From [Zimmermannella] bifida NBRC 103089 (GTDB taxonomy: Bacteria; Actinomycetota; Actinomycetes; Actinomycetales; Microbacteriaceae): a stretch of 64,000 nt of DNA. The notes below the pieces were generated by a model. The model did not search any database, was not told the DNA's origin, and saw only the letters and a program-made list of their open reading frames with translations. Every line of letters starts with the position of its first letter. The stretch's first letter is position 1. Made by a program: the position numbers and the translations under genes. Shown here piece after piece: positions 1-64,000 of this stretch. The stretch spans positions 186,001 through 250,000 of the forward strand of contig NZ_BCSP01000003.1 of assembly GCF_001570925.1 (NCBI RefSeq), written 5' to 3'.

Positions 1-383
1 TGCAACCGTGGGTTTGGGTTACTGCCGGCCTTATTATCGTGGCTGCATCGTCGGTGTTTGCCCTGTACGGGCTGGCCATCGGCCTGTGGTTCCGCAGCGA
101 GGGGGCCGTGAGTGCCGCATCCGGCATGATCGTCATCCTGATGTTCCTTGGTAACGCGTTCGTACCGCTCTCTGGGTTCCTGCAAGACTTCTCGGTCTAC
201 ACGCCGGTATGGGGCATCATGCAGCTCGCGCAGTGGCCACTCCTGGAAGGCGTGGTGTCAGACAGTCAGGGAAACCTGACGGAATACGCGCTGTGGCAAC
301 CAATTGTGAACGTTGTTGTGTGGGTTGCCGTGTTCGCTATCGCCGCGTACGTCGGTACGCGTCGCGGCACCGCGCGCCGATAG
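1..383 (+). CDS. ABC-2 type transporter permease, C-terminal part (truncated by window start)
   Basis: The frame is already open at base 3, so this is the 3' end of a longer gene and its true start lies outside the window. The visible ~127 residues are very hydrophobic, with three probable membrane segments: one at the beginning, one around the GMIVILMFLGNAFVPLSGF stretch and one just before the basic tail GTRRGTARR. The extracytoplasmic NAFVPLSGF-type segment followed by a final helix is typical of ABC-2 export permeases. It is followed by a DesK-like kinase and a NarL-like regulator, the usual arrangement for antimicrobial-peptide or lipid-stress exporters and their sensor pair. The substrate cannot be told from this fragment. 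Confidence 0.72.
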   Translation, partial: QPWVWVTAGLIIVAASSVFALYGLAIGLWFRSEGAVSAASGMIVILMFLGNAFVPLSGFLQDFSVYTPVWGIMQLAQWPLLEGVVSDSQGNLTEYALWQPIVNVVVWVAVFAIAAYVGTRRGTARR

Positions 384-485
384 GCTGTCGAGAACGGGGC
401 GGCGGCAACCGCATCCACTCGACCACAGCTCTAGCACCGCGATCAACCTGGCCAGATGCAGCGAAATAAGCAGAGAGGCGACGCC

Positions 486-1607
486 ATGCAGAACCCCGAC
501 ACCACCGCGGGTGACGCTGGCGTCGCCAATCCGTTTGAACAGCGCTGGTTCACCGCGATCTGGCTGGTATTCCTCGCGATCCCCATCCTGCTGGTGGCGT
601 CGTATTCGACCGCTGGCATGGCATGGGACATCGCGGCCTATGCGGCTACCGCCGTGTTCGCCGTGACGTATGTCGCCGGCGCGGAACGGCTCGGGCACCG
701 GGCACCCTGGCCGCAGCTGCTCACGTGGGCGGGCGCACTCGTAGCGATTTCGCTGGTTACGATTCCGTCGCTCGAGATCCGCGTGGTGTCCTATTCGCCA
801 TACGTCCTCGCCATCGGCCTGTGGTCATCCCCAATGCGCCGGGCAAAAATCTGGGCTGCCATCGTTGTTGCCGTGTCCATGCTGGTCGTCGTCGTACCGT
901 TGGGACCAGCCGATGGCTTCCAGCAGATGCTCTCCATGTCGGGGGTGTATATCGCGCTCTTGCTGATGATCCTGTCGCGCCTGATTTCGGAACGCAGCAT
1001 TGCGTTTGAAAATATGCAGCGAGAACTCGCCACCGTGCAGGAACGCGATGAGATTTCCCGGGACATTCACGACCTCCTCGGACACTCACTCACCGCGATT
1101 TCGCTCAAAGCCCAGCTTGCGAGCCGCCTGGTCGACGCCGACCCAGCGCGTGCCAAACAAGAACTCGACGAACTCCTGCAACTGACCGGCGCATCCCTCG
1201 ATGAAGTTCGCGGCACCGTCGGGCGCCTGCGCACTCCCGACCTCAGCAGCCAAGTGCAATCCGTGCGCACCATGCTCGAGACCGCCGAAATCGACTACGA
1301 GATCATCGGCCGTGCCGATGCCGTACCCGTTGAGCGGCGCGCGCTCATGGCGTGGGCACTGCGCGAAGGCGTCACCAACCTCGTGCGGCACTCGGGCGCA
1401 TCGACCGCGCAGATCTGCATTGCCCCAGACCACCTCAAGATTGTCGACAATGGTGTCGGCGTGCGCGGCGGTGAAGGTCACGGCCTCACCGGACTGCGAC
1501 GGCGCGTCGAAGACGCCGGGGCGAGCCTGATGCTGCGGACACGTGACACAACCGACGGAGCGAAACATGGTGCATCCGGAACCGTACTGGAGGTGCGATT
1601 CGCATGA
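486..1607 (+). CDS. DesK/NarL-family sensor histidine kinase
   Basis: This is a 373-residue membrane sensor kinase. Five or six hydrophobic segments occupy roughly residues 22-166. A HisKA_3 dimerisation helix follows, with the motif RDIHDLLGHS and His195 as the predicted phosphorylated residue. A short HATPase domain shows an N-box (LREGVTNLVRHS) and a G-box (DNGVGV, then GHGLTGLRRRV). An earlier in-frame ATG at 456 exists, but the ATG at 486 is preceded by a GAGAGG ribosome site at proper distance and is preferred. The gene overlaps the downstream response regulator by 4 bp (ATGA), so the two are translationally coupled. The preceding ABC-2 permease gene suggests control of an exporter; the signal is unknown. 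Confidence 0.9.
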   Translation: MQNPDTTAGDAGVANPFEQRWFTAIWLVFLAIPILLVASYSTAGMAWDIAAYAATAVFAVTYVAGAERLGHRAPWPQLLTWAGALVAISLVTIPSLEIRVVSYSPYVLAIGLWSSPMRRAKIWAAIVVAVSMLVVVVPLGPADGFQQMLSMSGVYIALLLMILSRLISERSIAFENMQRELATVQERDEISRDIHDLLGHSLTAISLKAQLASRLVDADPARAKQELDELLQLTGASLDEVRGTVGRLRTPDLSSQVQSVRTMLETAEIDYEIIGRADAVPVERRALMAWALREGVTNLVRHSGASTAQICIAPDHLKIVDNGVGVRGGEGHGLTGLRRRVEDAGASLMLRTRDTTDGAKHGASGTVLEVRFA

Positions 1608-2212
1608 CGATTCGATTGCTCATTGCTGACGACCAAGACCTCGTGCGCGGTGCGCTCGCGGCACTGCTTTCGCTCGAGCCCGACATCGAGGTCGTCGCCG
1701 AGACGGGCACCGGCAGTAACGTGGTGGACCTCGTGCGCGAACAGCGGGTCGACGTGGCACTGCTCGATATCGAGATGCCCGGATGCAATGGCATCGAGGC
1801 CGTGGCCGCGTTGCGTGAGTCTGGGCTACCGTGTCGTTCGCTCATCGTCACCACATTCGGTCGCCCGGGATATCTGCGTCGCGCGATTGCCGGTGGTGCA
1901 AGCGGATTCATCGTCAAAGACACCCCGGCCGACGAACTTGCCCGCGCGATTCGTGCCGTGCACGAGGGGCGGCGGGTCATCGACCCGAATCTCGCCAGCG
2001 AGTCGATTGGGATGGGGGAGAGCCCGCTCAGCGAACGCGAAACCGAAGTGCTGCGCGTGGCCGCGACCGGTGCATCCGTTCGCGAAATCGCTGCCGAGGT
2101 CCACCTGAGCGAAGGCACCGTGCGCAATCATCTTTCCGCGATCATCGGCAAGTGCGGGGCGCGAAACCGAGCGGATGCAGCACGACTCGCGGATGAGCGC
2201 GGCTGGTTGTAG
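1604..2212 (+). CDS. NarL/LuxR-family response regulator
   Basis: The protein has 202 residues. An N-terminal receiver domain carries the acidic pair Asp9-Asp10, the phosphoacceptor Asp55 (LLDIEMPG), a conserved Thr in VTTFG and Lys in FIVKDT. The C-terminal LuxR-type helix-turn-helix begins at LSERETEVLRVAATG and contains SEGTVRNHLSAI as recognition helix. The start overlaps the kinase stop by 4 bp, so the two form a cognate pair. It is expected to activate or repress the upstream ABC transporter operon when the kinase is stimulated; no operator could be identified in the window. The residues needed for phosphorylation and DNA binding all appear intact. Confidence 0.93.
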   Translation: MTIRLLIADDQDLVRGALAALLSLEPDIEVVAETGTGSNVVDLVREQRVDVALLDIEMPGCNGIEAVAALRESGLPCRSLIVTTFGRPGYLRRAIAGGASGFIVKDTPADELARAIRAVHEGRRVIDPNLASESIGMGESPLSERETEVLRVAATGASVREIAAEVHLSEGTVRNHLSAIIGKCGARNRADAARLADERGWL

Positions 2213-2274
2213 CGTCCGCTCGGCTGCACGAATTGGCCGGCGTCGCTTAGCGGAAATCATTCGTCTTGGTTCGC

Positions 2275-2280
2275 TACGCT
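2275..2280 (+). promoter_or_regulatory. -10 box of gpmA (leaderless type)
   Basis: TACGCT lies exactly 7 nt before the gpmA ATG, as in leaderless actinobacterial genes. Inferred from spacing only. Confidence 0.45.
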
Positions 2281-2287
2281 TACAGGT

Positions 2288-3037
2288 ATGAACGAACCGC
2301 TCACGCTCATCCTGGTCCGTCACGGACAAAGCCAATGGAACGAAAAGAACCTGTTCACCGGTTGGGTGGATGTTGATCTCACCGACAAGGGACGTGCAGA
2401 AGCCGTTCGTGCCGGTCAGCTGATCCGCGAAGCCGGCCTCGCGCCCGACATCCTCTTCACCTCGCTGCTTACGCGTGCGATCGAAACTGCCAACATCGCG
2501 CTCAAGGAAGCCGGCTTCAACTGGATTCCGGTCAAGCGAAACTGGCGCCTCAACGAACGCCACTACGGCGCGCTGCAGGGTAAGGACAAGACCCAGGTTC
2601 GCGACGAATTCGGCGAAGAACAGTTCATGATCTGGCGCCGCTCGTACGACGTACCGCCGCCCGCGCTCGCTGACGACGACGAGTACTCGCAGTTCGGCGA
2701 CCCCCGCTACGCTGACCTCGGCGACGACATGCCTCGCACCGAAGCGCTCAAGCTCGTTCTCGAGCGTCTGCTGCCGTACTGGGAATCGGACATTACCGAA
2801 GACCTCCGTGCGGGCAAGACGGTCATGGTTGCCGCACACGGTAACTCGCTGCGCGCGCTGGTCAAGCACCTCGACGGCATCAGTGATGACGACATTGCTG
2901 GTCTGAACATCCCGACGGGTATTCCACTGGTCTACAAGCTCGACCCGCAGACGTTGCGCCCGGTCGAACCAGCTCAGTACCTCGACCCCGAAGCTGCCGC
3001 AGCAGGTGCTGCTGCCGTAGCCAACCAGGGTAAGTAG
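2288..3037 (+). CDS. gpmA: 2,3-bisphosphoglycerate-dependent phosphoglycerate mutase
   Basis: A cytosolic glycolytic enzyme interconverting 3-phosphoglycerate and 2-phosphoglycerate. The 249-residue protein opens with the histidine-phosphatase signature [18 protein letters not shown], in which His12 is the phosphorylated catalytic residue. Other family landmarks are the Arg/Glu region [15 protein letters not shown] and the second catalytic His in [15 protein letters not shown]. Length and motifs match dPGM rather than the cofactor-independent type. The start is 7 nt after a TACGCT -10 box, with no strong ribosome site. Proximity to phoU and senX3-regX3 matches the conserved actinobacterial order (gpm1-senX3-regX3 in mycobacteria), although phoU is inserted here on the opposite strand. 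A strong terminator hairpin follows the stop. Confidence 0.97.
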
Positions 3038-3077
3038 TCGCGTGGCTGCCCGTTGGGGCAGCTGCGTCGAAACCACA

Positions 3078-3118
3078 ACCGTGCCGGTGAGCAAATGCTT
3101 ACCGGCACGGTTTGTTTG
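3078..3118 (+). terminator. Terminator between gpmA and phoU
   Basis: A 16-bp nearly perfect inverted repeat (arms 3078-3093 and 3096-3111, one G-U pair) is followed by TTTGTTTG. It sits between convergent gpmA and phoU and probably serves gpmA; the stem could also stop phoU transcripts. Confidence 0.75.
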
Positions 3119-3168
3119 TGTTGTGGATGCGTTCGGTCACGCTTGCGGCACGACCTGCGGCCTGTTGC

Positions 3169-3819
3169 CTACTGCGCCGGTTCGTCTTCGAGGCTCCGGT
3201 GGATGCGGCGGGCAATCGAGACGGCGTGGTCCGAGAACCGCTCGAGGTAGCGGTTTGCGAGCGTGGCATCAACAACCTGTGACGAAGAAATCCAGAAATT
3301 CTCCTGCGGGCGGGTGAGCGTGTCGAGCACCTGCTTGTGCAGCGCGTCGACAGCGTCGTCGCCGTTGATGGTTTCGTCGATGTACTTCGGGTCTTCGGTG
3401 CGCAGCAGCGATTCGACGCGCTTCGCCTGCGAGATAGCGTGGTGGCCCATCTCAAGCAGTTGCTCGCGCACGACCTCAACACCGGCGCTCTCGGGGAACC
3501 GCATCCGTGCCAATTGCGCAATGTGTGCCGCGAGGTCACCCATGCGTTCGAGCGAGGCGCTCATGCGCATCGTGTCGACGATAAAACGCAGGTCGTTCGC
3601 AACCGGGGCCTGCAGCAGCAGAATCTCAAGCGTGAGGTCATCAATGCGGGCGCTGAGATCGTCAATGAGCAGATCGCCAGAGATCACCTGGTCGGCGAGC
3701 GAGACATCAGAGTGGTCAAGTGCGGCTACCGCGTTCTCGATAGCGAACACGACGTGCTGCGCAGCTTCGACGAGGCCCTGCTGGACCTCGGCAAGGTTTT
3801 GCTGAAAAACTTCGCGCAT
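3169..3819 (-). CDS. phoU: Phosphate signalling complex protein PhoU
   Basis: A 216-residue all-helical protein with two PhoU three-helix bundles. Each has the metal-binding type helix with E/D-x-x-x-D pattern, seen in SLERMGDLAAHIAQLAR and in YLERFSDHAVSIARRIHR. PhoU restrains the phosphate-starvation kinase when phosphate is plentiful and modulates the Pst transporter. It is transcribed divergently from senX3-regX3, about 105 bp away, which fits a partner role with that two-component system. No pst genes are present in the window. The start ATG at 3819 gives the usual family length. Confidence 0.96.
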   Translation of the reverse strand: MREVFQQNLAEVQQGLVEAAQHVVFAIENAVAALDHSDVSLADQVISGDLLIDDLSARIDDLTLEILLLQAPVANDLRFIVDTMRMSASLERMGDLAAHIAQLARMRFPESAGVEVVREQLLEMGHHAISQAKRVESLLRTEDPKYIDETINGDDAVDALHKQVLDTLTRPQENFWISSSQVVDATLANRYLERFSDHAVSIARRIHRSLEDEPAQ

Positions 3820-3911
3820 CGTATTCCTATCTGGTGGAGCTTATAGACGGTGAACACTACGCATTGCAGATTACCGAAGAGTGAACACTGGTTTTAGTTA
3901 CCTTCTGTTTC

Positions 3912-3917
3912 TAGAGT
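3912..3917 (+). promoter_or_regulatory. -10 box of senX3 (leaderless type)
   Basis: TAGAGT lies exactly 7 nt before the senX3 ATG. Inferred from spacing and motif. Confidence 0.45.
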
Positions 3918-3924
3918 TGCCTCG

Positions 3925-5100
3925 ATGGATATCACGACGGCGATTTGGCTGGGGATTGCAATTGGCATCGTCCTCGGTGTCTCAGGAGTGTATGCCGTTC
4001 GCTGGTACCTCCACGCGCAGTCGCGGCGCGAACAGCTCGGTTCGCCGCTGATTCCGCACGGTGTCGAGGACTTGCTGGCAACGCTGCCGCAAACCGCGAT
4101 CATTGTGGACTCGTCCTACAACGTGCTGCGTGCATCCGAACGCGCCTATGACTCGGGACTTGTGGTCAAGCCCGATGTGCTCTCGCAGCAGATGCGCGGT
4201 CAGGTCGACCGTACGCTCGAAACCGGTGAGCCCAGCGAATCCGAAGTCACGGTGTTGCGCGGACCGTTCGGGTCTACAGAACTGCATTTCCGCATCCGCG
4301 TGTCGACCATGGAGGGCGGCTACGCGCTCATTCTCGCAAATGACATCACCGAGTCGGTACGAGTTGAAGCCGTTCGCCGTGACTTCGTGGCCAACGTGTC
4401 GCACGAGTTGAAGACACCAATTGGCGCGGTGACGCTGCTTGCTGAAGCGGTTAAAGAGGCTGCCGACGATGTGGAACAGGTGCAGTATTTTGCCGACCGC
4501 ATGCTGGTCGAGAGTGATCGCTTGGCGCGATTGACTCGCGAGCTCATCGACCTCAGCCGGTTGCAAGCCATGGACACGCTTGAAGAAGCGCAGGACGTTC
4601 GAGTTCACGCGATCTTGGAGCAGGCCGTTGAGCTGAACCGAGTGCTCGCCGAGAACAAGGACATTCGCGTGCAGCTGAAGGCCCCGGCCGACCTCGTGGT
4701 GTGGGGCGACGAAGGCTTGCTGCTGATGTGCTTCCAGAACCTCATTACCAACGCGATTGCGTATTCGCCCGAGGGGTCGCATGTGGGTATCGGTGCGCGT
4801 CGTGTTGATGACATCATTGAGATTTCCGTCGCCGACCGCGGCATCGGTATCTCGGAAGCGGATCGCAGCCGCATCTTCGAGCGCTTTTATCGGGTGGATT
4901 CGGCCCGATCGCGAAACACCGGTGGTACCGGTCTGGGCTTGAGTATCGTTCGACACATCATCCAAAACCACGGTGGTGACATCCAGGTTTGGTCGAAGGT
5001 CGGTGCCGGTTCGACCTTCACCGTGCGACTGCAGGCAGCGGATTCGCGCGTGTCACGTACCGGTGTGCAAGAGCCGCCGCGCGCAATCGAGCGCGACTAG
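3925..5100 (+). CDS. senX3: Sensor histidine kinase SenX3 (phosphate-responsive)
   Basis: This 391-residue kinase has one clear N-terminal membrane segment (residues about 6-27), a PAS-like region (about 50-140), a HisKA helix with FVANVSHELKTP (His160 phosphorylated) and a complete HATPase domain. The HATPase N-box is CFQNLITNAIAYSPEG and the G-boxes are DRGIGIS and GGTGLGLSIVRHI. The architecture and the position between phoU and an OmpR-type regulator match SenX3/PhoR of actinobacteria, which responds to phosphate limitation through PhoU and Pst. No ribosome site is visible; the ATG is 7 nt after a TAGAGT box, suggesting a leaderless mRNA. Only 66 bp separate it from regX3, so they are probably co-transcribed. 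Confidence 0.92.
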   Translation: MDITTAIWLGIAIGIVLGVSGVYAVRWYLHAQSRREQLGSPLIPHGVEDLLATLPQTAIIVDSSYNVLRASERAYDSGLVVKPDVLSQQMRGQVDRTLETGEPSESEVTVLRGPFGSTELHFRIRVSTMEGGYALILANDITESVRVEAVRRDFVANVSHELKTPIGAVTLLAEAVKEAADDVEQVQYFADRMLVESDRLARLTRELIDLSRLQAMDTLEEAQDVRVHAILEQAVELNRVLAENKDIRVQLKAPADLVVWGDEGLLLMCFQNLITNAIAYSPEGSHVGIGARRVDDIIEISVADRGIGISEADRSRIFERFYRVDSARSRNTGGTGLGLSIVRHIIQNHGGDIQVWSKVGAGSTFTVRLQAADSRVSRTGVQEPPRAIERD

Positions 5101-5166
5101 TTCTGCGTAATCTCGCCATAAACTCCGCTGACGTTTCGGCGGGTTAACGTTGCGTTTCCTTCCTGT

Positions 5167-5865
5167 ATGCACAATGGAGGGGTGACTCGAATCCTGATCG
5201 TTGAAGATGAATCATCGCTCCATGAGCCGCTCGCCTTCTTGCTTAAGCGAGAAGGGTATGAAACGGCCGTCGCTGAAAACGGTATTGACGCCGTAGAGCA
5301 GTTTGAGCGCGACGGTGCAGATCTGGTGTTGCTCGACCTGATGCTGCCGGAGATGCCGGGTACCGAGGTGTGTAAGCGCCTTCGTGCCATCTCGAACGTC
5401 CCCATCATCATGTTGACGGCCAAGGACTCCGAGATTGACATCATTGTCGGGCTCGAGCTCGGTGCCGATGACTACGTCACCAAGCCGTATTCGACGCGTG
5501 AGCTGCTGGCACGCGTTCGCGCCGTGCTCCGTCGCAGCGAGCAAGAAGAAGAGGATGAGGACGACGGCATCGTACAGGTGGGCGATATCCGCATGGACAT
5601 CGATCGCCACACCGTGCTGGTGCGCGGTAACCTGACGCAGATGCCACTCAAGGAGTTTGAACTGCTCGAGTACCTCATGCGGAACGCGGGCCGTGTGCTG
5701 ACCCGTAGCCAGCTCATCGACCGCGTGTGGGGGCCGGACTACTACGGCGACACCAAGACCTTGGACGTGCACATCAAGCGCATCCGCTCGCGCATCGAAG
5801 AAACCCCATCGTCACCGCGCCTGCTGGTGACCGTGCGTGGACTCGGTTACCGCTTCGAGGCCTAA
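5167..5865 (+). CDS. regX3: OmpR-family response regulator RegX3
   Basis: A 232-residue response regulator. The receiver has the acidic cluster EDE at residues 13-15, phosphoacceptor Asp57 (LVLLDLMLPE), a Thr in IMLTAKD and Lys in YVTKPYS. The C-terminal winged helix contains LKEFELLEYLMRNAGRVLTR and TLDVHIKRIRSRIEE. It is the expected partner of the preceding kinase and should control phosphate-starvation genes. The start is not certain: an in-frame GTG at 5182 is immediately preceded by GGAGG (too close to be ideal), so the ATG at 5167 is kept. A hairpin terminator follows. Confidence 0.94.
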   Translation: MHNGGVTRILIVEDESSLHEPLAFLLKREGYETAVAENGIDAVEQFERDGADLVLLDLMLPEMPGTEVCKRLRAISNVPIIMLTAKDSEIDIIVGLELGADDYVTKPYSTRELLARVRAVLRRSEQEEEDEDDGIVQVGDIRMDIDRHTVLVRGNLTQMPLKEFELLEYLMRNAGRVLTRSQLIDRVWGPDYYGDTKTLDVHIKRIRSRIEETPSSPRLLVTVRGLGYRFEA

Positions 5866-5886
5866 ACGCCGACTCGGTTACTACAG

Positions 5887-5930
5887 CTGGGCGTTCCGGA
5901 ATTCACTCCGGGACGCCCAGTTTGTTGTTC
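5887..5930 (+). terminator. Terminator after regX3
   Basis: Inverted repeat of 14 bp (5887-5900 with 5907-5920, one G-U pair) followed by TTTGTTGTT ends the senX3-regX3 unit. Confidence 0.8.
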
Positions 5931-6033
5931 ACACACGCCAAACCACCGTTCTCGCAGAGCCACCGCTGCGGTCGACGGGGGAGTCTGACTGGTGCACACC
6001 AACCGAGTGCAAGCAATGATTGTTCGGAAACGA

Positions 6034-6066
6034 CGCATCCCCGCAACCAAACGGTGCGGGGATGCG
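6034..6066 (-). terminator. Hairpin after the lipoprotein gene
   Basis: A perfect 12-bp inverted repeat (6034-6045 with 6055-6066) lies just after the stop of the minus-strand lipoprotein gene. On that strand the stem is followed by a weak T-rich stretch, so termination is likely but not certain. Confidence 0.6.
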
Positions 6067-6083
6067 GGAAGTTGTCGTGCAGA

Positions 6084-6704
6084 CTACTCGGCAGGTGCTT
6101 CTTCTACCGGTGCCTCTTCGTTGGGAACGTCGCCTTCGGCTGGCTGCGAGGCGGCTGGAGCTGCCGAACCGGTCGGTGCTGGGGCCTTGTCGCCGCCTGC
6201 CGGTGCAAGCTTCTGGTATTCCTTGAGGACGTTGTCGGCGTCAGTGTCGCCGAGTACTGGGACCTGCTGGTCGTCGACCGTCACGGTTTGGGTAGCGCCC
6301 TCAGCGTCGGTGTACGTCGCGGTGAATACCGGCGTTACCGACGAGCCGGTTTCGAACTTGCCCATGACGACGTTTTCGCCGGCGTCACCGAAACCGAACT
6401 CGGTTGCCGACTGCGTCTTGTCGAACTTGAGGTCGGCGGTGCTGACTGCACCGTCAAACTTGATTTCAACCTTGGCGTCAGCCGTGGTCGAGTTCACCGC
6501 GGTGAAGACCAGGTTTGCCTGCTTGCCGTCAGCGTCGGCAATCAACAATACGTTGCGCAGTGCGACGTCGCCGAGGTCAACGTGGACGCCGTCACTGGCG
6601 TCATACTGCATTGTGGTGCGCTGCGGGCTGATCATGTTGCAACCAGCGAGCCCGGCGCTCAGGGCGACGGCGAGTGCGGCTGCGGCTACGGCGCGAATCT
6701 TCAC
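6084..6704 (-). CDS. Secreted lipoprotein, function unknown
   Basis: The GTG at 6704 is chosen because GGAGG lies 8 nt upstream; the frame is open further but upstream starts lack a ribosome site. The 206-residue product begins MKIRAVAAAALAVALSAG and has a lipobox LAGC, so it should be exported, lipidated and anchored outside the membrane. The mature part is a beta-rich domain (VHVDLGDVALRNVLLIADAD) resembling actinobacterial DNA-modification/cell-envelope lipoproteins of unknown role. It ends in a Pro/Ala/Glu-rich tail. It is divergent from carD. No enzyme motif was recognised. Confidence 0.85.
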   Translation of the reverse strand: MKIRAVAAAALAVALSAGLAGCNMISPQRTTMQYDASDGVHVDLGDVALRNVLLIADADGKQANLVFTAVNSTTADAKVEIKFDGAVSTADLKFDKTQSATEFGFGDAGENVVMGKFETGSSVTPVFTATYTDAEGATQTVTVDDQQVPVLGDTDADNVLKEYQKLAPAGGDKAPAPTGSAAPAASQPAEGDVPNEEAPVEEAPAE

Positions 6705-6897
6705 TGCGAGGGCCTCCATATATATGCGAACCGAGTTGTTCGCGAAGCATTGCTTCGGTAATCGTAGCCGATTGCTGCGATGAAATGCGTCGTTGCTGCC
6801 CGTGTTCGCGCAGAGCGGCGGCATCGTAGCACTAATTCGTGGTAATCTAGGAGATCTTGACGAGAAATCGGTGAACCTGGCGAAAGGGACCACATCA

Positions 6898-7380
6898 ATG
6901 AATCTTGAGGTCGGCGAGACGGTCGTATACCCACACCATGGGGCAGCAACGATTGAAGAGATCAAGAAGCGCGTAATCAAGGGCGAAGAGCGCACCTACT
7001 TGAAGCTCAACGTGTCGCAGGGCGACCTCACGATTGAAGTTCCAGCAGAAAATGTTGAGCTCGTTGGCGTTCGCGATGTCATCGACGAAAAGGGCCTCGA
7101 CGAGGTGTTCGATGTATTGCGCGCACCAATTACCGAAGAACCAACCAACTGGTCGCGTCGTTACAAGTCGAACCAGGAAAAGCTTGCCTCGGGTGACGTC
7201 ATCAAGGTCTCCGAAGTTGTCCGCGACCTTTGGCGCCGCGACCAAGACAAGGGGCTTTCGGCCGGTGAGAAGCGCATGCTTGCCAAGGCCCGTCAGGTAC
7301 TCGTTAGTGAGCTTGCTCTGGCCGAAGAGATCGACGAAGACGCTGCCAATGTGCGTCTCGATGACGTACTTGCGAGCTAG
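6898..7380 (+). CDS. carD: CarD family transcriptional regulator
   Basis: The ATG at 6898 has an AAAGGGA site upstream; an earlier in-frame ATG at 6793 would add 35 unusual residues and is rejected. The 160-residue protein begins with the Tudor-like RNA-polymerase-interaction domain ([20 protein letters not shown]). Its C-terminal helical domain carries the conserved tryptophan ([16 protein letters not shown]) that CarD uses to stabilise the open promoter complex. CarD binds the beta subunit and supports rRNA and housekeeping transcription. It stands directly ahead of ispDF, cysS and rlmB, as in other actinobacteria. Confidence 0.95.
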
Positions 7381-7386
7381 TTTCGC

Positions 7387-8679
7387 ATGACTTGCACCGG
7401 CGTTGTTATCGGCGCTGCCGGTAACGGCACTCGACTCGGGCTGGGCACGCCGAAAGCATTCGTGCCCCTCGGTGGATCGGCAATGCTCGTGCACGCGTTG
7501 CGTGGGCTTTCTGCGATTGCTGGCGACGTCGCGGTTGTGGTCGCGGTACCACCCGAAGACGCTGAAGCGCAGCGCCAGGCTCGCGCATCGCTGGCGGCAG
7601 TAGCCGGCCAATTTGGTCAGCGACTGATTCACGCATCCACCGTGCCCGGTGGCGATACCCGGTTTGCCTCGGTGCGCGCGGCAGTTGACGCGCTGCCAGA
7701 CCGCTGCGATGTCGTGCTGGTGCACGACGCGGCACGTGCGCTGACGCCACCGGAGGTGTTTGCGCGCGTTGCCGATGCCGTACGCGAGTCGAACTGCGGC
7801 ATTGTGCCGGTGCTCCCGGTAGTGGACACGCTCAAGCGAGTTAATGGACACGACAATGTGACCGAAACTCCGGTGCGCAGCGAACTGCGCGCGGCGCAGA
7901 CGCCGCAGGGCTTTCCAGCACAGGCGCTGCGCGATGCGTACGCAAGGGGTACGGATGCGGCCACCGACGATGCTGCGACCTTCGCGCAAGCGGGCGGTCA
8001 GGTCCGCACGGTTCCCGGTGATGCACTCGCGTTCAAGATCACGACGCCTGACGACCTGGCGCGCGCCGAACGCATCCTTGCCGACCGTGCCAACGTGACC
8101 ACAGCCGATGCCGCAACCGAACCGGAACAGCCAGGCGGCGTGGCCCGCGACGGTCACCCGGTGGCAGCGACGTCGCAGCTGCCATGGCCCATGCCCGAGA
8201 TGCGCGTTGGGGTCGGCACCGATATTCACGCCTTTGATGCCAATAGTGAATGCTGGCTTGCCGGCCTGCATTTTCCTGATGCACCGGGGCTTTCTGGGCA
8301 CAGCGATGGGGATGCGGCTGCGCACGCGGTCGTGGATGCACTGCTCTCGGCAGCGGGCCTCGGCGATATCGGCGCGCTGTTCGGCACCGAAGACCCACGC
8401 TTCGCCGGAGCACACGGCCGAGTCTTCCTCACCGCCACGCGCGAACTGCTCGAATCCGAAGGGTGGCAGATCCAGAACGCTGCCGTACAGGTGGTTTGCC
8501 GGCGCCCGCGATTCGGTGACCGTGCCAGCGAAGCATCAGCGCTCTTGAGTGAGATCCTCGGCGCCCCGGTGTCGGTCGCGGCAACGACCAGCGATGGGCT
8601 CGGATTCATGGCCGACACGTCCAATGGCGGGGTATTCGCGTTCGCGACGGCCTGCCTGATTCGCCAGCCTCGACCGTAA
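7387..8679 (+). CDS. ispDF: Bifunctional IspD/IspF (MEP isoprenoid pathway)
   Basis: A fusion of two steps of the methylerythritol phosphate pathway. Residues ~1-235 are IspD (CTP transfer to MEP), with GAAGNGTRLGLGTPKAF nucleotide-binding loop, VHDAARALT and AAQTPQGF. After an Ala/Pro linker, residues ~272-430 are IspF (cyclodiphosphate synthase), with metal ligands Asp279 and His281 in VGTDIHAF and the SGHSDGD and TTSDGLGF motifs. The IspE step between them is not encoded nearby. Only 6 bp separate it from carD, so the two are probably co-transcribed. No strong ribosome site precedes the ATG. Confidence 0.94.
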   Translation: MTCTGVVIGAAGNGTRLGLGTPKAFVPLGGSAMLVHALRGLSAIAGDVAVVVAVPPEDAEAQRQARASLAAVAGQFGQRLIHASTVPGGDTRFASVRAAVDALPDRCDVVLVHDAARALTPPEVFARVADAVRESNCGIVPVLPVVDTLKRVNGHDNVTETPVRSELRAAQTPQGFPAQALRDAYARGTDAATDDAATFAQAGGQVRTVPGDALAFKITTPDDLARAERILADRANVTTADAATEPEQPGGVARDGHPVAATSQLPWPMPEMRVGVGTDIHAFDANSECWLAGLHFPDAPGLSGHSDGDAAAHAVVDALLSAAGLGDIGALFGTEDPRFAGAHGRVFLTATRELLESEGWQIQNAAVQVVCRRPRFGDRASEASALLSEILGAPVSVAATTSDGLGFMADTSNGGVFAFATACLIRQPRP

Positions 8680-8829
8680 CCGGCAGCGGCGCGTGACGGT
8701 CGCACCTTCCTGAGCCGTGCATCCACCGATCGAAATTGGACGGTGTGTTCGCGCACGAGCCGATACAGCGCATCCAGGGAATGTGCGTCATATTCGACCG
8801 CGTCGCACCGCATGCCCAAGCACGCAAAC

Positions 8830-8835
8830 TAGACT
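8830..8835 (+). promoter_or_regulatory. -10 box of cysS (leaderless type)
   Basis: TAGACT lies 6 nt before the cysS GTG start. Confidence 0.45.
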
Positions 8836-8841
8836 GACACC

Positions 8842-10242
8842 GTGACTCAACGCCTATACGACACTCGCACGCAATCACTCGTCGACTTCGCGCCGCTGCG
8901 CGACGGTGAGGTGTCGATGTATGTCTGCGGTCCGACCGTGCAATCAGGCCCGCACCTCGGTCATCTGCGTTCGGCGTTGGTCTACGACCAGATGCGTCGT
9001 TGGTTTACCTACGAGGGGCTGCGCGTCACCCTGGTTCGCAATGTCACGGACATTGACGACAAGACGCTCGCAAACGCCACCGAACACGAACCCTGGTGGG
9101 CGCTTGCCTACCGCGTCGAGCGTGAGTTCGGTGAGGTGTACGAAGCCCTCCGCATCCTGCCTCCTACGTATGAACCGCGAGCTACGGGTGCGATTCCCGA
9201 AATGCTTGAGCTGATTCAGCGCCTCATCGACCGCGGCCATGCCTACGCAGCCGAAGACGGTACCGGCGATGTCTACTTCGACACCGCAAGCTGGCCCGAA
9301 TACGGTGCCCTCACGCATCAGCGAGTCGCCGATATGGTTGATGCCGCCGACGGTCCCACGCGTTCAAAGCGCAACGCCACAGACTTTGCGCTGTGGAAGG
9401 GGCAAAAGCCCGGTGAGCCGGACTCGGCTGCTTGGAACTCGCCCTGGGGTGCGGGCCGACCCGGCTGGCACATCGAATGCTCGGCAATGTCGACGAAGTA
9501 TCTCGGTACGGCATTCGACATTCACGGTGGCGGTCGCGACCTGCGCTTCCCACATCACGAAAACGAGTTGGCGCAGTCGAGCGCGGCCGGGGATGCGTTT
9601 GCCAGCTACTGGATTCACAACGGTCTCGTTTCGCTTGGCGGCACGAAGATGGCCAAGTCGGTGGGCAACATCATCTCGGCAACCGAACTGGTGCGCACCC
9701 ACCGTCCCATCGTCGTGCGCTACCTGCTCGGAACCGCGCATTACCGCTCCACGGTTGAAGCCGGCGACACCGCCTACGACGAAGCCGCTGCGGCATTCTC
9801 GCGCATCGAAACGTTCTTCGAGCGTGCGGAACGGACGCTTGGTGCGGTTGCTCCCGCATCCGAAGTGCCCGAAGGGTTCGCCGAGCACATGCGCGACGAC
9901 TTTGCGGTGCCGCAAGCGATCGCGATCGTGCACGACACGGTTACCCGCGGCAACCAAGCGCTCGACGCCGGTGATGACGCCGCAGCTCGCACTGCCGTAT
10001 CCGAAGCCCGGGCCATGCTCGACATTCTGGGGCTCGACCCCGTAGCCGATGAATGGGCTGAATCCACCACGAGCGATCTCGAACCCGCGTTGGACGCGCT
10101 GGTGAAGGATCTGCTGCAGCAGCGCGCCACCGCCCGAGCCGACAAGGACTGGGCTGCCGCCGACCGCATCCGTGATGCACTCGCATCCGCCGGAATCACG
10201 ATTGAAGACACCCCACAGGGGTCGCACTGGAGTGTGAACTAG
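8842..10242 (+). CDS. cysS: Cysteine--tRNA ligase
   Basis: Class I aminoacyl-tRNA synthetase of 466 residues that charges tRNA-Cys. It has the zinc ligand Cys29 in YVCGPTV, the HIGH-type motif PHLGH (37-41), further zinc ligands in WHIECSAMS and in HHENELAQS, and the KMSKS-type loop KMAKS (269-273). The C-terminal helical anticodon-binding region follows the DALR domain. The GTG start is placed 6 nt after a TAGACT -10 box in an otherwise empty 160-bp gap, suggesting its own leaderless promoter. The stop is contiguous with the rlmB ATG, so rlmB is co-transcribed. Confidence 0.97.
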   Translation: MTQRLYDTRTQSLVDFAPLRDGEVSMYVCGPTVQSGPHLGHLRSALVYDQMRRWFTYEGLRVTLVRNVTDIDDKTLANATEHEPWWALAYRVEREFGEVYEALRILPPTYEPRATGAIPEMLELIQRLIDRGHAYAAEDGTGDVYFDTASWPEYGALTHQRVADMVDAADGPTRSKRNATDFALWKGQKPGEPDSAAWNSPWGAGRPGWHIECSAMSTKYLGTAFDIHGGGRDLRFPHHENELAQSSAAGDAFASYWIHNGLVSLGGTKMAKSVGNIISATELVRTHRPIVVRYLLGTAHYRSTVEAGDTAYDEAAAAFSRIETFFERAERTLGAVAPASEVPEGFAEHMRDDFAVPQAIAIVHDTVTRGNQALDAGDDAAARTAVSEARAMLDILGLDPVADEWAESTTSDLEPALDALVKDLLQQRATARADKDWAAADRIRDALASAGITIEDTPQGSHWSVN

Positions 10243-11223
10243 ATGAGTAACTCACCCGCACAAAACCGTCCCGGCGCTATTCGCAAGAAGAAAAAGGGCG
10301 CGACGAAGGGGACCGGCGGACACGGACGCAAGGCGCTCGAGGGCCGTGGCCCGACGCCAAAGGCAGAAGACCGCCACTGGGCAAAGCAGCGCCGTCGCCA
10401 GCAGGCGGCAGGCGCGAAGACCCAGCAGCGTCCACAGCAGCGTCGCCGTCCTTCGGGTGCGCAGCCGAGTGATGTCGAGCTGGTAACCGGCCGTAACGCC
10501 GCGCTCGAAGCGCTGCGTGCCGGTATGCCCGCGACCACGGTGTACGTTGCCGCGAACATCGAGCTCGATGACCGCGTTAAGGAGATCATCCAGATCGCGG
10601 CCAAGCGCCAGATTCCGATGCTCGAAATCACGCGCCAAGAAATGGACCGCATGGTGCCGTTTGACTCGGTGCACCAGGGCATCACCATCAAGGTGCCGCC
10701 GTACGAGTACGCCGATCCGATCGAGCTGCTCGAGAAGGTCATCTCGCGAGGTGAAACCCCGCTGTTCATTGCGCTCGACGGCATTACCGACCCGCGCAAC
10801 CTGGGTGCCATTATTCGTTCGGTGGCGGCATTCGGTGGACACGGTGTGATTGTGCCGCAGCGTCGCGCCGCCGGTGTTACCGCTTCGGCATGGCGTACTT
10901 CGGCTGGTGCCGCAGCGCGCCTGCCGGTTGCGCTGGCCACCAACCTCACCAACACGATCAAGCAGCTCAAAGAGCAGGGCATGTTCGTGATCGGGCTCGA
11001 TGGCGACGGCGATGTCGATTTGCCGAACCTCGAGTTGGCAACTTCGCCGCTAGTGGTCGTTGTGGGCTCAGAAGGCAAGGGTATCTCGCGCCTGGTCGCC
11101 GAAAACTGCGATGAGATCGTGTCGATTCCGATCGACGGCGCAACCGAATCGCTGAATGCCGGTATCGCCGCGTCGATTACCTGCTACGAGATCGCCAAGA
11201 TCCGTAACGCTGCCGCGCAGTAG
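10243..11223 (+). CDS. rlmB: 23S rRNA (guanosine-2'-O-)-methyltransferase RlmB
   Basis: A 326-residue SpoU/TrmH-family (SPOUT) methyltransferase predicted to methylate the 2'-O of G2251 in the 23S rRNA P loop. The N-terminal ~75 residues are a Lys/Arg/Gln-rich disordered tail common in actinobacterial homologues. Then come the substrate-binding domain (VTGRNAALEALRAG) and the knotted catalytic domain with ITDPRNLGAIIRS, VGSEGKGISRLV and SLNAGIAASI. The start codon directly abuts the cysS stop. A long terminator hairpin closes the unit. Confidence 0.95.
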   Translation: MSNSPAQNRPGAIRKKKKGATKGTGGHGRKALEGRGPTPKAEDRHWAKQRRRQQAAGAKTQQRPQQRRRPSGAQPSDVELVTGRNAALEALRAGMPATTVYVAANIELDDRVKEIIQIAAKRQIPMLEITRQEMDRMVPFDSVHQGITIKVPPYEYADPIELLEKVISRGETPLFIALDGITDPRNLGAIIRSVAAFGGHGVIVPQRRAAGVTASAWRTSAGAAARLPVALATNLTNTIKQLKEQGMFVIGLDGDGDVDLPNLELATSPLVVVVGSEGKGISRLVAENCDEIVSIPIDGATESLNAGIAASITCYEIAKIRNAAAQ

Positions 11224-11233
11224 CGCATCCGCA

Positions 11234-11290
11234 ACGAACACGAGCCGGGCTGGAGCTGAACGCTTCGACCCGGCTCGTGTTCGTTCGTGC
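11234..11290 (+). terminator. Terminator after rlmB
   Basis: A perfect 16-bp inverted repeat (11234-11249 with 11269-11284) with a 19-nt loop lies 10 bp after the rlmB stop. T content downstream is modest. It ends the cysS-rlmB unit and may also act on the convergent ABC gene. Confidence 0.7.
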
Positions 11291-11404
11291 TGCCCCAGAT
11301 TGGTTCCTGGTCTGTTGCGGCTGTGTGCTGCGATGCATCATTTGCGGCAAGATCGCCGAGAAATGCCCCAAGAACGGCGGTATTGATGAGTCGCGGCACA
11401 CACG

Positions 11405-12415
11405 CTACTTGGCGTCGTCAGTGTGTACGTCGCCGAGCGGGAAACGGTGGATGCGGATGGGGTCGGGCTGCAGGCGGACTCGGTCACCGACCTGTGGGTG
11501 GTTGCGGCCGTCTACGCGAGCGGTCAAGGTAACGGGCTCGCCGGCAATCGTGGCGTTGGTGTGCAAGTAGCCGTCGCTGCCGAGCTCTTCGACGAGCTCG
11601 ACCACGGCATCAATGCCGGTTTCGGTCTCAGCCACGACGCGCAGGTCTTCGGCGCGCACCCCGATGCGTTCGTTGCCCTCGGTCCAGAAGTTCATCGCCG
11701 GGGTACCGATAAAGCTCGCCACGAATTCGTTAGCGGGGGAGTCGTAGAGCTCCTGCGGTGTACCGAGCTGTTGCAGTTTGCCGTCGTTCAGGATGGCGAT
11801 GCGGTGGCCCATGGTCATGGCTTCGGTCTGGTCGTGGGTCACGTACACGGTCGTCGTGCCCAATCGGCGCTGCAGGGATGCGATCTGCGCGCGGGTCTGC
11901 ACGCGCAGTTTTGCGTCGAGGTTCGACAGCGGCTCGTCCATCAAGAACACGCGCGGTTCGCGAACAATGGCGCGGCCCATGGCGACGCGCTGGCGCTGCC
12001 CACCGGAAAGTGCTGACGGGCGGCGTTCCAGCAAGCCATCCAGATCGAGGAGCTTTGCGGCTTCGAGGACTTTGGCTTCGCGCTCGGCCTTCGGCACACC
12101 GCGGGTCTTCAGGCCGAATCCCATGTTCTGAGCCACGGTCATGTGTGGGTAGAGGGCATAGTTCTGGAAAACCATGGCAATGTCGCGGTCCTTGGGTGCC
12201 ACGTTGGTGACATTGTCATCGCCGATCCACACCTCGCCAGAATTGACCGGGTCGAGTCCGGCGAGCATCCGCAGGGTCGTTGTCTTACCGCATCCCGACG
12301 GGCCAACGAGCACCAGGAACTCACCGTCGGCGATCTCGAGGTCGAGCGAATCAACAGCGTTGCGTTCGGCGCCGGGGTAGTGGCGGGTGACGTGCTTAAA
12401 GGAAACTGCGGCCAT
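11405..12415 (-). CDS. Sugar-type ABC transporter ATP-binding protein (UgpC/MsmK/MalK family)
   Basis: A 336-residue ATPase of CUT1-type sugar importers. It shows Walker A GPSGCGKT (38-45), Q-loop VFQNYALYPHMT, signature LSGGQRQRV, Walker B VFLMDEPLSNLD and H-loop VTHDQTEAM. A C-terminal MalK-type OB-fold regulatory domain (residues ~235-336) includes IGVRAEDLRVV. No permease or binding protein is adjacent, which is normal for the shared MsmK-like ATPase of actinobacteria that energises several sugar importers. The ATG at 12415 is preceded by GGTGGG; an in-frame TTG at 12424 is less likely. Confidence 0.93.
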   Translation of the reverse strand: MAAVSFKHVTRHYPGAERNAVDSLDLEIADGEFLVLVGPSGCGKTTTLRMLAGLDPVNSGEVWIGDDNVTNVAPKDRDIAMVFQNYALYPHMTVAQNMGFGLKTRGVPKAEREAKVLEAAKLLDLDGLLERRPSALSGGQRQRVAMGRAIVREPRVFLMDEPLSNLDAKLRVQTRAQIASLQRRLGTTTVYVTHDQTEAMTMGHRIAILNDGKLQQLGTPQELYDSPANEFVASFIGTPAMNFWTEGNERIGVRAEDLRVVAETETGIDAVVELVEELGSDGYLHTNATIAGEPVTLTARVDGRNHPQVGDRVRLQPDPIRIHRFPLGDVHTDDAK

Positions 12416-12507
12416 GCCCACCAATGCTAGTGGGCGCGCATGGATGCGGCAGGCAAGCGGCAGCGTGTGCTGGCAGTTCTCGCATTGTCGCGTAAGATGT
12501 GTTCGTT

Positions 12508-12580
12508 GCCGACTTAGCTCAGCTGGCAGAGCATCTGTCTTGTAAACAGAAGGTCACGAGTTCGATCCTCGTAGTCGGCT
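12508..12580 (+). tRNA. tRNA-Thr(TGT)
   Basis: A full cloverleaf: 7-bp acceptor stem (GCCGACT/AGTCGGC), D-arm with GCTCAGCTGGCAGAGC, anticodon arm with loop CTTGTAA giving anticodon TGT, and T-arm with TTCGATC. No CCA is encoded. A TAAGAT -10 box at 12493-12498 precedes it. The 3' half is duplicated at 14162-14206 as the far boundary of an integrated element. Confidence 0.95.
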
Positions 12581-12584
12581 CTCA
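12549..12584 (+). repeat. Attachment repeat attL (tRNA-Thr 3' end)
   Basis: These 36 bases cover the variable/T-arm and acceptor 3' strand of tRNA-Thr plus CTCA. They recur without mismatch at 14171-14206, 1622 bp downstream, in direct orientation, as expected for integrase-mediated insertion into a tRNA gene. Confidence 0.85.
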
Positions 12585-12601
12585 TAAAAACCCTGGTCAA
12601 C

Positions 12602-12650
12602 CAGCAAAATCGCCCCGCATCTCAACACGAGAACGCGGGGCTTTTTGCTG
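12602..12650 (+). terminator. Terminator after tRNA-Thr
   Basis: GCCCCGC (12612-12618) pairs with GCGGGGC (12635-12641), flanked by AAAA before and TTTTT after, so it can terminate on both strands. It lies inside the element's left end. Confidence 0.75.
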
Positions 12651-13192
12651 GCTGGGGTTATGTTGGGGTTATCAGAACGAAACCCCCACATCGAACGGGT
12701 GGGGATACGCCCCAACAACACCAACCCCCAAGTGCCGCCGGGGAGGTCATTTATTGGTTTGTCAGGTTCTAACGGTTTCGAGATCTCGTACCCGAGGTGC
12801 AGGGGAGTCTTGAGAATCTTCACACCGCGAGCGGCCCACACCCCCGCGGCCCTGGGGACGCTCTCCCCGAGGTTAATGGGGTCGCGCGAATAAGAGGCAC
12901 CCCGTCCTCTCCCCGAAAGGTTTAGGCGAGCACCTACAAGGCGTTCAAGGCGGGCAAAGCTGCCTGTTCGTTGTAGCTCAGTGGGAAACTCTACGCCGGG
13001 GGTATTCGGCCCTATGCGGGGGCGTGCCGCCGGTAAGGGGGAGGGAGGGGAGTGCCCCCAGGGGTTCGAGCTGGCGAAACTTTGAACCCTTCGCGCGCTT
13101 TTTCGTTATTCCCGGCGGTCGTGGTATTCGCAGGATTGGTGAGGTGCCCCACCCTTGCGGTCATGTCCTCATGGATTCCCGGGTTCGTGCCC
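12651..13192. other. Left interior of the element without a recognisable gene
   Basis: No open frame here has a convincing start, codon bias or family resemblance. A tandem GGGGTTAT pair (about 12654-12672) sits close to the attachment repeat and could be an integrase arm site, but this is speculative. A tRNA-like D-arm fragment (GTAGCTCAGTGGG, about 12975) is present without a cloverleaf. The stretch looks like decayed coding DNA. Confidence 0.4.
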
Positions 13193-13198
13193 TAAGAT
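13193..13198 (+). promoter_or_regulatory. -10 box of the toxin-antitoxin module (leaderless type)
   Basis: TAAGAT lies exactly 7 nt before the ATG at 13206. Confidence 0.45.
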
Positions 13199-13205
13199 GG
13201 ACAGC

Positions 13206-13391
13206 ATGACTCACAAGGACGACCGCAAGCGTGAACAAGAGGCAGCGGGGACGAATAGTGCCCGCGTTTCAGTCATGCCTAAACGTGAGCCTACGCCGGT
13301 AAAGGTTGTCACGATCCCACAGGATGCTGCGCTCGCGGCTGCCGCTCGGATCGTCGCCCGTAATACCGAACTGATGCGCCGCCTCGCGTAA
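13206..13391 (+). CDS. Small protein, candidate antitoxin of the Doc-like protein
   Basis: A 61-residue charged protein beginning MTHKDDRKREQEAAG and ending in an Ala-rich helix (AALAAAARIVARNTELMRRLA is its last segment). It has no recognisable Phd or AbrB DNA-binding domain. Its position 2 bp ahead of a Doc-family gene, its small size and the shared promoter suggest it is the antitoxin. That is inference from context only. The frame also contains an ATG at 13197, but 13206 gives the 7-nt spacing to the TAAGAT box seen in other leaderless genes of the window. Confidence 0.6.
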   Translation: MTHKDDRKREQEAAGTNSARVSVMPKREPTPVKVVTIPQDAALAAAARIVARNTELMRRLA

Positions 13392-13393
13392 CC

Positions 13394-13780
13394 GTGTCCT
13401 TTTATTACCTCGACTACGACACGGTTGAGATTATCAACCGGGCGTTTTGTGGTCTTGGCGCAGGTGTAAGAGACCCGGGCGGTGTTCGTGCGGTCTTAGC
13501 CCGTCCACAGTCTGGTTATTCAGGGCAGGAGTTCTTCCCCACGGTCTTCGACAAGGGTGCCGCGTTGCTGCATGGATTCGTTACAACGCAGTACTTTTTT
13601 GACGGAAACAAGCGCACAGGTTTCCTGTCCGCAACGGTGTTCCTTGAATGCAACGGATTCAATTGGGATGGGCCGGATGTTGACGCGGCTGAAGGGTTCT
13701 TATTGAGCGTCGCCGCGGGGTCTGTTGAGGTTGAAGAAGTGGCAGACTGGTTGGCCGCTTGGTGCTCGCCAGCTGAATGA
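13394..13780 (+). CDS. doc: Doc-like Fic-domain protein with altered catalytic motif
   Basis: A 128-residue death-on-curing family protein. The N-terminal part (VEIINRAF, VRDPGGVRAVLARPQ) and the middle (EEFFPTVF-type segment, GAALLHGF) align with Doc toxins, which phosphorylate EF-Tu and stop translation. The core motif reads TQYFFDGNKRTGF; the family norm is HPFxDGNKRT, so the catalytic His is Gln here. The remaining DGNKRT loop is intact. Doc His66 mutants are inactive, so this copy may be inactive, attenuated or mechanistically different. The GTG start follows the small upstream gene by 2 bp. It lies inside the tRNA-Thr-bounded element. Confidence 0.82.
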   Translation: MSFYYLDYDTVEIINRAFCGLGAGVRDPGGVRAVLARPQSGYSGQEFFPTVFDKGAALLHGFVTTQYFFDGNKRTGFLSATVFLECNGFNWDGPDVDAAEGFLLSVAAGSVEVEEVADWLAAWCSPAE

Positions 13781-14170
13781 CGAAATTCCTTGAGCGCGCC
13801 TTTAGCGCTCCGTCCTGCCTAGTCGAGAGCTCCGAACAGCAGTGCCCAGGACGCGTGTGCGTGGGGACTGGATGCCCCAAGGTGGCCTCGGGCATGTCTA
13901 ACGGGTGGCAGCACCGCAACGCCCTGACAGCATGGGCCATTGCGGGCCTGTCGATTGTTAGGCGGCTAGGCGGGCGGCTGCGCTCGCGGAAGTCACCGCT
14001 AGTTGTTCGGGTAGCAGCGGGAACACGGGGTTGCCTGAGGCTATGAGTTCCCACAATTCACGATGCTGTTCGAGCGGGTATTGGTCAGGGGTTCTAACCG
14101 CGGCGTGCGTAATGCTCACCCGTTTACAGATTCCCCAGCCGTCGAGGTATTCGGTTTCTGACTTGTAAAC
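13781..14170. other. Right interior of the element, no supported gene
   Basis: A minus-strand frame (13958-14179, 73 codons, starting inside the right attachment repeat, with VYKSETEYLDGWG near its N-terminus) has a protein-like composition and could be the tail of a gene cut by integration. No start signal or known family was recognised, so it is not annotated as a gene. Confidence 0.35.
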
Positions 14171-14206
14171 GAAGGTCACGAGTTCGATCCTCGTAGTCGG
14201 CTCTCA
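14171..14206 (+). repeat. Attachment repeat attR (tRNA-Thr 3' end copy)
   Basis: Exact copy of 12549-12584. The similarity continues a few bases further left into the anticodon loop region with a 2-nt deletion. The 5' half of the tRNA is absent, so this copy is not a functional tRNA. Confidence 0.85.
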
Positions 14207-14259
14207 ATTCTTGGCTCTACAGTCGCCCGCGACAGGGCTGCCGCAGGTGATCTATGCCG

Positions 14260-14670
14260 CTAACTTGCCTGTGTGTCGGGTGTGAAGGTCAGGCACACTG
14301 AGTTCATGCAATACCGGTTACCGGTTGGCGTGCCGTAGCCGTCGGGGAAAACGTGTCCGAGGTGCGAACCGCATTTCGCGCAGCGTACCTCGACGCGCTT
14401 ACGCCCCACGGTGAAGTCGTCGTGGTACTCGACCGCACCGTCTCGCAGCGGTTCCCAGAAACTCGGCCAACCGCATCCGGCATCGAATTTTGTGGATGCG
14501 GCAAAGAGTTCGTTTCCGCAGGCGCGGCACGCGTAGGTGCCGGGGCGGGCTTCATCGAGCAGCTCGCCGGTAAAGGGGTGTTCGGTGCCAGCTTGGCGGA
14601 GCACCTCGTATTCGAGCGGTCCGAGCAGGTCTCGCCATTCAAGGTCGCTGCGTTGGATTTCGTAGTTCAT
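14260..14670 (-). CDS. msrB: Peptide-methionine (R)-S-oxide reductase MsrB
   Basis: A 136-residue cytosolic repair enzyme that reduces methionine-R-sulfoxide in proteins. It has the structural zinc site formed by two CxxC pairs (Cys48/Cys51 and Cys97/Cys100), the substrate motif GCGWPSFW, GHVFPDGYG, and the catalytic Cys121 in RYCMNSVCLTF. The Cys at position 126 in place of the common Ser is a minor oddity. The resolving cysteine often at the CGWPSF position is also present. The ATG at 14670 gives normal family length; a GGAG lies close upstream. It stands alone immediately beyond the element. Confidence 0.95.
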   Translation of the reverse strand: MNYEIQRSDLEWRDLLGPLEYEVLRQAGTEHPFTGELLDEARPGTYACRACGNELFAASTKFDAGCGWPSFWEPLRDGAVEYHDDFTVGRKRVEVRCAKCGSHLGHVFPDGYGTPTGNRYCMNSVCLTFTPDTQAS

Positions 14671-14937
14671 ATTGGGCTCCGAAGGTCGGGTGCAAGGGAA
14701 GTGGCACGGGAAAGGGAGAGCGCTGCGCCGCAGTCACCACGGCACTACAAATGCTGGCAAGCATACGCGCGCCGCCAGGGGAACCCATAACCAGCCGCGT
14801 ACACTTTCGTCACATAGGGGCCGTTCTTGGCTTTCGGCGGCGGCGCTGATTTCGCTAGCCGACCAGGATGCTTGCGCCCGCGCAACCCGTGTTTGTAACG
14901 CCGCTTGACCCACAGAGAACCCGATTAGGAGGATGCG

Positions 14938-15225
14938 ATGTCGACGCAACTCGACCGCCGTGACCCCGCGCCTTCGCACGGGTTACTCGGGGACGAAGAC
15001 GCGCGCATCCTCGAATTTGAAGAGGAAAACCCTCGGCACACCGTTCACAAAGAGGCAAAGATTCGACGCCAATTTGGATATTCGACTGCCCGTTACTACC
15101 AAATACTCGGTACGCTCGTTGAATCCCCCGCTGCGCTGGTGGCGTATCCGATGCTGATCAACCGACTTCGTCGGATCCGCGACGAGCGGCGCGAGCGGCG
15201 TAACCGTCCGACTTCGGACTACTAA
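14938..15225 (+). CDS. DUF3263 protein
   Basis: A 95-residue actinobacteria-specific small protein. The conserved core ILEFEEENPRH followed by KIRRQFGYSTARYYQILGTL and PMLINRLRRIRDER is the DUF3263 pattern, a helix-turn-helix-like fold of unknown function. It starts with ATG 5 nt after a good AGGAGG. The next gene, a LytR_C protein, begins 18 bp after its stop, an association that is common in actinobacteria and suggests one transcript. The role is unknown; DNA binding is plausible from the basic C-terminal helix. Confidence 0.88.
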   Translation: MSTQLDRRDPAPSHGLLGDEDARILEFEEENPRHTVHKEAKIRRQFGYSTARYYQILGTLVESPAALVAYPMLINRLRRIRDERRERRNRPTSDY

Positions 15226-15243
15226 CCGTCAGAGAGACCAATT

Positions 15244-15822
15244 GTGAAGTACCCCAAGGACCGTTTCGACGACCTTCCCCGCACGCTGCTGCGCCGGGGT
15301 GCGCACCGTGCACCGCGAACCCGACTCTCGAAAATGTGGTCGTGGCTCGTCGCGCTGTGTGCCTTCATGCTGTTGGTCGGTCTTGGCGTGGGCATCATGT
15401 GGATGATCGACAAGCAGGTGCAGTTCATCGCGAACGATGAACCGGCGAAGTCGGAACCCGCAGCCAGTGAAACGGCCGCACCCGAACCGACACCGACGCA
15501 GACCGAGCCAACTGCCACCGTTGACCCCAACGTGACGGTGACCGTATTGAACGGTGTGGGCACCGGTGGTCTGGCCACGGCAGGATCGGAAGCACTGGCC
15601 GGTGCTGGGTTCACGATTGGGAACGTTGCCGACGCTGATTCGTTCGACAACCCAACTTCGAAGGTCGTTATCGCTGACGAAACCGCCCGTGGCGCAGCCA
15701 TGGGTGCCGTTGAAGCGCTCGGCGGCGGTGAGATCGTGGTCGACCCGAATATTGCGCAGCCGGGCGAGATGATCGTCACGATCGGTGCAGATATCGCTGA
15801 TCGACTCCTGGGCGGCGAATAA
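15244..15822 (+). CDS. Membrane-anchored LytR_C domain protein
   Basis: A 192-residue protein starting at GTG. Residues ~35-58 (MWSWLVALCAFMLLVGLGVG) form one membrane anchor after a basic N-terminus. A Pro/Thr/Glu-rich linker comes next, and residues ~100-190 are a LytR C-terminal domain (VTVTVLNGVGTGGLA and VVIADETARGAAMGAVEAL). The domain is predicted to sit outside the membrane. LytR_C domains accompany wall-teichoic-acid or arabinogalactan ligases, but no LCP catalytic domain is present here, so it is an accessory protein of unknown function. It is coupled to the DUF3263 gene. Confidence 0.87.
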   Translation: MKYPKDRFDDLPRTLLRRGAHRAPRTRLSKMWSWLVALCAFMLLVGLGVGIMWMIDKQVQFIANDEPAKSEPAASETAAPEPTPTQTEPTATVDPNVTVTVLNGVGTGGLATAGSEALAGAGFTIGNVADADSFDNPTSKVVIADETARGAAMGAVEALGGGEIVVDPNIAQPGEMIVTIGADIADRLLGGE

Positions 15823-15969
15823 CGCGCATTCGGGTGGCCCTGCCTTGCCGATTCGTTCGGTGAGATGTCGCATGCCCGTTACCCGCCGTACATCCACCGT
15901 GCACGCATCCGCTGCCGATCTTGCATACGTTCGTTTGCGATTACTTGTCTCAACGAAAGTGTGTGCCAC

Positions 15970-16194
15970 ATGTCGACTGGCCAGGTTAAGTGGTTTAACG
16001 CCGAAAAAGGCTTCGGATTCATCACGGTGAATTCCGAGGATGCACCGGGGCAGGACGTGTTCGTCCACTACCGCTCGATCAGCATGCCGGGTTTCCGTAC
16101 CCTCGAAGAGGGACAGCTCGTGTCATTCGATATTGCCGCGAGCGACAAGGGGCCGCAGGCTGAGAACGTGCAGCCCGCTGACGCTGCCAACTAG
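15970..16194 (+). CDS. Cold-shock protein (CspA family)
   Basis: A 74-residue single cold-shock domain. RNP1 is [11 protein letters not shown]2 is DVFVHYRSI, and [13 protein letters not shown] opens the domain. It binds single-stranded RNA/DNA and acts as an RNA chaperone. The frame is open 105 nt upstream, but the ATG at 15970 gives the canonical N-terminus MSTGQVKWF. No clear Shine-Dalgarno is seen, and ~145 bp of non-coding DNA lie upstream, possibly a long leader as is common for csp mRNAs. A strong terminator follows. Confidence 0.95.
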
Positions 16195-16216
16195 CTCGCA
16201 TCCACCTACTTGCCCC

Positions 16217-16262
16217 ACCCGCATCCGGAACCTGTTGCTTCCCGGATGCGGGTGATTTTTTG
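16217..16262 (+). terminator. Terminator after the cold-shock gene
   Basis: A perfect 12-bp inverted repeat (16217-16228 with 16242-16253) is followed by GATTTTTTG. Confidence 0.88.
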
Positions 16263-16321
16263 TGTTGCGGTGGGTTGGCTGATCGCCAATGGCGAATCCG
16301 AGCGGGTCGTTGCCCCGCTCA

Positions 16322-16348
16322 CTTGCACTCTCAGGTGTCGAGTGCCAA
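16322..16348 (+). promoter_or_regulatory. CIRCE-like HrcA operator 1
   Basis: CTTGCACTC, 9 bp, then GAGTGCCAA. The two arms fit the CIRCE consensus TTAGCACTC-N9-GAGTGCTAA with a few mismatches. It is the distal of two copies ahead of groEL. Confidence 0.7.
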
Positions 16349-16356
16349 CATTGTCG

Positions 16357-18040
<1,684 letters not shown>

Positions 18041-18092
18041 GACATTCGGTGCAGCGGCAGTGCTCGGCGCTGACCGCTGAACCCAAGTGATT

Positions 18093-18126
18093 GGGGCGGC
18101 AACCACTACGGTTGCCGCCCCTTTTG
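18093..18126 (+). terminator. Terminator after groEL
   Basis: Perfect 12-bp stem (18093-18104 with 18110-18121), 5-nt loop, then TTTTG. Confidence 0.92.
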
Positions 18127-18153
18127 CATATCGCAATGTCATACCCGGCAGGG

Positions 18154-18441
18154 CTACGAGAACAAGCGGACCACATCCTGCTCGGTGGTGCCGTACGACG
18201 TTGCTGCCGAACCGAGCGCCGTATTGATGTTGTTGATCGCTTCTTCTACCTGCTTCTGGGTAGCGCGCCACTGTTCGACGACGCCCTGGAACGCGGCAGA
18301 GGCCTGGCCCTGCCACGAGGCTTCGAGATTGTTCAGCTGCGTTGTGAGCTGATTCGAGTGGGTCTGAACGGCGTCGATCTCGCCGCGAACGGCTCCGACG
18401 GCGGACTGTAGCTGGTCGCTGTCAACGGTGAACTTGGCCAT
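18154..18441 (-). CDS. WXG100-family (EsxA/EsxB-like) protein
   Basis: A 95-residue helical-hairpin protein with the WxG turn motif in LEASWQGQASAAF. At the C-terminus YGTTE fits the YxxxD/E type VII export signal. WXG100 proteins are small helical dimers secreted by ESX/type VII systems. No EccC, EccD or other secretion component is in the window, so it is an orphan substrate here. The ATG at 18441 is chosen because AAAGGAG lies 6 nt upstream; the frame is open 10 codons further. It is convergent with groEL and separated by the groEL terminator. Confidence 0.9.
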   Translation of the reverse strand: MAKFTVDSDQLQSAVGAVRGEIDAVQTHSNQLTTQLNNLEASWQGQASAAFQGVVEQWRATQKQVEEAINNINTALGSAATSYGTTEQDVVRLFS

Positions 18442-18509
18442 GGGTCGCTCCTTTGTGCGGTGTTCCCGCACCCCGTGGTGCAGGTAACGCGACCACCGTA
18501 GAGGGAATT

Positions 18510-20324
18510 TCAGTCCGCATCCGGCCGAGTTGAACTGCCTGTGGATGACTCGTTATCCACAGGTGGCGCCGTGAGTAGTGGGAAGTGCAACCGGAACGTT
18601 GCACCGCCACCGGGCGTCTCCACGACGTCCACCTGGCCATCGTGTGCCTGCATGATCGCCGAAACGATCGCGAGTCCGAGCCCCGAACCACCCGTTTCGC
18701 GGGTGCGCGAGGTGTCGGCACGCCAGAAGCGCTGGAAGATCTGCTTGCGGGTTTCCTCGGGGATGCCGTCGCCGTGGTCGATGATCTCGATAATCGCCTT
18801 GTCGCGCAGCGCATCGACAACCACACCCAGCTCGAGCGGAGTGCCCTCCGGGGTGTAGCGCAGGGCGTTCCCGAGCACGTTCTGAATTGCCTGGCGAACC
18901 TTGTCGCTATTGCCGTGCACCATGGCGGGAATCTCCACCACACTCGGGTCAGGAGCTTCGGCGAAGGGCATCGCCGTATCCGGTTGCGAGGCGGGCAGCG
19001 CATCTTCGGTGGCTGCAGCCGTGTTGCTGACCGTGTTCTTGTCGGATGCGCTGCGGCGGCGTCGCGACGGCAGCATGCGGCCCAATCGGCGTCGGGTCGA
19101 GCGCGACTTTCCGGCGGATCCGGGGCGAACGGCAGCCGAGGCACCGTGCGGTACCGAGATCAGCGGTTCCGGCAGCGAAGCGGCCTGGGAAGCCTGCCCA
19201 AACGCGGTGAGTTCCGGATCGTATGCGTCGGCGTCGTCGGCCACGATGCGGATCGGGAATACGCGCACAGTGCGATCGGGAGCCTGCGCCGTGGTGTCCA
19301 TTGCGGCATCTTCGACGAGTGGCTCCAGGTCGATAACGTCCTTTGGCATTTCCCGATTCTCATCGAGGCGCGCCAATTGCAGCAGGTCCTCTACGAGCCC
19401 GCCCATGCGCAGTGCCTCGCCTTCGATTCGGTCCATTGCCTGACCGACCTTGTCGGCGTCATTCAGCGCGCCCATGCGGTACAGCTCGGCGTAACCACGC
19501 ACGGTCACCAGCGGTGTACGCAGCTCGTGCGATGCATCCCCAACAAACCGACGCATCTGTGAAATCGTGCGGTCACGTTCGATCAGGGCGCTGTCGATGC
19601 GGCCAAGCATGCCGTTGAGCGAGCGCGAGAGCCTGCCAACTTCGGTATTGGGCGTGGCTTCAGGCAGGCGCTGATCGTAGTCTCCGGCCGCGAAGGCGGT
19701 CGCGGTTGATTCGACCCTGCGCAGCGGCCGCAGCGTCGCCGACACGAGTAGGCGTGTACTTACCGCCGCAAAAATCAGCACCGAGAGGCCGAATCCAAAG
19801 AAGATCGCCAAAAAGCTTGCCATCGTGGCGTTGACATTGGACATCGGCAGTGCGATGACGAGCCGACCGATCGGTGCATCGGTGGTGTAATCCTCACCGG
19901 TCGCGACGACAACACGCCAGGCAGCTCCGGACGCATCCCGAGTTTCAGAAACGTAGAGTTTTGGCCCTTCGCCGTCCTGTGGCCGTGGGATAGCCGGAGC
20001 CTGTGCGTCCGGGCGGCCCTCCCAGTTATCGGCGATTTTCGCACCGTATTTGTCCAACACGGCAACGTAATACGGCTGCGGTGCGCGCTGCACATGCGTA
20101 ATCGAGAACTGCCCCTCGGAAGCCTCGCGGCCGAGCACAAGCGATGGATCGGCCGCAATTGAGCGCAACGAAGCATCGGTCTGCCCAACGAGCGTTGGGC
20201 GAAGCAGCAGTGTTGTGCCGGTTCCCGCAACGATGAGCGAGAGCGCCAGCAACACTACGTTCACAATCGTGAGCTGGTTACGAAGGGAAAGCTGTTCCCA
20301 ACGCGCAGCGCCGCGTCGTGTCAC
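18510..20324 (-). CDS. Sensor histidine kinase with an insertion in the ATPase domain
   Basis: A 604-residue OmpR-partner kinase. Two membrane helices (about 18-41 and 168-193) flank an extracytoplasmic domain. A HAMP domain (~193-246), HisKA with FVGDASHELRTPLVTV (His266) and HATPase with QNVLGNALRYTPEG, DHGDGIPEE and GGSGLGLAIVSAI follow. Between the first ATPase strand (~360) and the N-box (~470) lies ~100 residues rich in Ala, Ser, Pro and Arg, including a basic cluster RRRLGRMLPSRRRR. This is far longer than in typical kinases. The gene follows its regulator by 11 bp. It resembles the TcrY/PrrB group; the signal is unknown. Confidence 0.92.
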   Translation of the reverse strand: MTRRGAARWEQLSLRNQLTIVNVVLLALSLIVAGTGTTLLLRPTLVGQTDASLRSIAADPSLVLGREASEGQFSITHVQRAPQPYYVAVLDKYGAKIADNWEGRPDAQAPAIPRPQDGEGPKLYVSETRDASGAAWRVVVATGEDYTTDAPIGRLVIALPMSNVNATMASFLAIFFGFGLSVLIFAAVSTRLLVSATLRPLRRVESTATAFAAGDYDQRLPEATPNTEVGRLSRSLNGMLGRIDSALIERDRTISQMRRFVGDASHELRTPLVTVRGYAELYRMGALNDADKVGQAMDRIEGEALRMGGLVEDLLQLARLDENREMPKDVIDLEPLVEDAAMDTTAQAPDRTVRVFPIRIVADDADAYDPELTAFGQASQAASLPEPLISVPHGASAAVRPGSAGKSRSTRRRLGRMLPSRRRRSASDKNTVSNTAAATEDALPASQPDTAMPFAEAPDPSVVEIPAMVHGNSDKVRQAIQNVLGNALRYTPEGTPLELGVVVDALRDKAIIEIIDHGDGIPEETRKQIFQRFWRADTSRTRETGGSGLGLAIVSAIMQAHDGQVDVVETPGGGATFRLHFPLLTAPPVDNESSTGSSTRPDAD

Positions 20325-20335
20325 GGTGTAACGGC

Positions 20336-21037
20336 CTAGGCCTTAACTCCGGGCACCTTCAGCATGTAGCCAAAACCGCGCTTGGTCTGGATCAGCGATT
20401 CGGTGGTGCGCTGGTCGAGCTTGCGGCGCAGGTACGAAATGTAGGACTCGACGATGCCGGAGTCGCCGTTAAAGTCGTACTCCCAAACATGGTCGAGGAT
20501 CTGTGCCTTCGACAGCACGCGGTTCGGGTTGAGCATCAGGTAGCGAAGCAGCTTGAACTCGGTGGGGGAGAGATCGATCGGCTCATCGTTGATGAACACT
20601 TCGTGGGTGTCCTGATCCATGGTCAGCTCGCCCACGCGAATGACGGCTTCTTCTTCGGAGTGCATCGTGCGGCGCAGAATCGCCTTGATGCGGGCAACGA
20701 TCTCGTCGAGGCTGAAGGGCTTGGTGACGTAGTCGTCGCCGCCCGAGTTCAGACCCTCGATCTTGTCGTCGGTCTCATCCTTGGCCGTGAGGAAGAGGAT
20801 GGGCGAGGTGTAGCCCGAAGCGCGCAGACGCTTGGTGACCGCGAAGCCCGACATATCGGGGAGCATGACGTCGAGCACGATCAGGTCGGGTTCTTCGTCG
20901 ATAACCGCTGCGATCGCACCGGCACCGTTACCAACCGTGCGAACCATGAATCCGGCAAAGCGCAGGCTCGTTGAGAGCAGCTCGCGGATGTTCGGCTCGT
21001 CGTCGACAACAAGGATCTTTGGTCCACCATCAGTCAT
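20336..21037 (-). CDS. OmpR-family response regulator
   Basis: A 233-residue receiver plus winged-helix regulator. Receiver residues are DDE at 12-14, the phosphoacceptor Asp56 (LIVLDVMLPD), the Thr in LFLTAKD and the Lys in YVTKPFS. The output domain shows SPTEFKLLRYLMLNPNRVLSK and VESYISYLRRKLDQ. It is the first gene of a two-gene unit with the kinase, which starts 11 bp downstream. Similarity is to the TcrA/TrcR/MtrA-like group of actinobacteria. No target sites were identified. Confidence 0.94.
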   Translation of the reverse strand: MTDGGPKILVVDDEPNIRELLSTSLRFAGFMVRTVGNGAGAIAAVIDEEPDLIVLDVMLPDMSGFAVTKRLRASGYTSPILFLTAKDETDDKIEGLNSGGDDYVTKPFSLDEIVARIKAILRRTMHSEEEAVIRVGELTMDQDTHEVFINDEPIDLSPTEFKLLRYLMLNPNRVLSKAQILDHVWEYDFNGDSGIVESYISYLRRKLDQRTTESLIQTKRGFGYMLKVPGVKA

Positions 21038-21170
21038 GACAACCAGTATTGCGGTCGTTGCCTGTGGAAATTCTCAGGCAAGCCGGATGCGCGCGGTCGG
21101 GCGGTGCGATCGGGGCACGTTCGTGCCGGTGCTCGCGCAATGTCGTAGCGGTTTCGGATGCGGATGCAGG

Positions 21171-22802
21171 CTAAAGGTCTGCGGCGTCCACGATGGAATA
21201 CGCGTAGCCCTGTTCGGAAAGGAAACGCTGACGGTTCTGTGCGAAGTCCTGGTCGACCGTGTCTCGCGAAACCACGGTGTAGAACGTGGACTGCTCTCCG
21301 GTTGAGCTTGGGCGCAGCAGCCGACCGAGGCGCTGGGCCTCTTCTTGCCGGGAGCCGTACGATCCGGACACCTGGATCGCGACCGATGCATCCGGCAAAT
21401 CGACCGAGAAGTTCGCCACCTTCGACACAATCAGGACGCTGATCTCGCCGGTACGGAAAGCGTTGAAGAGTTCCTCGCGTTCGGCGACCGGCGTCTTACC
21501 GGTGAGCTTTGGTACGCCGAGGGTCTCGGCCAGCTCGTCGATTTGATCCAAATACTGGGCAATGATCAGTGTTCGCGACTTCGGGTGCGCGTCGACGAGC
21601 TGTCGCACCACATCGATCTTGATCGGCGCGGTGGCGGCAATTCGATAGCGGTCTTCGTCGCTCGCCCCGGCATATTCGAGGCGCGTTGATTGGGGGAGCT
21701 CGACGCGTACTTCGACGCACTCGGCCGTGGCGATGTACCCCTGCGCTTCAATGTCCTTCCACGGCGCATCGAACCGCTTGGGGCCGATAAGCGAGAACAC
21801 GTCACCCTCGCGGCCGTCTTCGCGCACGAGCGTTGCGGTGAGGCCAATGCGGCGGCGCGCCTGCAGCTCGGCCGTGAGCTTAAACACCGGCGCGGGCAAG
21901 AGGTGCACTTCGTCGTAGACGATGAGCCCCCAATCCAGGGCATCGAGCACCGAGAGGTGGGCATACTTGCCCCCGCGGCGGGCGGTCAGGATCTGATAGG
22001 TCGCGATCGTAACCGGACGAATCTCCTTGACCTCGCCCGAGTACTCGCCAATCTCATCCTCGGTGAGCGTAGTGCGGCGCAGCAATTCATCGCGCCACTG
22101 ACGTGCCGAAACGGTATTGGTGACGAGGATGAGGGTGTTCGCCTTGACCGCGGCCATGGCACCGGCACCGACGATGGTCTTTCCCGCACCACAGGGCAGC
22201 ACGACAACGCCGGAGCCGCCCGAGACGAAATTGTCGACGGCATGCTGCTGGTATTCGCGCAGCTGCCAGCCGTCTTCGACCAGGTCGATTTCGTGCGGCG
22301 TACCGGGCGTGTAGCCGGCGAGATCTTCGGCAGGCCAACCGAGCTTTACGAGTTGTTGTTTGAGGGCGCCGCGCGCCCAATCGTCTACGCGCAGCCCGCC
22401 CTGCTTCGCCTCCCCGAGCAGCATTGGCGCCACGCGCTTGTTCGTTGCGACCTGGCGCAACACCGCGTCGTCGGTGCTGCGCAGTACCAGTCCCTCGTCG
22501 TCACGATCAATGGTCAGCTTGCCGTATCGATTGACGGTGTCGCGCAGATCGGTCGCCACCGCATCCGGAACCGGAAATTTGGCGTACTTGTTGAGCGTCT
22601 CGAGCATCTCGTCGGCAGTGTGGCCCGCGGCGCGTGCGTTCCAGAGGCCGAGTCGCGTGATGCGGAAGGTGTGAATGTGTTCGGGGGCCCGCTCAAGTTC
22701 GGCGAAGACTGCCAAATCGTGTCTTGCGGTGTCCGCATCCGGATGTGCCACTTCAAGCAGCACGGTGCGGTCGCTTTGCACGATTAGCGGTCCAAGACTC
22801 AT
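21171..22802 (-). CDS. XPB-type DNA repair helicase
   Basis: A 543-residue superfamily 2 helicase related to archaeal/eukaryotic XPB. An N-terminal damage-recognition-like region (1-175) precedes RecA-like domain 1 with Walker A LPCGAGKT (Lys208), the DEVH box (297-300) and the XPB RED motif in LVREDGREGD. RecA-like domain 2 carries motif VI (EEAQRLGRLLRPS). The C-terminus has the conserved YAYSIVD. It is expected to unwind 3'-5' and act in repair or transcription. A Helicase_C_3 gene lies ~80 bp upstream on the same strand, an association found throughout actinobacteria. The ATG follows a TAGACT box by 8 nt. Confidence 0.95.
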   Translation of the reverse strand: MSLGPLIVQSDRTVLLEVAHPDADTARHDLAVFAELERAPEHIHTFRITRLGLWNARAAGHTADEMLETLNKYAKFPVPDAVATDLRDTVNRYGKLTIDRDDEGLVLRSTDDAVLRQVATNKRVAPMLLGEAKQGGLRVDDWARGALKQQLVKLGWPAEDLAGYTPGTPHEIDLVEDGWQLREYQQHAVDNFVSGGSGVVVLPCGAGKTIVGAGAMAAVKANTLILVTNTVSARQWRDELLRRTTLTEDEIGEYSGEVKEIRPVTIATYQILTARRGGKYAHLSVLDALDWGLIVYDEVHLLPAPVFKLTAELQARRRIGLTATLVREDGREGDVFSLIGPKRFDAPWKDIEAQGYIATAECVEVRVELPQSTRLEYAGASDEDRYRIAATAPIKIDVVRQLVDAHPKSRTLIIAQYLDQIDELAETLGVPKLTGKTPVAEREELFNAFRTGEISVLIVSKVANFSVDLPDASVAIQVSGSYGSRQEEAQRLGRLLRPSSTGEQSTFYTVVSRDTVDQDFAQNRQRFLSEQGYAYSIVDAADL

Positions 22803-22810
22803 AACGACCC

Positions 22811-22816
22811 AGTCTA
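22811..22816 (-). promoter_or_regulatory. -10 box of the XPB helicase gene
   Basis: TAGACT on the minus strand, 8 nt before the ATG at 22802. Confidence 0.4.
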
Positions 22817-22885
22817 GGACGCTTGCGTTACGCGCAGGTCGGCGCCCCGCAATCTTGGGATTCGTTAGTCCGCGTCGAGCTCGCG

Positions 22886-24709
22886 TTAGTCCTCGTCGAG
22901 TTCGTCTGTGTCGAAGTCGTCCGGCTTAAGCTCATGAACCGAGAGCACCGAACGCAACGGCACTGTGCGCTCGACATCCGCATCCCCATCCCGAGCGCGC
23001 ACCCGTTGCTCGGTCACGGCCAGTGGCAGCACGGTGAGCTCGACAGGGGGCTTGCGCGGCACGTCGATCTCGAGCACGACCCAGGTCTTGCTGCGGCGCG
23101 CGAGCTCGAGTTTGCGACGAATCCAGGTGCGTTCGTCATCCGGTGCCGACTGCGCCAGCTCACCGATGAGGGCGCTCGCGAGTTCGAGGATGGCATCGCT
23201 GGGCGAGGCCACCGGCGGCTGGTCGATGGACTTGGGCGTTGTCGGGGGAACCAGTTCACCGTCAGCCGACTCGAGCGCGGCCGGATACCGCGCCGTAATC
23301 AGCGTTGCAAGCGCGGTTTCGGGGGAGACCCGGGTCGAGAACTCGCGTACCGGTATCGAGGATGCGTCATCGGTCGGGGACACGCCAGGTGCTGTTGCGC
23401 GCAGCGCCGCGTCGAGCGGTACCTCAACCGGTGCGATCGCCGAGAGCGCCGTGTCAATTCGCAGGGATGCATGCTGCGTTTCGGTCAGCGCACGGAACCG
23501 CGCCCCGGCGCCCGCGGCGCGTACTCGGACGCTGCCGAACCGGGACTCGCAGGTGTTGAGCAGATACTGCGCTGGTTGCGGCAGGCCAGTGCACGACAGG
23601 CGCGTCAATGTGTCCTCGATCGCGTCAATCCGCATCCCGGCGCGCAGTGCTCGCATGATGGACTGCTCGGACACGCGGAATTGCGATGCCGTGGCCCGGT
23701 GCTCGAGGTCGGCAACAGCACGAATAGCGCAGTCATCCGCACCCGAAAGGGGGCCGGGCGCAATGACCGTCAGATCCGGCTGCAAGTAGACCTGGTCGAC
23801 CGCGCTGGGGAAGTGACGCTCGGTAAGTGCGCGTGCGGTCGCGAAATCGGTGTTGAGGATGCAGGCGCCAAGCGGAGTGCGGATTCGCCGACCGGTTGCC
23901 TGGTCGGTTTCGGTAACGCCGAGTTCATCGCCCAGCGGAAGTTCTGGTTGGTCAGCATCGATGGGTGCCAACATGGTTGGTTCGAGCTGGTCGAACCAAG
24001 CGGCTGCGAGTTGCAGCCAGCGTTCGGTGTGATCGGCAAGTAGGAATGAGTCACCGGTATGGGTGAGCGACCAGTGTGTGTTGCCGGGCGCGATCAAGCC
24101 TGCCTGGTGCAACAGCGGGCCGAGCAACACGATGATGGCGGGTTCGGATTCCGGCAGGTTGGCGGCGAGCCGGCGAAGATCCGCGCTGCGAACACGAATC
24201 CCGTGTCGGTCGGTACGCACCGGCACTTCGCGGTGTCGAAACTCCCACAGCAGGTCGGCGGCAAGCTGCGCCGTTTCGAAGGCGTGCTGAATGCCTGCGG
24301 TGGCTTGGTCGGGCTCGGTAGCCGCGCGCTGCGCTTCGGGGTAGGTAACCGGATGCGGCACGAGCGTGCGGAGTGCCTCGCGGGTGACATCAAGCAGTGT
24401 GCAGTCACCAGGCGCATCATCGGTGGCTTCGGGATCTTGGCCAGCTTCGTGAGCAGTCGTTGCGAGCGCGAGCTCCTGCACCTGTGACAGTGCCGCTGGC
24501 TGCTCAGCTCGCAGCGCGAGCACCAGTCGCAGCGGCAAACGCAGTAGGGCAGCAGTGACCGATTCTGGATGGCACAGACCTTCGGCCACATCGAGGGGCT
24601 CGTTGACGCCGCGTGGGCTCACCCGTCGCGCAGTCAGCAGCTCCGCCAGGCTCGCGGCATCGAGTTCGCGGAGATAGCGAAGGATGCGGAGCGAATCTGG
24701 CGTGGTCAT
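22886..24709 (-). CDS. Helicase_C_3 / helicase-associated protein (XPB partner)
   Basis: A 607-residue protein found next to XPB in actinobacteria. The N-terminal part (LRILRYLRELDAASLAELL and PLRLVLALRAEQPAAL) looks like winged-helix segments. The middle holds the Helicase_C_3 domain (VYLQPDLTVIAPGPLS is typical). The C-terminal ~100 residues include a WYL-like/strand region and an acidic end (DDFDTDELDED). It has no Walker motifs and is not an active helicase. The gene order (this gene, then XPB 83 bp downstream) suggests that they work together in repair; direct evidence is lacking. Confidence 0.88.
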   Translation of the reverse strand: MTTPDSLRILRYLRELDAASLAELLTARRVSPRGVNEPLDVAEGLCHPESVTAALLRLPLRLVLALRAEQPAALSQVQELALATTAHEAGQDPEATDDAPGDCTLLDVTREALRTLVPHPVTYPEAQRAATEPDQATAGIQHAFETAQLAADLLWEFRHREVPVRTDRHGIRVRSADLRRLAANLPESEPAIIVLLGPLLHQAGLIAPGNTHWSLTHTGDSFLLADHTERWLQLAAAWFDQLEPTMLAPIDADQPELPLGDELGVTETDQATGRRIRTPLGACILNTDFATARALTERHFPSAVDQVYLQPDLTVIAPGPLSGADDCAIRAVADLEHRATASQFRVSEQSIMRALRAGMRIDAIEDTLTRLSCTGLPQPAQYLLNTCESRFGSVRVRAAGAGARFRALTETQHASLRIDTALSAIAPVEVPLDAALRATAPGVSPTDDASSIPVREFSTRVSPETALATLITARYPAALESADGELVPPTTPKSIDQPPVASPSDAILELASALIGELAQSAPDDERTWIRRKLELARRSKTWVVLEIDVPRKPPVELTVLPLAVTEQRVRARDGDADVERTVPLRSVLSVHELKPDDFDTDELDED

Positions 24710-24725
24710 GGCGGGAGTTCCAGAA

Positions 24726-25049
24726 CTAGTCGGTTGCGTTAGCGTGCTTGCGGTTCGACCACACGCGCGTGATCACCAGCGCCACGACGCACAGCAGTGC
24801 GAGTGGGAAACCGTAGTACGCGACCGCCATCACGATCGCCCAAAATGTAGGCGCGCCAACACCAAAGTCCACACCCGTGAGCGGCGCAATGAGCAGCGTC
24901 ATCATGGCAATGAACGCACTGATGGCGAACACCGCGGCACCGTAGGCGAGGGTACGTTCGACGACGCTTGCGGCGGCTACCTCTGCGGCGGGGTTGGATG
25001 CGGTGTCGACAGTCGACGACACATTTCGTTCGTTGGCGGAATTGGTCAC
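24726..25049 (-). CDS. Small two-helix membrane protein, hypothetical
   Basis: A 107-residue protein. After a ~30-residue polar N-terminus there are two or three membrane helices (about LAYGAAVFAISAFIAMMTLL, FWAIVMAVAYYGFPLALL and the continuing CVVALVITRVW) and a basic tail. It has no enzymatic motif or family that I recognise. It begins at GTG 6 nt after a TAGGCT box, consistent with its own leaderless promoter. It lies directly upstream of the helicase-associated gene on the same strand, so it may be co-transcribed. Confidence 0.78.
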   Translation of the reverse strand: MTNSANERNVSSTVDTASNPAAEVAAASVVERTLAYGAAVFAISAFIAMMTLLIAPLTGVDFGVGAPTFWAIVMAVAYYGFPLALLCVVALVITRVWSNRKHANATD

Positions 25050-25055
25050 CCGTCT

Positions 25056-25061
25056 AGCCTA
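25056..25061 (-). promoter_or_regulatory. -10 box of the small membrane protein gene
   Basis: TAGGCT on the minus strand, 6 nt before the GTG start at 25049. Confidence 0.4.
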
Positions 25062-25196
25062 AGTGACGCCGGGTTGACGGCACCATCAGGCGGGGCTGAT
25101 GGTCCGATAGATCCGTAGCTTCGGCGCGCTGACGTTACGGATACGCGGGTCACTATGCCCAAAGCGGACGGCCTGCATCCGGGACCGAATGATCGC

Positions 25197-25202
25197 TAGA
25201 AT
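25197..25202 (+). promoter_or_regulatory. -10 box of the cold-shock/DUF3027 unit
   Basis: TAGAAT lies 7 nt before an ATG at 25210 and 200 nt before the cold-shock gene; it is the best promoter in the gap. Confidence 0.5.
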
Positions 25203-25209
25203 AGGGGGT

Positions 25210-25299
25210 ATGCGGCGCGCAGCGTCGAGCATGTCAAATCGTTCGAACTATTCCGATGTTCGGGTGCCGCGGATGCCGACGAACTTTCGCCAGCGGTGA
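25210..25299 (+). CDS. Possible leaderless 29-residue upstream ORF (leader peptide)
   Basis: ATG, 29 codons and TGA, starting exactly 7 nt after TAGAAT. The peptide begins MRRAASSMSNRSNYSDV and is Arg/Ser-rich with no Cys. The spacing is identical to other apparent leaderless genes here. It ends 103 nt before the cold-shock gene, so it could be a regulatory uORF. It is too short for codon-bias support. Confidence 0.35.
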   Translation: MRRAASSMSNRSNYSDVRVPRMPTNFRQR

Positions 25300-25402
25300 C
25301 GATCTGCAACAACGCTCACCGGTGAGGATCTGCGGATGCCGCGCCATTTTTTTATCCACGACGATTGTCACCCGCAACGGTGGTGACAAAAGGAGAAGTG
25401 CC

Positions 25403-25786
25403 ATGCCCACTGGCAAGGTGAAGTTTTACGACGCCGACAAGGGATTCGGTTTTATCCACGGTGATGACGGTCAAGAAGTCTTCTTGCACGCGACCGCGCT
25501 GCCACCAGAAGCGCCGGCTCCGCGCGCCGGTACGCGTCTCGAATACGGCATCGCCGACGGTCGCCGCGGTGCGCAGGCGCTCTCGGTGCGCATCATTGAC
25601 GCCCCGGCATCGGTTGCCCGTGCACGTCGCAAGCCCGCTGATGACATGGCCGTCATCGTTGAAGACCTGGTGAAGGTGCTTGACCGTATTGGCGGTCAGC
25701 TTCGTCGCGGTCAGTATCCTCAGGGAGCTGCGGCGACTAAGGTAGCGGCAATGCTTCGCCGCGTAGCTGACGATCTTGACGCGTAG
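25403..25786 (+). CDS. Cold-shock-domain protein with C-terminal extension
   Basis: A 127-residue protein. Residues 1-67 are a cold-shock domain with KGFGFIHGDDG (RNP1) and EVFLHATAL (RNP2). The remaining ~60 residues are basic and helical (ARARRKPADDMAVIVEDLVK, then AAMLRRVADDLDA), an arrangement seen in the longer CspB-like proteins of actinobacteria. The ATG has a good AAGGAG site. A leader of ~200 nt with repeated GGTGA(C/G)GATCTGC motifs lies upstream. The DUF3027 gene begins 40 bp after its stop and is probably co-transcribed. Confidence 0.94.
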   Translation: MPTGKVKFYDADKGFGFIHGDDGQEVFLHATALPPEAPAPRAGTRLEYGIADGRRGAQALSVRIIDAPASVARARRKPADDMAVIVEDLVKVLDRIGGQLRRGQYPQGAAATKVAAMLRRVADDLDA

Positions 25787-25826
25787 CGCGCGGCATCGCG
25801 GCGCACCGCAATCGGAGGACACTGAC

Positions 25827-26492
25827 ATGACCGAATCCCCGCAAGAACAGCCGGCCGACGACACCGTCGAGCAGGTGCCTGAACTGGAAACGGTGCCCGA
25901 ACCCGCATCAGCGCAGGCTCCTGAGCCCGCGACCGAACAAGAAGACGAGCAGCAGGTAACGGATGCGGACGGTCCTGAGGCAAGCAGCCCGATCGAAGTG
26001 ACCGATATCGCTCCGCTCGCAGAACTGCAGCAGCTGGCCGAAGTCGCGCTTAACGAGATCGCTGAGGCGGATGAGATCGGCGAGTTCGTCGCAGCTTCAG
26101 TTGAAGGGGATGCGGTCGCGGTGCTCCAATACGCCGTTCGCGTGCCCGGTTACACCGATTGGTTTTGGACGGTGCTGTGCACGCGCGTGCCAGATTCAGC
26201 GCCGACCGTGCTCGAGTGCTTCATGCTGCCAGGCGAGAACGCACTGTTGGCGCCGGCATGGGTGCCCTGGGCCGAACGACTGGCCGAGTTTCGGGCAACC
26301 CACGACAGCCAAGGCAATCTGCTTGTTGCTGATGAAAACGACGCTGAAGGCGACACAGAAGCCGAGCGCGAACCGCGCGAACGTGTCCGCACTATGGCGC
26401 GTACACGCGTGCGTCGCCGCCGTCGCCGCGACCACCGTGACACGGACGGTGCGGCAGCCGATGCCGCGGATGCGGAGAACTCGCCCGAGTAG
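25827..26492 (+). CDS. DUF3027 family protein
   Basis: A 221-residue protein. An acidic, Pro/Glu-rich N-terminus (~60 residues) precedes the conserved DUF3027 core with PGYTDWFWTVLCTRVP and MLPGENALLAPAWVPWAERL. The C-terminus is Arg-rich (RTRVRRRRRRDHRD), which suggests nucleic acid binding. The function is unknown, but the pairing with a cold-shock gene is conserved in actinobacteria. It starts at an ATG with GGAGG 8 nt upstream. A bidirectional terminator separates it from convergent serC. Confidence 0.9.
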   Translation: MTESPQEQPADDTVEQVPELETVPEPASAQAPEPATEQEDEQQVTDADGPEASSPIEVTDIAPLAELQQLAEVALNEIAEADEIGEFVAASVEGDAVAVLQYAVRVPGYTDWFWTVLCTRVPDSAPTVLECFMLPGENALLAPAWVPWAERLAEFRATHDSQGNLLVADENDAEGDTEAEREPRERVRTMARTRVRRRRRRDHRDTDGAAADAADAENSPE

Positions 26493-26544
26493 GTGACCGG
26501 CGGTCGCGTAACGCGACACGGTGCATCCCAAAACGACATCAATA

Positions 26545-26590
26545 ACAGCGCCCCGCACTCGTCCTGTTCGGACGAACTGCGGGGCGCTGT
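26545..26590. terminator. Bidirectional terminator between DUF3027 gene and serC
   Basis: A perfect 13-bp inverted repeat (26545-26557 with 26578-26590) with further pairing in the loop (TCGTCC...GGACGA) lies between convergent genes. Confidence 0.75.
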
Positions 26591-26622
26591 CGTGTTGGCG
26601 GCAGAACCCGGCCGCCCGAGGC

Positions 26623-27735
26623 CTACTTGGCGATACGCTCGGCAACCCAGTCGATCGACGCCGCAAGTTGCTTGATGTCTTGCAGCTCGACGGCAGCAAA
26701 GGTGCCGATACGAAGCTGGTTGCGGCCAAGGCTGCGGTACGGCGCGATATCGACAATGCCGTGTTCGCCGAGGACGCTGCGCAGCTGTGCGCCGTCGATC
26801 GATGCATCAAGGTCGAGCGTTACGACGACCTGCGAGCGGTAGGCCTCGTCGACGAACGGCGTTGCCCAGTCACGTTCGGCAGCCCACTGGTAGAGGAAAT
26901 CCGAGGACGCGCGGGTGCGCGCATCCATCGCGGCCAGACCGCCATGTTCGAGCATCCACGAAATCTGCGATGCGAACAGCGAGAGCGAAGCCACCGCGGG
27001 GGTGTTGAGCGTCTGCTGCTTGCGCGAGTTGTCGAGTGCTTTCTTGAGGCTGAGGAAGCTCGGAATGTATCGACCCGAGGCGTTGATTTCTTCGACGCGT
27101 TCGATTGCGGCTGGCGACATGATCGCAAACCACAGACCGCCATCGCTACCGAAGTTCTTTTGCGGTGCAAAGTAGTAGACGTCGCATTCGCGCATGTCGA
27201 GGTCGATGCCGCCAGCGGCACTGGTCGCATCGATCATCGTCAGGGCGCCGTCTTGGGCCACGCGCGTAACCGGCACCATGGCACCGGTCGAGGTTTCGTT
27301 GTGCGGTGTTGCAAACAGGTCAACGCCTTCGGCTGGAGCCAGTAGCGCCGCGCTGCCAGGGGCAACTTCGCGTACGTCCGGTGCCTGCAGCCATGGCGTC
27401 ACCGCTGCCTTGGCAAACTTGCCACCGAACTCACCGAACACGGCAGCCTGCGCGCGCTCGCGCACCAAACCGAATACGGCCGCATCCCAAAACGCGGTCG
27501 AGCCGCCGTTACCGAGCACGACCTCGTAACCATCGGGAAGACGGTAGAAGTCCGTGAGACCTTCGCGAATCTGCTGCACCAGCTGCTTAACCGGCTGCTG
27601 GCGGTGTGACGTACCCATGACCGTCTTGCCGCGGGCGGCGAGGTCATCCATCTGCGCCTGGCGCACCAGGGAAGGGCCAGAGCCGAAGCGGCCGTCGGTG
27701 GGGAGAAGTGCTGAAGGGATGCGAAGCTCAGTCAT
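26623..27735 (-). CDS. serC: Phosphoserine transaminase
   Basis: A 370-residue PLP enzyme of serine biosynthesis (3-phosphohydroxypyruvate to phosphoserine), also used in pyridoxal synthesis. It is the actinobacterial type II SerC. The N-terminus shows DGRFGSGPSLVR, GNGGSTAFWDA binds the cofactor phosphate, MIDATSAAGG holds the pyridine-binding Asp, and YFAPQKNFGSDGG contains the Schiff-base Lys193. It ends in NQLRIGTFAAVELQDIKQL. The ATG lies 6 nt after a TAGGCT box, so its mRNA is probably leaderless. The gene stands alone between terminators. Confidence 0.96.
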   Translation of the reverse strand: MTELRIPSALLPTDGRFGSGPSLVRQAQMDDLAARGKTVMGTSHRQQPVKQLVQQIREGLTDFYRLPDGYEVVLGNGGSTAFWDAAVFGLVRERAQAAVFGEFGGKFAKAAVTPWLQAPDVREVAPGSAALLAPAEGVDLFATPHNETSTGAMVPVTRVAQDGALTMIDATSAAGGIDLDMRECDVYYFAPQKNFGSDGGLWFAIMSPAAIERVEEINASGRYIPSFLSLKKALDNSRKQQTLNTPAVASLSLFASQISWMLEHGGLAAMDARTRASSDFLYQWAAERDWATPFVDEAYRSQVVVTLDLDASIDGAQLRSVLGEHGIVDIAPYRSLGRNQLRIGTFAAVELQDIKQLAASIDWVAERIAK

Positions 27736-27741
27736 GCCTCT

Positions 27742-27747
27742 AGCCTA
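27742..27747 (-). promoter_or_regulatory. -10 box of serC (leaderless type)
   Basis: TAGGCT on the minus strand, 6 nt before the ATG at 27735. Confidence 0.45.
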
Positions 27748-27950
27748 CGGTGGCTGCGCGGTACTCGAGATGCAGGACGCGGCTGGCTGCACCGTGAAGT
27801 CAGGCATCGTCGGCTGATAGCGATAAGCTCTAAGTAGTCGACTCAACGATCTGGCGCGAGCGAGATCAATGTTGAGCAGCGCGGGACTCACCACCCCGCC
27901 GCGCGGGAACACTGCGCGAACCCAAATGATTTGCTGAAGGAGGCGGCGCA

Positions 27951-28673
27951 GTGACGAATCTCGTTGATACGACGGAGATGTACCTGCGCACGATTCTCGA
28001 CCTCGAAGAAGAGGGAATCACGCCGCTGCGCGCGCGAATCTCGGAGCGGCTCGGCCACTCCGGGCCAACCGTTTCGCAAACGATCGCGCGCATGGAACGT
28101 GACAGACTCGTTGAAGTTGCGCCCGACCGTACGTTGGTGCTCACCGACGAGGGGCGCGATACTGCCGTGCGCGTGTTGCGTAAGCACCGAATCGCCGAGG
28201 CCCTGTTGGCCAACGTCATTGGTCTTGACCTCAGCCTGGTACACGACGAAGCGTGCCGCTGGGAACACGTCATGAGTGATGAAGCTGAATCCCGTATCTA
28301 TGCACTGCTCGGCGAGCCGGCGGAATCGCCCTACGGCACACCGATCCCGTCGCTGAGCGACCTGTACCGCAACGCATCCGACACCTTTCGCGAGGGCGTA
28401 GTCGCGCTTGACGAATTGCTGGATGCGCGGGGTGCTGCTGCCACCGCAGATTCGGAACCGTTATTGGTCACGATCCGCCGCCTTGGCGAACCGGTGCAAT
28501 CGGATGCCGCCTTGCTCTCGGAACTGCGACAGCTTGAACTCTTGCCACCGGCAACTGCTGCCGTGCGCCGCGACGGTGATGTCGTGGAGTTCGTAAACGA
28601 GTCGCATAGCGACGCGCTGCGCGTGCCGGTCGAGTTTGCAGCGCACATCTATGTAACGCCCCGCGACGCGTAG
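27951..28673 (+). CDS. dtxR: DtxR/IdeR-type iron-dependent repressor
   Basis: A 240-residue metalloregulator. The helix-turn-helix TPLRARISERLGHSGPTVSQ is close to diphtheria DtxR. All metal ligands are present at the classic positions: Met10, Cys102, Glu105 and His106 of the primary site, and His79, Glu83 and His98 of the ancillary site. A C-terminal SH3/FeoA-like domain follows (from ~150). It represses iron-uptake genes when loaded with Fe2+. It starts at a GTG preceded by AAGGAGG. No DtxR box was recognised in its own 215-bp upstream gap. Confidence 0.95.
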   Translation: MTNLVDTTEMYLRTILDLEEEGITPLRARISERLGHSGPTVSQTIARMERDRLVEVAPDRTLVLTDEGRDTAVRVLRKHRIAEALLANVIGLDLSLVHDEACRWEHVMSDEAESRIYALLGEPAESPYGTPIPSLSDLYRNASDTFREGVVALDELLDARGAAATADSEPLLVTIRRLGEPVQSDAALLSELRQLELLPPATAAVRRDGDVVEFVNESHSDALRVPVEFAAHIYVTPRDA

Positions 28674-29049
28674 CGGGGGATGCATTGGGTCGCGATTGCG
28701 GCCGTTCTGTCGGCCAGCCGCTGCACTCAGACCGCCAGCCGTGGGCTCACAACTTGGGTGAAATCGTGGCGAACTTGTCGCTTGGTAACGCGAAAACATG
28801 CGCCCATCGCCATTGATAACAAGAAAATCACAGCAATTTTTTCTGCGCTGACCTGGGGATTGTTACCAAGATGTGAAAAACCTCGTTACCAATGCGTGAC
28901 ATTGCCGTGATGTTTCGTTACAGTCGATACCTGTCGACGAACACACACGTGTTCACGCAGTACCGGGGCGCCACTCCCTGCCACTCGGTATAGCGAAAAG
29001 AAACTCAGGTGCGGGGGAGGGCAACCTCAAGGCGCGGAGGGTCGTAAAT
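28674..29049 (+). promoter_or_regulatory. Regulatory region of the NlpC/P60-like gene, with GTTACCAA repeats
   Basis: This gap is AT-richer than its surroundings. The octamer GTTACCAA occurs three times: inverted at 28782-28789 and direct at 28862-28869 and 28885-28892 (23 bp apart). GTTAC boxes in this setting recall MtrA-type sites ahead of cell-wall hydrolase genes in actinobacteria; the assignment is inference. The last ~100 nt look like a structured leader. Confidence 0.5.
28940..29045 (+). ncRNA. Candidate structured 5' leader (possible c-di-AMP riboswitch)
   Basis: The leader contains a GAGG-GCAA-CCTC hairpin within GGTGCGGGGGAGGGCAACC, and other complementary segments. Actinobacterial NlpC/P60 and rpf genes are often controlled by ydaO-type c-di-AMP riboswitches in this position. 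The resemblance is by eye and the consensus was not aligned. Confidence 0.3.
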
Positions 29050-30078
29050 TTGGATAACATCACGCAGATCACCGAAGCACCGCTTACGCGCCGCCAGGCT
29101 CGTGAGATCGAGCGCCGCACTGGCGTTCGCCCGGTTGCTAAGCGCGACGCCAGCGCGTTCGTAAAGGACACGGGCAAGATCGAGCGCAACGACATGGAAG
29201 CGCTGATCTCTGCAGTTCCTACCGAGGTTCTGGCCAAGGTTGCTGCGCCGATCGTTAACGAAGCTCCGCTCGTCACTGACGAAGCACAGGCTGACGCCGA
29301 AGTTCGCAGCCTCACCATTCGTGCCGCTGTGCCAGCATCGCTCGTTGCCAAGCGCCGTCGCCGCGCTGCCGGTTCGTTCGCCGCTGCCGCATCGGTTACC
29401 GCACTTGCTGCTGCCGGCTTCTCAAGCATGGCTACCGCAGATGTTGATGTTGCTGCTGGTGAACACCAGGCCAACCTGGTCTCGGCGGCAAACGGCAAGC
29501 AGGACGCTGTTAAGAACCCAGTTGCGGTCAAGGCTCCTGTTGTTGACGCAAAGGCCATCAAGGCTGAATCGGACCAGGCTGCTGCCGTTGAGTCGTTCGA
29601 CGCAGCTTCGGTTGCAATGGCGGTAGAGCAGGAAGCTCCGGCTCCAGCTGCTTCGGTGGCAACCGAGAGCTATGACGAGGGTTCGTCGGACGACAACGGC
29701 GCAGCTGCAGCACCGGTTTCGGTCGCAGCAGTTGGTGGCATCCAGGATGCAATCGTGGCCGGTGCCATGGCACAGCTCGGTATCTCGGGCCTCGACTGCA
29801 CCGACATGGTGCAGAACGCCCTCGCTTCGGCCGGTCTCACCACCAGCCGCTTCGACGGTGGCTACGACATGGGTGTTGAGTCGTTCTACCAGTTTGGTAG
29901 CGTCATCCCAGCATCGGAAGCACAGCCCGGTGACATCATGATCGCTCCTGGTCAGCACGTGGCCATCTACATCGGTAACGGTCAGGCTGTTCACGGTGGT
30001 TGGAACGGTGGCGCAGACGACACCGTCATCGACGGCGTCAACACCTACGCATACGACTACGTACGCGTAAACGGCTAG
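29050..30078 (+). CDS. Cell-wall hydrolase of the NlpC/P60-CHAP type, membrane-anchored
   Basis: A 342-residue protein starting at TTG; GGAGG lies 10 nt upstream and no better start is in frame. Residues 1-100 are predicted cytoplasmic, with LTRRQAREIERRTG near the N-terminus. A basic KRRRR and a hydrophobic stretch (~108-126) form an anchor or late signal. Then comes an Ala/Val-rich linker. The C-terminal ~115 residues have the Cys250-His303 pair (GLDCTDMVQ and PGQHVAIYIGNGQAVHGG) typical of NlpC/P60 or CHAP peptidoglycan amidases. The ~100-residue cytosolic leader before the signal is unusual. The long upstream region suggests tight control. Confidence 0.85.
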   Translation: MDNITQITEAPLTRRQAREIERRTGVRPVAKRDASAFVKDTGKIERNDMEALISAVPTEVLAKVAAPIVNEAPLVTDEAQADAEVRSLTIRAAVPASLVAKRRRRAAGSFAAAASVTALAAAGFSSMATADVDVAAGEHQANLVSAANGKQDAVKNPVAVKAPVVDAKAIKAESDQAAAVESFDAASVAMAVEQEAPAPAASVATESYDEGSSDDNGAAAAPVSVAAVGGIQDAIVAGAMAQLGISGLDCTDMVQNALASAGLTTSRFDGGYDMGVESFYQFGSVIPASEAQPGDIMIAPGQHVAIYIGNGQAVHGGWNGGADDTVIDGVNTYAYDYVRVNG

Positions 30079-30107
30079 GTTTACCGTCTCGCGTCTAGCG
30101 CGAGATT

Positions 30108-30150
30108 GGTTGAGGGCGGTTCCTAAGGGAGCCGCCCTCAACCGTTTCCT
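30108..30150 (+). terminator. Terminator after the NlpC/P60-like gene
   Basis: A perfect 12-bp stem (30108-30119 with 30132-30143) is followed by GTTTCCTC. Confidence 0.78.
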
Positions 30151-30484
30151 CTCGAGCGTGTGCGCAGCGCCTTGGTAGGGCTGCAGAATTGGGTTGCCAG
30201 CGGGTGAACTCTGCGTAACGCATCCCGCGGAACGGTGGTAATCGTGTCGGAATGCTCGGATTGGGTCGTTACCATACCTCGCGTATGCACCTTTCGGTGC
30301 TGCACAAATGACACATTATTAGTGAAACTCGGAGCGATTATGACCCGGATGCGTACGCACCAGCTGGCACACCACCAGCGGGTTCGTGGTGCCTGGTCGG
30401 GCTTCGAGCATCATGTTCACCACGACATAGCTCCGTTGCACGCGAGCGTCGCAGGAATCCCTGCGCACAAGTGTGCATGCGTGA
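30151..30484 (+). other. Non-coding or leader region before the HNH gene
   Basis: TTGGGT and TACCAT suggest a promoter near 30255-30276. Downstream are a GCACC-TTTC-GGTGC hairpin, an AT-rich patch and then a terminator-like stem at 30485. A His-rich frame from ATG 30340 (MTRMRTHQLAHHQ) runs through that stem into the HNH gene, so it is doubtful. The region could be an attenuator leader, a small RNA or a short gene. Confidence 0.4.
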
Positions 30485-30512
30485 AGGCACTGCCATTAGG
30501 CGGTGCCTTTAT
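30485..30512 (+). terminator. Terminator-like hairpin just ahead of the HNH gene
   Basis: A 10-bp stem (30485-30494 with 30499-30508, one G-U pair) and ATTA loop are followed by TTTATTG. It ends 33 bp before the HNH start. Confidence 0.7.
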
Positions 30513-30545
30513 TGGTTTCCGTAGCGGGGCAGAAAGAGGACACGC

Positions 30546-31055
30546 ATGCGCACACTAGTTTTGAACGCTGGATACGAGCCAATTGCCGTAGTCAGTGATC
30601 GACGGGCCCTGGTGCTCATCCTCAACGGCAAAGCTGCCGCGATCGAAGCCGACAACGTGCATCCACTGCGAACTGTTGACGCCGAGTACGCGCGTCCGCG
30701 AGTTATCTTGCTCAACCGCTATGTGCGCATCCCCATGGCCCGCCGAAACCCGGTCTCGCGCAAGGGGGTGCTGCGACGCGACAACCACACCTGCGGGTAC
30801 TGCGGCAAGTTCGCGAACACGATCGACCACGTCATGCCACGCTCGCGCGGCGGCAAAGACAGTTGGGAAAACTTGGTTGCGGCCTGCCTGCGTTGCAACA
30901 ACGTCAAGGGTGACCGGACTCCGCAAGAAATGGGTTGGGAGCTGCGTCGGACGCCGGGAAGCCCAACCCCACGCCAATGGCAGGTGCGCGGCGTTGAGCG
31001 CCGAGACACCGTCGAATGGGCTGCTTACCTCGAACCGGAACGACTCGTCGCCTAG
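30546..31055 (+). CDS. HNH endonuclease family protein
   Basis: A 169-residue protein conserved in actinobacteria. The N-terminal half (RTLVLNAGYEPIAVVSDRRA) is characteristic of this subfamily. The C-terminal HNH fold has zinc pairs CGYC and CLRC, and the catalytic stretch TIDHVMPRSRGGKDSWENL followed by VAACLRCNN. It is a chromosomal, apparently housekeeping HNH protein, not part of a phage or intein. Its cellular role is unknown, possibly nucleic acid repair. The ATG has an AGAGGA site. A terminator-like hairpin immediately upstream may attenuate its expression. Confidence 0.92.
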   Translation: MRTLVLNAGYEPIAVVSDRRALVLILNGKAAAIEADNVHPLRTVDAEYARPRVILLNRYVRIPMARRNPVSRKGVLRRDNHTCGYCGKFANTIDHVMPRSRGGKDSWENLVAACLRCNNVKGDRTPQEMGWELRRTPGSPTPRQWQVRGVERRDTVEWAAYLEPERLVA

Positions 31056-31110
31056 CGTGTAATGCGCGCTGCCGGATTAGCAGCGCGATCTTGAGGGCCC
31101 AGGCCTCGAG

Positions 31111-31635
31111 CTACGCCCGGCCCCGCACGACATCACGATGACGTGCATCTGGCGCGAGCTCGCCGGTAGCAAGCCGCTGCATGAGCCCAACGTCGCGGGA
31201 CGCGGCCTTGAAATCGGCCATGCGCACATCGAGTTCGCGCTTGAGTGCCTCGACCACGCCGCGTTCGAGCTGCGGTGCAAAGACCGGTGCCTTGTGCGCA
31301 AACGTGATCTTCCACGTGACGCGGGTTTCGTCGCCTACGGGCGAAAAATGCCAGCCTTCACCGTACGCATCAAGCCACCACGGCCCCTTGACCATCGATG
31401 CGCTCGAGAGCTGGCCGGGAAGCCAGATGTCCTGACGCAGAATCAAGCGCCGGCCGTTGCGCACCCGCTCAAACACGTGGGCGCCCTCACCGAGCGCGGT
31501 CGCCTCGCGAAGCAGCATCCGCTTAACCACCTGCGTATCCCAAGTGGTGCGGTCGCTGCCGAGCGAATGGGCCAGTACAAACGCTTGCTGCGGGGAAAGC
31601 GCTACGAGCGCCGAAACTTCATACGACTGAGACAT
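31111..31635 (-). CDS. SRPBCC/START-like (DUF2505-type) protein
   Basis: A 174-residue protein with the beta-alpha-beta pattern of SRPBCC ligand-binding folds: a first strand SYEVSALVALSPQQAF, a central GWHFSPVGDETRVTWKITF and a long C-terminal helix (VVEALKRELDVRMADFKAAS). Such proteins bind hydrophobic ligands or act as lipid carriers; no catalytic residues can be assigned. The ATG lies 6 nt after a TACACT box, so the mRNA may be leaderless. The gene is convergent with the HNH gene and stands alone. Confidence 0.8.
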   Translation of the reverse strand: MSQSYEVSALVALSPQQAFVLAHSLGSDRTTWDTQVVKRMLLREATALGEGAHVFERVRNGRRLILRQDIWLPGQLSSASMVKGPWWLDAYGEGWHFSPVGDETRVTWKITFAHKAPVFAPQLERGVVEALKRELDVRMADFKAASRDVGLMQRLATGELAPDARHRDVVRGRA

Positions 31636-31641
31636 AGCTTC

Positions 31642-31647
31642 AGTGTA
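31642..31647 (-). promoter_or_regulatory. -10 box of the SRPBCC gene
   Basis: TACACT on the minus strand, 6 nt before the ATG at 31635. Confidence 0.4.
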
Positions 31648-31707
31648 GGAAGTCGGCGCTCGCAGTGTGTGGGGGAGCTGTGTGAACAGACTCGAGTGGG
31701 GCGAAAC

Positions 31708-32379
31708 CTAGCTGGCAGCCGAGAGGACCGGCAAGCCTTCGGACGGCTGGATGATGACGAAGCCGGGGCCGTGGAAAGCGAGCTGGAATGACTCGCCCGA
31801 GCCGCGACCGATGAGCGAGCCCATCTTGAAATCATTCTTGATGGTCGGGGTGAGGTTTGCTGACCAGCACACCGTTGCCTGCGGGTCGGTGTAAATCGGG
31901 CCCTGTGAGGCATCGAGGATGAGCGGGGTACCGTCGCTGACGACCGCGAGCATGCCCGAGCCGCCAACTTCAAGGTTGAACAGGCCACCGGCCATCAGAC
32001 CGGCGTTGCCGAGCATCTTAGGCTCGTAGTGCAGGGTGGCGTCGAACGCGAGCACGTGCTCGGTGTTCAGCGTGAGGCCCTCGTTCTCGAGCTCCATGAG
32101 GAAGATCTCCTGGGCACGAATCGCGAGCCACGTTTCACCCTGGCCCGAGACCTTCATCAGGTTTTTGCCCTCACCGGTGAGCTGCTTCTTGAGGAACTGG
32201 CCCATGCCCTTCGAACCCTGGTGAGCAAAATCGAGGTTGCCACGGTAGGCGACCATTGCCCCCTTCTGTGACACGATGTCTGGGCCGAGTCCGACGCGCA
32301 GCAACTTGCTGGACTCGAGAACATAGCGATCGGTGGATGGGTCGCGGTGGTTGGCCTGGTCGAAAATTGGACTGCGCAC
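31708..32379 (-). CDS. AIM24 family protein
   Basis: The GTG at 32379 is chosen because GAGG lies 6 nt upstream; the open frame extends to 32544 but with no ribosome site. The 223-residue product is beta-rich with repeated Gly turns (VSQKGAMVAYRGNLDF, LMKVSGQGETWLA, and IGRGSGESFQLAFHGPGFVI), which is the AIM24/TIGR00266 pattern. The fold is a trimeric beta-prism related to tryptophan RNA-binding attenuation-like proteins. The function in bacteria is unknown. The gene stands alone beside tRNA-Arg. Confidence 0.87.
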   Translation of the reverse strand: MRSPIFDQANHRDPSTDRYVLESSKLLRVGLGPDIVSQKGAMVAYRGNLDFAHQGSKGMGQFLKKQLTGEGKNLMKVSGQGETWLAIRAQEIFLMELENEGLTLNTEHVLAFDATLHYEPKMLGNAGLMAGGLFNLEVGGSGMLAVVSDGTPLILDASQGPIYTDPQATVCWSANLTPTIKNDFKMGSLIGRGSGESFQLAFHGPGFVIIQPSEGLPVLSAAS

Positions 32380-32620
32380 GGTTACCTCTTTGTCGGTGGA
32401 TGGTGTGTCGGTGGCGTTGCCACGAGTCGTGGCAAGATATGCCAACACAAGTCTTTCGCGTTTTCGCGCCGTGCGGCACGTGCCTGCGAACGAACTGGCA
32501 TCATCCGCAAGTTGCACATGTATGGGGGGGGGCAATTTGGGCACGGTGGATTGACAGATCGACTGGCTCGGCCAGTAGGCGACCGGAGCGCGGCGGAACT
32601 TAGCTACGATTAACGAGATT

Positions 32621-32695
32621 GCCCCCGTAGCTCAGTGGATAGAGCATCCCTCTCCTAAAGGGTGTGCGCAAGTTCGATTCTTGTCGGGGGCACCA
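32621..32695 (+). tRNA. tRNA-Arg(CCT)
   Basis: Cloverleaf with 7-bp acceptor stem (GCCCCCG/CGGGGGC), D-arm GCTCAGTGGATAGAGC, anticodon loop CTCCTAA (anticodon CCT), T-arm with TTCGATT, and an encoded CCA at 32693-32695. A TACGAT -10 box is at 32605-32610. Confidence 0.95.
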
Positions 32696-32822
32696 CATGT
32701 GGCGCGGTTGGCGTTGAGATCAAACCACCGAATCGATACCGAATCCCGGGTGGCAACAAATCCGCACTGCCGGAATGCATGAAACTCCCGGCCCACTGCA
32801 AGATTCGGGGCGTGTTGTCACT

Positions 32823-32828
32823 TAGGTT
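32823..32828 (+). promoter_or_regulatory. -10 box of the helicase-like gene (leaderless type)
   Basis: TAGGTT lies exactly 7 nt before the GTG at 32836. Confidence 0.45.
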
Positions 32829-32835
32829 GAATGCT

Positions 32836-35800
32836 GTGTGGGGCATTTTCCGTAAGCGAGACAACGACCGTGCCGACGGTGCGCATACGCGTAACGTCCC
32901 CGAGTCGAGCGCAAATGAGACCGAACCGATCCTCGACCGCGAGAACACGCTCGAAGAAGAACGTGACCTCGTTGATGGCGTAGGTAAGGGGGAGCGTCCC
33001 AGCGACTGGATTGACCAGGTTCGCGCCACACGTGCCGGTGCATCCGACACCGCTTTCGCGCCGCCTGCTGACGACGACCGTTCCGAAGCGCCGGAGTCGG
33101 AACCAATCACCGCCTCGGCGAGTGATGCTGCGAGCGCTCAACACGACATCGACCTGTCGGTTGATGACATGGACGACGCCCCGGGTCGTGACAATGCGCA
33201 TGCTGCCGAATCGGCCAACTTGACGGATGCGGGCGACGTGGTCGACGACGCACCATTCGAGCGTCCCGAAACGATTGACGAACGTGTTGCCCACGAGCGC
33301 TGGCGCAACGAGGTCGCCGCGCTCGGTGGGAAATCGCCGCAGCTCTACTTCAGCGGCCGACGTGGCACCTACATCGACCTCAGCACCGCGCATCCATCGG
33401 GCATTGCGCTGCTGCTGGCCCGACGCCCGGTCATGCTTTCGAGCCTGTTGCGTGAGCCCCTCACCTTCCGCAACGCGCTTGACGCTGCCGGCCACATCAC
33501 CCGCCTTGGTGCCGAACTCGAAGCCGCACGTGGCTTGAACACGATTCAGCTGGCTGCTGGTTTCGCCACCTGGACGGGCACCGGTGGTATCGAACGGAAC
33601 GCTCCGATTTTCTTGCGTCAAGCATCGCTGCGTCGACTCGGTCGCGACTACGAGATTCGCCTTCGCGGCAAGCTGCAGCCAAACGTTGCGCTGCTGCGGG
33701 CCATGTACCACGAGGGCGCCACTCTGCGTGCGAGCGAACTCATGCAGCAGGTAGAAGCATCGGATGCGCTGCTGCCAGAAGCCGCATTTGCGTACGTTCG
33801 CGAGGCGGGTCGTGGACTCAGCGGATTCACGGTTGACTCGATCGCGGCGCTTTCGACCTTCGCCGACTTTGCGGACGCGATGTACGACGACCTTGGCACC
33901 CTCGACCAGCCCATTGTTCGCGCGCTGGCCGGAAACGCCGGTGCCCGCGACTTCCTTGGTCGTCCCATCCGTGCGGAGCAGGCCATCGATCCGGATCACC
34001 GCGACCCGTCTTCAGATCGCCTGCTGCTCGATGCCGACACCCAGCAAGAACGCGTTGTTGACGCGATTCTTGGCGGTTCCAACCTGGTTGTGGAAACGCT
34101 GCCGGGAACCGGTGTGACACAGACCGTCGTCAACGCGATCGGCCAATTGCTCGACCGCAACCGGCGCGTGCTGGTCGTAACCCCGCGGACCGCATCCGTG
34201 CGCACTATTCGCGCGCGCCTCAAGCACGTTGGCCTCGAAGGGGTCGCGGTCACCCCACGCACGCTGCGCCGCGACATCATCGCCGGCATCACCCGCAACG
34301 AGCGCGCCGAGCGACCAAACACTGCCGAGCTCGACGACGCACTCGTACGTCTGCGTCGCGTGCTCTCGGACTACCGAGCGGCCCTTGCCACCAAGCACGA
34401 ATCGTTCGGCGTTTCACCGCTCGACGCCCTCGAGGCCCTCAGCCAACTCGAGCTGCTCGAGGTACCGCCTTCGACCACGGCCCGCCTGCGCCGCGACGAG
34501 CTCGACACCTTTGCTGAGGTGACCGCGCGTGCCGAAGCGGGCGAGCAACTGCGCGAACTCGGCGAACTCGGCCAGTTCCGACTCAACGAAGAAGACTCGC
34601 CCTGGTTCGGCGTCGCCTTTGGCAGCACCGACGAAGTCAGCGAGGTCTACGGCACTGCAGTTGAACTCGCCGATGGTCGTGTCACCGAGTTCCTGGATGA
34701 AACGCGCAAGATCGTGCAGCAGACCAATCTGCGCGAACCCGAGACCTTTACCGAGCTCGGCATTTACCTGCGCCTGCTCGCAGATATTCGTGAGACGCTC
34801 GACCGCTTCACCCCAGAGGTCTTTGACGCCGACCTCGCTGAGCTCATTGAAGCTACCGGTGGCCGCCGCGAAGGCAGCGATATGCCGTCGGCTCGTCGCC
34901 GTGAGCTGCGCCAGCTCGCCCGCGAATTCGTACGCCCCGGTGTCACCGTCAATGAGCTTCACGAGTCGCTCAAGTACGTACAGCGTCAGCGCATCCTCTG
35001 GCATCGTTACGTGCAGGACGCCGCTCAGCCGAGCGTGCCGATCGGCATCGACACGGCCCGCGACCACTGGCGTGACCTCTCCGCCAAGATTCAGTTGGTC
35101 GATGGGCCATTCGAAGACGTTGGCCACCAGACCCTCGCGACGACGCCCCTTGACGAGCTCGAATCGCGAATTGCGCGATTGGCAGCAAAGTCTGAGGTGC
35201 TCGATAACGCCGTTGACCGACTCGCACTGAACGAACGGTTGACCGCTCGCGGTCTTGGCGACCTCATCACCGATCTCGCCGAGCGACACATCGAACCTGA
35301 GCATGTCGCCGACGAACTCGAACTCGCCTGGTGGCAGTCGGTGCTCGAAGAACTGCTCGTAAACGACAAAGCGCTCCTCAATGCGAACACGCGCGTGGTG
35401 ACCCGCCTCGAGAGCGACTTCCGCGTCGTCGACGAAGCACACACCGCATCCACCGCCAGCCAAATTGCCTGGCAGCTCGCCGAAGCGTGGAAGGTCGCGC
35501 TCGTTGACGGCGATGACCAGGCCGAAACGTTCCGCCAATTGCTGCGCAGCCCGGGCACGTCATCGCGACAGCTCGTGAACAAGGCACCGTCGATCTCCGA
35601 ACCGCTCACGCAGGTTTGGTTGGCTTCGCCGTACGACGTGCACCGCATCGACGAACGCATCACCTTCGACACAGTGCTGCTCGTTGATGCCGGCGCATTC
35701 ACTACCGCAGAGGCCATCGGCGCCATTCGCCGCGCCAATCAGGTTGTTGCCTTCGGCGACCCGGTCACGCAGTTCCCAACGCCGTTCGAAGTCGCTGTGC

Positions 35801-37068
35801 AGCCGCCAATGGAAGCGCAGCGCGTTGACGCGAAGTTGTCGAAGGAAGACGTTGCGCGGCTCACCGACGACTCGATCTACGCGAGCCTGGCCGAGTTCCT
35901 GCCCGGAATCTCGCTGACGCGTTCCTACCGCGCAGGTGGGGAAGACCTCACCGAACTGGTCAACGAGCGCTTCTACGACGGGCGCTTGGATTCGATGCCG
36001 TGGGCCGGAGCCTTCCTCGGACACTCCTCACTTACCTATTCGTACGTGCCAAACGGCACCGGCATGCCCGACCCCCGCACCGGTGCGGTCGAAGCAACCG
36101 ACGCCGAGGTCACCCGCGTTATCGAACTGGTGCTTGACCACGCCATCCACCGCCCTCGCGAATCACTCATGGTCGTGAGCGCCTCGGCTGCGCACGCACA
36201 GCGCGTCGAGCAGGCCGTGTGGTCGGCAGTTTCGCACCGCGCGGATGTGGCGGAGTTCTTTATGCGACCACGAAACGAACCGTTTGTGGTCACCACGATC
36301 GAAGGCGCTGCGGCCCAATCGCGCGACCGCGTCATCTTCTCGCTCGGCTACGGCGTCACCCCGCACGGGCGCGTGCTGTCGGAATTCGGCGTGCTGGCCG
36401 GACCGCTCGGCACGAAGTCGCTGGCGGTGACCATGTCGCGTGCGCGACGGTCGCTGGTAATCGTGAGCTGCATCCGCCCCGAACAGCTCGATTTGAGCCG
36501 ACTCACCCCGGGCGTGCTGCAATTGTGCGAGATTCTCACCGAGCTTGATGAGCGCGATGCGGATGCGCGTCTCGCGTCGCCTGCGCAGGGCAACGCGTCG
36601 GCGGATGCGGCTGGTGCCGTAGCCACGCGCCAGCGCCGACCGATGCTGGTCGACCTGGGCCGACGACTCGAGAGCTTCGGCATGCGTGTCGAACTCGACT
36701 ACCGTGGCCGCATCCCGCTCGCTGCCTCGTACGGACACCGTGCGATCGTGGTCGATATGGAAGCTGTGGGTCGCGGAGAATCTGACCAGGCGGTCAAGCA
36801 CACGCTGCGTGAGACCCTGCGACTGCGTCCCGAGCTGCTTAAGCGTCTGGGTTGGTACTACCTGCGCGTGCACGCGTTCGAGCTGTTCGCGAACCCCGAG
36901 GCGGTCGCGCAGCGCATTGCCACGGCGCTTGAAGTGCCAATCGGTGATCAGGACGGCGAGACCCTGGCGATTGAAGCGGCGCCAAAGGCGATCGCCGAGC
37001 GCGAGGCGCCCCGCGCAATCGAACCGGGTACTTCGGGCTCGAACCTGTTCGACACCGATTCGGAATAG
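32836..37068 (+). CDS. Very large SF1-helicase-like protein with degenerate ATPase motifs
   Basis: A 1410-residue protein starting at GTG, 7 nt after TAGGTT; the open frame runs back into tRNA-Arg but upstream starts are implausible. Residues ~1-150 are acidic and disordered. From ~400 a DNA2/Upf1-like SF1 core follows, but Walker A reads LPGTGVTQT (Val427 where Lys is needed). The Walker B region reads LLVDAGAF (Asp951-Ala952 in place of Asp-Glu). The motif VI-like SRARRSLVIVS (~1201) is kept. The C-terminal ~150 residues (GWYYLRVHAFELFANPEAVA) resemble the Vsr/DUF559-like nuclease tail of DUF4011/DUF3320 helicases. It is likely a pseudo-ATPase; the role is unknown. Confidence 0.82.
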   Translation: MWGIFRKRDNDRADGAHTRNVPESSANETEPILDRENTLEEERDLVDGVGKGERPSDWIDQVRATRAGASDTAFAPPADDDRSEAPESEPITASASDAASAQHDIDLSVDDMDDAPGRDNAHAAESANLTDAGDVVDDAPFERPETIDERVAHERWRNEVAALGGKSPQLYFSGRRGTYIDLSTAHPSGIALLLARRPVMLSSLLREPLTFRNALDAAGHITRLGAELEAARGLNTIQLAAGFATWTGTGGIERNAPIFLRQASLRRLGRDYEIRLRGKLQPNVALLRAMYHEGATLRASELMQQVEASDALLPEAAFAYVREAGRGLSGFTVDSIAALSTFADFADAMYDDLGTLDQPIVRALAGNAGARDFLGRPIRAEQAIDPDHRDPSSDRLLLDADTQQERVVDAILGGSNLVVETLPGTGVTQTVVNAIGQLLDRNRRVLVVTPRTASVRTIRARLKHVGLEGVAVTPRTLRRDIIAGITRNERAERPNTAELDDALVRLRRVLSDYRAALATKHESFGVSPLDALEALSQLELLEVPPSTTARLRRDELDTFAEVTARAEAGEQLRELGELGQFRLNEEDSPWFGVAFGSTDEVSEVYGTAVELADGRVTEFLDETRKIVQQTNLREPETFTELGIYLRLLADIRETLDRFTPEVFDADLAELIEATGGRREGSDMPSARRRELRQLAREFVRPGVTVNELHESLKYVQRQRILWHRYVQDAAQPSVPIGIDTARDHWRDLSAKIQLVDGPFEDVGHQTLATTPLDELESRIARLAAKSEVLDNAVDRLALNERLTARGLGDLITDLAERHIEPEHVADELELAWWQSVLEELLVNDKALLNANTRVVTRLESDFRVVDEAHTASTASQIAWQLAEAWKVALVDGDDQAETFRQLLRSPGTSSRQLVNKAPSISEPLTQVWLASPYDVHRIDERITFDTVLLVDAGAFTTAEAIGAIRRANQVVAFGDPVTQFPTPFEVAVQPPMEAQRVDAKLSKEDVARLTDDSIYASLAEFLPGISLTRSYRAGGEDLTELVNERFYDGRLDSMPWAGAFLGHSSLTYSYVPNGTGMPDPRTGAVEATDAEVTRVIELVLDHAIHRPRESLMVVSASAAHAQRVEQAVWSAVSHRADVAEFFMRPRNEPFVVTTIEGAAAQSRDRVIFSLGYGVTPHGRVLSEFGVLAGPLGTKSLAVTMSRARRSLVIVSCIRPEQLDLSRLTPGVLQLCEILTELDERDADARLASPAQGNASADAAGAVATRQRRPMLVDLGRRLESFGMRVELDYRGRIPLAASYGHRAIVVDMEAVGRGESDQAVKHTLRETLRLRPELLKRLGWYYLRVHAFELFANPEAVAQRIATALEVPIGDQDGETLAIEAAPKAIAEREAPRAIEPGTSGSNLFDTDSE

Positions 37069-37077
37069 TTGATCGCT

Positions 37078-37125
37078 GGCGAGCGGGCAGCAGGCTGCTG
37101 TTGCCCGCTCGTCTGCCTGTCGAGC
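37078..37125 (+). terminator. Hairpin after the helicase-like gene
   Basis: CGAGCGGGCA (37080-37089) pairs with TGCCCGCTCG (37102-37111), with inner CAG/CTG pairing. The T-run is weak. Confidence 0.6.
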
Positions 37126-37217
37126 GCGGCATTCTGGGTGCCGGCGCCGAGCCTTCCACACACCCGAACGCGGGCTACCTGCGAGTCGGGTCACCGGATC
37201 CTGATAGAACAGGGAAT

Positions 37218-37493
37218 ATGCACACCAACACGTCCCGGGATGCGGCCGCTGCGGCACCGCGTCCGCGTCGCGCTCGCCGCCGGGTCATTGTGCCCGCGCC
37301 CGAGGGCGTGGACCTCACCCCGCAGCGGGTTCCGCGCAGCGCACTGAACCCGACCGGAATTGTCGCCGAGCTCGCGACCGAAGACCAGTCGATTGCTTGG
37401 GGCGACGAAGACGGCCCCGAGATTCGAGCCGATCACGCCTCCGGTTCCAACGACGAACGAATTCGAGAAAACATCCCACCGCACAATGTCTGA
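37218..37493 (+). CDS. Small basic protein, hypothetical
   Basis: A 91-residue protein beginning MHTNTSRDAAAAAPRPRRARR, with an ATG preceded by CAGGGA. The N-terminal half is Ala/Arg-rich; the second half is acidic (WGDEDGPEIRADHAS) and ends NDERIRENIPPHNV. It has no membrane segment or known domain and appears mostly disordered. Its last 8 bp overlap the start of the MFS transporter gene, so the two are translationally coupled. It could help express or regulate the transporter, but that is only context. Confidence 0.7.
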   Translation: MHTNTSRDAAAAAPRPRRARRRVIVPAPEGVDLTPQRVPRSALNPTGIVAELATEDQSIAWGDEDGPEIRADHASGSNDERIRENIPPHNV

Positions 37494-38874
37494 CAGATCG
37501 AACTTGAACGCTGACGTTCCAGATTCGTCATCCGGTCACGAACCCAACGAGGCAACGTCGCCTTCACCCGAAACCGAACCGATTACGGTCGTGCAAGCAG
37601 CACAGACCGACTACAACACGCTTGAAACCGGGCAGATTTCGCTCGACCACATCCGCGATGCGCTCGAAGCGGAACGGCGCGCACCTGAAGCACCCCCGCG
37701 CATCCCGCGCGAAATTTGGGCACTGACGGCTGCGACATTCTTGATCGCGATCGGGTTTTCACTCGTCGTGCCGGTGCTGCCGCAATATGCCGAAAGTTTC
37801 GGTGTTTCTGCCACGCTGGTGACGGTTGTGGTGAGCGCCTTCGCGCTCGTGCGGCTGGTGAGTGCCCCATTTGCCGGACGGATGCTCGAAGGGATCGGCG
37901 AACGCCAGATCTACGTGATCGGGCTCGTCATCGTGGCGGCATCAAGCATCGCGATGGCGTTCGCGGCGACCTACACGCAGCTGCTCATTTTCCGCGGGCT
38001 CGGTGGCATCGGCTCGGCCATGTTTACCATTGCTGCGGCCTCGATGATTGCGAAGTATTCGCCACCGCAGATTCGCGGCAAGATTTCGGCACTGTGGTCG
38101 GGCACCTTCTTGATCGGTAATGTCACCGGCCCGCTCTTTGGTGGTTTGCTCGGTCAGGCCGGTATGACCGTTCCGTTCATTAGCTACGGCGTCGCGCTGC
38201 TGCTTGCGGCAGTTGTGGTGTCGACCGTGCTGCGGTCAACAGCGAAACAGCGAACCGACGGCGCCGACGCCCCGAAACCTGCACTGACGCTCGCACACGT
38301 GTGGTCGAACAAGTCGTTCCGGGCATCGCTGGTGTTCTCGCTGGCAAACGGTTGGGCCAATATGGGCATCCGCATCGCGGTGGTGCCACTGTTTGTGGGC
38401 GTGGCGCTGACTCACGAACCGTGGGCCGCTGGTCTCGTGGTGGCGGTCGGTGCGATCGGCAACATGATCGCGCTGCAATGGTCGGGACGGGCGAGCGACC
38501 GGCGTGGGCGCCGTCCGCTGATCATTGCCGGGCTGCTGGTGTCGGCCATTGGCGTTGTCGGCATGATCTGGGCTGACCGACTCGAAGTGGTGCTGGCTGC
38601 CATGTTCGTGTCGGGCCTCGGCTCGGGGCTGTCGATGCCGGTGTCGCAGGCAGCGATGTCGGACATCATTGGCCGCGACCACACTGGCGGCCGGCCGCTG
38701 TCGGTGTTCCAGATGATGCAAGACCTTGGCATGATCCTGGGCCCGATGATCGCCGGTGTGCTCATCGACGTTGCCGGCTATTCGTGGGCGTTTGGCGTTG
38801 CCTCGGTCGTGCTGCTCCTGCCAGTTGTCGCTTGGCTGCTCGCACCCGACACGATCAGCAAGCGGGCAAACTAG
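37486..38874 (+). CDS. Major facilitator superfamily transporter (DHA1-type)
   Basis: The 462-residue start at ATG 37486 overlaps the preceding gene by 8 bp. An upstream in-frame ATG exists at 37360 but would read across that gene. A ~75-residue hydrophilic N-terminal tail precedes 12 membrane helices. The MFS motif region AGRMLEGIGERQIYVIG follows helix 2 and a similar loop SGRASDRRGRRPLII lies in the second half. The family exports drugs or small molecules by proton antiport. The substrate cannot be inferred. A terminator hairpin follows. Confidence 0.9.
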   Translation: MSDRSNLNADVPDSSSGHEPNEATSPSPETEPITVVQAAQTDYNTLETGQISLDHIRDALEAERRAPEAPPRIPREIWALTAATFLIAIGFSLVVPVLPQYAESFGVSATLVTVVVSAFALVRLVSAPFAGRMLEGIGERQIYVIGLVIVAASSIAMAFAATYTQLLIFRGLGGIGSAMFTIAAASMIAKYSPPQIRGKISALWSGTFLIGNVTGPLFGGLLGQAGMTVPFISYGVALLLAAVVVSTVLRSTAKQRTDGADAPKPALTLAHVWSNKSFRASLVFSLANGWANMGIRIAVVPLFVGVALTHEPWAAGLVVAVGAIGNMIALQWSGRASDRRGRRPLIIAGLLVSAIGVVGMIWADRLEVVLAAMFVSGLGSGLSMPVSQAAMSDIIGRDHTGGRPLSVFQMMQDLGMILGPMIAGVLIDVAGYSWAFGVASVVLLLPVVAWLLAPDTISKRAN

Positions 38875-38972
38875 CCGAGGCGTAAGCTCGCCGGGGCGGG
38901 CAAACGTACCGGCGCCCGCAAACGCAACGGCGCAACGACCGGGTGCCTGCTCAACAGCATGCCCGGAAACCA

Positions 38973-39010
38973 ATGGTGGGACGGCCTGAGCCGTCCCACC
39001 ATGTTGTGCA
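38973..39010. terminator. Terminator between MFS gene and mscL
   Basis: A perfect 13-bp stem (38973-38985 with 38990-39002) with CTGA loop. A second stem (39017-39025 with 39035-39043) lies nearer mscL and may serve the minus strand. Confidence 0.75.
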
Positions 39011-39055
39011 TCCCATCCGCATCCGTAGCAATTGCGGATGCGGGGGAGCAGGTAA

Positions 39056-39451
39056 TTAGTTCTGTCGCGCAGCGAGCAGGTCGCGGATCTCGGTGAGGAG
39101 ATCGGTTTCGCTGGCGGCTGCCTCTTCTTCCGAAGGCTTGTGGCCGTGCTTGCGAACGTACATCTGCTCCTGCAGCTTGTTCAGTGGCGCGATGATGATG
39201 AAGTACACAACTGCTGCGATGAGCAGGAAGTTGATGACTGCGGCGATAACCATGCCGATGCCGAACTGAATTCCGGCGATGTCAACGACTGCCGATTCGA
39301 TTGCATCGGCCTTGAAGATTGCGGCGATGAGCGGGTTGAAGATGCCGTCGACGATGGCATTAACAATTGCGGTGAATGCGTTGCCAATGATTACTGCGGT
39401 GGCAAGTTCAACGACGTTGCCGCGCATGATGAATTCTTTGAAGCCCTTCAA
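39056..39451 (-). CDS. mscL: Large-conductance mechanosensitive channel MscL
   Basis: A 131-residue channel when started at TTG 39451, giving the standard N-terminus MLKGFKEFIMRGNVVELA; the GGGGGAG site is close upstream. The frame stays open to 39511, which is less likely. The first membrane helix is ATAVIIGNAFTAIVNAIVDG and the second MVIAAVINFLLIAAVVYFII. A cytoplasmic helix (LNKLQEQMYVRKHGHKPSEE) closes the protein. It opens on membrane tension to release solutes after hypo-osmotic shock. It is divergent from, and unrelated in function to, its neighbours. Confidence 0.95.
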   Translation of the reverse strand: MKGFKEFIMRGNVVELATAVIIGNAFTAIVNAIVDGIFNPLIAAIFKADAIESAVVDIAGIQFGIGMVIAAVINFLLIAAVVYFIIIAPLNKLQEQMYVRKHGHKPSEEEAAASETDLLTEIRDLLAARQN

Positions 39452-39593
39452 GGCTCCCCCTTCGTTGTTGCTGTCAAAGCGACTACCGACTTTAGTCGTG
39501 AACGACGGCAAAAGATAGGGATTTCGTTATTTGTTCAGATAATGAATTGTGTGGTGGTCGAATTGGGCAGATGCTACCTAGTAATGGTTGCGT

Positions 39594-40208
39594 TTAGTTT
39601 GTGCGCTTGCCGAAATCTGTGACGAACCAGGTCGACGGTGTGACGATGCCGTGTACTGGAATATCGTGCGGTTCATGCGGCAGGGATGCGAGTACTTCGT
39701 CGTCGTGGACGAGCGCGACTCGCAGCAAGTGCGGGGGCGCGCTGGCGAGCATGCGGTCGTAAAAGCCACCGCCCCAGCCGAGGCGCGCACCGGCGGTGGT
39801 GACCGCCGCCGCCGGCATGATGAGCAGGTTGCAATCGAGCACGAAGCTGTCGGCAACGGGAGCTCCGACCGGCATCGGCACCCGTAGCGAGGGATGCTGT
39901 GCGCGGGTGCCCGCATCCGGAACCCAACTGAGTGAGCCGTCGTCATTCGGTACGGGCAAGAGGACTCGGTGGTTGGCGGCGCGTTGCTGTGCCAAGAACA
40001 GCTCGATAGGTGGTTCGAGTGGCGTGCTGCAAAAGGCTGCGATCTGCTGCGCCTCGGGTGCGAATGCACCAATCGCGGCCGTCAATTGGGCGGCAACAGA
40101 CTCGGCGAGTGCAGCGGTGCGTTCAGCGCCGCGTTCGCGCCGTTGTGCGCGGATTTCGCGACGGATTGCATCCTTGCGAGGGATCTTTCCCTGCGGAATT
40201 GCGGCCAT
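39594..40208 (-). CDS. 5-formyltetrahydrofolate cyclo-ligase
   Basis: A 204-residue enzyme that converts 5-formyl-THF to 5,10-methenyl-THF with ATP, part of one-carbon metabolism. Key features are the basic N-terminus IPRKDAIRREIRAQRRE, FCSTPLEPPIELF and the nucleotide/folate-binding signature LGWGGGFYDR. The ATG is 6 nt after a TACCGT box. It shares a 50-bp divergent promoter region with galU, where both genes appear to start leaderlessly. The 3' part faces mscL tail to head on the same strand, with ~140 bp between. Confidence 0.93.
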   Translation of the reverse strand: MAAIPQGKIPRKDAIRREIRAQRRERGAERTAALAESVAAQLTAAIGAFAPEAQQIAAFCSTPLEPPIELFLAQQRAANHRVLLPVPNDDGSLSWVPDAGTRAQHPSLRVPMPVGAPVADSFVLDCNLLIMPAAAVTTAGARLGWGGGFYDRMLASAPPHLLRVALVHDDEVLASLPHEPHDIPVHGIVTPSTWFVTDFGKRTN

Positions 40209-40214
40209 GCATCC

Positions 40215-40220
40215 ACGGTA
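40215..40220 (-). promoter_or_regulatory. -10 box of the 5-FCL gene
   Basis: TACCGT on the minus strand, 6 nt before the ATG at 40208; divergent with the galU promoter. Confidence 0.4.
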
Positions 40221-40245
40221 GCCGGTTGTTGCATATCGCGGCGAG

Positions 40246-40251
40246 TAGAAT
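40246..40251 (+). promoter_or_regulatory. -10 box of galU (leaderless type)
   Basis: TAGAAT lies exactly 7 nt before the galU ATG. Confidence 0.5.
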
Positions 40252-40258
40252 GCACCGT

Positions 40259-41197
40259 ATGAACGAGCAGGTAACGAAAGCAGTTATTCCCGCGGCAGGG
40301 CTTGGTACGCGATTTCTTCCGGCAACCAAGGCCCTTCCCAAGGAGATGTTGCCGGTCGTTGACCGTCCTGCGATTCAGTACGTCGTCGAAGAGGCGGTTC
40401 ACGCTGGCCTGAACGACATTCTGATGGTGACCGGCCGCAACAAGACCGCGCTCGAGAACCACTTTGACCGTGTTGCCGAGCTCGAACAGAACCTCGAAGA
40501 GCGCGGCAAGGACAAGCTGCTCGAAGAAGTTCGACGGGCCACCGATCTTGCCGACGTGCACTACCTGCGCCAGGGCGACCCGCTCGGACTCGGCCATGCA
40601 GTCTTGCGTGCACAGCAGCACGTGGGTGATTCGTCATTTGCTGTTCTGCTTGGCGACGACATCATCGTCGACGGTGGCGAACTGCTGAACGACATGATTG
40701 CCGTGCACCTCGAAACGGGTGCCAGCGTCGTGGCGGTACAAGAAGTGCCGCTCGAACAGGTGTCGAGCTACGGCGTCGTGGCACCGGCGAAGGTCAACGG
40801 TGAATTTGAGCGGGCCGGTGACCACAATTGGCCGACCTACTGGGTCGATGAACTCGTTGAGAAGCCGGCACCAGAGGATGCACCGTCGAACTTTGCGGTA
40901 ATTGGTCGCTACGTGCTCGGGGCCGAGGTATTCGGAGTGCTCGAGACGACCAAGCCCGGTCGCGGCAACGAGATTCAGCTGACCGATGCCCTGCAGACGC
41001 TGGCATCGACCCGCGGCAACGGCTCGGGCGGTGTTGTGGCGCTGGTGTACAGCGGACGACGCTACGACACCGGGAACAAGCTTGACTACTTGAAAGCCAA
41101 TGTTGAATTGGCCGCGAACCACCCAGAGATCGGTGCCGATGTGCGCGCCTGGATTCAGGAGTATGCCGCCGAACAGCGCGGTCAGTCGCAGGCCTAG
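40259..41197 (+). CDS. galU: UTP--glucose-1-phosphate uridylyltransferase
   Basis: A 312-residue nucleotidyltransferase producing UDP-glucose for envelope polysaccharides and trehalose. It shows the nucleotide-binding AGLGTRFLPATKALPKEM, VVDRPAIQYVVEEA, the HYLRQGDPLGLGHAV loop, the Asp pair LLGDDI and EKPAPEDAPSN. The ATG lies 7 nt after a TAGAAT -10 box without a ribosome site. A GNAT acetyltransferase starts 12 bp after its stop, and a coiled-coil membrane protein lies further down. This arrangement is common in Microbacteriaceae. Confidence 0.96.
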   Translation: MNEQVTKAVIPAAGLGTRFLPATKALPKEMLPVVDRPAIQYVVEEAVHAGLNDILMVTGRNKTALENHFDRVAELEQNLEERGKDKLLEEVRRATDLADVHYLRQGDPLGLGHAVLRAQQHVGDSSFAVLLGDDIIVDGGELLNDMIAVHLETGASVVAVQEVPLEQVSSYGVVAPAKVNGEFERAGDHNWPTYWVDELVEKPAPEDAPSNFAVIGRYVLGAEVFGVLETTKPGRGNEIQLTDALQTLASTRGNGSGGVVALVYSGRRYDTGNKLDYLKANVELAANHPEIGADVRAWIQEYAAEQRGQSQA

Positions 41198-41209
41198 CCC
41201 GGGGAATCC

Positions 41210-41851
41210 ATGACATTGCTTGGCCGAGCTGTGCTGCCAATCCTTGAGGATCGCGGTCTCGTGGTGCGTGGGCTACGTACCCGGGATGCGCGTGATCTCG
41301 AGCGCGTGCTCCTCGCGCACCGCGAGTGGCTGCAGCCGTGGGAGGCGACCCTGCCGCACGGGCAAGGGCGTTGGAATGTTCGCGGGTCGGTGCGTTCGAT
41401 GCTCGAACAGGCCCAGGAAGGCAAGTCGCTCCCGTTTGTGATGGAACACGAAGGGGAGCTGGTTGGGCAATTGACGGTGGGCAATATTCAATACGGCGCG
41501 GTGATGGCTGGGACCATCGGGTATTGGATTTCACCGGAGGTTGCTGGGCGGGGATTTACCCCAACCGCGGTGGCATTGGTTACAGATTATTGTTTTCAAG
41601 AAATCGGTCTGCATCGGATGGAAATCTGTATTCGCCCCGAAAATGCGGCGTCATTGCGGGTCGTTGAAAAACTTGGATTCACCTACGAAGGTCGCCGAAA
41701 TCGGTATATCCACATTGATGGCGATTGGCGCGATCACTATTGCTACGGAATTATCCACGAGACCGTTCCCGAAGGTGTCTTGAATCGTTGGAAGTCGGGC
41801 CGCGTTGATCCGACGCTGGCGCAGCGCCCAGCCAGCGGTCCGTTTGCTTAG
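41210..41851 (+). CDS. GNAT acetyltransferase (RimJ/RimL type)
   Basis: A 213-residue protein with a complete GNAT fold. The N-terminal beta strand and Arg-rich part (LEDRGLVVRGLRTRDARDLE) are followed by GYWISPEVAGRGFTPTAVAL, the acetyl-CoA-binding loop in which V-AGRG-FT-T substitutes for the usual R/QxxGxG/A. HRMEICIRPENAASLRVVEKLGF is the C-terminal signature of the RimJ/RimL group. It probably acetylates N-termini, possibly of a ribosomal protein; the substrate is not known. It follows galU by 12 bp and is likely in the same operon. Confidence 0.9.
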   Translation: MTLLGRAVLPILEDRGLVVRGLRTRDARDLERVLLAHREWLQPWEATLPHGQGRWNVRGSVRSMLEQAQEGKSLPFVMEHEGELVGQLTVGNIQYGAVMAGTIGYWISPEVAGRGFTPTAVALVTDYCFQEIGLHRMEICIRPENAASLRVVEKLGFTYEGRRNRYIHIDGDWRDHYCYGIIHETVPEGVLNRWKSGRVDPTLAQRPASGPFA

Positions 41852-42065
41852 CTGGCGCCCGCCGTATTGGCTTCGCGATGTGTGAATGGTGTGGTTCTGT
41901 GTGTGCAGATGGTCGAGTCATGCCTGGCGATTGAATGCGTCAACTGTGCATACTCGGAGCGAATATCGCGCGACTCCTGCGGCATTCTTGTTAGAAACCT
42001 CAGAGTTCACTCAATTCACATTAGACACTCCATTAACAATGCGGTGTTCGGGGGAGTCAGGCTCG

Positions 42066-42071
42066 TAACGT
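42066..42071 (+). promoter_or_regulatory. -10 box of the coiled-coil membrane protein gene
   Basis: TAACGT lies 6 nt before the ATG at 42078. Confidence 0.4.
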
Positions 42072-42077
42072 TGCGGC

Positions 42078-43409
42078 ATGCAGGAATTTGGTGGCGCCAG
42101 CGGCATCGCAATTGCGCTGGTTGTGCTCGTAACCGTCGGGATCTACGTCCCGACGGTTATTCGTGAGCGCAAGCTGCGCCACAGCGAACGCAATGCCCTT
42201 CGCCTGCAGCAAACGATTCGTGCCATGGCTGAGGCAAGCGAGGCGCCGGGTGTCATTGAGCTTGAAGCCAACACGCGCACGGTGCGTGCACGTCGTCGCG
42301 AGCTCGCCCAAGCACAGAAGCTCGAAGTTGCCGCGCAGCGTGAGCAAGCTCGCGTCGAAGCCGAGCAGCGGGCCGCGGCCGCGAAACTTGAACTTGAACG
42401 GGTCGCACAAGAAGAACGCGAAGCGAAACTTCGTGAGGATGTTTGGCGCGCGGCAGCGGCTGCCCGAGAAGCAGAACTTAAACACGAACGAATGATGGCG
42501 CAGGAACGAGAGGCAGCAATGGCAGACGCAACCGCACGGCAAGAAGCAGCAGCGCGAGCACGAGCAGCCGCAGCAGTGGCAACCGCACGTGAAGCGCAGT
42601 TCGCGGCGACGGGAAAGACGGCGGCGGACCGCTGGGCGAACGGTGCTTCGGGCTCTCCACGCGCGATTGAGCGCCGACTCACTGCGGAGCAGCCCGTCAT
42701 TGGTGTGCAGGGCGAAACCGCAGCACGTCGTCGTCGCGGCCGTCTCGCGTCGACGGGAGTCGGTGCATCCGGAATCATCGTTGCGATTGTCGGCCTCATT
42801 ATCGCCATTCCATTCGTGTTGATCGCCGGCATTGTCGTGGCGGCGGCAGCGGCCTGGATGCTGCACCGTATTAACGAGGTCTGGCTCGCCACGCAGCGCG
42901 ACACGACCGTTGCTGAAGTCGACACACTGCTCACCGAGCCGGTTGCGGAAACTGCACCCGTCGCAACGGCAGCACCGTTTACTGCCATTGAGCTGGATGA
43001 GCCGGCTGCCGCGGAACCAGAACCTGCTCCTGGCACCTGGACTCCGGTACCGCTGCCGAAGCCGCTGTACCTTGACCACGAGGTTCCGACTGAATCGCCT
43101 GATCCAGACGGCCCAGGCGGTGGCGATCGCTTTGACGAGCACCTGGCGCAGCTGCTTCGTGAAGAAGCGATCCGTTCGACCGAGGCGCTGCGTGCCGCGC
43201 AGCAGCAGGTGCCGGCAATTGGTGATCGCGGTGGCAACCGTGCCGAAGCCGAGGCCGACCAGCTGAACGCGGAGCGCATCCGCCCAATCACCGTGTCGAG
43301 CGACTCGACGTGGGCCAAGATGGGCGACATTGCCGCAATCGCAAACGCAGACTCGGCAAGCGACCTGACCGACCTGAACGCGGTGCTCGCACGCCGCCGC
43401 GCGAGCTAG
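42078..43409 (+). CDS. Membrane protein with long charged coiled coil, unknown function
   Basis: A 443-residue protein. The first membrane helix is at residues ~8-28 (GIAIALVVLVTVGIYVP). A long Ala/Glu/Arg-rich segment (~32-175) is predicted to form a continuous coiled coil. Two further helices lie at ~231-265 (GIIVAIVGLIIAIPFVLIAG). The C-terminal ~170 residues are acidic and Pro-rich. Homologues are often annotated as large exoproteins in Microbacteriaceae, without known function. The scaffold-like shape suggests an envelope or cytoskeletal organiser. The ATG is 6 nt after TAACGT. Confidence 0.82.
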   Translation: MQEFGGASGIAIALVVLVTVGIYVPTVIRERKLRHSERNALRLQQTIRAMAEASEAPGVIELEANTRTVRARRRELAQAQKLEVAAQREQARVEAEQRAAAAKLELERVAQEEREAKLREDVWRAAAAAREAELKHERMMAQEREAAMADATARQEAAARARAAAAVATAREAQFAATGKTAADRWANGASGSPRAIERRLTAEQPVIGVQGETAARRRRGRLASTGVGASGIIVAIVGLIIAIPFVLIAGIVVAAAAAWMLHRINEVWLATQRDTTVAEVDTLLTEPVAETAPVATAAPFTAIELDEPAAAEPEPAPGTWTPVPLPKPLYLDHEVPTESPDPDGPGGGDRFDEHLAQLLREEAIRSTEALRAAQQQVPAIGDRGGNRAEAEADQLNAERIRPITVSSDSTWAKMGDIAAIANADSASDLTDLNAVLARRRAS

Positions 43410-43528
43410 TACCCGACCAACAGCCGTGGCAGCGCCACGCTAACGATGAAATCTAATGCGGTTTCATCGCAGAGCTGGGTAGACTAATCGGTCTAGCGGT
43501 GGATGCCGCATTGAGGTTGGGGAGTTAG

Positions 43529-44458
43529 ATGCCTCGCGTTTCGCGATCAGAGTGTTTCAGCAACACGGACAACACGCAGTTGTCGGTGGCTGCTGGCACG
43601 TTTGTGGCTGAAGGCGTTGACCGGCAGCGTACGGGTGCAACGAATGCCCGGAGCATGACGGACAAGTCAGGTCTCTTCGGGCTACGTGCGGCATCGCAGC
43701 AGCAGCGAGTCAATATCCTTACGATGGTCGCTATCTTGGCGCTCGTCATGGTGCTCTTGCCAATGCTGATTTCGGTGGTGGGTTCGTCCCGTCGTGAAGC
43801 GATTTTGGCGGCCGAACGCGATTCGGATGACCGACCGCAGATGGTGGTAATTGACCCCGCAGTTGACGAGGCTGAGGGATCGGTCAACGGTGTGCTCGGC
43901 GCCTATGCGATGTCTTCGGCCTACGCGCCAAAAGACGAGGCTGGGAAGATGCGCGAGCAGCTTGAGAAGGTTTCGTCGTCTGTGCGCAACAACGACGCAG
44001 GCGAAACCCAGCGTCTTGCGGATGAAGCTCGCAAATACTTCATGACCAAGTACGCACCGGCACTGGCCAATCGTGGTGTTCCGCTCTCGGATGAGTGGGG
44101 CGACATGAATTGGGACACCTACGTTGCGATTGAAGAAGCCGTTGCAGCGTTGCAAGCCAAACTCGCGGCGAACGACCAGGCTGGTGCGACGCAGGCGGTC
44201 ATTGACCTTGCTTCGCTGCTTGGTCAGGGCCGAGATGAACACTTCCAGAACCGCGTGACGTACGTGCCGCCACCTCCGCCACCACCTCCTGCGCCGGAGC
44301 CGCCTAAGACGGAACCGCCTAAGACGGAGGAGCCGAAGAAGCCGGAAGCTCCGAAGCCCGTTGAGACCAAGCCTGCGGAGCCGAAGCCTGAACAGCCGAA
44401 GCCAGAAGATCCGCCAGTTGATCCTAAGCCTTCGGTCGCACCAAAGCCCGCTGGTTAG
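43529..44458 (+). CDS. Single-pass membrane protein with Pro/Lys/Glu repeat tail
   Basis: A 309-residue protein starting at ATG 43529 with GGGGAG 5 nt upstream. A membrane helix at ~64-85 (ILTMVAILALVMVLLPMLIS) follows a polar N-terminus. A globular ~140-residue region comes next (LADEARKYFMTKYAPALANRG). The last ~60 residues are repetitive (EPPKTEPPKTEEPKKPE and similar) preceded by eight prolines. The tail looks cell-wall spanning, suggesting an extracytoplasmic or wall-anchored role. No domain was recognised. Confidence 0.8.
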   Translation: MPRVSRSECFSNTDNTQLSVAAGTFVAEGVDRQRTGATNARSMTDKSGLFGLRAASQQQRVNILTMVAILALVMVLLPMLISVVGSSRREAILAAERDSDDRPQMVVIDPAVDEAEGSVNGVLGAYAMSSAYAPKDEAGKMREQLEKVSSSVRNNDAGETQRLADEARKYFMTKYAPALANRGVPLSDEWGDMNWDTYVAIEEAVAALQAKLAANDQAGATQAVIDLASLLGQGRDEHFQNRVTYVPPPPPPPPAPEPPKTEPPKTEEPKKPEAPKPVETKPAEPKPEQPKPEDPPVDPKPSVAPKPAG

Positions 44459-44553
44459 GCGATACGAGATCACTGTCCGCATCCACGAAATGGATGCGGA
44501 CAGTACTCGTTTCCCGGGTCCGTCACGCGGTGCTAAAATTGTTGGATGCACTC

Positions 44554-44626
44554 GGGCCTATGGCGCAGTTGGTAGCGCGTCTCGTTCGCAATGAGAAGGT
44601 CGGGGGTTCGAATCCCCCTAGGTCCA
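44554..44626 (+). tRNA. tRNA-Ala(CGC)
   Basis: Cloverleaf with acceptor stem GGGCCTA/TAGGTCC, D-arm GCGCAGTTGGTAGCGC, anticodon loop TTCGCAA (anticodon CGC) and T-arm GGGGG/CCCCC with TTCGAAT. A TAAAAT -10 box is at 44534-44539. Confidence 0.95.
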
Positions 44627-44676
44627 CAACACAACACCGCCACCCCTTGTGGGTGGCGGTGTTGTGTTGTGTTGTG
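44625..44676 (+). terminator. Terminator after tRNA-Ala
   Basis: A 21-bp perfect stem (44625-44645 with 44651-44671) built on ACAACACAACACCGCC begins inside the tRNA 3' end and is followed by TTGTGTG. Confidence 0.8.
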
Positions 44677-44772
44677 TGTCTTGCGGAGTATGAGAACCCC
44701 TTGGTGGGTCCCGTTCGCGGGTGGCTCCGCGCGGGATTCGGTCGCAAGAGCCAGGGGTGCGACGATGGGGGC

Positions 44773-45609
44773 ATGTCTTCCGAGCAATCACCACCAGCGC
44801 CGCCGGCTGAGCACCAGCCGAGCGAGGCGTTTCGCAAGTTCGCGGCCGAAGGCGTGGTGCTTGCGGGAGGTGGCACCGCAATCTTGCTGCAGCTTGCGCA
44901 TCCACAGGTCGCCGCCGGCGTCGCCAACCACTCGAACTTCGCCGACGCACCCATGCGCCGACTCTGGGGCACCCTCGAATTCGTCACCGCCGAGGCATTC
45001 GGCAACCAAACCGAACAACAGTTCGTGCGCCGCCGCGTCAATGCCCAACACGCACGCGTGCAGGGCCTCGACGAACACCAACAGCGCTACGACGCCAACA
45101 ACCCGCACGACCAATGGTGGGTTGCCGCAACCCTGTGCTGGTCGGCAATCCGTGCGTATCGCCGCGTCTACGGGCGACGATCGCTCACCGCAAACGACCT
45201 GGATGCGATCGTGCGCGATTTCGGACGCATGGGTACCGGCCTACGGATGCCCGCCGCATCCTGGCCGCAAACCGCCGCCGAATTCGACCGCAAGTTCGCC
45301 GCACAGCTTGTCGCCCTCGAAGTCGGTGACGCCGCACGCTTCGCGAAAGCCGAGCTCTTCGCCGCACGCCACGCGGCATGGTGGCTGCGCGCCATCATGC
45401 CGTTCGCGACACGAATCGCCGTGAGCTTGCTGCCGCCGCACCTCGCCGCAGCCTACGGACATCCACAAACCCGCGCATCCCGATTCATCGCAAATCTGTG
45501 CTGGATTCCGGTAGTACTCGCCGGGCGCATCCTGCCGCGAACTGTGCGTACGCTGCCAGCAACGTTGGTGCTCAATCGAGTGCGCACGCGCGCGGCTACG
45601 CGTCGGTGA
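44773..45609 (+). CDS. DUF2236 / MpaB-like protein
   Basis: A 278-residue protein of the oxygenase MpaB family (DUF2236). Residues 20-50 carry the family start AAEGVVLAGGGTAILLQLAHPQVAAGV, with His residues that coordinate haem or iron in characterised members (rubber oxygenase Lcp and MpaB). Further His/Arg residues occur in VRRRVNAQHARVQG and NNPHDQWWVAATLC. The C-terminal helices are amphipathic and partly hydrophobic. The substrate is unknown. ATG 44773 is preceded by GGGGG, and the next gene converges and overlaps it by 14 bp. Confidence 0.88.
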   Translation: MSSEQSPPAPPAEHQPSEAFRKFAAEGVVLAGGGTAILLQLAHPQVAAGVANHSNFADAPMRRLWGTLEFVTAEAFGNQTEQQFVRRRVNAQHARVQGLDEHQQRYDANNPHDQWWVAATLCWSAIRAYRRVYGRRSLTANDLDAIVRDFGRMGTGLRMPAASWPQTAAEFDRKFAAQLVALEVGDAARFAKAELFAARHAAWWLRAIMPFATRIAVSLLPPHLAAAYGHPQTRASRFIANLCWIPVVLAGRILPRTVRTLPATLVLNRVRTRAATRR

Positions 45610-46348
45610 CTGAGCTGATCCAGTCGCGGTAGTGGCGCAGATCAATCGCCTTGGAACCGGCGTACGGATCAGTGGTGGACTGCGCGGTGCCAAGGACGTT
45701 TACTGCCACGAGGTCGCCGTCTTCGGTCATGATCGGGCCACCTGAATCACCGTGATTCGAACCACCGGTGATGCCACGCAGCGACACAACCTCGCCCGCG
45801 AGGTGCGATTCGTTCGTGGCAGTGACTTTGAGCGTGGCACGCTGCAGCCACGGTGTCTGGGCGCCTTGATAACCGCGGCCATAGCCGTACAGTTCTACGC
45901 GTTCGCCAGCAGTAAAGCGGTGGTTATCGGCGATGTCCGGGTAGCGTTCGAGCGGGGTTGCCGTCGCCACGTGCAACAGCGCAAGGTCGGCGTTGGGATG
46001 CACTTCGTACCGGTCAACGCGTGTGGCTGGTCCCGGGGTGGTTTCGTTATTTGAGTAGTAGACCGAGACCGCGGCGGGGGAGTGCTTGCCATCAATCGTT
46101 GCTGGCGAAACACAGTGCGCGGCCGTGAGTACCCACTGGCTCGAAATTGCGGTGCCGGTGCACTTCTCGATGCGGCCGTTGGTCGCATCCTGCACATGAA
46201 TCTGCACGACGTCGGTGCGATATGCCTGTTCGCCGAATGAAATCGCTGCGGCAGGTTCCCCCGGGCCAAACGCAGTAGCAGTAATCGAGAAGCAAGAAGC
46301 AAGCGCGAGCGTCGCGAAAGCCGCAGTGCGGCGGATGCGTACCGGCAT
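45596..46348 (-). CDS. Secreted trypsin-like serine protease
   Basis: A 250-residue S1-family protease. ATG 46348 is preceded by GAGGAG at 5 nt. The signal peptide covers about residues 1-36 (RIRRTAAFATLALASCFSI). The catalytic triad is complete: His78 in TAAHC, Asp121 in ADLALLHVA and Ser202 in GDSGGP. CTGTAISSQWVLTAAHC is a typical chymotrypsin-fold start, with a disulfide around the His. It should act outside the cell on unknown proteins. It converges with the MpaB-like gene and overlaps its 3' end by 14 bp. Confidence 0.94.
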   Translation of the reverse strand: MPVRIRRTAAFATLALASCFSITATAFGPGEPAAAISFGEQAYRTDVVQIHVQDATNGRIEKCTGTAISSQWVLTAAHCVSPATIDGKHSPAAVSVYYSNNETTPGPATRVDRYEVHPNADLALLHVATATPLERYPDIADNHRFTAGERVELYGYGRGYQGAQTPWLQRATLKVTATNESHLAGEVVSLRGITGGSNHGDSGGPIMTEDGDLVAVNVLGTAQSTTDPYAGSKAIDLRHYRDWISSVTDA

Positions 46349-46550
46349 TGAACTCCTCACTGGCGATTAATCGTTCAACTTCGTTTGGGCAACTTGCTCG
46401 AGCCTAGCAACTGGGGGCCGTCACGTCGATGGCGGATTCAGGCTTGGGCAGTAGCCCAGAGGTTGACAGCGAACCCGTCGCTAGGTGCACGACGACGAAG
46501 CGACTGATGTGTAGCCTGGGGTAACCAACCGACCAACTAGGAGTCGAGCC

Positions 46551-47291
46551 ATGACCACTGACAACCCCACTCCAGAATCGCAAGTCAATTCGGGCAACCA
46601 GGGCGTACCTGGCGGCTGGAATAACCAGAACTTCGAGCAGCAGACGCCGCAGCAGCCGCAGGCAGGCAACCCGCAGTACGGGCAGACGCCGAACGGCATG
46701 CCGCCACTCGGAACCCCGGCATCGTCCGGTCAGGGGCAGTTCCAGCAGGCTCCGCAGCCAGGCCAGTACGGTCAGCCAGGCCAGTACGGTCAGGACGGTC
46801 AGCAGCCGCAGCAGGGCACCTACGGTGCGCCCCAGCAGGGTGGCCAGCAAGGGTTCGACATGGATCAGCTCAAGGCACAGTTCGCCAACTTGTCCGACTT
46901 CCAGAAAATGAACCTCGGCGCACTCGGCGGCGCGCTGCTGACGCTCATCGGCTCGTTTGGCGCCTGGGTATCCGTGTCGGCATATGGCTTCTCGGTATCC
47001 GCCTCGGGCCTTCAGGGCAATGGCGTATTCACCCTGCTGCTCGCCCTCATCGTTGCCGGCTGCATTGTGGCGCCGATGGTTGCGCAGCTCGAACCGAATG
47101 TTCGCCGCATCCTGCAGATCGTGGCGATGGCTGCTGCTGGTCTCGCGATTCTCGTCGCCTTGATCTCGTTCCTTAACATCTTGACTGCAGCGAGTGCGGC
47201 GCTCGGATGGGGATTGCTCGTAACCCTCATCGGCACGGCCGGCATGACCGGGCTGACCGTCATGGGCTTCCTGAAGATGCCAAAGGCCTAA
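46551..47291 (+). CDS. Four-helix membrane protein with Gln/Gly/Pro-rich N-terminus
   Basis: A 246-residue protein. The first ~105 residues are low-complexity (QYGQTPNGMPPLG, QPGQYGQPGQYGQDGQQ) and predicted disordered, with a tandem QPGQYG. Four membrane helices then follow between ~120 and 240. Such an N-terminus with a small polytopic domain is common in actinobacterial envelope proteins of unknown role. The ATG has TAGGAG upstream. It stands alone before a terminator hairpin. Confidence 0.82.
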   Translation: MTTDNPTPESQVNSGNQGVPGGWNNQNFEQQTPQQPQAGNPQYGQTPNGMPPLGTPASSGQGQFQQAPQPGQYGQPGQYGQDGQQPQQGTYGAPQQGGQQGFDMDQLKAQFANLSDFQKMNLGALGGALLTLIGSFGAWVSVSAYGFSVSASGLQGNGVFTLLLALIVAGCIVAPMVAQLEPNVRRILQIVAMAAAGLAILVALISFLNILTAASAALGWGLLVTLIGTAGMTGLTVMGFLKMPKA

Positions 47292-47304
47292 CCCGCCACA
47301 TTCG

Positions 47305-47347
47305 GATGCGGTACGGCCCGGTCAGACTGACCGCGCGGTACCGCATC
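47305..47347 (+). terminator. Hairpin after the four-helix protein gene
   Basis: GATGCGGTAC (47305-47314) pairs with GTACCGCATC (47338-47347), with inner CGGTCA/TGACCG pairing. Confidence 0.65.
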
Positions 47348-47358
47348 GCCATGCAAAC

Positions 47359-47399
47359 ACCGCAGGGGTGCTCGAACCAGTGTCGAGCACCCCTGCGGT
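47359..47399 (-). terminator. Terminator after thrC
   Basis: A perfect 17-bp stem (47359-47375 with 47383-47399) lies 35 bp beyond the thrC stop on the minus strand. Confidence 0.75.
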
Positions 47400-47433
47400 C
47401 ATGTAACGGCTGCGACCGAGCGCGGCTCGGCAA

Positions 47434-48858
47434 CTAGTTTGCGTGCACGGCGAAGTGCGCGATGTACGCACGCAGCTCACGCGCATCCACCGCCATTTCT
47501 TCGGTGCGCTGCGGACGTGCCAGCAGATCGGCGAGTTCCTGCGAAACCTCAGCTTCGAACCCGAGCGCCTCGCGCACCGTCTCAGCAAACTTTTGCGGCT
47601 TCGCGGTCTCGAGCACGAGCATCGGCACACCAGGTTCGTGCCAGCCGCGTGCCACAGTCACACCGTCGGCCGTGTGTGGGTCGATGATGATGCCCGACTT
47701 TTCGTGCGTGGCACGAATGGATGCGAGGCGATCTTCGTGCGTGCTCGTGCCGCTCACGATGCCGTATTCGGTGGCGAACTGGGCGCGGTACTGGCTGAGG
47801 TCGATCGAACCATTCGCATCCAGCTCGGCCCAGGCCGCGGCCAGTGCAACCGGGTTGCTGCCGAGCAGCAGGTAGACGAAGCGTTCGAGGTTCGACGCCT
47901 TCGAGATGTCCATCGACGGGGATGAGGTCGCCAGCGTGTGCTCGCGGGTGCGTGGCGTGTAGATACCGGTGCGGAAGAACTCGTCAAGGACGTTGTTTTC
48001 GTTCGTCGCGAGCACTAGCAGATACACCGGCAGGCCCATCTGCTTGGCGAGGAATCCCGAGAAGATGTTGCCGAAGTTGCCCGACGGTACCGAGAACGAC
48101 ACCTTGATCTGGCCGCGCTGGTCGGCGTCGACCACATCGGTGGCGCGCAGCCACGCCCAGACGTAGTAGACCGACTGCGCAATGACGCGGCCAAGGTTGA
48201 TCGAGTTCACGGTGCCCAGCGAGTTGGCGGCCTTGAATTCGAGGTCACCGTTGAGCTCCTTGACGAGCTGCTGGCAGTCGTCGAAGACGCCGTCAGCGGC
48301 AATGTTGTGGATGTTCTCGTCGTCGAGCGAGTACATCTGTGCGCGCTGGAAAGCACTCATGCGTCCCTGCGGCGAGAGCATGAACACCGCGATGCCCGGC
48401 TTGGAACGGAAAGCGTACTCTGCGGCCGAGCCGGTGTCGCCCGACGTTGCGCCGAGGATGTTCAGCGTCTGGCCGCGCTTGGCCAGCACGTAGGGGATTG
48501 CTTCGCCAAGGAACTGCATCGCCATGTCCTTGAACGCGAGCGTCGGCCCCTCTGACAGGCCAACCAGCGCGGTGCGCTCATCGATCGCCGTGAGTGGTAC
48601 TTCTGCGGCGAACTGGTCACCGTACGCACGCGCGCAGATACCTTCGAGGTCGGCGGGATCAATGTCGGTCCAGTACAGGCCGATCACCTGCGCCGCGAGC
48701 TTGGCGTAGCTGAGTTCGCGCCAGGCTTCGAGCTGAGCTGGACCGATCTGCGGTACTTCCTGCGGCATCACCAGCCCGCCGTCCGGGGCGAGGCCTTCGA
48801 GAAGGATGTCGCTGAACGATGCGGGAGCCATTCCTCCGCGCGTGGAGACGTACTGCAT
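47434..48858 (-). CDS. thrC: Threonine synthase
   Basis: A 474-residue PLP enzyme converting O-phosphohomoserine to threonine. The N-terminus MQYVSTRGG is the long-type ThrC start. The cofactor Lys110 lies in PTLAFKDMAMQF, the phosphate-binding loop is GATSGDTGSAAEYAF, and VPSGNFGNIFSGF is the second conserved block. The ATG at 48858 has GAGG 9 nt upstream; the open frame runs further but without a start signal. hom and thrB are not adjacent. It is divergent from the DNA methyltransferase gene. Confidence 0.95.
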   Translation of the reverse strand: MQYVSTRGGMAPASFSDILLEGLAPDGGLVMPQEVPQIGPAQLEAWRELSYAKLAAQVIGLYWTDIDPADLEGICARAYGDQFAAEVPLTAIDERTALVGLSEGPTLAFKDMAMQFLGEAIPYVLAKRGQTLNILGATSGDTGSAAEYAFRSKPGIAVFMLSPQGRMSAFQRAQMYSLDDENIHNIAADGVFDDCQQLVKELNGDLEFKAANSLGTVNSINLGRVIAQSVYYVWAWLRATDVVDADQRGQIKVSFSVPSGNFGNIFSGFLAKQMGLPVYLLVLATNENNVLDEFFRTGIYTPRTREHTLATSSPSMDISKASNLERFVYLLLGSNPVALAAAWAELDANGSIDLSQYRAQFATEYGIVSGTSTHEDRLASIRATHEKSGIIIDPHTADGVTVARGWHEPGVPMLVLETAKPQKFAETVREALGFEAEVSQELADLLARPQRTEEMAVDARELRAYIAHFAVHAN

Positions 48859-49037
48859 AGATATTGACCTCGTCGTAGCTGATTTGGTCTGTCTATTCTG
48901 CCAGCGGCTACAGTGAGCCGGGTACATGCCCGCGCAATTCGTGCGGTTTCCACGCGGATTACCGCAACACCAACGCGTGTTTGGGTCGGTTTTTGGCACC
49001 GACCGCACCCGCACCGCTGCAAGAAAGGTCAACGGAG

Positions 49038-50465
49038 ATGAATGCATCCGCACTCTTGACCGAACTGCCGGCGCTGCTGGAACGAGCCCGCATCCAAACC
49101 GAGGCTGAGATTGCGCGCGCACGCGCAGCCGCTGCCAGCCTCATCATTCCCGTTTCGGCATCCGGATGCATTGCCCGCGGCGATAATCTGCAACTGCTGG
49201 CACAGCTCGTGGTCGCGGTCGAGAACGGCGCACAACCTGCCGCGAAACTCGTATACCTCGATCCGCCCTACGCATCGGACGCGAACTACCGCAGCCGCAT
49301 CCACACCCAACTCGCCGACGGCGCACCGGTGGCACTCGAGCACATCGCGTATTCGGACCGGTGGCAGCGCGGCGTCATTGACTACCTCGAAATGCTCGCG
49401 CCCAGGCTCATGCTGGCGCAGCGCGTGCTCCGCGACGACGGAGCGATCTGCGCGCATGTCGATTGGCATGCGGCGCACCTCGTGCGGGTGCTGCTTGACG
49501 AGATCTTCGGCGCCGACAATTTCGTGAATTCGCTGGTGTGGAGTTACCGCTCCGGTGGTGCCTCCCGAACCACCTCGGTGCCGCGCAAACACGACGACCT
49601 CTTGGTGTATCGACGCAGCAGTGCGTTTCGCGTTAATGGTCAGCGCGAACGCCAATATCTCGATAAGCCGTTCATGGGCAGCAAACGTGATCCGCTCGGT
49701 CGTTTCTACGTCGATACGATTCTGCGCGATGTACTCGAAGGCGAGATCACGCTCGTCGACGAGACCGCGGCACCGGGCGACCCGGCCGCAACGACCACGA
49801 CGCTGAGTGTGCGCCCGGTGCTCAACCTCTCGAGCGAACGCACCGGGTACGCCACGCAGAAGCCCGAAGGCCTGCTGACACTGCTGCTGCGCTGGTTCAC
49901 CGCGCCGAGCGACCTTGTAGTTGATCCGTTCGCCGGGTCAGGGACGCTCGCGGTCATGGCTGAACAGCTGCAGCGCAAGTGGTGCACGATGGACGCGAGC
50001 CGGCAAGCGGTGGTCGTGCAGCGGCAGCGCCTCGATGCCTGTGCCAGCGACTACGCCTTCATCGAATGCGACGATATTGAATGCGCCGATGCCAGCATCG
50101 CCACGAAACTTGCCGCACCGAGCATCAACTACCGCACGGCAACACCCGGCGACGGCACCCGCGTGCACATCACGCTCGAGCGCGCCGCCGCGCATCCGGC
50201 ACTCGCCGACGGTATTCACCCCGCACGCGGCGAAAACGTGGATGCGGTCACGCGGGTACTGCAGGATCCACTCGCGCACGTGGCGGGCTGGATGCTGTGG
50301 GCAGGGGAGTCGCGCGTGTGCGCAACCTGGCGCGACGCGCGCGGAGCACTCACGAACACGGTGGACCTTGCGGTCGATGCGGCCGCCGACACGGTTGAGA
50401 TTGTGGACCTGCTCGGCCACCGTCAGCGCTGGGCGCTCCCGGCGCGCGAAGATGCCGCCACCTGA
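49038..50465 (+). CDS. DNA adenine/cytosine-N4 methyltransferase, orphan
   Basis: A 475-residue beta-class methyltransferase. Motif IV LDPPY (74-78) precedes the recognition region, which contains WSYRSGGASRTTSVPRK, and the S-adenosylmethionine site DPFAGSGT (296-303) comes after it. The motif order and length recall type III Mod and CcrM-like enzymes. No restriction gene is nearby, so it should be a solitary methylase, possibly epigenetic. The C-terminal ~110 residues (from ~365) have no clear match. ATG 49038 follows AAAGG by 8 nt. The target sequence is unknown. Confidence 0.9.
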   Translation: MNASALLTELPALLERARIQTEAEIARARAAAASLIIPVSASGCIARGDNLQLLAQLVVAVENGAQPAAKLVYLDPPYASDANYRSRIHTQLADGAPVALEHIAYSDRWQRGVIDYLEMLAPRLMLAQRVLRDDGAICAHVDWHAAHLVRVLLDEIFGADNFVNSLVWSYRSGGASRTTSVPRKHDDLLVYRRSSAFRVNGQRERQYLDKPFMGSKRDPLGRFYVDTILRDVLEGEITLVDETAAPGDPAATTTTLSVRPVLNLSSERTGYATQKPEGLLTLLLRWFTAPSDLVVDPFAGSGTLAVMAEQLQRKWCTMDASRQAVVVQRQRLDACASDYAFIECDDIECADASIATKLAAPSINYRTATPGDGTRVHITLERAAAHPALADGIHPARGENVDAVTRVLQDPLAHVAGWMLWAGESRVCATWRDARGALTNTVDLAVDAAADTVEIVDLLGHRQRWALPAREDAAT

Positions 50466-50623
50466 ACCGGTCACGACTGACTACGATCAATACATCATTG
50501 ATTCGGCACGGCGCCGGTTCGTGGCTGCCACCGCTGTGCCACCGCAACTGACGTTCGAACCGAGATCTCGCACAGGGCGCTGTCGGGATCATGACCCGGT
50601 ACAGGAAGGCGACGGCAGCAGCT

Positions 50624-53611
50624 ATGACGATCAGCGAAGCGCAACCCGAGACGAAACTCAGCGCCGACCAACGTGATCTTGCGGCGATGATCCGCGAACG
50701 CATCGAAGGCGAGGTCGATGCATCGACGCTGCGCCGCGCAGAATACTCCAGCGACGCCGGTAACTACCGCATTACGCCCGAACTGGTCGCCTTCCCCAAG
50801 ACCGCCGAAGACCTCATTTCGATCGCCGATGTCTCTCGCGCAACCGGCACGCCGCTGCACATGCGCGGTGCCGGTACCTCGATCGCCGGAAACGCAATCG
50901 GCCGCGGCATCGTGGTCGACACGTCGCGCTACCTAAACCGCATCCACGAAATCGATCCCGAAACGAAGACGGCACGCATCGACCCGGGCGTCATCGTTGC
51001 GCAGCTGCAGCATGCGGCGAAACCGTACGGTTTGCGTTTCGGCCCTGACCCGTCGACGTGGACCCGCTGCACCATCGGCGGCATGATCGGTAACAACGCT
51101 TGCGGTTCGCACTCGCTCGCGTTCGGTCGCACGGCCGACAACATTGTCGACCTCGACGTGCTCGACGGCACCGGCCGCCGGTTCACCGCGGCCGATGACC
51201 TCAGCGTGGTGCCCGGGCTCGACGAATTCACCCTGCGTCACTTGGCGACGATCCGCACCGAGTTCGGCCGATTCGGCCGACAGGTCTCGGGCTATGCGCT
51301 CGAAGCCCTGCTGCCAGAGCGCGGGCACAACCTGGCGCAACTGCTCGTTGGTTCCGAAGGCACGCTCGGCGTGGTGCTCGGCGCCACGGTCAAGCTTGTT
51401 GATGTGCCATCGGCGCCGGTGACGATCGCGCTCGGCTACGAGTCGATGTTCGCTGCTGCCGACGACATTCCGGCCCTGCTGGCGCACAAGCCCGGCGCCA
51501 TTGAGGGCTTGGATGCGCGCCTGGTTGAGGCCGTGCGCCGCAGCCACGGTGCCGGTGCGGTGGCGGCGCTGCCCGAGGGCGGTGGCTGGCTGCTCATTGA
51601 GATGCCGGGCGCGACCCAAGAAGAGGCGCTCGACCGTGCGCACAAACTGGTCTCCGCATCCGCCGCCGTGTCGTCGAACATCGTCGCCGACCCGGTCGAA
51701 GCCCGACCAATTTGGCGCGTGCGCGAAGACGGCGTGGGTCTTGCCAGCCGCACCCAAGAGGGCGAGCAGGCCTGGCCAGGCTTCGAAGACGCCGCGGTGC
51801 CGCCAGAACGCTTGGGCGAATACCTGCGCAAGTTCGACGAACTCACCGAATCACACGGCATCTCGGGTATGCCGTATGGACACTTCGGCGACGGCTGTAT
51901 TCACGTGCGCCTGGCGATCCCGATGGAAAAGGACGGCGCGGCGCTGCGTCGTTTCATGCTGGATGCGGGGCGTCTGGTTGGCGAGTTCGGCGGTTCGATC
52001 TCGGGCGAGCACGGTGACGGCCGCGCTCGCAGTGAGCTGCTGCCGTTCATGTACTCCGACGAAGCAATTGCCGCGTTCGGTGAACTCAAGTCGCTGTTCG
52101 ACCCGAACAACCTGCTGAACCCCGAGGTGCTGGTCAACCCGGCACCGCTCGATGCGGATCTGCGTCGCCCGCAGGCGCTGCCGACCCCGCGCATCCGCGG
52201 CGGATTCTCGTGGCACGAAGACGGCGGCGACTTCACCCGTGCGGTGCACCGCTGCGTGGGCATGGGTAAGTGCCGGGCCGACAACCGTGCTGCGGGCGGG
52301 TTCATGTGCCCGAGCTACCTCGCCACTAAGGACGAAACCCACTCGACCCGTGGTCGCGCGCGCGTGCTGCAAGAAATGACCAACGGCAAGCTCGTCAAGG
52401 ACGGCTGGAAGTCGAAGGAAGTCGCCGAATCGCTCGACTTCTGCCTGAGCTGTAAGGCGTGTGCCAACGACTGCCCGGCGGGTGTTGACGTTGCCGCCTA
52501 CAAGTCCGAGACGCTCTACCGCAAGTACAAGGGGCGCCTGCGCCCGATCAACCACTACGTGCTGGGACAGCTGCCACGGTGGGAGAAGATCATGTCGCCG
52601 CTGGCACCGCTGGTGAACGGCATGTTCAAACTCGGCTGGCTGCGCAAGGTGATGCTGCCGCTGGCGGGTGTGGATGCACGTCGCACGATTCCGCCGATCT
52701 CGCGTCGCACGTTCATGCAAGACCGCAAGCGTGCGCTGCGTGCCGGTCAGGCCGTGGCCGTGGATGCACCGCGTACCCAAGCGCCGCGCGTGATGGTGTG
52801 GGCTGACTCATTCTCGAACGGATTTGCCCCGGGCATCGACCACGATGTCGTGAAGGTACTTGAAGCTGTAGGCCTGGAAGTCGTCACGCCGCAGAACTCG
52901 GTGTGCTGTGGCCTTACTTGGATCTCAACCGGTCAGCTCGACGGTGCCCGTGCGCGCCTGTCGAAGCTCATGGATGAGTTCATGCCAATGGTTGCCGCCG
53001 GCATCCCAATCGTGGGCGTGGAACCGAGCTGTACGGCCGTGTTGCGCAGCGACCTGCTCGAACTCTTCCCCGACGACGAACGGGCTGCCGCAATTGCCGC
53101 CAACACGTTTACGCTTGCCGAGGTGCTTGCCGGTAAGGCACCGGTCGAGGTAACAACCGACGGCGTGCTGCCGCGTTTGGACGGCCTGGAGCTCGTGGTG
53201 CAGCCGCACTGTCACCAACACTCGGTGATCGGCTTTAACGACGACAAAGCCCTGTTGAATTCGCTCGGTGCCGAACTCACGCAGCTTTCGGGCTGCTGTG
53301 GCTTGGCCGGTAACTTTGGTCTCGAGAAGGGCCACTACGAGGTGTCCGTTGCCGTTGCCGAGAACTCGCTACTGCCGGCGCTGCGCCAAGCCAGTGATGA
53401 CGCGATCTTCTTGGCCGACGGCTTCTCGTGCCGCACGCAGGCAGAGCAGCTTGCCGGTCGCGAGGGCGTGCACTTGGCGACGCTGTTGATCGAACGGATG
53501 CAGCCGGTTACGGAGGCATCTACGGAACGCGATACGACCGCATCCGACTCGACCGCATCCGACTCGACCGCATCCGATACGACCGCATCCAATACGGAGC
53601 CGTCTGCCTAA
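50624..53611 (+). CDS. FAD-linked oxidase fused to Fe-S/CCG reductase (D-lactate/glycolate dehydrogenase type)
   Basis: A 995-residue fusion (or 1006 if the ATG at 50591 is used). The N-terminal FAD_binding_4 domain shows MRGAGTSIAGNAIGRG and GGMIGNNACGS. The FAD-oxidase C domain includes PYGHFGDGCIHVR and SISGEHGDGRARSELL. Two 4Fe-4S clusters lie at ~540-625 (CVGMGKCRA and CLSCKACANDCPAG). Two CCG repeats follow (SVCCGLTW and SGCCGLAG). It probably oxidises D-lactate or a 2-hydroxy acid and feeds electrons to the quinone pool. The C-terminus has four 5-residue repeats. Confidence 0.9.
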   Translation: MTISEAQPETKLSADQRDLAAMIRERIEGEVDASTLRRAEYSSDAGNYRITPELVAFPKTAEDLISIADVSRATGTPLHMRGAGTSIAGNAIGRGIVVDTSRYLNRIHEIDPETKTARIDPGVIVAQLQHAAKPYGLRFGPDPSTWTRCTIGGMIGNNACGSHSLAFGRTADNIVDLDVLDGTGRRFTAADDLSVVPGLDEFTLRHLATIRTEFGRFGRQVSGYALEALLPERGHNLAQLLVGSEGTLGVVLGATVKLVDVPSAPVTIALGYESMFAAADDIPALLAHKPGAIEGLDARLVEAVRRSHGAGAVAALPEGGGWLLIEMPGATQEEALDRAHKLVSASAAVSSNIVADPVEARPIWRVREDGVGLASRTQEGEQAWPGFEDAAVPPERLGEYLRKFDELTESHGISGMPYGHFGDGCIHVRLAIPMEKDGAALRRFMLDAGRLVGEFGGSISGEHGDGRARSELLPFMYSDEAIAAFGELKSLFDPNNLLNPEVLVNPAPLDADLRRPQALPTPRIRGGFSWHEDGGDFTRAVHRCVGMGKCRADNRAAGGFMCPSYLATKDETHSTRGRARVLQEMTNGKLVKDGWKSKEVAESLDFCLSCKACANDCPAGVDVAAYKSETLYRKYKGRLRPINHYVLGQLPRWEKIMSPLAPLVNGMFKLGWLRKVMLPLAGVDARRTIPPISRRTFMQDRKRALRAGQAVAVDAPRTQAPRVMVWADSFSNGFAPGIDHDVVKVLEAVGLEVVTPQNSVCCGLTWISTGQLDGARARLSKLMDEFMPMVAAGIPIVGVEPSCTAVLRSDLLELFPDDERAAAIAANTFTLAEVLAGKAPVEVTTDGVLPRLDGLELVVQPHCHQHSVIGFNDDKALLNSLGAELTQLSGCCGLAGNFGLEKGHYEVSVAVAENSLLPALRQASDDAIFLADGFSCRTQAEQLAGREGVHLATLLIERMQPVTEASTERDTTASDSTASDSTASDTTASNTEPSA
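53531..53590 (+). repeat. 15-bp tandem repeat at the 3' end of the oxidase gene
   Basis: Four in-frame copies of GA(T/C)(A/T)CGACCGCATCC encode D-(T/S)-T-A-S four times. The copies differ by two alternating bases. The tract is disposable-looking tail sequence and could vary in length. Confidence 0.85.
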
Positions 53612-53632
53612 CGCAGCACCGCTGAACAAGCA

Positions 53633-53676
53633 AACGCCGGGCCGCACCGCTGGTGGTGCAGCCCGGCGTTATTTAG
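53633..53676. terminator. Terminator between the oxidase gene and trx
   Basis: A 16-bp stem with one mismatch (53633-53648 with 53655-53670) is followed by ATTTAG, between convergent genes. Confidence 0.75.
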
Positions 53677-53685
53677 CGGGTCGAA

Positions 53686-54108
53686 TTAGACGACGGCGCC
53701 GTCGGCGGTTGGCTCGTTGCCGTCGTCGGCGTTTCCGTTTGCCATCTTGGCCTCGTTCTCTGCAACCTTGGCGCGGACATCGTCCATGTCAACGTTGCGA
53801 ACGGCCTCAATGACCTGGTCAAGGGCGGGAGCTGGCAGCGCGCCAGCCTGCTCGAAAATCATGATGCCGTCGCGGAAGGCCATGAGCGTTGGAATCGAGC
53901 GGATGCCGAGGCTACCAGCGAGCTGCTGGTTTGCTTCGGTGTTCACCTTGGTGAAGGTAACGTCGCTGTACTTTTCGCTCGCGGCTTCGTACACGGGTGC
54001 AAACTGCTTGCATGGGCCACACCACGAAGCCCAGAAGTCGACAAAGTAGATGCCGTCTGCGGTTACGGTTTCGAGGAACTGCTCTTGGGCGAGATCGATT
54101 GTTGCCAT
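53686..54108 (-). CDS. trxA: Thioredoxin
   Basis: A 140-residue thioredoxin with the redox motif WCGPC (Cys30-Cys33) in FWASWCGPCKQF and the cis-Pro loop RSIPTLMAFRDG. The core domain is ~107 residues. The remaining ~30 residues form an acidic tail (KMANGNADDGNEPTADG), an unusual but not rare extension. It should reduce cytosolic disulfides, including those of MsrB and other oxidised proteins. It is convergent with the oxidase gene and stands alone. No thioredoxin reductase is in the window. Confidence 0.94.
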   Translation of the reverse strand: MATIDLAQEQFLETVTADGIYFVDFWASWCGPCKQFAPVYEAASEKYSDVTFTKVNTEANQQLAGSLGIRSIPTLMAFRDGIMIFEQAGALPAPALDQVIEAVRNVDMDDVRAKVAENEAKMANGNADDGNEPTADGAVV

Positions 54109-54199
54109 TTGCTGATCGTACGACAGCGGCCTGCGCCATAGCTGCCAGCAGAGGTGCTGTTCGCCAGGGGCACAGGCCGTGTCGAAGTTGACGTTGTGG

Positions 54200-55105
54200 T
54201 TACGCCTTGCGGTCGAATTCCGAACCCGGGGTGTCCGAGTCAGCGTCGAGCAGTTCCTGCGGCATCTCTACCGGCGCATCTTCGGTCGCCTCGTCGGCGA
54301 ACGGCGAGTAGCCGATCGGGTGCTGAGGTTCTTCCGTGGTCGGGGCGAATGCGGCGTCGTCGGGCGCATCGGTCGCCGCGGCTTCGGCGTTATCTGCTGC
54401 GGATGCGTCAGCACCCGTGTAGCTGCCGCTGTCATTCGCGTCGCCTGTGGGCATTGGTTCGTCGATCGGTGCAGCCGGGTCATTGAGTGCTGTGGCGTTG
54501 TCGACATCACCCGCCACGTCGATCGGTGTGGCTTCGGTGTTATCGAGCGCTGGCGCTGCGGCGTCAGCCGGTGCCATATCGGCGGTGCGGCCGGGCACCT
54601 GGTAGTACGCGTAGAGCTCGTCTTCTTCTTCGGGAGAGAGGTTCTGGTCAATTTCGGTCAGTGGCGCCGACGTGACCGTGGCCTTGTCGTAGGGCACGCG
54701 AATCTGGCGTTCGCTGCGCTCAGCCAGGTCTAGCGGCACAAAGTATTCCTTGGTACCGAAAATGCCGGTCTTAACCGTCACCCAGTTCGGTTCCTGGGTT
54801 TGGTCGTCGAGGTACACCTGGCCCACGCGGCCGATCTTCTCGTCGTTCGGGCCGAACACGGTCGACTGGAACAGCACTAGCAGCTGCGCCTCAGCTTCTT
54901 GCGCGCGGCGCTCTTCTTCGGTCAGTTCAGGTTCGGCGGATGCGGCGGGCACCGTCGCATCGTCCATGTCGACTGGCGTCGCGGTTTCGTCGTGCTCGGT
55001 TGCAGCTTCGAATGCTGAATCAGCAGCGGTCGTATCGTTGAGCGTTTCGTCAGGCACAACGTTGTTGGCATCGAGGTCGGCGCGTGATTCGTGTGATTCA
55101 GCCAT
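54200..55105 (-). CDS. PRC-barrel domain protein with acidic tails
   Basis: A 301-residue protein. The central PRC-barrel (~85-160) reads FGPNDEKIGRVGQVYLDDQT, TVKTGIFGTKEYFVPLDLAE and QIRVPYDKATV. The first ~75 residues and the last ~110 are acidic and disordered. PRC barrels act as protein-protein modules in photosynthetic reaction centres and RNA processing (RimM). The actinobacterial stand-alone kind, often stress-induced, is of unknown function. ATG 55105 is chosen over longer frames because GAGG lies 10 nt upstream. Confidence 0.85.
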   Translation of the reverse strand: MAESHESRADLDANNVVPDETLNDTTAADSAFEAATEHDETATPVDMDDATVPAASAEPELTEEERRAQEAEAQLLVLFQSTVFGPNDEKIGRVGQVYLDDQTQEPNWVTVKTGIFGTKEYFVPLDLAERSERQIRVPYDKATVTSAPLTEIDQNLSPEEEDELYAYYQVPGRTADMAPADAAAPALDNTEATPIDVAGDVDNATALNDPAAPIDEPMPTGDANDSGSYTGADASAADNAEAAATDAPDDAAFAPTTEEPQHPIGYSPFADEATEDAPVEMPQELLDADSDTPGSEFDRKA

Positions 55106-55331
55106 GGGGGAACAATCCTCAGTTTGGGGACTCGGTCTTGTGAACTTCACGCTGGCGGCCGGGCAATGAAGTACGCGAACTGGGTTCGGGATATTCGGAT
55201 GCACCAGCAGTGCTACTCGGGCAGCGCGCGGTCCGTTGCCTCGAACTGTATACGTTGCCGACCGGGAAACTCCTGACGTTGTGGGAGTTTTCAGATGCCC
55301 GCGCGGATCGTGCCCGCGCGGACAGACCCCA

Positions 55332-56543
55332 CTACTGCGGTGATGCGGAACCGTCCGCGGAGGCGTCGGGTTCGCGGCTACCGGCATCCGGTGCCGGGCG
55401 GATTGAAGTCGGCGTCTCGGCCGGACCGGCTGCGGGTCGGTGTGGTTCCGCCTGGGGCACGAATTCGGGCAAGGGCGGCATGGCGCCACGGGTCGCGGCA
55501 ACCTCGGCATGGTTGGCGGGCGCGGTACCGTCACCGGATGCATCCGACTGTGGACCGGTGTTGGACTGTGGTGTAGCGGGGGCGTTCCGGCGAGCACGGC
55601 GTGCCTTGGCGAATTCGTTGCGGATGCGGGCGACTACCTTGCGCAGGCCGGCAAACCAAGCCGCGACGAACAGGATGCCGATGAGCACGAGGCCGGGCAG
55701 CGCGTAGCCGAAACGCTCAATGAAGCGGTCGATCGACTTCATGAAGTCTTCCCAGCCTTCCTGCAGGCCCGCCCAGAATCCGGTGGCCTCGGGCTCGATC
55801 TGGCTGGAGTCGGTCGACATGGTGATGTTGACCGTCGAGTAGCTGACTTCGTCGTTGAGGACCTCGAGCTGTGACTTCAGGCTCGCGAGTTCTGCTTCGC
55901 GGTCGCCGAGCTCGCGCTCAATCTCGAGCATCTCGGTCGTGTTCGCTGCTTTTTCGAGCATGCCACGCAGCGACTTGATGGAACTTTCGAGGCTGGCGAT
56001 GCGCGATTCCAAGTCCACCTTTTCGAGAGTGACGTCCTCAGCGTTGGTTTGCGTCGACTTCACCTCGCCGAGCTCGCCAATCTGGCCGACGAATTTGTCG
56101 TGGGCATCGGCAGGAATGCGCACAGTGAACTCGGCGCTTGCCCAGCTCGACCCTTGCTCTTCGGAGCGGTGGTCGAAGTGGCCAGCCAGCTCGGTTACCT
56201 GCAGTTCGAGCCGGTCGGTGGCATCGGCGAGATTTTCCACGCGGATGCGGATATCGGTGGTGACGCGGATCGCACGTTCCGCAATCGCCGGCTGATTGCC
56301 CTGCGCGCCGCCAGCACCGCTATCGGGTGCTGCCTGTTCCGGGACAGCCGCGCCGCCGCCGGGTTCCTCGACTCGTTCGTAGGCGTCTGGTGCTGCGCCG
56401 ATGCCAGGTGAGTGGCTATTGCCAGACGAACAGCCGGCAACTAGACCGATGATCGCGAGCGCGGTGGTGACAGCACCGAGCAGTCGGGTTACCCGGGCGC
56501 GGGCGGATGCGGAGGTGGATGCGGAGCGAGGTGTTTCAGCCAT
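55332..56543 (-). CDS. DUF4349 lipoprotein
   Basis: A 403-residue envelope lipoprotein. The signal peptide ends in the lipobox LVAGC (Cys38). Residues ~105-275 are the DUF4349 domain, with the long coiled coil DLESRIASLESSIKSLRGML and ELGDREAELASLKSQLEVL, followed by the membrane helix LPGLVLIGILFVAAWFAGL (~310-330). A basic stretch and a Pro-rich cytoplasmic tail follow. It is anchored both by lipid and by the helix. The function is unknown; structural homologues are thought to be envelope scaffolds. ATG 56543 gives the canonical signal peptide. Confidence 0.88.
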   Translation of the reverse strand: MAETPRSASTSASARARVTRLLGAVTTALAIIGLVAGCSSGNSHSPGIGAAPDAYERVEEPGGGAAVPEQAAPDSGAGGAQGNQPAIAERAIRVTTDIRIRVENLADATDRLELQVTELAGHFDHRSEEQGSSWASAEFTVRIPADAHDKFVGQIGELGEVKSTQTNAEDVTLEKVDLESRIASLESSIKSLRGMLEKAANTTEMLEIERELGDREAELASLKSQLEVLNDEVSYSTVNITMSTDSSQIEPEATGFWAGLQEGWEDFMKSIDRFIERFGYALPGLVLIGILFVAAWFAGLRKVVARIRNEFAKARRARRNAPATPQSNTGPQSDASGDGTAPANHAEVAATRGAMPPLPEFVPQAEPHRPAAGPAETPTSIRPAPDAGSREPDASADGSASPQ

Positions 56544-56702
56544 GTGTTCAGCATCGCTGATGGTGCCGCGGCGGTCATCAGGCTTGCGGCCACGATTTCG
56601 TGCCACGGGTGCGCTGCAGAGTGACGGTGCATGCGACGAACTGATGACCGACTTGAAACTTGGACGGTACGCGCAGCCAATCCTGCGGTGCCCGCGCGCG
56701 GG

Positions 56703-57530
56703 CTAGGCGAAGGTGTCCGGGTCCTTGCCGGTGCGTACGCCCGTGTTGCAGGTGTCGATGGTGGCGATGTCTTCGGAGGTGAGCACGATACCGGCGGCGT
56801 CGAAGTTCTCACGCTGGCGGTCGGGGTCAGCCGACTTTGGAATAACGACATTTCCGATGGCGAGGTGCCAGGCGAGGACAGCCTGCGCCGGCGTGCATCC
56901 CTGACGTTTGGCAACTTCGGTAATGGCTGGGTGGTCGAGGTTGCGTCCGCGGTTCAGTGGTGACCAGGCTTCGGTGCAGATGCCGTGCTCGCGGTGGAAC
57001 GCACGCAGTTCGGGCTGTGCGAATTCGGGATGCAGTTCGACCTGATTGATGGTGGGAAGTTCTCCGGTTTCGTCGAGCAATCGCTGCAGGTGGTGTTCCT
57101 TGAAGTTTGCGACACCGATCGAACGAATGCGGCCCTCATCGCGCAAGCGGCGCAGGGCCTCCCACGTCTCGACAAACTTGTTCTGGGTGGGGTCGGGCCA
57201 GTGGATGAGATAGAGGTCGAGTTCTTCGACGCCGAGCGCGGTGATCGATTCGTCGAATGCTCGCAGCGTGGCATCGAACCCGTGACTGTCCTGCCAGACC
57301 TTGGTGGTGATGAACACCTCGTCGCGGTTCAGCTGAGCGCGTCGCAGTCCTTCGCCGACGCCGGATTCGTTGTCGTAGAACGAAGCGGTGTCGAGGTGTC
57401 GGTAACCGATTTCGAGGGCGCGGCGCACGATCTCTGGTGCGGCATCGTTGTCGATCTTGTAGGTACCAAAACCTAGCTGCGGGATGCGGTGTCCGTCGGA
57501 CAGTTCCAGGTTGAGTTCTCGTGTAGTCAC
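56703..57530 (-). CDS. Aldo/keto reductase
   Basis: A 275-residue (alpha/beta)8-barrel NADPH-dependent oxidoreductase. The catalytic tetrad Asp47 (RHLDTASFY), Tyr52, Lys77 (ITTKVW) and His110 (YLIHWPDP) is present. The C-terminal cofactor loop IPKSADPDRQRENFDA is also complete. Related enzymes reduce 2,5-diketo-D-gluconate or methylglyoxal; the substrate here is not known. The GTG start lies 7 nt after a TAGGGT box. It is divergent from the nrd operon across a 394-bp intergenic region. Confidence 0.93.
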   Translation of the reverse strand: MTTRELNLELSDGHRIPQLGFGTYKIDNDAAPEIVRRALEIGYRHLDTASFYDNESGVGEGLRRAQLNRDEVFITTKVWQDSHGFDATLRAFDESITALGVEELDLYLIHWPDPTQNKFVETWEALRRLRDEGRIRSIGVANFKEHHLQRLLDETGELPTINQVELHPEFAQPELRAFHREHGICTEAWSPLNRGRNLDHPAITEVAKRQGCTPAQAVLAWHLAIGNVVIPKSADPDRQRENFDAAGIVLTSEDIATIDTCNTGVRTGKDPDTFA

Positions 57531-57537
57531 GGCACCG

Positions 57538-57543
57538 ACCCTA
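57538..57543 (-). promoter_or_regulatory. -10 box of the aldo/keto reductase gene
   Basis: TAGGGT on the minus strand, 7 nt before the GTG at 57530. Confidence 0.45.
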
Positions 57544-57689
57544 ACGCCGTCACCTGGCCAATCCTGTATACCTCGCTGAGCGTAGTCGGGGTGGCGTAAA
57601 TCGATGCCGGAGGGTCATGGTCAACTTCGTGGTGACGTGAATCGCGTCGCCGCGCGCACTGCATGTATGCGAGCGCATGGAGTTACCGG

Positions 57690-57790
57690 GTTGTGCACAG
57701 CAGCCGAACTCGAGGTGTGGAGGGGATGTGTACAAGTGCGGAAAAGCTGTGCAGACACGCCGGTTTTCTGTGGATTCTGATGTGGAGAAC
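57690..57790 (+). promoter_or_regulatory. Cluster of DnaA-box-like sites ahead of nrdH
   Basis: TTGTGCACA (57692-57700), TGTGTACAA (about 57727-57735) and TGTGGAGAA (about 57782-57790) each differ from TTGTCCACA, on one or the other strand, by one base. DnaA control of ribonucleotide reductase genes is known in other bacteria. Confidence 0.4.
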
Positions 57791-57803
57791 TACACGCTTG
57801 TAA

Positions 57804-57817
57804 TCCGAGATGTAGTG
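57804..57817 (+). promoter_or_regulatory. NrdR box 1
   Basis: TCCGAGATGTAGTG matches the palindromic CACAA(G)AT(G)TTGTG-type NrdR box in 10 of 14 positions. It lies 31 bp (centre to centre) from box 2. Confidence 0.65.
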
Positions 57818-57834
57818 GTGTTAAATTCATCAGG

Positions 57835-57848
57835 CACAACATCTTGTG
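57835..57848 (+). promoter_or_regulatory. NrdR box 2
   Basis: CACAACATCTTGTG is nearly perfectly palindromic and close to NrdR boxes. TTAAAT (57821-57826), between the boxes, is the likely -10 element, so NrdR binding would block it. Confidence 0.8.
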
Positions 57849-57924
57849 GCCCCGTGCGGTTGACTGACACAGCAGTGGAAGTACCAATTGATCGTGCGGA
57901 GTTGATTTACCTGAGGGAAGAATT

Positions 57925-58161
57925 ATGACCATTTCTGTGTACAGCAAGCCATCGTGCGTTCAGTGCACCGCTACCTACCGCGCCCTCGACAAGCAGGGCA
58001 TCGAGTACGAGGTGTTCGATGTATCGGCCGATGACAAGGCACTCGCCGCGGTCAAAGAACTTGGCTACCTGCAGGCACCAGTCGTGGTGACCGAAGAAGA
58101 CCACTGGTCGGGCTTCCGCCCCGACAAGATCAACGCGCTCGCGCAGCTCCGCAGCGCGTAG
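57925..58161 (+). CDS. nrdH: Glutaredoxin-like protein NrdH
   Basis: A 78-residue redoxin that reduces class Ib ribonucleotide reductase. The active site is CVQC (Cys11 and Cys14), within YSKPSCVQCTATYRAL. The NrdH-type C-terminal signature WSGFRPDKI is present, and the protein lacks a glutathione-binding site. The ATG is preceded by GAGGGAAG. It is the first gene of the nrdHIE operon, under paired NrdR boxes, and is followed by nrdI 84 bp downstream. Confidence 0.97.
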   Translation: MTISVYSKPSCVQCTATYRALDKQGIEYEVFDVSADDKALAAVKELGYLQAPVVVTEEDHWSGFRPDKINALAQLRSA

Positions 58162-58245
58162 AACCTAGACGTCTATAGCCCGGGCCATGAATATTCTGCG
58201 CCCGGGCTTCGTTGCGAATCGGGCAATTTGCAAGGAGGGATGCAG

Positions 58246-58668
58246 ATGAGTCAGCTCATCTATTTCTCGAGTGTCTCGGGAAACACGCATCGCTTCGTGC
58301 AGAAACTCGGTCGCAGCGCGCAGCGGATTCCGCTGCTCACTAACGACGAGACGATCTTGGCTACCGAGCCGTTCGTTCTTGTTGTGCCCACCTATGGGGG
58401 AGGGAATGGCCGGGGGGCTGTGCCCAAACAAGTGATCAAGTTCCTGAACGTGCCAGCAAACCGTGCACTTTTGCGTGGTGTGCTGGTCGGCGGGAACACG
58501 AATTTCGGTGCGGCCTATGGCCTCGCCGGAGACATCATCGCGGGCAAGTGCAACGTGCCCGTGCTGTATCGATTTGAACTATTCGGCACTCCAGAAGATG
58601 TGCAACGAGTAAACGAGGGATTGGACGAATTTTGGCGAGCGCAAGCGGCACTAACGACGGTGCAGTAA
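58246..58668 (+). CDS. nrdI: Flavodoxin-like protein NrdI
   Basis: A 140-residue FMN protein that supplies the oxidant for activating the manganese cofactor of NrdF. The FMN phosphate loop [10 protein letters not shown] and the TYGGG loop are clear, followed by [24 protein letters not shown] lies 7 nt before the ATG at 58246; other in-frame starts upstream are too close to that site. It overlaps the start of nrdE, so the genes are translationally linked. NrdF, its normal substrate, is not encoded in this window. Confidence 0.95.
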
Positions 58669-60803
58669 CGGTTTCGGAACTTAAAGACGGTCACAGTTCG
58701 GGCATGGACTACCACGCGCTGAACGCAATGCTGAATCTGTACGACGCTGATGGCAAGGTGCAGTTCGAAAAGGACCGCGAAGCTGCACGCGAATACTTCC
58801 TGCAGCACGTGAACCAGAACACGGTGTTCTTCCACGACCTCGAAGAACGTCTCGCGTACCTCATCGACAACGAGTACTACGAACGCGAGATCATCGAGCA
58901 GTATTCGCTGGAGTTCGTTCGCCGCTTGCGCGATCGCGCATTCGCCGCGAAGTTCCGCTTCCCAACGTTCCTCGGTGCGTTCAAGTTCTACACCTCGTAC
59001 GCGCTCAAGACGTTTGACGGCAAACGTTACCTCGAGCGCTTCGAAGACCGCGTGCTGATGGTTGCGCTCGGTTTGGCGCGTGGCGACGAAGCGCTGGCGA
59101 CCAGCCTGCTCGACGAAATGATCGCCGGTCGATTCCAGCCGGCTACGCCAACGTTCCTCAACGTTGGTAAGAAGCAGCGCGGCGAATTCGTATCGTGCTT
59201 CCTGCTGCGCATCGAAGACAACATGGAGTCGATCGGTCGTTCGATCAATTCGGCACTGCAGCTGTCGAAGCGCGGCGGTGGCGTTGCCTTCAACCTCACC
59301 AACATCCGTGAGTCGGGCGCGCCGATTAAGCAGATCGAGAACCAGTCCAGCGGCATCATCCCGATCATGAAGCTGCTCGAAGACTCGTTCAGCTACGCGA
59401 ACCAGCTGGGTGCACGTCAGGGCGCCGGTGCCGTCTACTTGAGCGCCCACCACCCCGACATCATGCGCTTCCTCGACACCAAGCGTGAAAACGCCGACGA
59501 GAAGATCCGCATCAAGACGCTCTCGCTCGGTGTCGTCATCCCAGACATCACTTTCCACCTCGCCAAGCGCAACGAGCCCATGTACCTGTTCTCGCCATAC
59601 GACGTTGAGCGGGTCTACGGCAAGCCCTTTGGCGACATCTCGGTTACCGAGCACTACGAAGAGATGGTCGACGACTCGCGCATCCGCAAGACGAAGATCG
59701 ACGCACGTCAGTTCTTCCAGACGCTTGCCGAACTGCAGTTCGAATCGGGTTACCCCTACATCGTGTTTGAAGACACGGTTAACAAGGCCAACCCAATCGC
59801 CGGCCGCATCAACATGTCGAACCTGTGTAGCGAGATCCTGCAGGTCAACTCGCCATCGACATACCACGCCGATCTCGGCTACGACCACATCGGCGAAGAC
59901 ATCTCGTGCAACCTCGGCTCGATGAACATCGCCCTCGCTATGGATTCCGACGACCTCGGTCGTGCCATTGGCACTGCCATCCGCGGTCTCACCGCCGTCA
60001 GCGACATGTCGTCGATTGACTCGGTGCCGTCGATCCGTAAGGGCAACTCGCAGTCGCACGCGATCGGCCTCGGCCAGATGAACCTGCACGGCTACCTTGG
60101 TCGCGAGCGCATCCACTACGGTTCCGAAGAAGCGCTTGACTTCACGAACATGTACTTCTACACGGTCGTGTTCCACGCCATCAAGGCATCGATGGAAATC
60201 GCGCGTGAGCGTGGCCAGCGCTTCCACGACTTTGAGAACTCGGACTACGCCAACGGTTCGTTCTTTGACAAGTACATTGACGAGGTTTGGGAACCACAGA
60301 CCGAGCGCGTGCGCGAACTGTTCGCGAATCACCACATCCCGACCCAGGAAGACTGGCGCGAGCTGCGCAGCCTGGTGCAGGAACACGGTATGTACAACCG
60401 CAACCTGCAGGCCGTACCGCCAACGGGATCGATCTCGTACATCAACAACTCGACTTCGTCGATTCACCCGATTGCCTCCAAGGTTGAAATCCGCAAGGAA
60501 GGCAAGCTCGGACGCGTGTACTACCCGGCACCGTTCATGACGAACGACAACCTCGAGTACTTCCAGGACGCCTACGAAATTGGCCCCGAGAAGATCATCG
60601 ACACCTACGCCGTGGCCACGCAGCACGTCGACCAGGGGCTCTCGCTCACGCTGTTCTTCAAGGACACCGCAACTACGCGTGACATCAACCGCGCCCAGAT
60701 TTACGCATGGCGTAAGGGCATCAAGACCATCTACTACATCCGCCTGCGTCAGATGGCGCTGGAAGGAACCGAAGTAGAGGGTTGCGTAAGCTGCATGCTC
60801 TAG
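58632..60803 (+). CDS. nrdE: Class Ib ribonucleoside-diphosphate reductase alpha subunit NrdE
   Basis: A 723-residue catalytic subunit that reduces NDPs to dNDPs. It lacks the N-terminal ATP-cone, as in class Ib. Conserved blocks include [27 protein letters not shown]-type [19 protein letters not shown] with the catalytic Cys-Glu pair, and the C-terminal redox pair in [13 protein letters not shown] start at 58632 overlapping nrdI by 37 bp is preferred, with GAGGGA ~10 nt upstream; ATG 58704 is an alternative. The operon ends in a terminator with no nrdF following. Confidence 0.96.
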
Positions 60804-60853
60804 TGACCACTGCATCCGGTGTGTGAACACTGCGCAACCGGATGCGGATATCG

Positions 60854-60898
60854 CGGGACCCGCTCGATCTCCAGGATTGAGCGGGTCCCGTTTGTTTG
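60854..60898 (+). terminator. Terminator after nrdE
   Basis: A perfect 12-bp stem (60854-60865 with 60879-60890) is followed by TTTGTTTG. An additional stem built on CATCCGGT/ACCGGATG precedes it. Confidence 0.88.
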
Positions 60899-60937
60899 AT
60901 GGATGCAGCTACGGCTGGATGCGGTTACTGATGCAGT

Positions 60938-60978
60938 TGGGCCCCTCGCGCGTCTGCGTGACACGTACGAGGGGCCCA
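60938..60978 (-). terminator. Hairpin after the permease gene
   Basis: An 11-bp perfect stem (60938-60948 with 60968-60978) lies 45 bp beyond the permease stop; no T-run is seen on the minus strand. Confidence 0.55.
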
Positions 60979-61022
60979 GGGTCAGTGATCTTCGTGCTTG
61001 GTGAGCGCGGCCACCACGCGGT

Positions 61023-62579
61023 CTAATACTCGTCGGGGACGAGCACCGGGGTGTTGCGGTTCAGGCTCTCGCCGCGGAAGAACGCGCGCGACTTCGGGTT
61101 CAACCGCCACCAGCCCATCAGCAGGAACCCGAGCAGCAGCGATCCGACGCCGACCACGAACGCGCCGCCCACGCCGAGCAGCACCGTGTAGCTGTAGTCG
61201 ACGCTGATCATGTCGACCGCCGACTGGATGAACGCGTAGGTGAGCATGATGCCGCCGAGCAGCGGCAGCAGGCCCTGCAGCATGAAGTTGCGGAACGACT
61301 TGAACAGCTGGTCGCGGAAGTACCAGACGCACGCGAACGAAGTAATCGCGTAGTAGAGCGCCACGGCCAGACCCATCGAGGTAATGGAGTCGAGCAGCAC
61401 GGCCTCGGAGATCAGCGACATGCAGCCGTAGTAGACCATTGCGGCGACACCCATCAGCGTGGTCGAGAACCACGGGGTGTGGTAGCGCTTGTGGATCTGC
61501 GCGAATTGCTTCGGTAATGCCCGGTACACGGCCATCGAGAGTGTGCCGCGTGCGGTTGGCAGGATCGTCGTCTGGGTCGATGACGCACCCGAGACGATCA
61601 TCGCGAGAATCAGGAACCAACCCCACGGGCCGAACAGCAGGTCGCGAAGTACCGTAAAGACATCGTCGAGGTTGGCTTCGTTGGTGAGGCCAATTCCGGT
61701 ATCGCCGAAGCCAGCGAACATCATCGTGGCAACCGAGACACCCACATAGGTGACCAGCAGGATGGCGATGGTCAGCATGGCAGCCCGGCCCGGGGTGGTG
61801 CGGGGGTTCTTCGTTTCCTCGTTCAGCGCGAGCGAGGTGTCCCAACCCCAGTAAATAAACAGGCACAGGAGTACTGCGGCAACGAAGCCCGACCATGATT
61901 CGATTTCGGCGGGGTTGAACCACTGCCAGTCGAACGCTGCGGGGGAGGGCGAGGTGCCGTTTGTGGCGCCAATGAACGCGAGCACACCGAAGGCAGCGAG
62001 CGCGGCGTATTGAATCACCATCAGGGCCATCTGCATCTTCTCGCCGATCTGCACGCCGAGTGTCGATACCACCGTCATGAGCGCGATGAAGGCCATGCCG
62101 GTGAGCACCACGATGGTGCGGTCTTCGGCAAAGTGGTTCATGCCAACCAGGTACCAGAGGTATTTGCCGCTGATCTCTGCCACATTGGCGAGCACCATGA
62201 TCGCGGAAACCGCGACCGCCCAACCGCCGATCCAGCCGACGACCGGGCCAAAGGCCTTCGTACCCCACACAAAGGTGGTGCCGCAGTCGGGCATCTCGCG
62301 GTTGAGCTCTTGGTAGGCAAGTGCCGCGAACACCATGGGGATGCACGCGGCAAGGAACGCGACCGGTGCCTGTTCGCCGACCTCGAGGATGACCCAACCG
62401 AGGGTCGCCGCCAGTGAATACAGCGGCGCCGTTGACGCCAAGCTGATTACCGTCGAGCCGATAATGCCCAGCGCGCTCGAATTGAGTCCCTTACCCACAT
62501 GAATGTGGCCCGTGTCGGTGATGTTGTTCGGGCCCGTTTCCGGCGCGGTGTGTCGGCCGGAATGGTTGTGCGTTGTCAT
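61023..62579 (-). CDS. APC-family amino acid/polyamine permease
   Basis: A 518-residue permease with ~12 membrane helices. The APC signature at the first helix is VISLASTAPLYSLAATLGW. Other family features are QELNREMPDCGTTFVWGTKAFG and the LFIYWGWDTSLALNEE stretch in mid-protein, typical of amino acid/choline or polyamine importers. An N-terminal His-rich tail (MTTHNHSGRHTAP) is present. A TetR regulator and a flavin oxidoreductase lie upstream, suggesting import of an amine that the oxidase then breaks down. An operator-like palindrome sits 43 bp before the start. Confidence 0.92.
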   Translation of the reverse strand: MTTHNHSGRHTAPETGPNNITDTGHIHVGKGLNSSALGIIGSTVISLASTAPLYSLAATLGWVILEVGEQAPVAFLAACIPMVFAALAYQELNREMPDCGTTFVWGTKAFGPVVGWIGGWAVAVSAIMVLANVAEISGKYLWYLVGMNHFAEDRTIVVLTGMAFIALMTVVSTLGVQIGEKMQMALMVIQYAALAAFGVLAFIGATNGTSPSPAAFDWQWFNPAEIESWSGFVAAVLLCLFIYWGWDTSLALNEETKNPRTTPGRAAMLTIAILLVTYVGVSVATMMFAGFGDTGIGLTNEANLDDVFTVLRDLLFGPWGWFLILAMIVSGASSTQTTILPTARGTLSMAVYRALPKQFAQIHKRYHTPWFSTTLMGVAAMVYYGCMSLISEAVLLDSITSMGLAVALYYAITSFACVWYFRDQLFKSFRNFMLQGLLPLLGGIMLTYAFIQSAVDMISVDYSYTVLLGVGGAFVVGVGSLLLGFLLMGWWRLNPKSRAFFRGESLNRNTPVLVPDEY

Positions 62580-62621
62580 AGCAATCTCCTCGCCGTTGAA
62601 GAAGGATTGCCCCGAAGCTAC

Positions 62622-62635
62622 ACCGTCCAGTTGGT
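62622..62635 (-). promoter_or_regulatory. Candidate TetR operator before the permease gene
   Basis: ACCGTCCAGTTGGT is a 14-bp pseudo-palindrome. Its reverse complement agrees with 63376-63389 at 12 of 14 positions. It lies between the permease start and the TetR gene. Confidence 0.6.
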
Positions 62636-62666
62636 CTAGTGCAACATATTCGCTTGGTTTCTCGGG

Positions 62667-63260
62667 TTAGCGTCGCAGCATGCGCATGCCGAGAATGTAC
62701 TTGGCAAGCTTCGCCGCCGTTTCGGCTGACGAGAATCGCGACTGCCCGGCATTGGCGCCATCAACCTCGGCGCTGTGGGCGATGCCGTCGCCGATCAGCA
62801 AGACGGCGGTGGCGAGATCTGGGTCTTCGAGCTCGGCCTCGACGGGGGCAAGCCAGCGCTCGCGACACTCAACGAGTGTTGCACGCACCGGGTCGCCGTA
62901 GGCAGGAGCCAGGCGGATGAGCGTGTTGTGCGCGCGTTCGAGATCGCTCTCAAAATTGACCGACGTGCGCAGGTACCACTCGGTTGGCGATAGCTCGGAT
63001 GCGGCAAGTTGCGCGAGATCGGCATCGACGAGTTCCCGCAGTCGATCGCACAGGCCCGCAACGAGTGCTTCGCGATTGGGGAAGTGGTAGAGCAGTCCGC
63101 CCTTGGAGACGTTTGCGGCTTTCGCCACCGCATCCAGCGTTGCGGCGCGGTCACCTTCACGCAATACGAGATCGCAGAATGCGTCGAGGAGGGCGTCGCG
63201 CCGAGACGGGCGCGATGCGGGCTGCGGGGCGTCGTTACCTTGCTGCATGGCCTCAACCAT
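62667..63260 (-). CDS. TetR/AcrR-family transcriptional regulator
   Basis: A 197-residue repressor (the frame extends 25 codons upstream to 63335; ATG 63260 is preferred, and 63248 is another candidate). The N-terminal helix-turn-helix is ATLDAVAKAANVSKGGLLYHF. The C-terminal ligand domain is a conserved TetR_C_37-like pattern with LAPAYGDPVRATLVECRERWLAP. It lies between the permease and the oxidase genes and near two matching operator palindromes, so it probably controls both and itself. The ligand is likely the transported amine. Confidence 0.92.
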   Translation of the reverse strand: MVEAMQQGNDAPQPASRPSRRDALLDAFCDLVLREGDRAATLDAVAKAANVSKGGLLYHFPNREALVAGLCDRLRELVDADLAQLAASELSPTEWYLRTSVNFESDLERAHNTLIRLAPAYGDPVRATLVECRERWLAPVEAELEDPDLATAVLLIGDGIAHSAEVDGANAGQSRFSSAETAAKLAKYILGMRMLRR

Positions 63261-63375
63261 AGCGGGCGATGGCAACGGGGATGCGCGGGTGGGAGTGCGG
63301 GGTACCAGCGCGGTGCGCAGGCAGTCTGGATGCATCCTAGGGATTTGGCTCGTCGGCTTGACTTTTCCTAACTGT

Positions 63376-63389
63376 ACCGACTAGACGGT
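63376..63389. promoter_or_regulatory. Candidate TetR operator between tetR and the oxidase gene
   Basis: ACCGACTAGACGGT is a palindrome with arms ACCG/CGGT around CTAG. It lies in the divergent gap and matches the copy before the permease. Confidence 0.65.
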
Positions 63390-63453
63390 TATTAGGCAGG
63401 TTTGTGTCGTGAGCAACGACGCCACGACGAGCACAATGAGCAAGGTGACGAAC

Positions 63454-64000
63454 ATGAGTAACGCAACCAACCGCATCCACGAAGCATTTTGGACCGACCG
63501 CGCCCCGACCCGGGCCCCGCAGCCGCGACTCAACGGCAAGATCACCGCCGACCTGGTGATCATCGGCGGTGGTTACACCGGACTGTGGACCGCGATTCTC
63601 GCGAAGCGGCGCGACCGGCAGCGTCGCGTCGTGGTGTTGGAAGGCAACACGATTGGCTTTGCCGCGAGCGGCCGTAACGGCGGGTTCGTTGAGCCGAGCA
63701 TCGGCCACGGCATGGGCAATGTGGCATCGCGCTGGCCCGAACAGGCCAGCGATATCGTGCGTATCAGCCGCGAAAACTTCCGCGAAATGGAACAGGACAT
63801 TCGCGACCTCGGCATCGACTGCGATTGGGATGAATCGGGCGCGCTGTGCTTCGCCCGCACCGAATCGCAGGTAGCCGACCTCGAAGCCGGGGTGGATGAG
63901 TGCCTGAAGTACGGCGAAGCGGCTGAGTTCATCCCGCCCGCGCGCATCCACGAAGTCACCAAGTCGCCGGAATACCTCGCGGCGATGTTCCAGCCCGAAG
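63454..64000 (+). CDS. FAD-dependent amine oxidoreductase (DAO/PuuB-like), N-terminal part
   Basis: The frame runs off the window end. 182 residues are visible from ATG 63454 (AAGGTG 7 nt upstream; in-frame GTG 63409 and ATG 63436 are alternatives). The N-terminus SNATNRIHEAFWTDRAP precedes the dinucleotide-binding VIIGGGYTGLWTA and the substrate-side SGRNGGFVEPS. These are the marks of DadA/PuuB-type flavin oxidoreductases that oxidise glutamylputrescine or D-amino acids. It is divergent from the TetR gene and has an operator-like palindrome ~65 bp upstream. It probably degrades the permease substrate. Confidence 0.9.
   Translation, partial: MSNATNRIHEAFWTDRAPTRAPQPRLNGKITADLVIIGGGYTGLWTAILAKRRDRQRRVVVLEGNTIGFAASGRNGGFVEPSIGHGMGNVASRWPEQASDIVRISRENFREMEQDIRDLGIDCDWDESGALCFARTESQVADLEAGVDECLKYGEAAEFIPPARIHEVTKSPEYLAAMFQPE

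What the first reader, a model, noticed from the sequence alone, without database searches (positions are those of the whole stretch)
32836..37068. 1410-residue SF1-helicase relative with lost Walker A lysine and Walker B glutamate
The codon that should encode the ATP-binding Lys is GTG (Val427, loop LPGTGVTQT), and the Walker B site reads LLVDAGAF instead of a D-E pair. Other helicase-like blocks and the nuclease-like C-terminal tail look well kept. A gene this long with no frameshifts is under selection, so it looks like a dedicated pseudo-ATPase, perhaps a scaffold or nucleic-acid sensor. No role for it is known to me.
Basis: partly seen in the sequence, partly recalled or inferred. Interest (0 to 1): 0.62.

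Follow-up and report, generated by a model that had tools for sequence, protein, structure and literature searches.

The report
Order-wide dead helicase-nuclease protein
A large bacterial protein built like a DNA/RNA helicase fused to a nuclease has lost the key catalytic residues of both enzymes, yet nearly every genome searched in its bacterial order, including some of the smallest, keeps a copy, so it probably does an important job without enzyme activity.

Summary
Observation confirmed and broader than reported. The 1410-aa ORF has V427 for the Walker A Lys; aligned with intact relatives, Walker B Asp is V950 and Glu is D951. This is family-wide: 0 of 146 copies in the window's family have the Lys, 9 of 271 overall (one gap). 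The nine Lys-bearing copies keep DE and the nuclease pair; none of 253 scored Lys-less copies keeps DE.

A match occurs in 149 of 150 family and 146 of 149 order genomes, including 0.8- and 0.93-Mb ones. Copies, intact ones included (8 of 9), commonly sit near mscL. dN/dS is 0.04-0.29; the model (residues 172-1371) has pLDDT 91. The tree needs at least three changes of Lys state, so catalysis was probably lost repeatedly.

Family: DUF4011-SF1-REase proteins (ProA/Hhe/PDC-S37-like, anti-phage labels) with an Upf1-like fold. Best reading: a pseudohelicase-pseudonuclease working like RecC/AddB, a non-hydrolysing nucleic-acid-binding scaffold or sensor. That role is inferred; no activity or binding was measured. 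Nine searches of an open-licence library found no description of it.

The parts
32836..37068 (+). pseudohelicase-pseudonuclease gene, 1410 aa
   Evidence: open frame; 149/150 family genomes and 146/149 order genomes have a match
32836..33285 (+). N-terminal extension, residues 1-150, poorly conserved
   Evidence: 48% identity and dN/dS 0.33 to the nearest relative, against 79-89% and 0.05-0.11 in the other five parts
33286..34005 (+). DUF4011-like N-terminal region, residues 151-390
   Evidence: sub-threshold DUF4011 (12.1 bits, E 0.19) in the window protein; above the cut-off in L097 and L087, just below it in L028; high-confidence model from residue 172
34006..34305 (+). RecA-like domain 1, start, residues 391-490
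   Evidence: AAA_11 sub-threshold; Upf1-like fold
34099..34125 (+). degenerate Walker A, LPGTGVTQT (422-430), Lys->V427 (GTG, 34114-34116)
34306..35610 (+). helical insert, residues 491-925
   Evidence: helices in the model; constrained, dN/dS 0.06
35611..36555 (+). remaining helicase core (motifs II-VI), residues 926-1240
   Evidence: AAA_12 sub-threshold; model and PDB matches
35665..35694 (+). degenerate Walker B, FDTVLLVDAG (944-953): canonical Asp->V950, Glu->D951
35755..35778 (+). motif III, GDPVTQFP (974-981), Gln->T978
35923..35934 (+). motif IV, SYRA (1030-1033), Arg1032 kept
   Evidence: Arg in 146 of 146 family copies
36313..36336 (+). motif V, AQSRDRVI (1160-1167), Gly->A1160, Glu->S1162
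36436..36450 (+). motif VI, SRARR (1201-1205), Arg1202 and Arg1204 kept
   Evidence: Arg in 136 and 144 of 146 family copies
36619..36951 (+). REase-fold (MTES_1575/Vsr-like) C-terminal domain, residues 1262-1372, catalytic Asp->P1294 and Glu->D1307
32621..32695 (+). tRNA-Arg (CCT), just upstream
39059..39511 (-). mscL, recurring neighbour
   Evidence: Pfam MscL, E 1.8e-32; its cluster is found in 25 of 35 loci of up to 20 kb

Best explanation
The protein is a largely vertically inherited core pseudohelicase-pseudonuclease derived from an active DUF4011-SF1 (Upf1-like) helicase with a Vsr/REase-like nuclease tail. Both catalytic centres have been abandoned while the whole fold is kept under purifying selection. 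It most likely works like RecC or AddB: the SF1 groove and the nuclease-fold domain hold or recognise nucleic acid (or a partner bound to it) without ATP-driven movement or cutting, serving as a scaffold or sensor. Shown here: loss of catalytic residues across the family, gene retention, recurring location, predicted fold, changes of the Lys state on the tree. Inferred: lack of ATPase and nuclease activity, nucleic-acid binding, and the scaffold or sensor role.
For: Lys absent in 261 of 271 aligned copies, present in 9, one gap; 0 of 146 in family f1. The K, DE and nuclease pairs go together: 9 rows have all three; of 253 K-less rows scored, none keeps DE, and 27 keep Asp/Glu at the first and Asp/Glu/Gln at the second nuclease site (9 rows with gaps set aside). 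A match occurs in 149 of 150 family genomes (137 of 137 high-quality) and 146 of 149 order genomes (141 of 143; some weak matches may be paralogues), including 0.8-, 0.93- and 1.1-1.5-Mb genomes whose motifs are degenerate too. NG86 dN/dS is 0.039-0.285 over 13 pairs; the two intact pairs are 0.261 and 0.285, so degenerate copies are no less constrained. AF2 model of residues 172-1371: pLDDT 91.2, pTM 0.81; IGHMBP2 Z 20.5 over 488 residues at 4.5 A, Dna2 Z 19.3. Ancestral activity: 12 of 12 actinobacterial ProA/Hhe-type paralogues have GKSQT and DEASQ, and the three out-of-class homologues used in the tree keep helicase and nuclease motifs. Degenerate rows held as one clade: p-AU 0.0176; at least 3 changes. 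Family f1 has its own near-invariant residues (Y513, D951, S1030, G1035), so this is not simple decay. Precedents: RecC's inactivated nuclease-like domain is a hoop for ssDNA (PMC1185551, abstract); AddB/RecC helicase-like domains lack most or all motifs and act as ssDNA sequence scanners (PMC4824097, passages); D. radiodurans PriA binds DNA but does not hydrolyse ATP (PMC4504706, abstract).
Against: No nucleic-acid binding, partner or phenotype has been shown. In family f1 the P-loop glycines and Q429/T430 and the motif IV/VI arginines are strongly conserved, so nucleotide binding may persist. Some other families keep an acidic nuclease pair (f12 7 of 8, f16 7 of 8, f6 6 of 10), so the nuclease may be alive there; in f1 the nuclease Glu column is still Glu in 111 of 146. 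No operon partner was identified: the recurring neighbours are housekeeping genes. The p-AU of 0.0176 was computed on a quick tree, the degenerate group was named after an earlier tree had been seen, and that earlier tree needed only 2 changes. The nuclease pattern was found in only 5 of the 12 paralogues, one probably spurious.
Confidence: 0.55

Rival explanations
1. A defence protein turned regulator or sensor: descended from an anti-phage ProA/Hhe/PDC-S37-like enzyme, it still detects invader nucleic acid but signals through a partner instead of cutting.
For: Closest profiles are anti-phage: PADLOC PDC-S37 318 bits, Hhe 128 bits; NCBIfam ProA 295 bits, Hhe 173 bits.
Against: It is a near-universal gene at a housekeeping locus, kept in sub-Mb genomes, whereas I would expect defence genes to be patchy and mobile (general knowledge); no relative covering 80% of it among 334 matching plasmid records and 1 matching phage record. 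NCBIfam scores are far below the curated cut-offs (1500 and 2000).
Confidence: 0.2
2. It is still an ATPase or helicase, using substitute residues (retained P-loop and arginines, D951 as metal ligand).
For: P-loop glycines, Q429 and motif IV/VI Arg are highly conserved in f1, and D951 is Asp in 145 of 146.
Against: The Lys position varies in f1 (G, A, V, L, Y, S, I, R, T; 63rd percentile of entropy) while its neighbours hardly vary; in f3, f4, f9, f10, f14 and f55 the motif IV Arg is absent too (0 of 49 copies).
Confidence: 0.1
3. One ancestral loss, with active copies later re-entering f5/f17 by gene replacement at the same locus.
For: The intact f5/f17 copies are few (8). The first tree, with open forks, needed only 2 changes.
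Against: The intact copies lie in family-consistent clades, and 8 of 8 intact f5/f17 copies have mscL nearby; degenerate rows as one clade are rejected at p-AU 0.0176.
Confidence: 0.15
4. A decaying pseudogene or assembly error.
For: Catalytic residues are lost.
Against: Long open frames, dN/dS 0.04-0.29, near-universal retention.
Confidence: 0.01

Closest known systems
ProA anti-phage protein (NCBIfam NF058533) / PADLOC PDC-S37
   Same: homologous over the helicase core and tail; best profile matches (295 bits; 318 bits)
   Different: far below the curated cut-off (1500 bits); catalytic residues lost; near-universal gene in its order
Hhe DUF4011 anti-phage protein (NF042953)
   Same: same superfamily (173 bits; 128 bits)
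   Different: weaker match; 12 of 12 actinobacterial ProA/Hhe-type paralogues examined have GKSQT and DEASQ
Upf1-like SF1B helicases (IGHMBP2, Dna2, UPF1, Sen1/Senataxin)
   Same: helicase-core fold, Z about 17-20
   Different: Walker A Lys and Walker B Asp/Glu missing
RecC / AddB
   Same: helicase-like domains lacking most or all motifs (PMC4824097 passages) and, in RecC, a nuclease-like domain without catalysis (PMC1185551 abstract)
   Different: AddB's domain is UvrD-like (PMC4824097 legend), not Upf1-like; both are subunits of a resection complex; Chi recognition not testable here
Deinococcus radiodurans PriA pseudohelicase
   Same: bacterial pseudohelicase of a whole lineage; binds DNA without ATPase (PMC4504706 abstract)
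   Different: different helicase; no nuclease tail (recalled); a role in replisome reloading is suggested for it

Membership tests
ProA (NF058533) equivalog | curated whole-protein score | tested here: not met
   295 bits against a cut-off of 1500
ProA/Hhe DUF4011-SF1-REase superfamily | homology and domain order DUF4011-like / SF1 core / REase | tested here: met
   E 9.3e-88 and 6.4e-51; intact orthologue L097 passes the Pfam cut-offs for DUF4011, AAA_11/AAA_12 and MTES_1575; models
SF1B (Upf1-like) helicase, as an enzyme | Walker A Lys and Walker B Asp-Glu | tested here: not met
   V427, V950, D951; 0 of 146 family copies have the Lys
SF1B (Upf1-like) helicase, by fold | tandem RecA core fold | tested here: met
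   IGHMBP2 Z 20.5, Dna2 Z 19.3
MTES_1575/Vsr-like REase | catalytic Asp and Glu | tested here: not met
   P1294 and D1307; Pfam 19 bits against a cut-off of 38.2
MTES_1575/Vsr-like REase | fold | tested here: inconclusive
   3hrl Z 8.8, Hjc Z 8.5, Vsr Z 7.1; Foldseek best E 0.064
RecC/AddB-type pseudohelicase | subunit of a DNA-end resection complex, Chi recognition | not testable with these tools
   no partner identified

The most novel reading that the evidence does not exclude
An ancient actinobacterial defence-type helicase-nuclease was domesticated at the mscL locus and lost both catalytic activities in parallel at least three times, becoming a near-universal, possibly essential, non-catalytic nucleic-acid-binding core protein of the order, retained even in sub-Mb genomes.
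Probability: 0.3. Interest if true: 0.82.

Novelty: new variant of a known kind. Interest (0 to 1): 0.66.

Why it matters
The pseudohelicases I know of were described one at a time (RecC, AddB, D. radiodurans PriA). Here both catalytic centres of a roughly 1200-residue core are changed across almost a whole bacterial order, apparently more than once, with active sister copies at the same genomic site for comparison. Retention in 0.8-0.93-Mb genomes suggests an unrecognised core function. It offers a natural experiment on why evolution discards the motor and the cutter but keeps the frame, and on how an immune-type enzyme may become housekeeping.

Tried and rejected
Pseudogene or local mutation: rejected. 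True Walker motifs elsewhere: rejected for the window protein, which has no [AG]xxxxGK[ST]; 34 of 146 family copies hold one such string: 33 at window-protein residue 191, in the N-terminal region, and one (L255) at residue 623. Mobile defence island: not favoured; plasmid matches are partial and of low identity (334 records, none covering 80%), and one phage record matches partially. Operon partner: the recurring neighbours mscL, FmdB-like zinc ribbon, SAF, 5-FTHF cyclo-ligase, GalU and GNAT gave no functional clue. Promoter and terminator scans were uninformative. PDB search by sequence gave a best E of 0.37 (NAM7). The Foldseek search of the REase domain had no match at E <= 0.001. The search for related loci found 7 named loci, of which 2 were aligned. 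Outside the order the protein is patchy: 58 of 197 class genomes matched at E <= 0.001, paralogues and order members included, and 11 of 119 phylum genomes at E <= 1e-20.

Literature: nine searches ran. Searches gave listings that I did not follow; one search found none. DUF4011 occurs in 3 held papers and MTES1575 in 4. Of these I saw PMC10250203 and PMC3710099 in passages only, the others in listings only. None of what I saw describes this degenerate family; this covers only the open-licence library.

Rows left out of counts: L125 (duplicate genome) is dropped from the tallies; L029, L030 and L043-L047 are second copies of loci already counted. 135 of the 149 family-draw matches were extracted; 14 were not (13 split, truncated or weak, plus G154). 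118 of the 146 order-draw matches were extracted; 28 were not, among them all of f54 (matches of E about 1e-24 to 1e-29). L041, L167, L313, L324 and L346/L348 lack part of the gene; the first four were left out of the trees. The trees use samples: 67 rows and 41 rows.
Full report
What is there. Window 32836-37068 (+) encodes 1410 residues. The window protein has only sub-threshold Pfam matches (AAA_11, MTES_1575, AAA_12, DUF4011 and others). It matches NCBIfam anti-phage ProA at 295 bits (cut-off 1500) and Hhe at 173 bits (cut-off 2000), and PADLOC PDC-S37 at 318 bits.

The loss is family-wide. Matches were found in 40 of 40 genomes of the relatives search, its own included, 149 of 150 family genomes (137 of 137 of high quality) and 146 of 149 order genomes (141 of 143 of high quality; some of the weak matches may be paralogues). 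The family is Microbacteriaceae, to judge by the named relatives Pseudoclavibacter and Planctomonas. I aligned 271 copies (135 of the 149 family-draw matches, 118 of the 146 order-draw matches, partly the same genomes, and others). The Walker A Lys is present in 9, absent in 261 and gapped in 1; in the window's family it is absent in 146 of 146, replaced by G 95, A 16, V 12, L 8, Y 6, S 5, I 2, R 1, T 1. In f35, a family of the same class outside the order, it is Arg in 10 of 10 aligned copies and in 5 of 5 further copies.

Which residues are lost. Aligned to the intact copies without a gap at Walker B, the window protein has K->V427, D->V950, E->D951, motif III Q->T978, motif V G->A1160 and E->S1162, and nuclease D->P1294 and E->D1307. 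It keeps R1032, R1202 and R1204. The nine Lys-bearing copies (f5 2 of 2, f17 6 of 9, f42 1 of 1) also keep DE and an acidic nuclease pair. Of the 253 Lys-less rows scored, none keeps DE and 27 keep Asp/Glu then Asp/Glu/Gln at the nuclease sites (9 rows with gaps set aside). Among these rows none kept the Lys but lost the nuclease, which suggests that the helicase failed first (inference); against this, the out-of-class copy L347 has GKS and DEAS with a changed nuclease site.

Not decay. NG86 dN/dS over 13 pairs is 0.039-0.285, with the two intact pairs at 0.261 and 0.285 (dS is above 1 in four pairs, so those ratios are rough). Within the window protein residues 391-1240 are the most constrained (0.05-0.06). 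In the family the P-loop residues G424, G426, Q429 and N433 rank in the 0-3rd percentile of entropy and the Lys position in the 63rd. Family f1 has near-invariant residues that differ from the ones invariant in intact copies: Y513, D951, S1030 and G1035. Copies persist in genomes of 0.93 Mb (G233; its length recalls Tropheryma whipplei, from memory, untested) and 0.8 Mb (G394), both with degenerate motifs.

Structure. AF2 of residues 172-1371 with 53 sequences gave pLDDT 91.2 and pTM 0.81. The best solved relatives are the Upf1-like helicases IGHMBP2 (Z 20.5, 488 residues, 4.5 A), Dna2 (Z 19.3), Sen1/Senataxin and UPF1. The C-terminal domain alone (115 residues, pLDDT 80.5) resembles nuclease folds: 3hrl Z 8.8, Hjc Z 8.5, Vsr Z 7.1, with no Foldseek match at E <= 0.001. 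In the model the strand 944-949 ends just before V950, in line with the ungapped Walker B alignment.

Location and history. The mscL cluster is present in 25 of 35 loci of up to 20 kb (one member checked with Pfam), and an mscL match in 142 of 229 mostly narrower loci, with a recurring FmdB-like zinc ribbon, SAF, 5-FTHF cyclo-ligase, GalU and GNAT. Intact f5/f17 copies are at the same place (8 of 8: L028, seven); for the intact f42 copy no mscL was found in 20 kb. In f35 mscL is found in 5 of 10 narrow loci, 2 of 5 further ones and 2 of 2 20-kb loci, 2-5 kb away. Twelve of 12 actinobacterial ProA/Hhe-type paralogues have GKSQT and DEASQ; my nuclease pattern was found in 5 of 12, one probably spurious. 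The out-of-class homologues L342, L344 and L345 keep the helicase and nuclease motifs; L346/L348 (one genome) lack the Walker A part in the frame taken. A 41-row mixture-model tree on 1093 columns without the catalytic motifs needs at least 3 changes of Lys state; holding the 24 degenerate rows together costs 52 log units, p-AU 0.0176. The earlier 67-row tree with open forks needed 2. Both are quick trees, and some branches are long.

Mechanism. Precedents are RecC, whose nuclease-like domain lacks catalysis and forms a hoop for ssDNA (PMC1185551, abstract), AddB/RecC helicase-like domains used as ssDNA scanners (PMC4824097, passages), and D. radiodurans PriA, which binds DNA without ATPase (PMC4504706, abstract). 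By analogy I propose a non-hydrolysing nucleic-acid scaffold or sensor. That step is inference; I have no binding or phenotype data.

What is known. The MTES_1575 REase was named in a 2013 comparative study for a giant Microbacterium testaceum protein in which it is fused with an SF-I helicase, HEPN, transglutaminase and wHTH domains (PMC3710099, passages). I saw no description of a degenerate, near-universal family.

Noticed in passing
window 32621-32695: tRNA-Arg(CCT) immediately upstream; the longest mechanical ORF start (32662) lies inside it.
   Followed up: partly
window 31138-31791: This ORF overlaps a tRNA-Ser(CGA) gene (31234-31326) and has no Pfam or NCBIfam match; probably not a gene.
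   Followed up: no
family f1 orthologues, column of window-protein residue 191 (e.g. L015, L019, L127): 33 of 146 copies carry an A-x4-GK[ST] string here, mostly AQFITGKT, in the N-terminal region; absent from the window protein.
   Followed up: partly
families f12, f16, f6, f7 (order loci): Copies with a degenerate helicase but an acidic nuclease pair kept (7/8, 7/8, 6/10, 4/10): possible nuclease-only intermediates.
   Followed up: no
NZ_CP116225.1 (Actinomyces oris, 415 kb, listed as plasmid): A 27% identical match over 70% of the protein, annotated DNA helicase.
   Followed up: no
G000:C5:129395-129748 (L337): A second weak helicase match in the window's own genome (residues 362-472), a different protein.
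   Followed up: no
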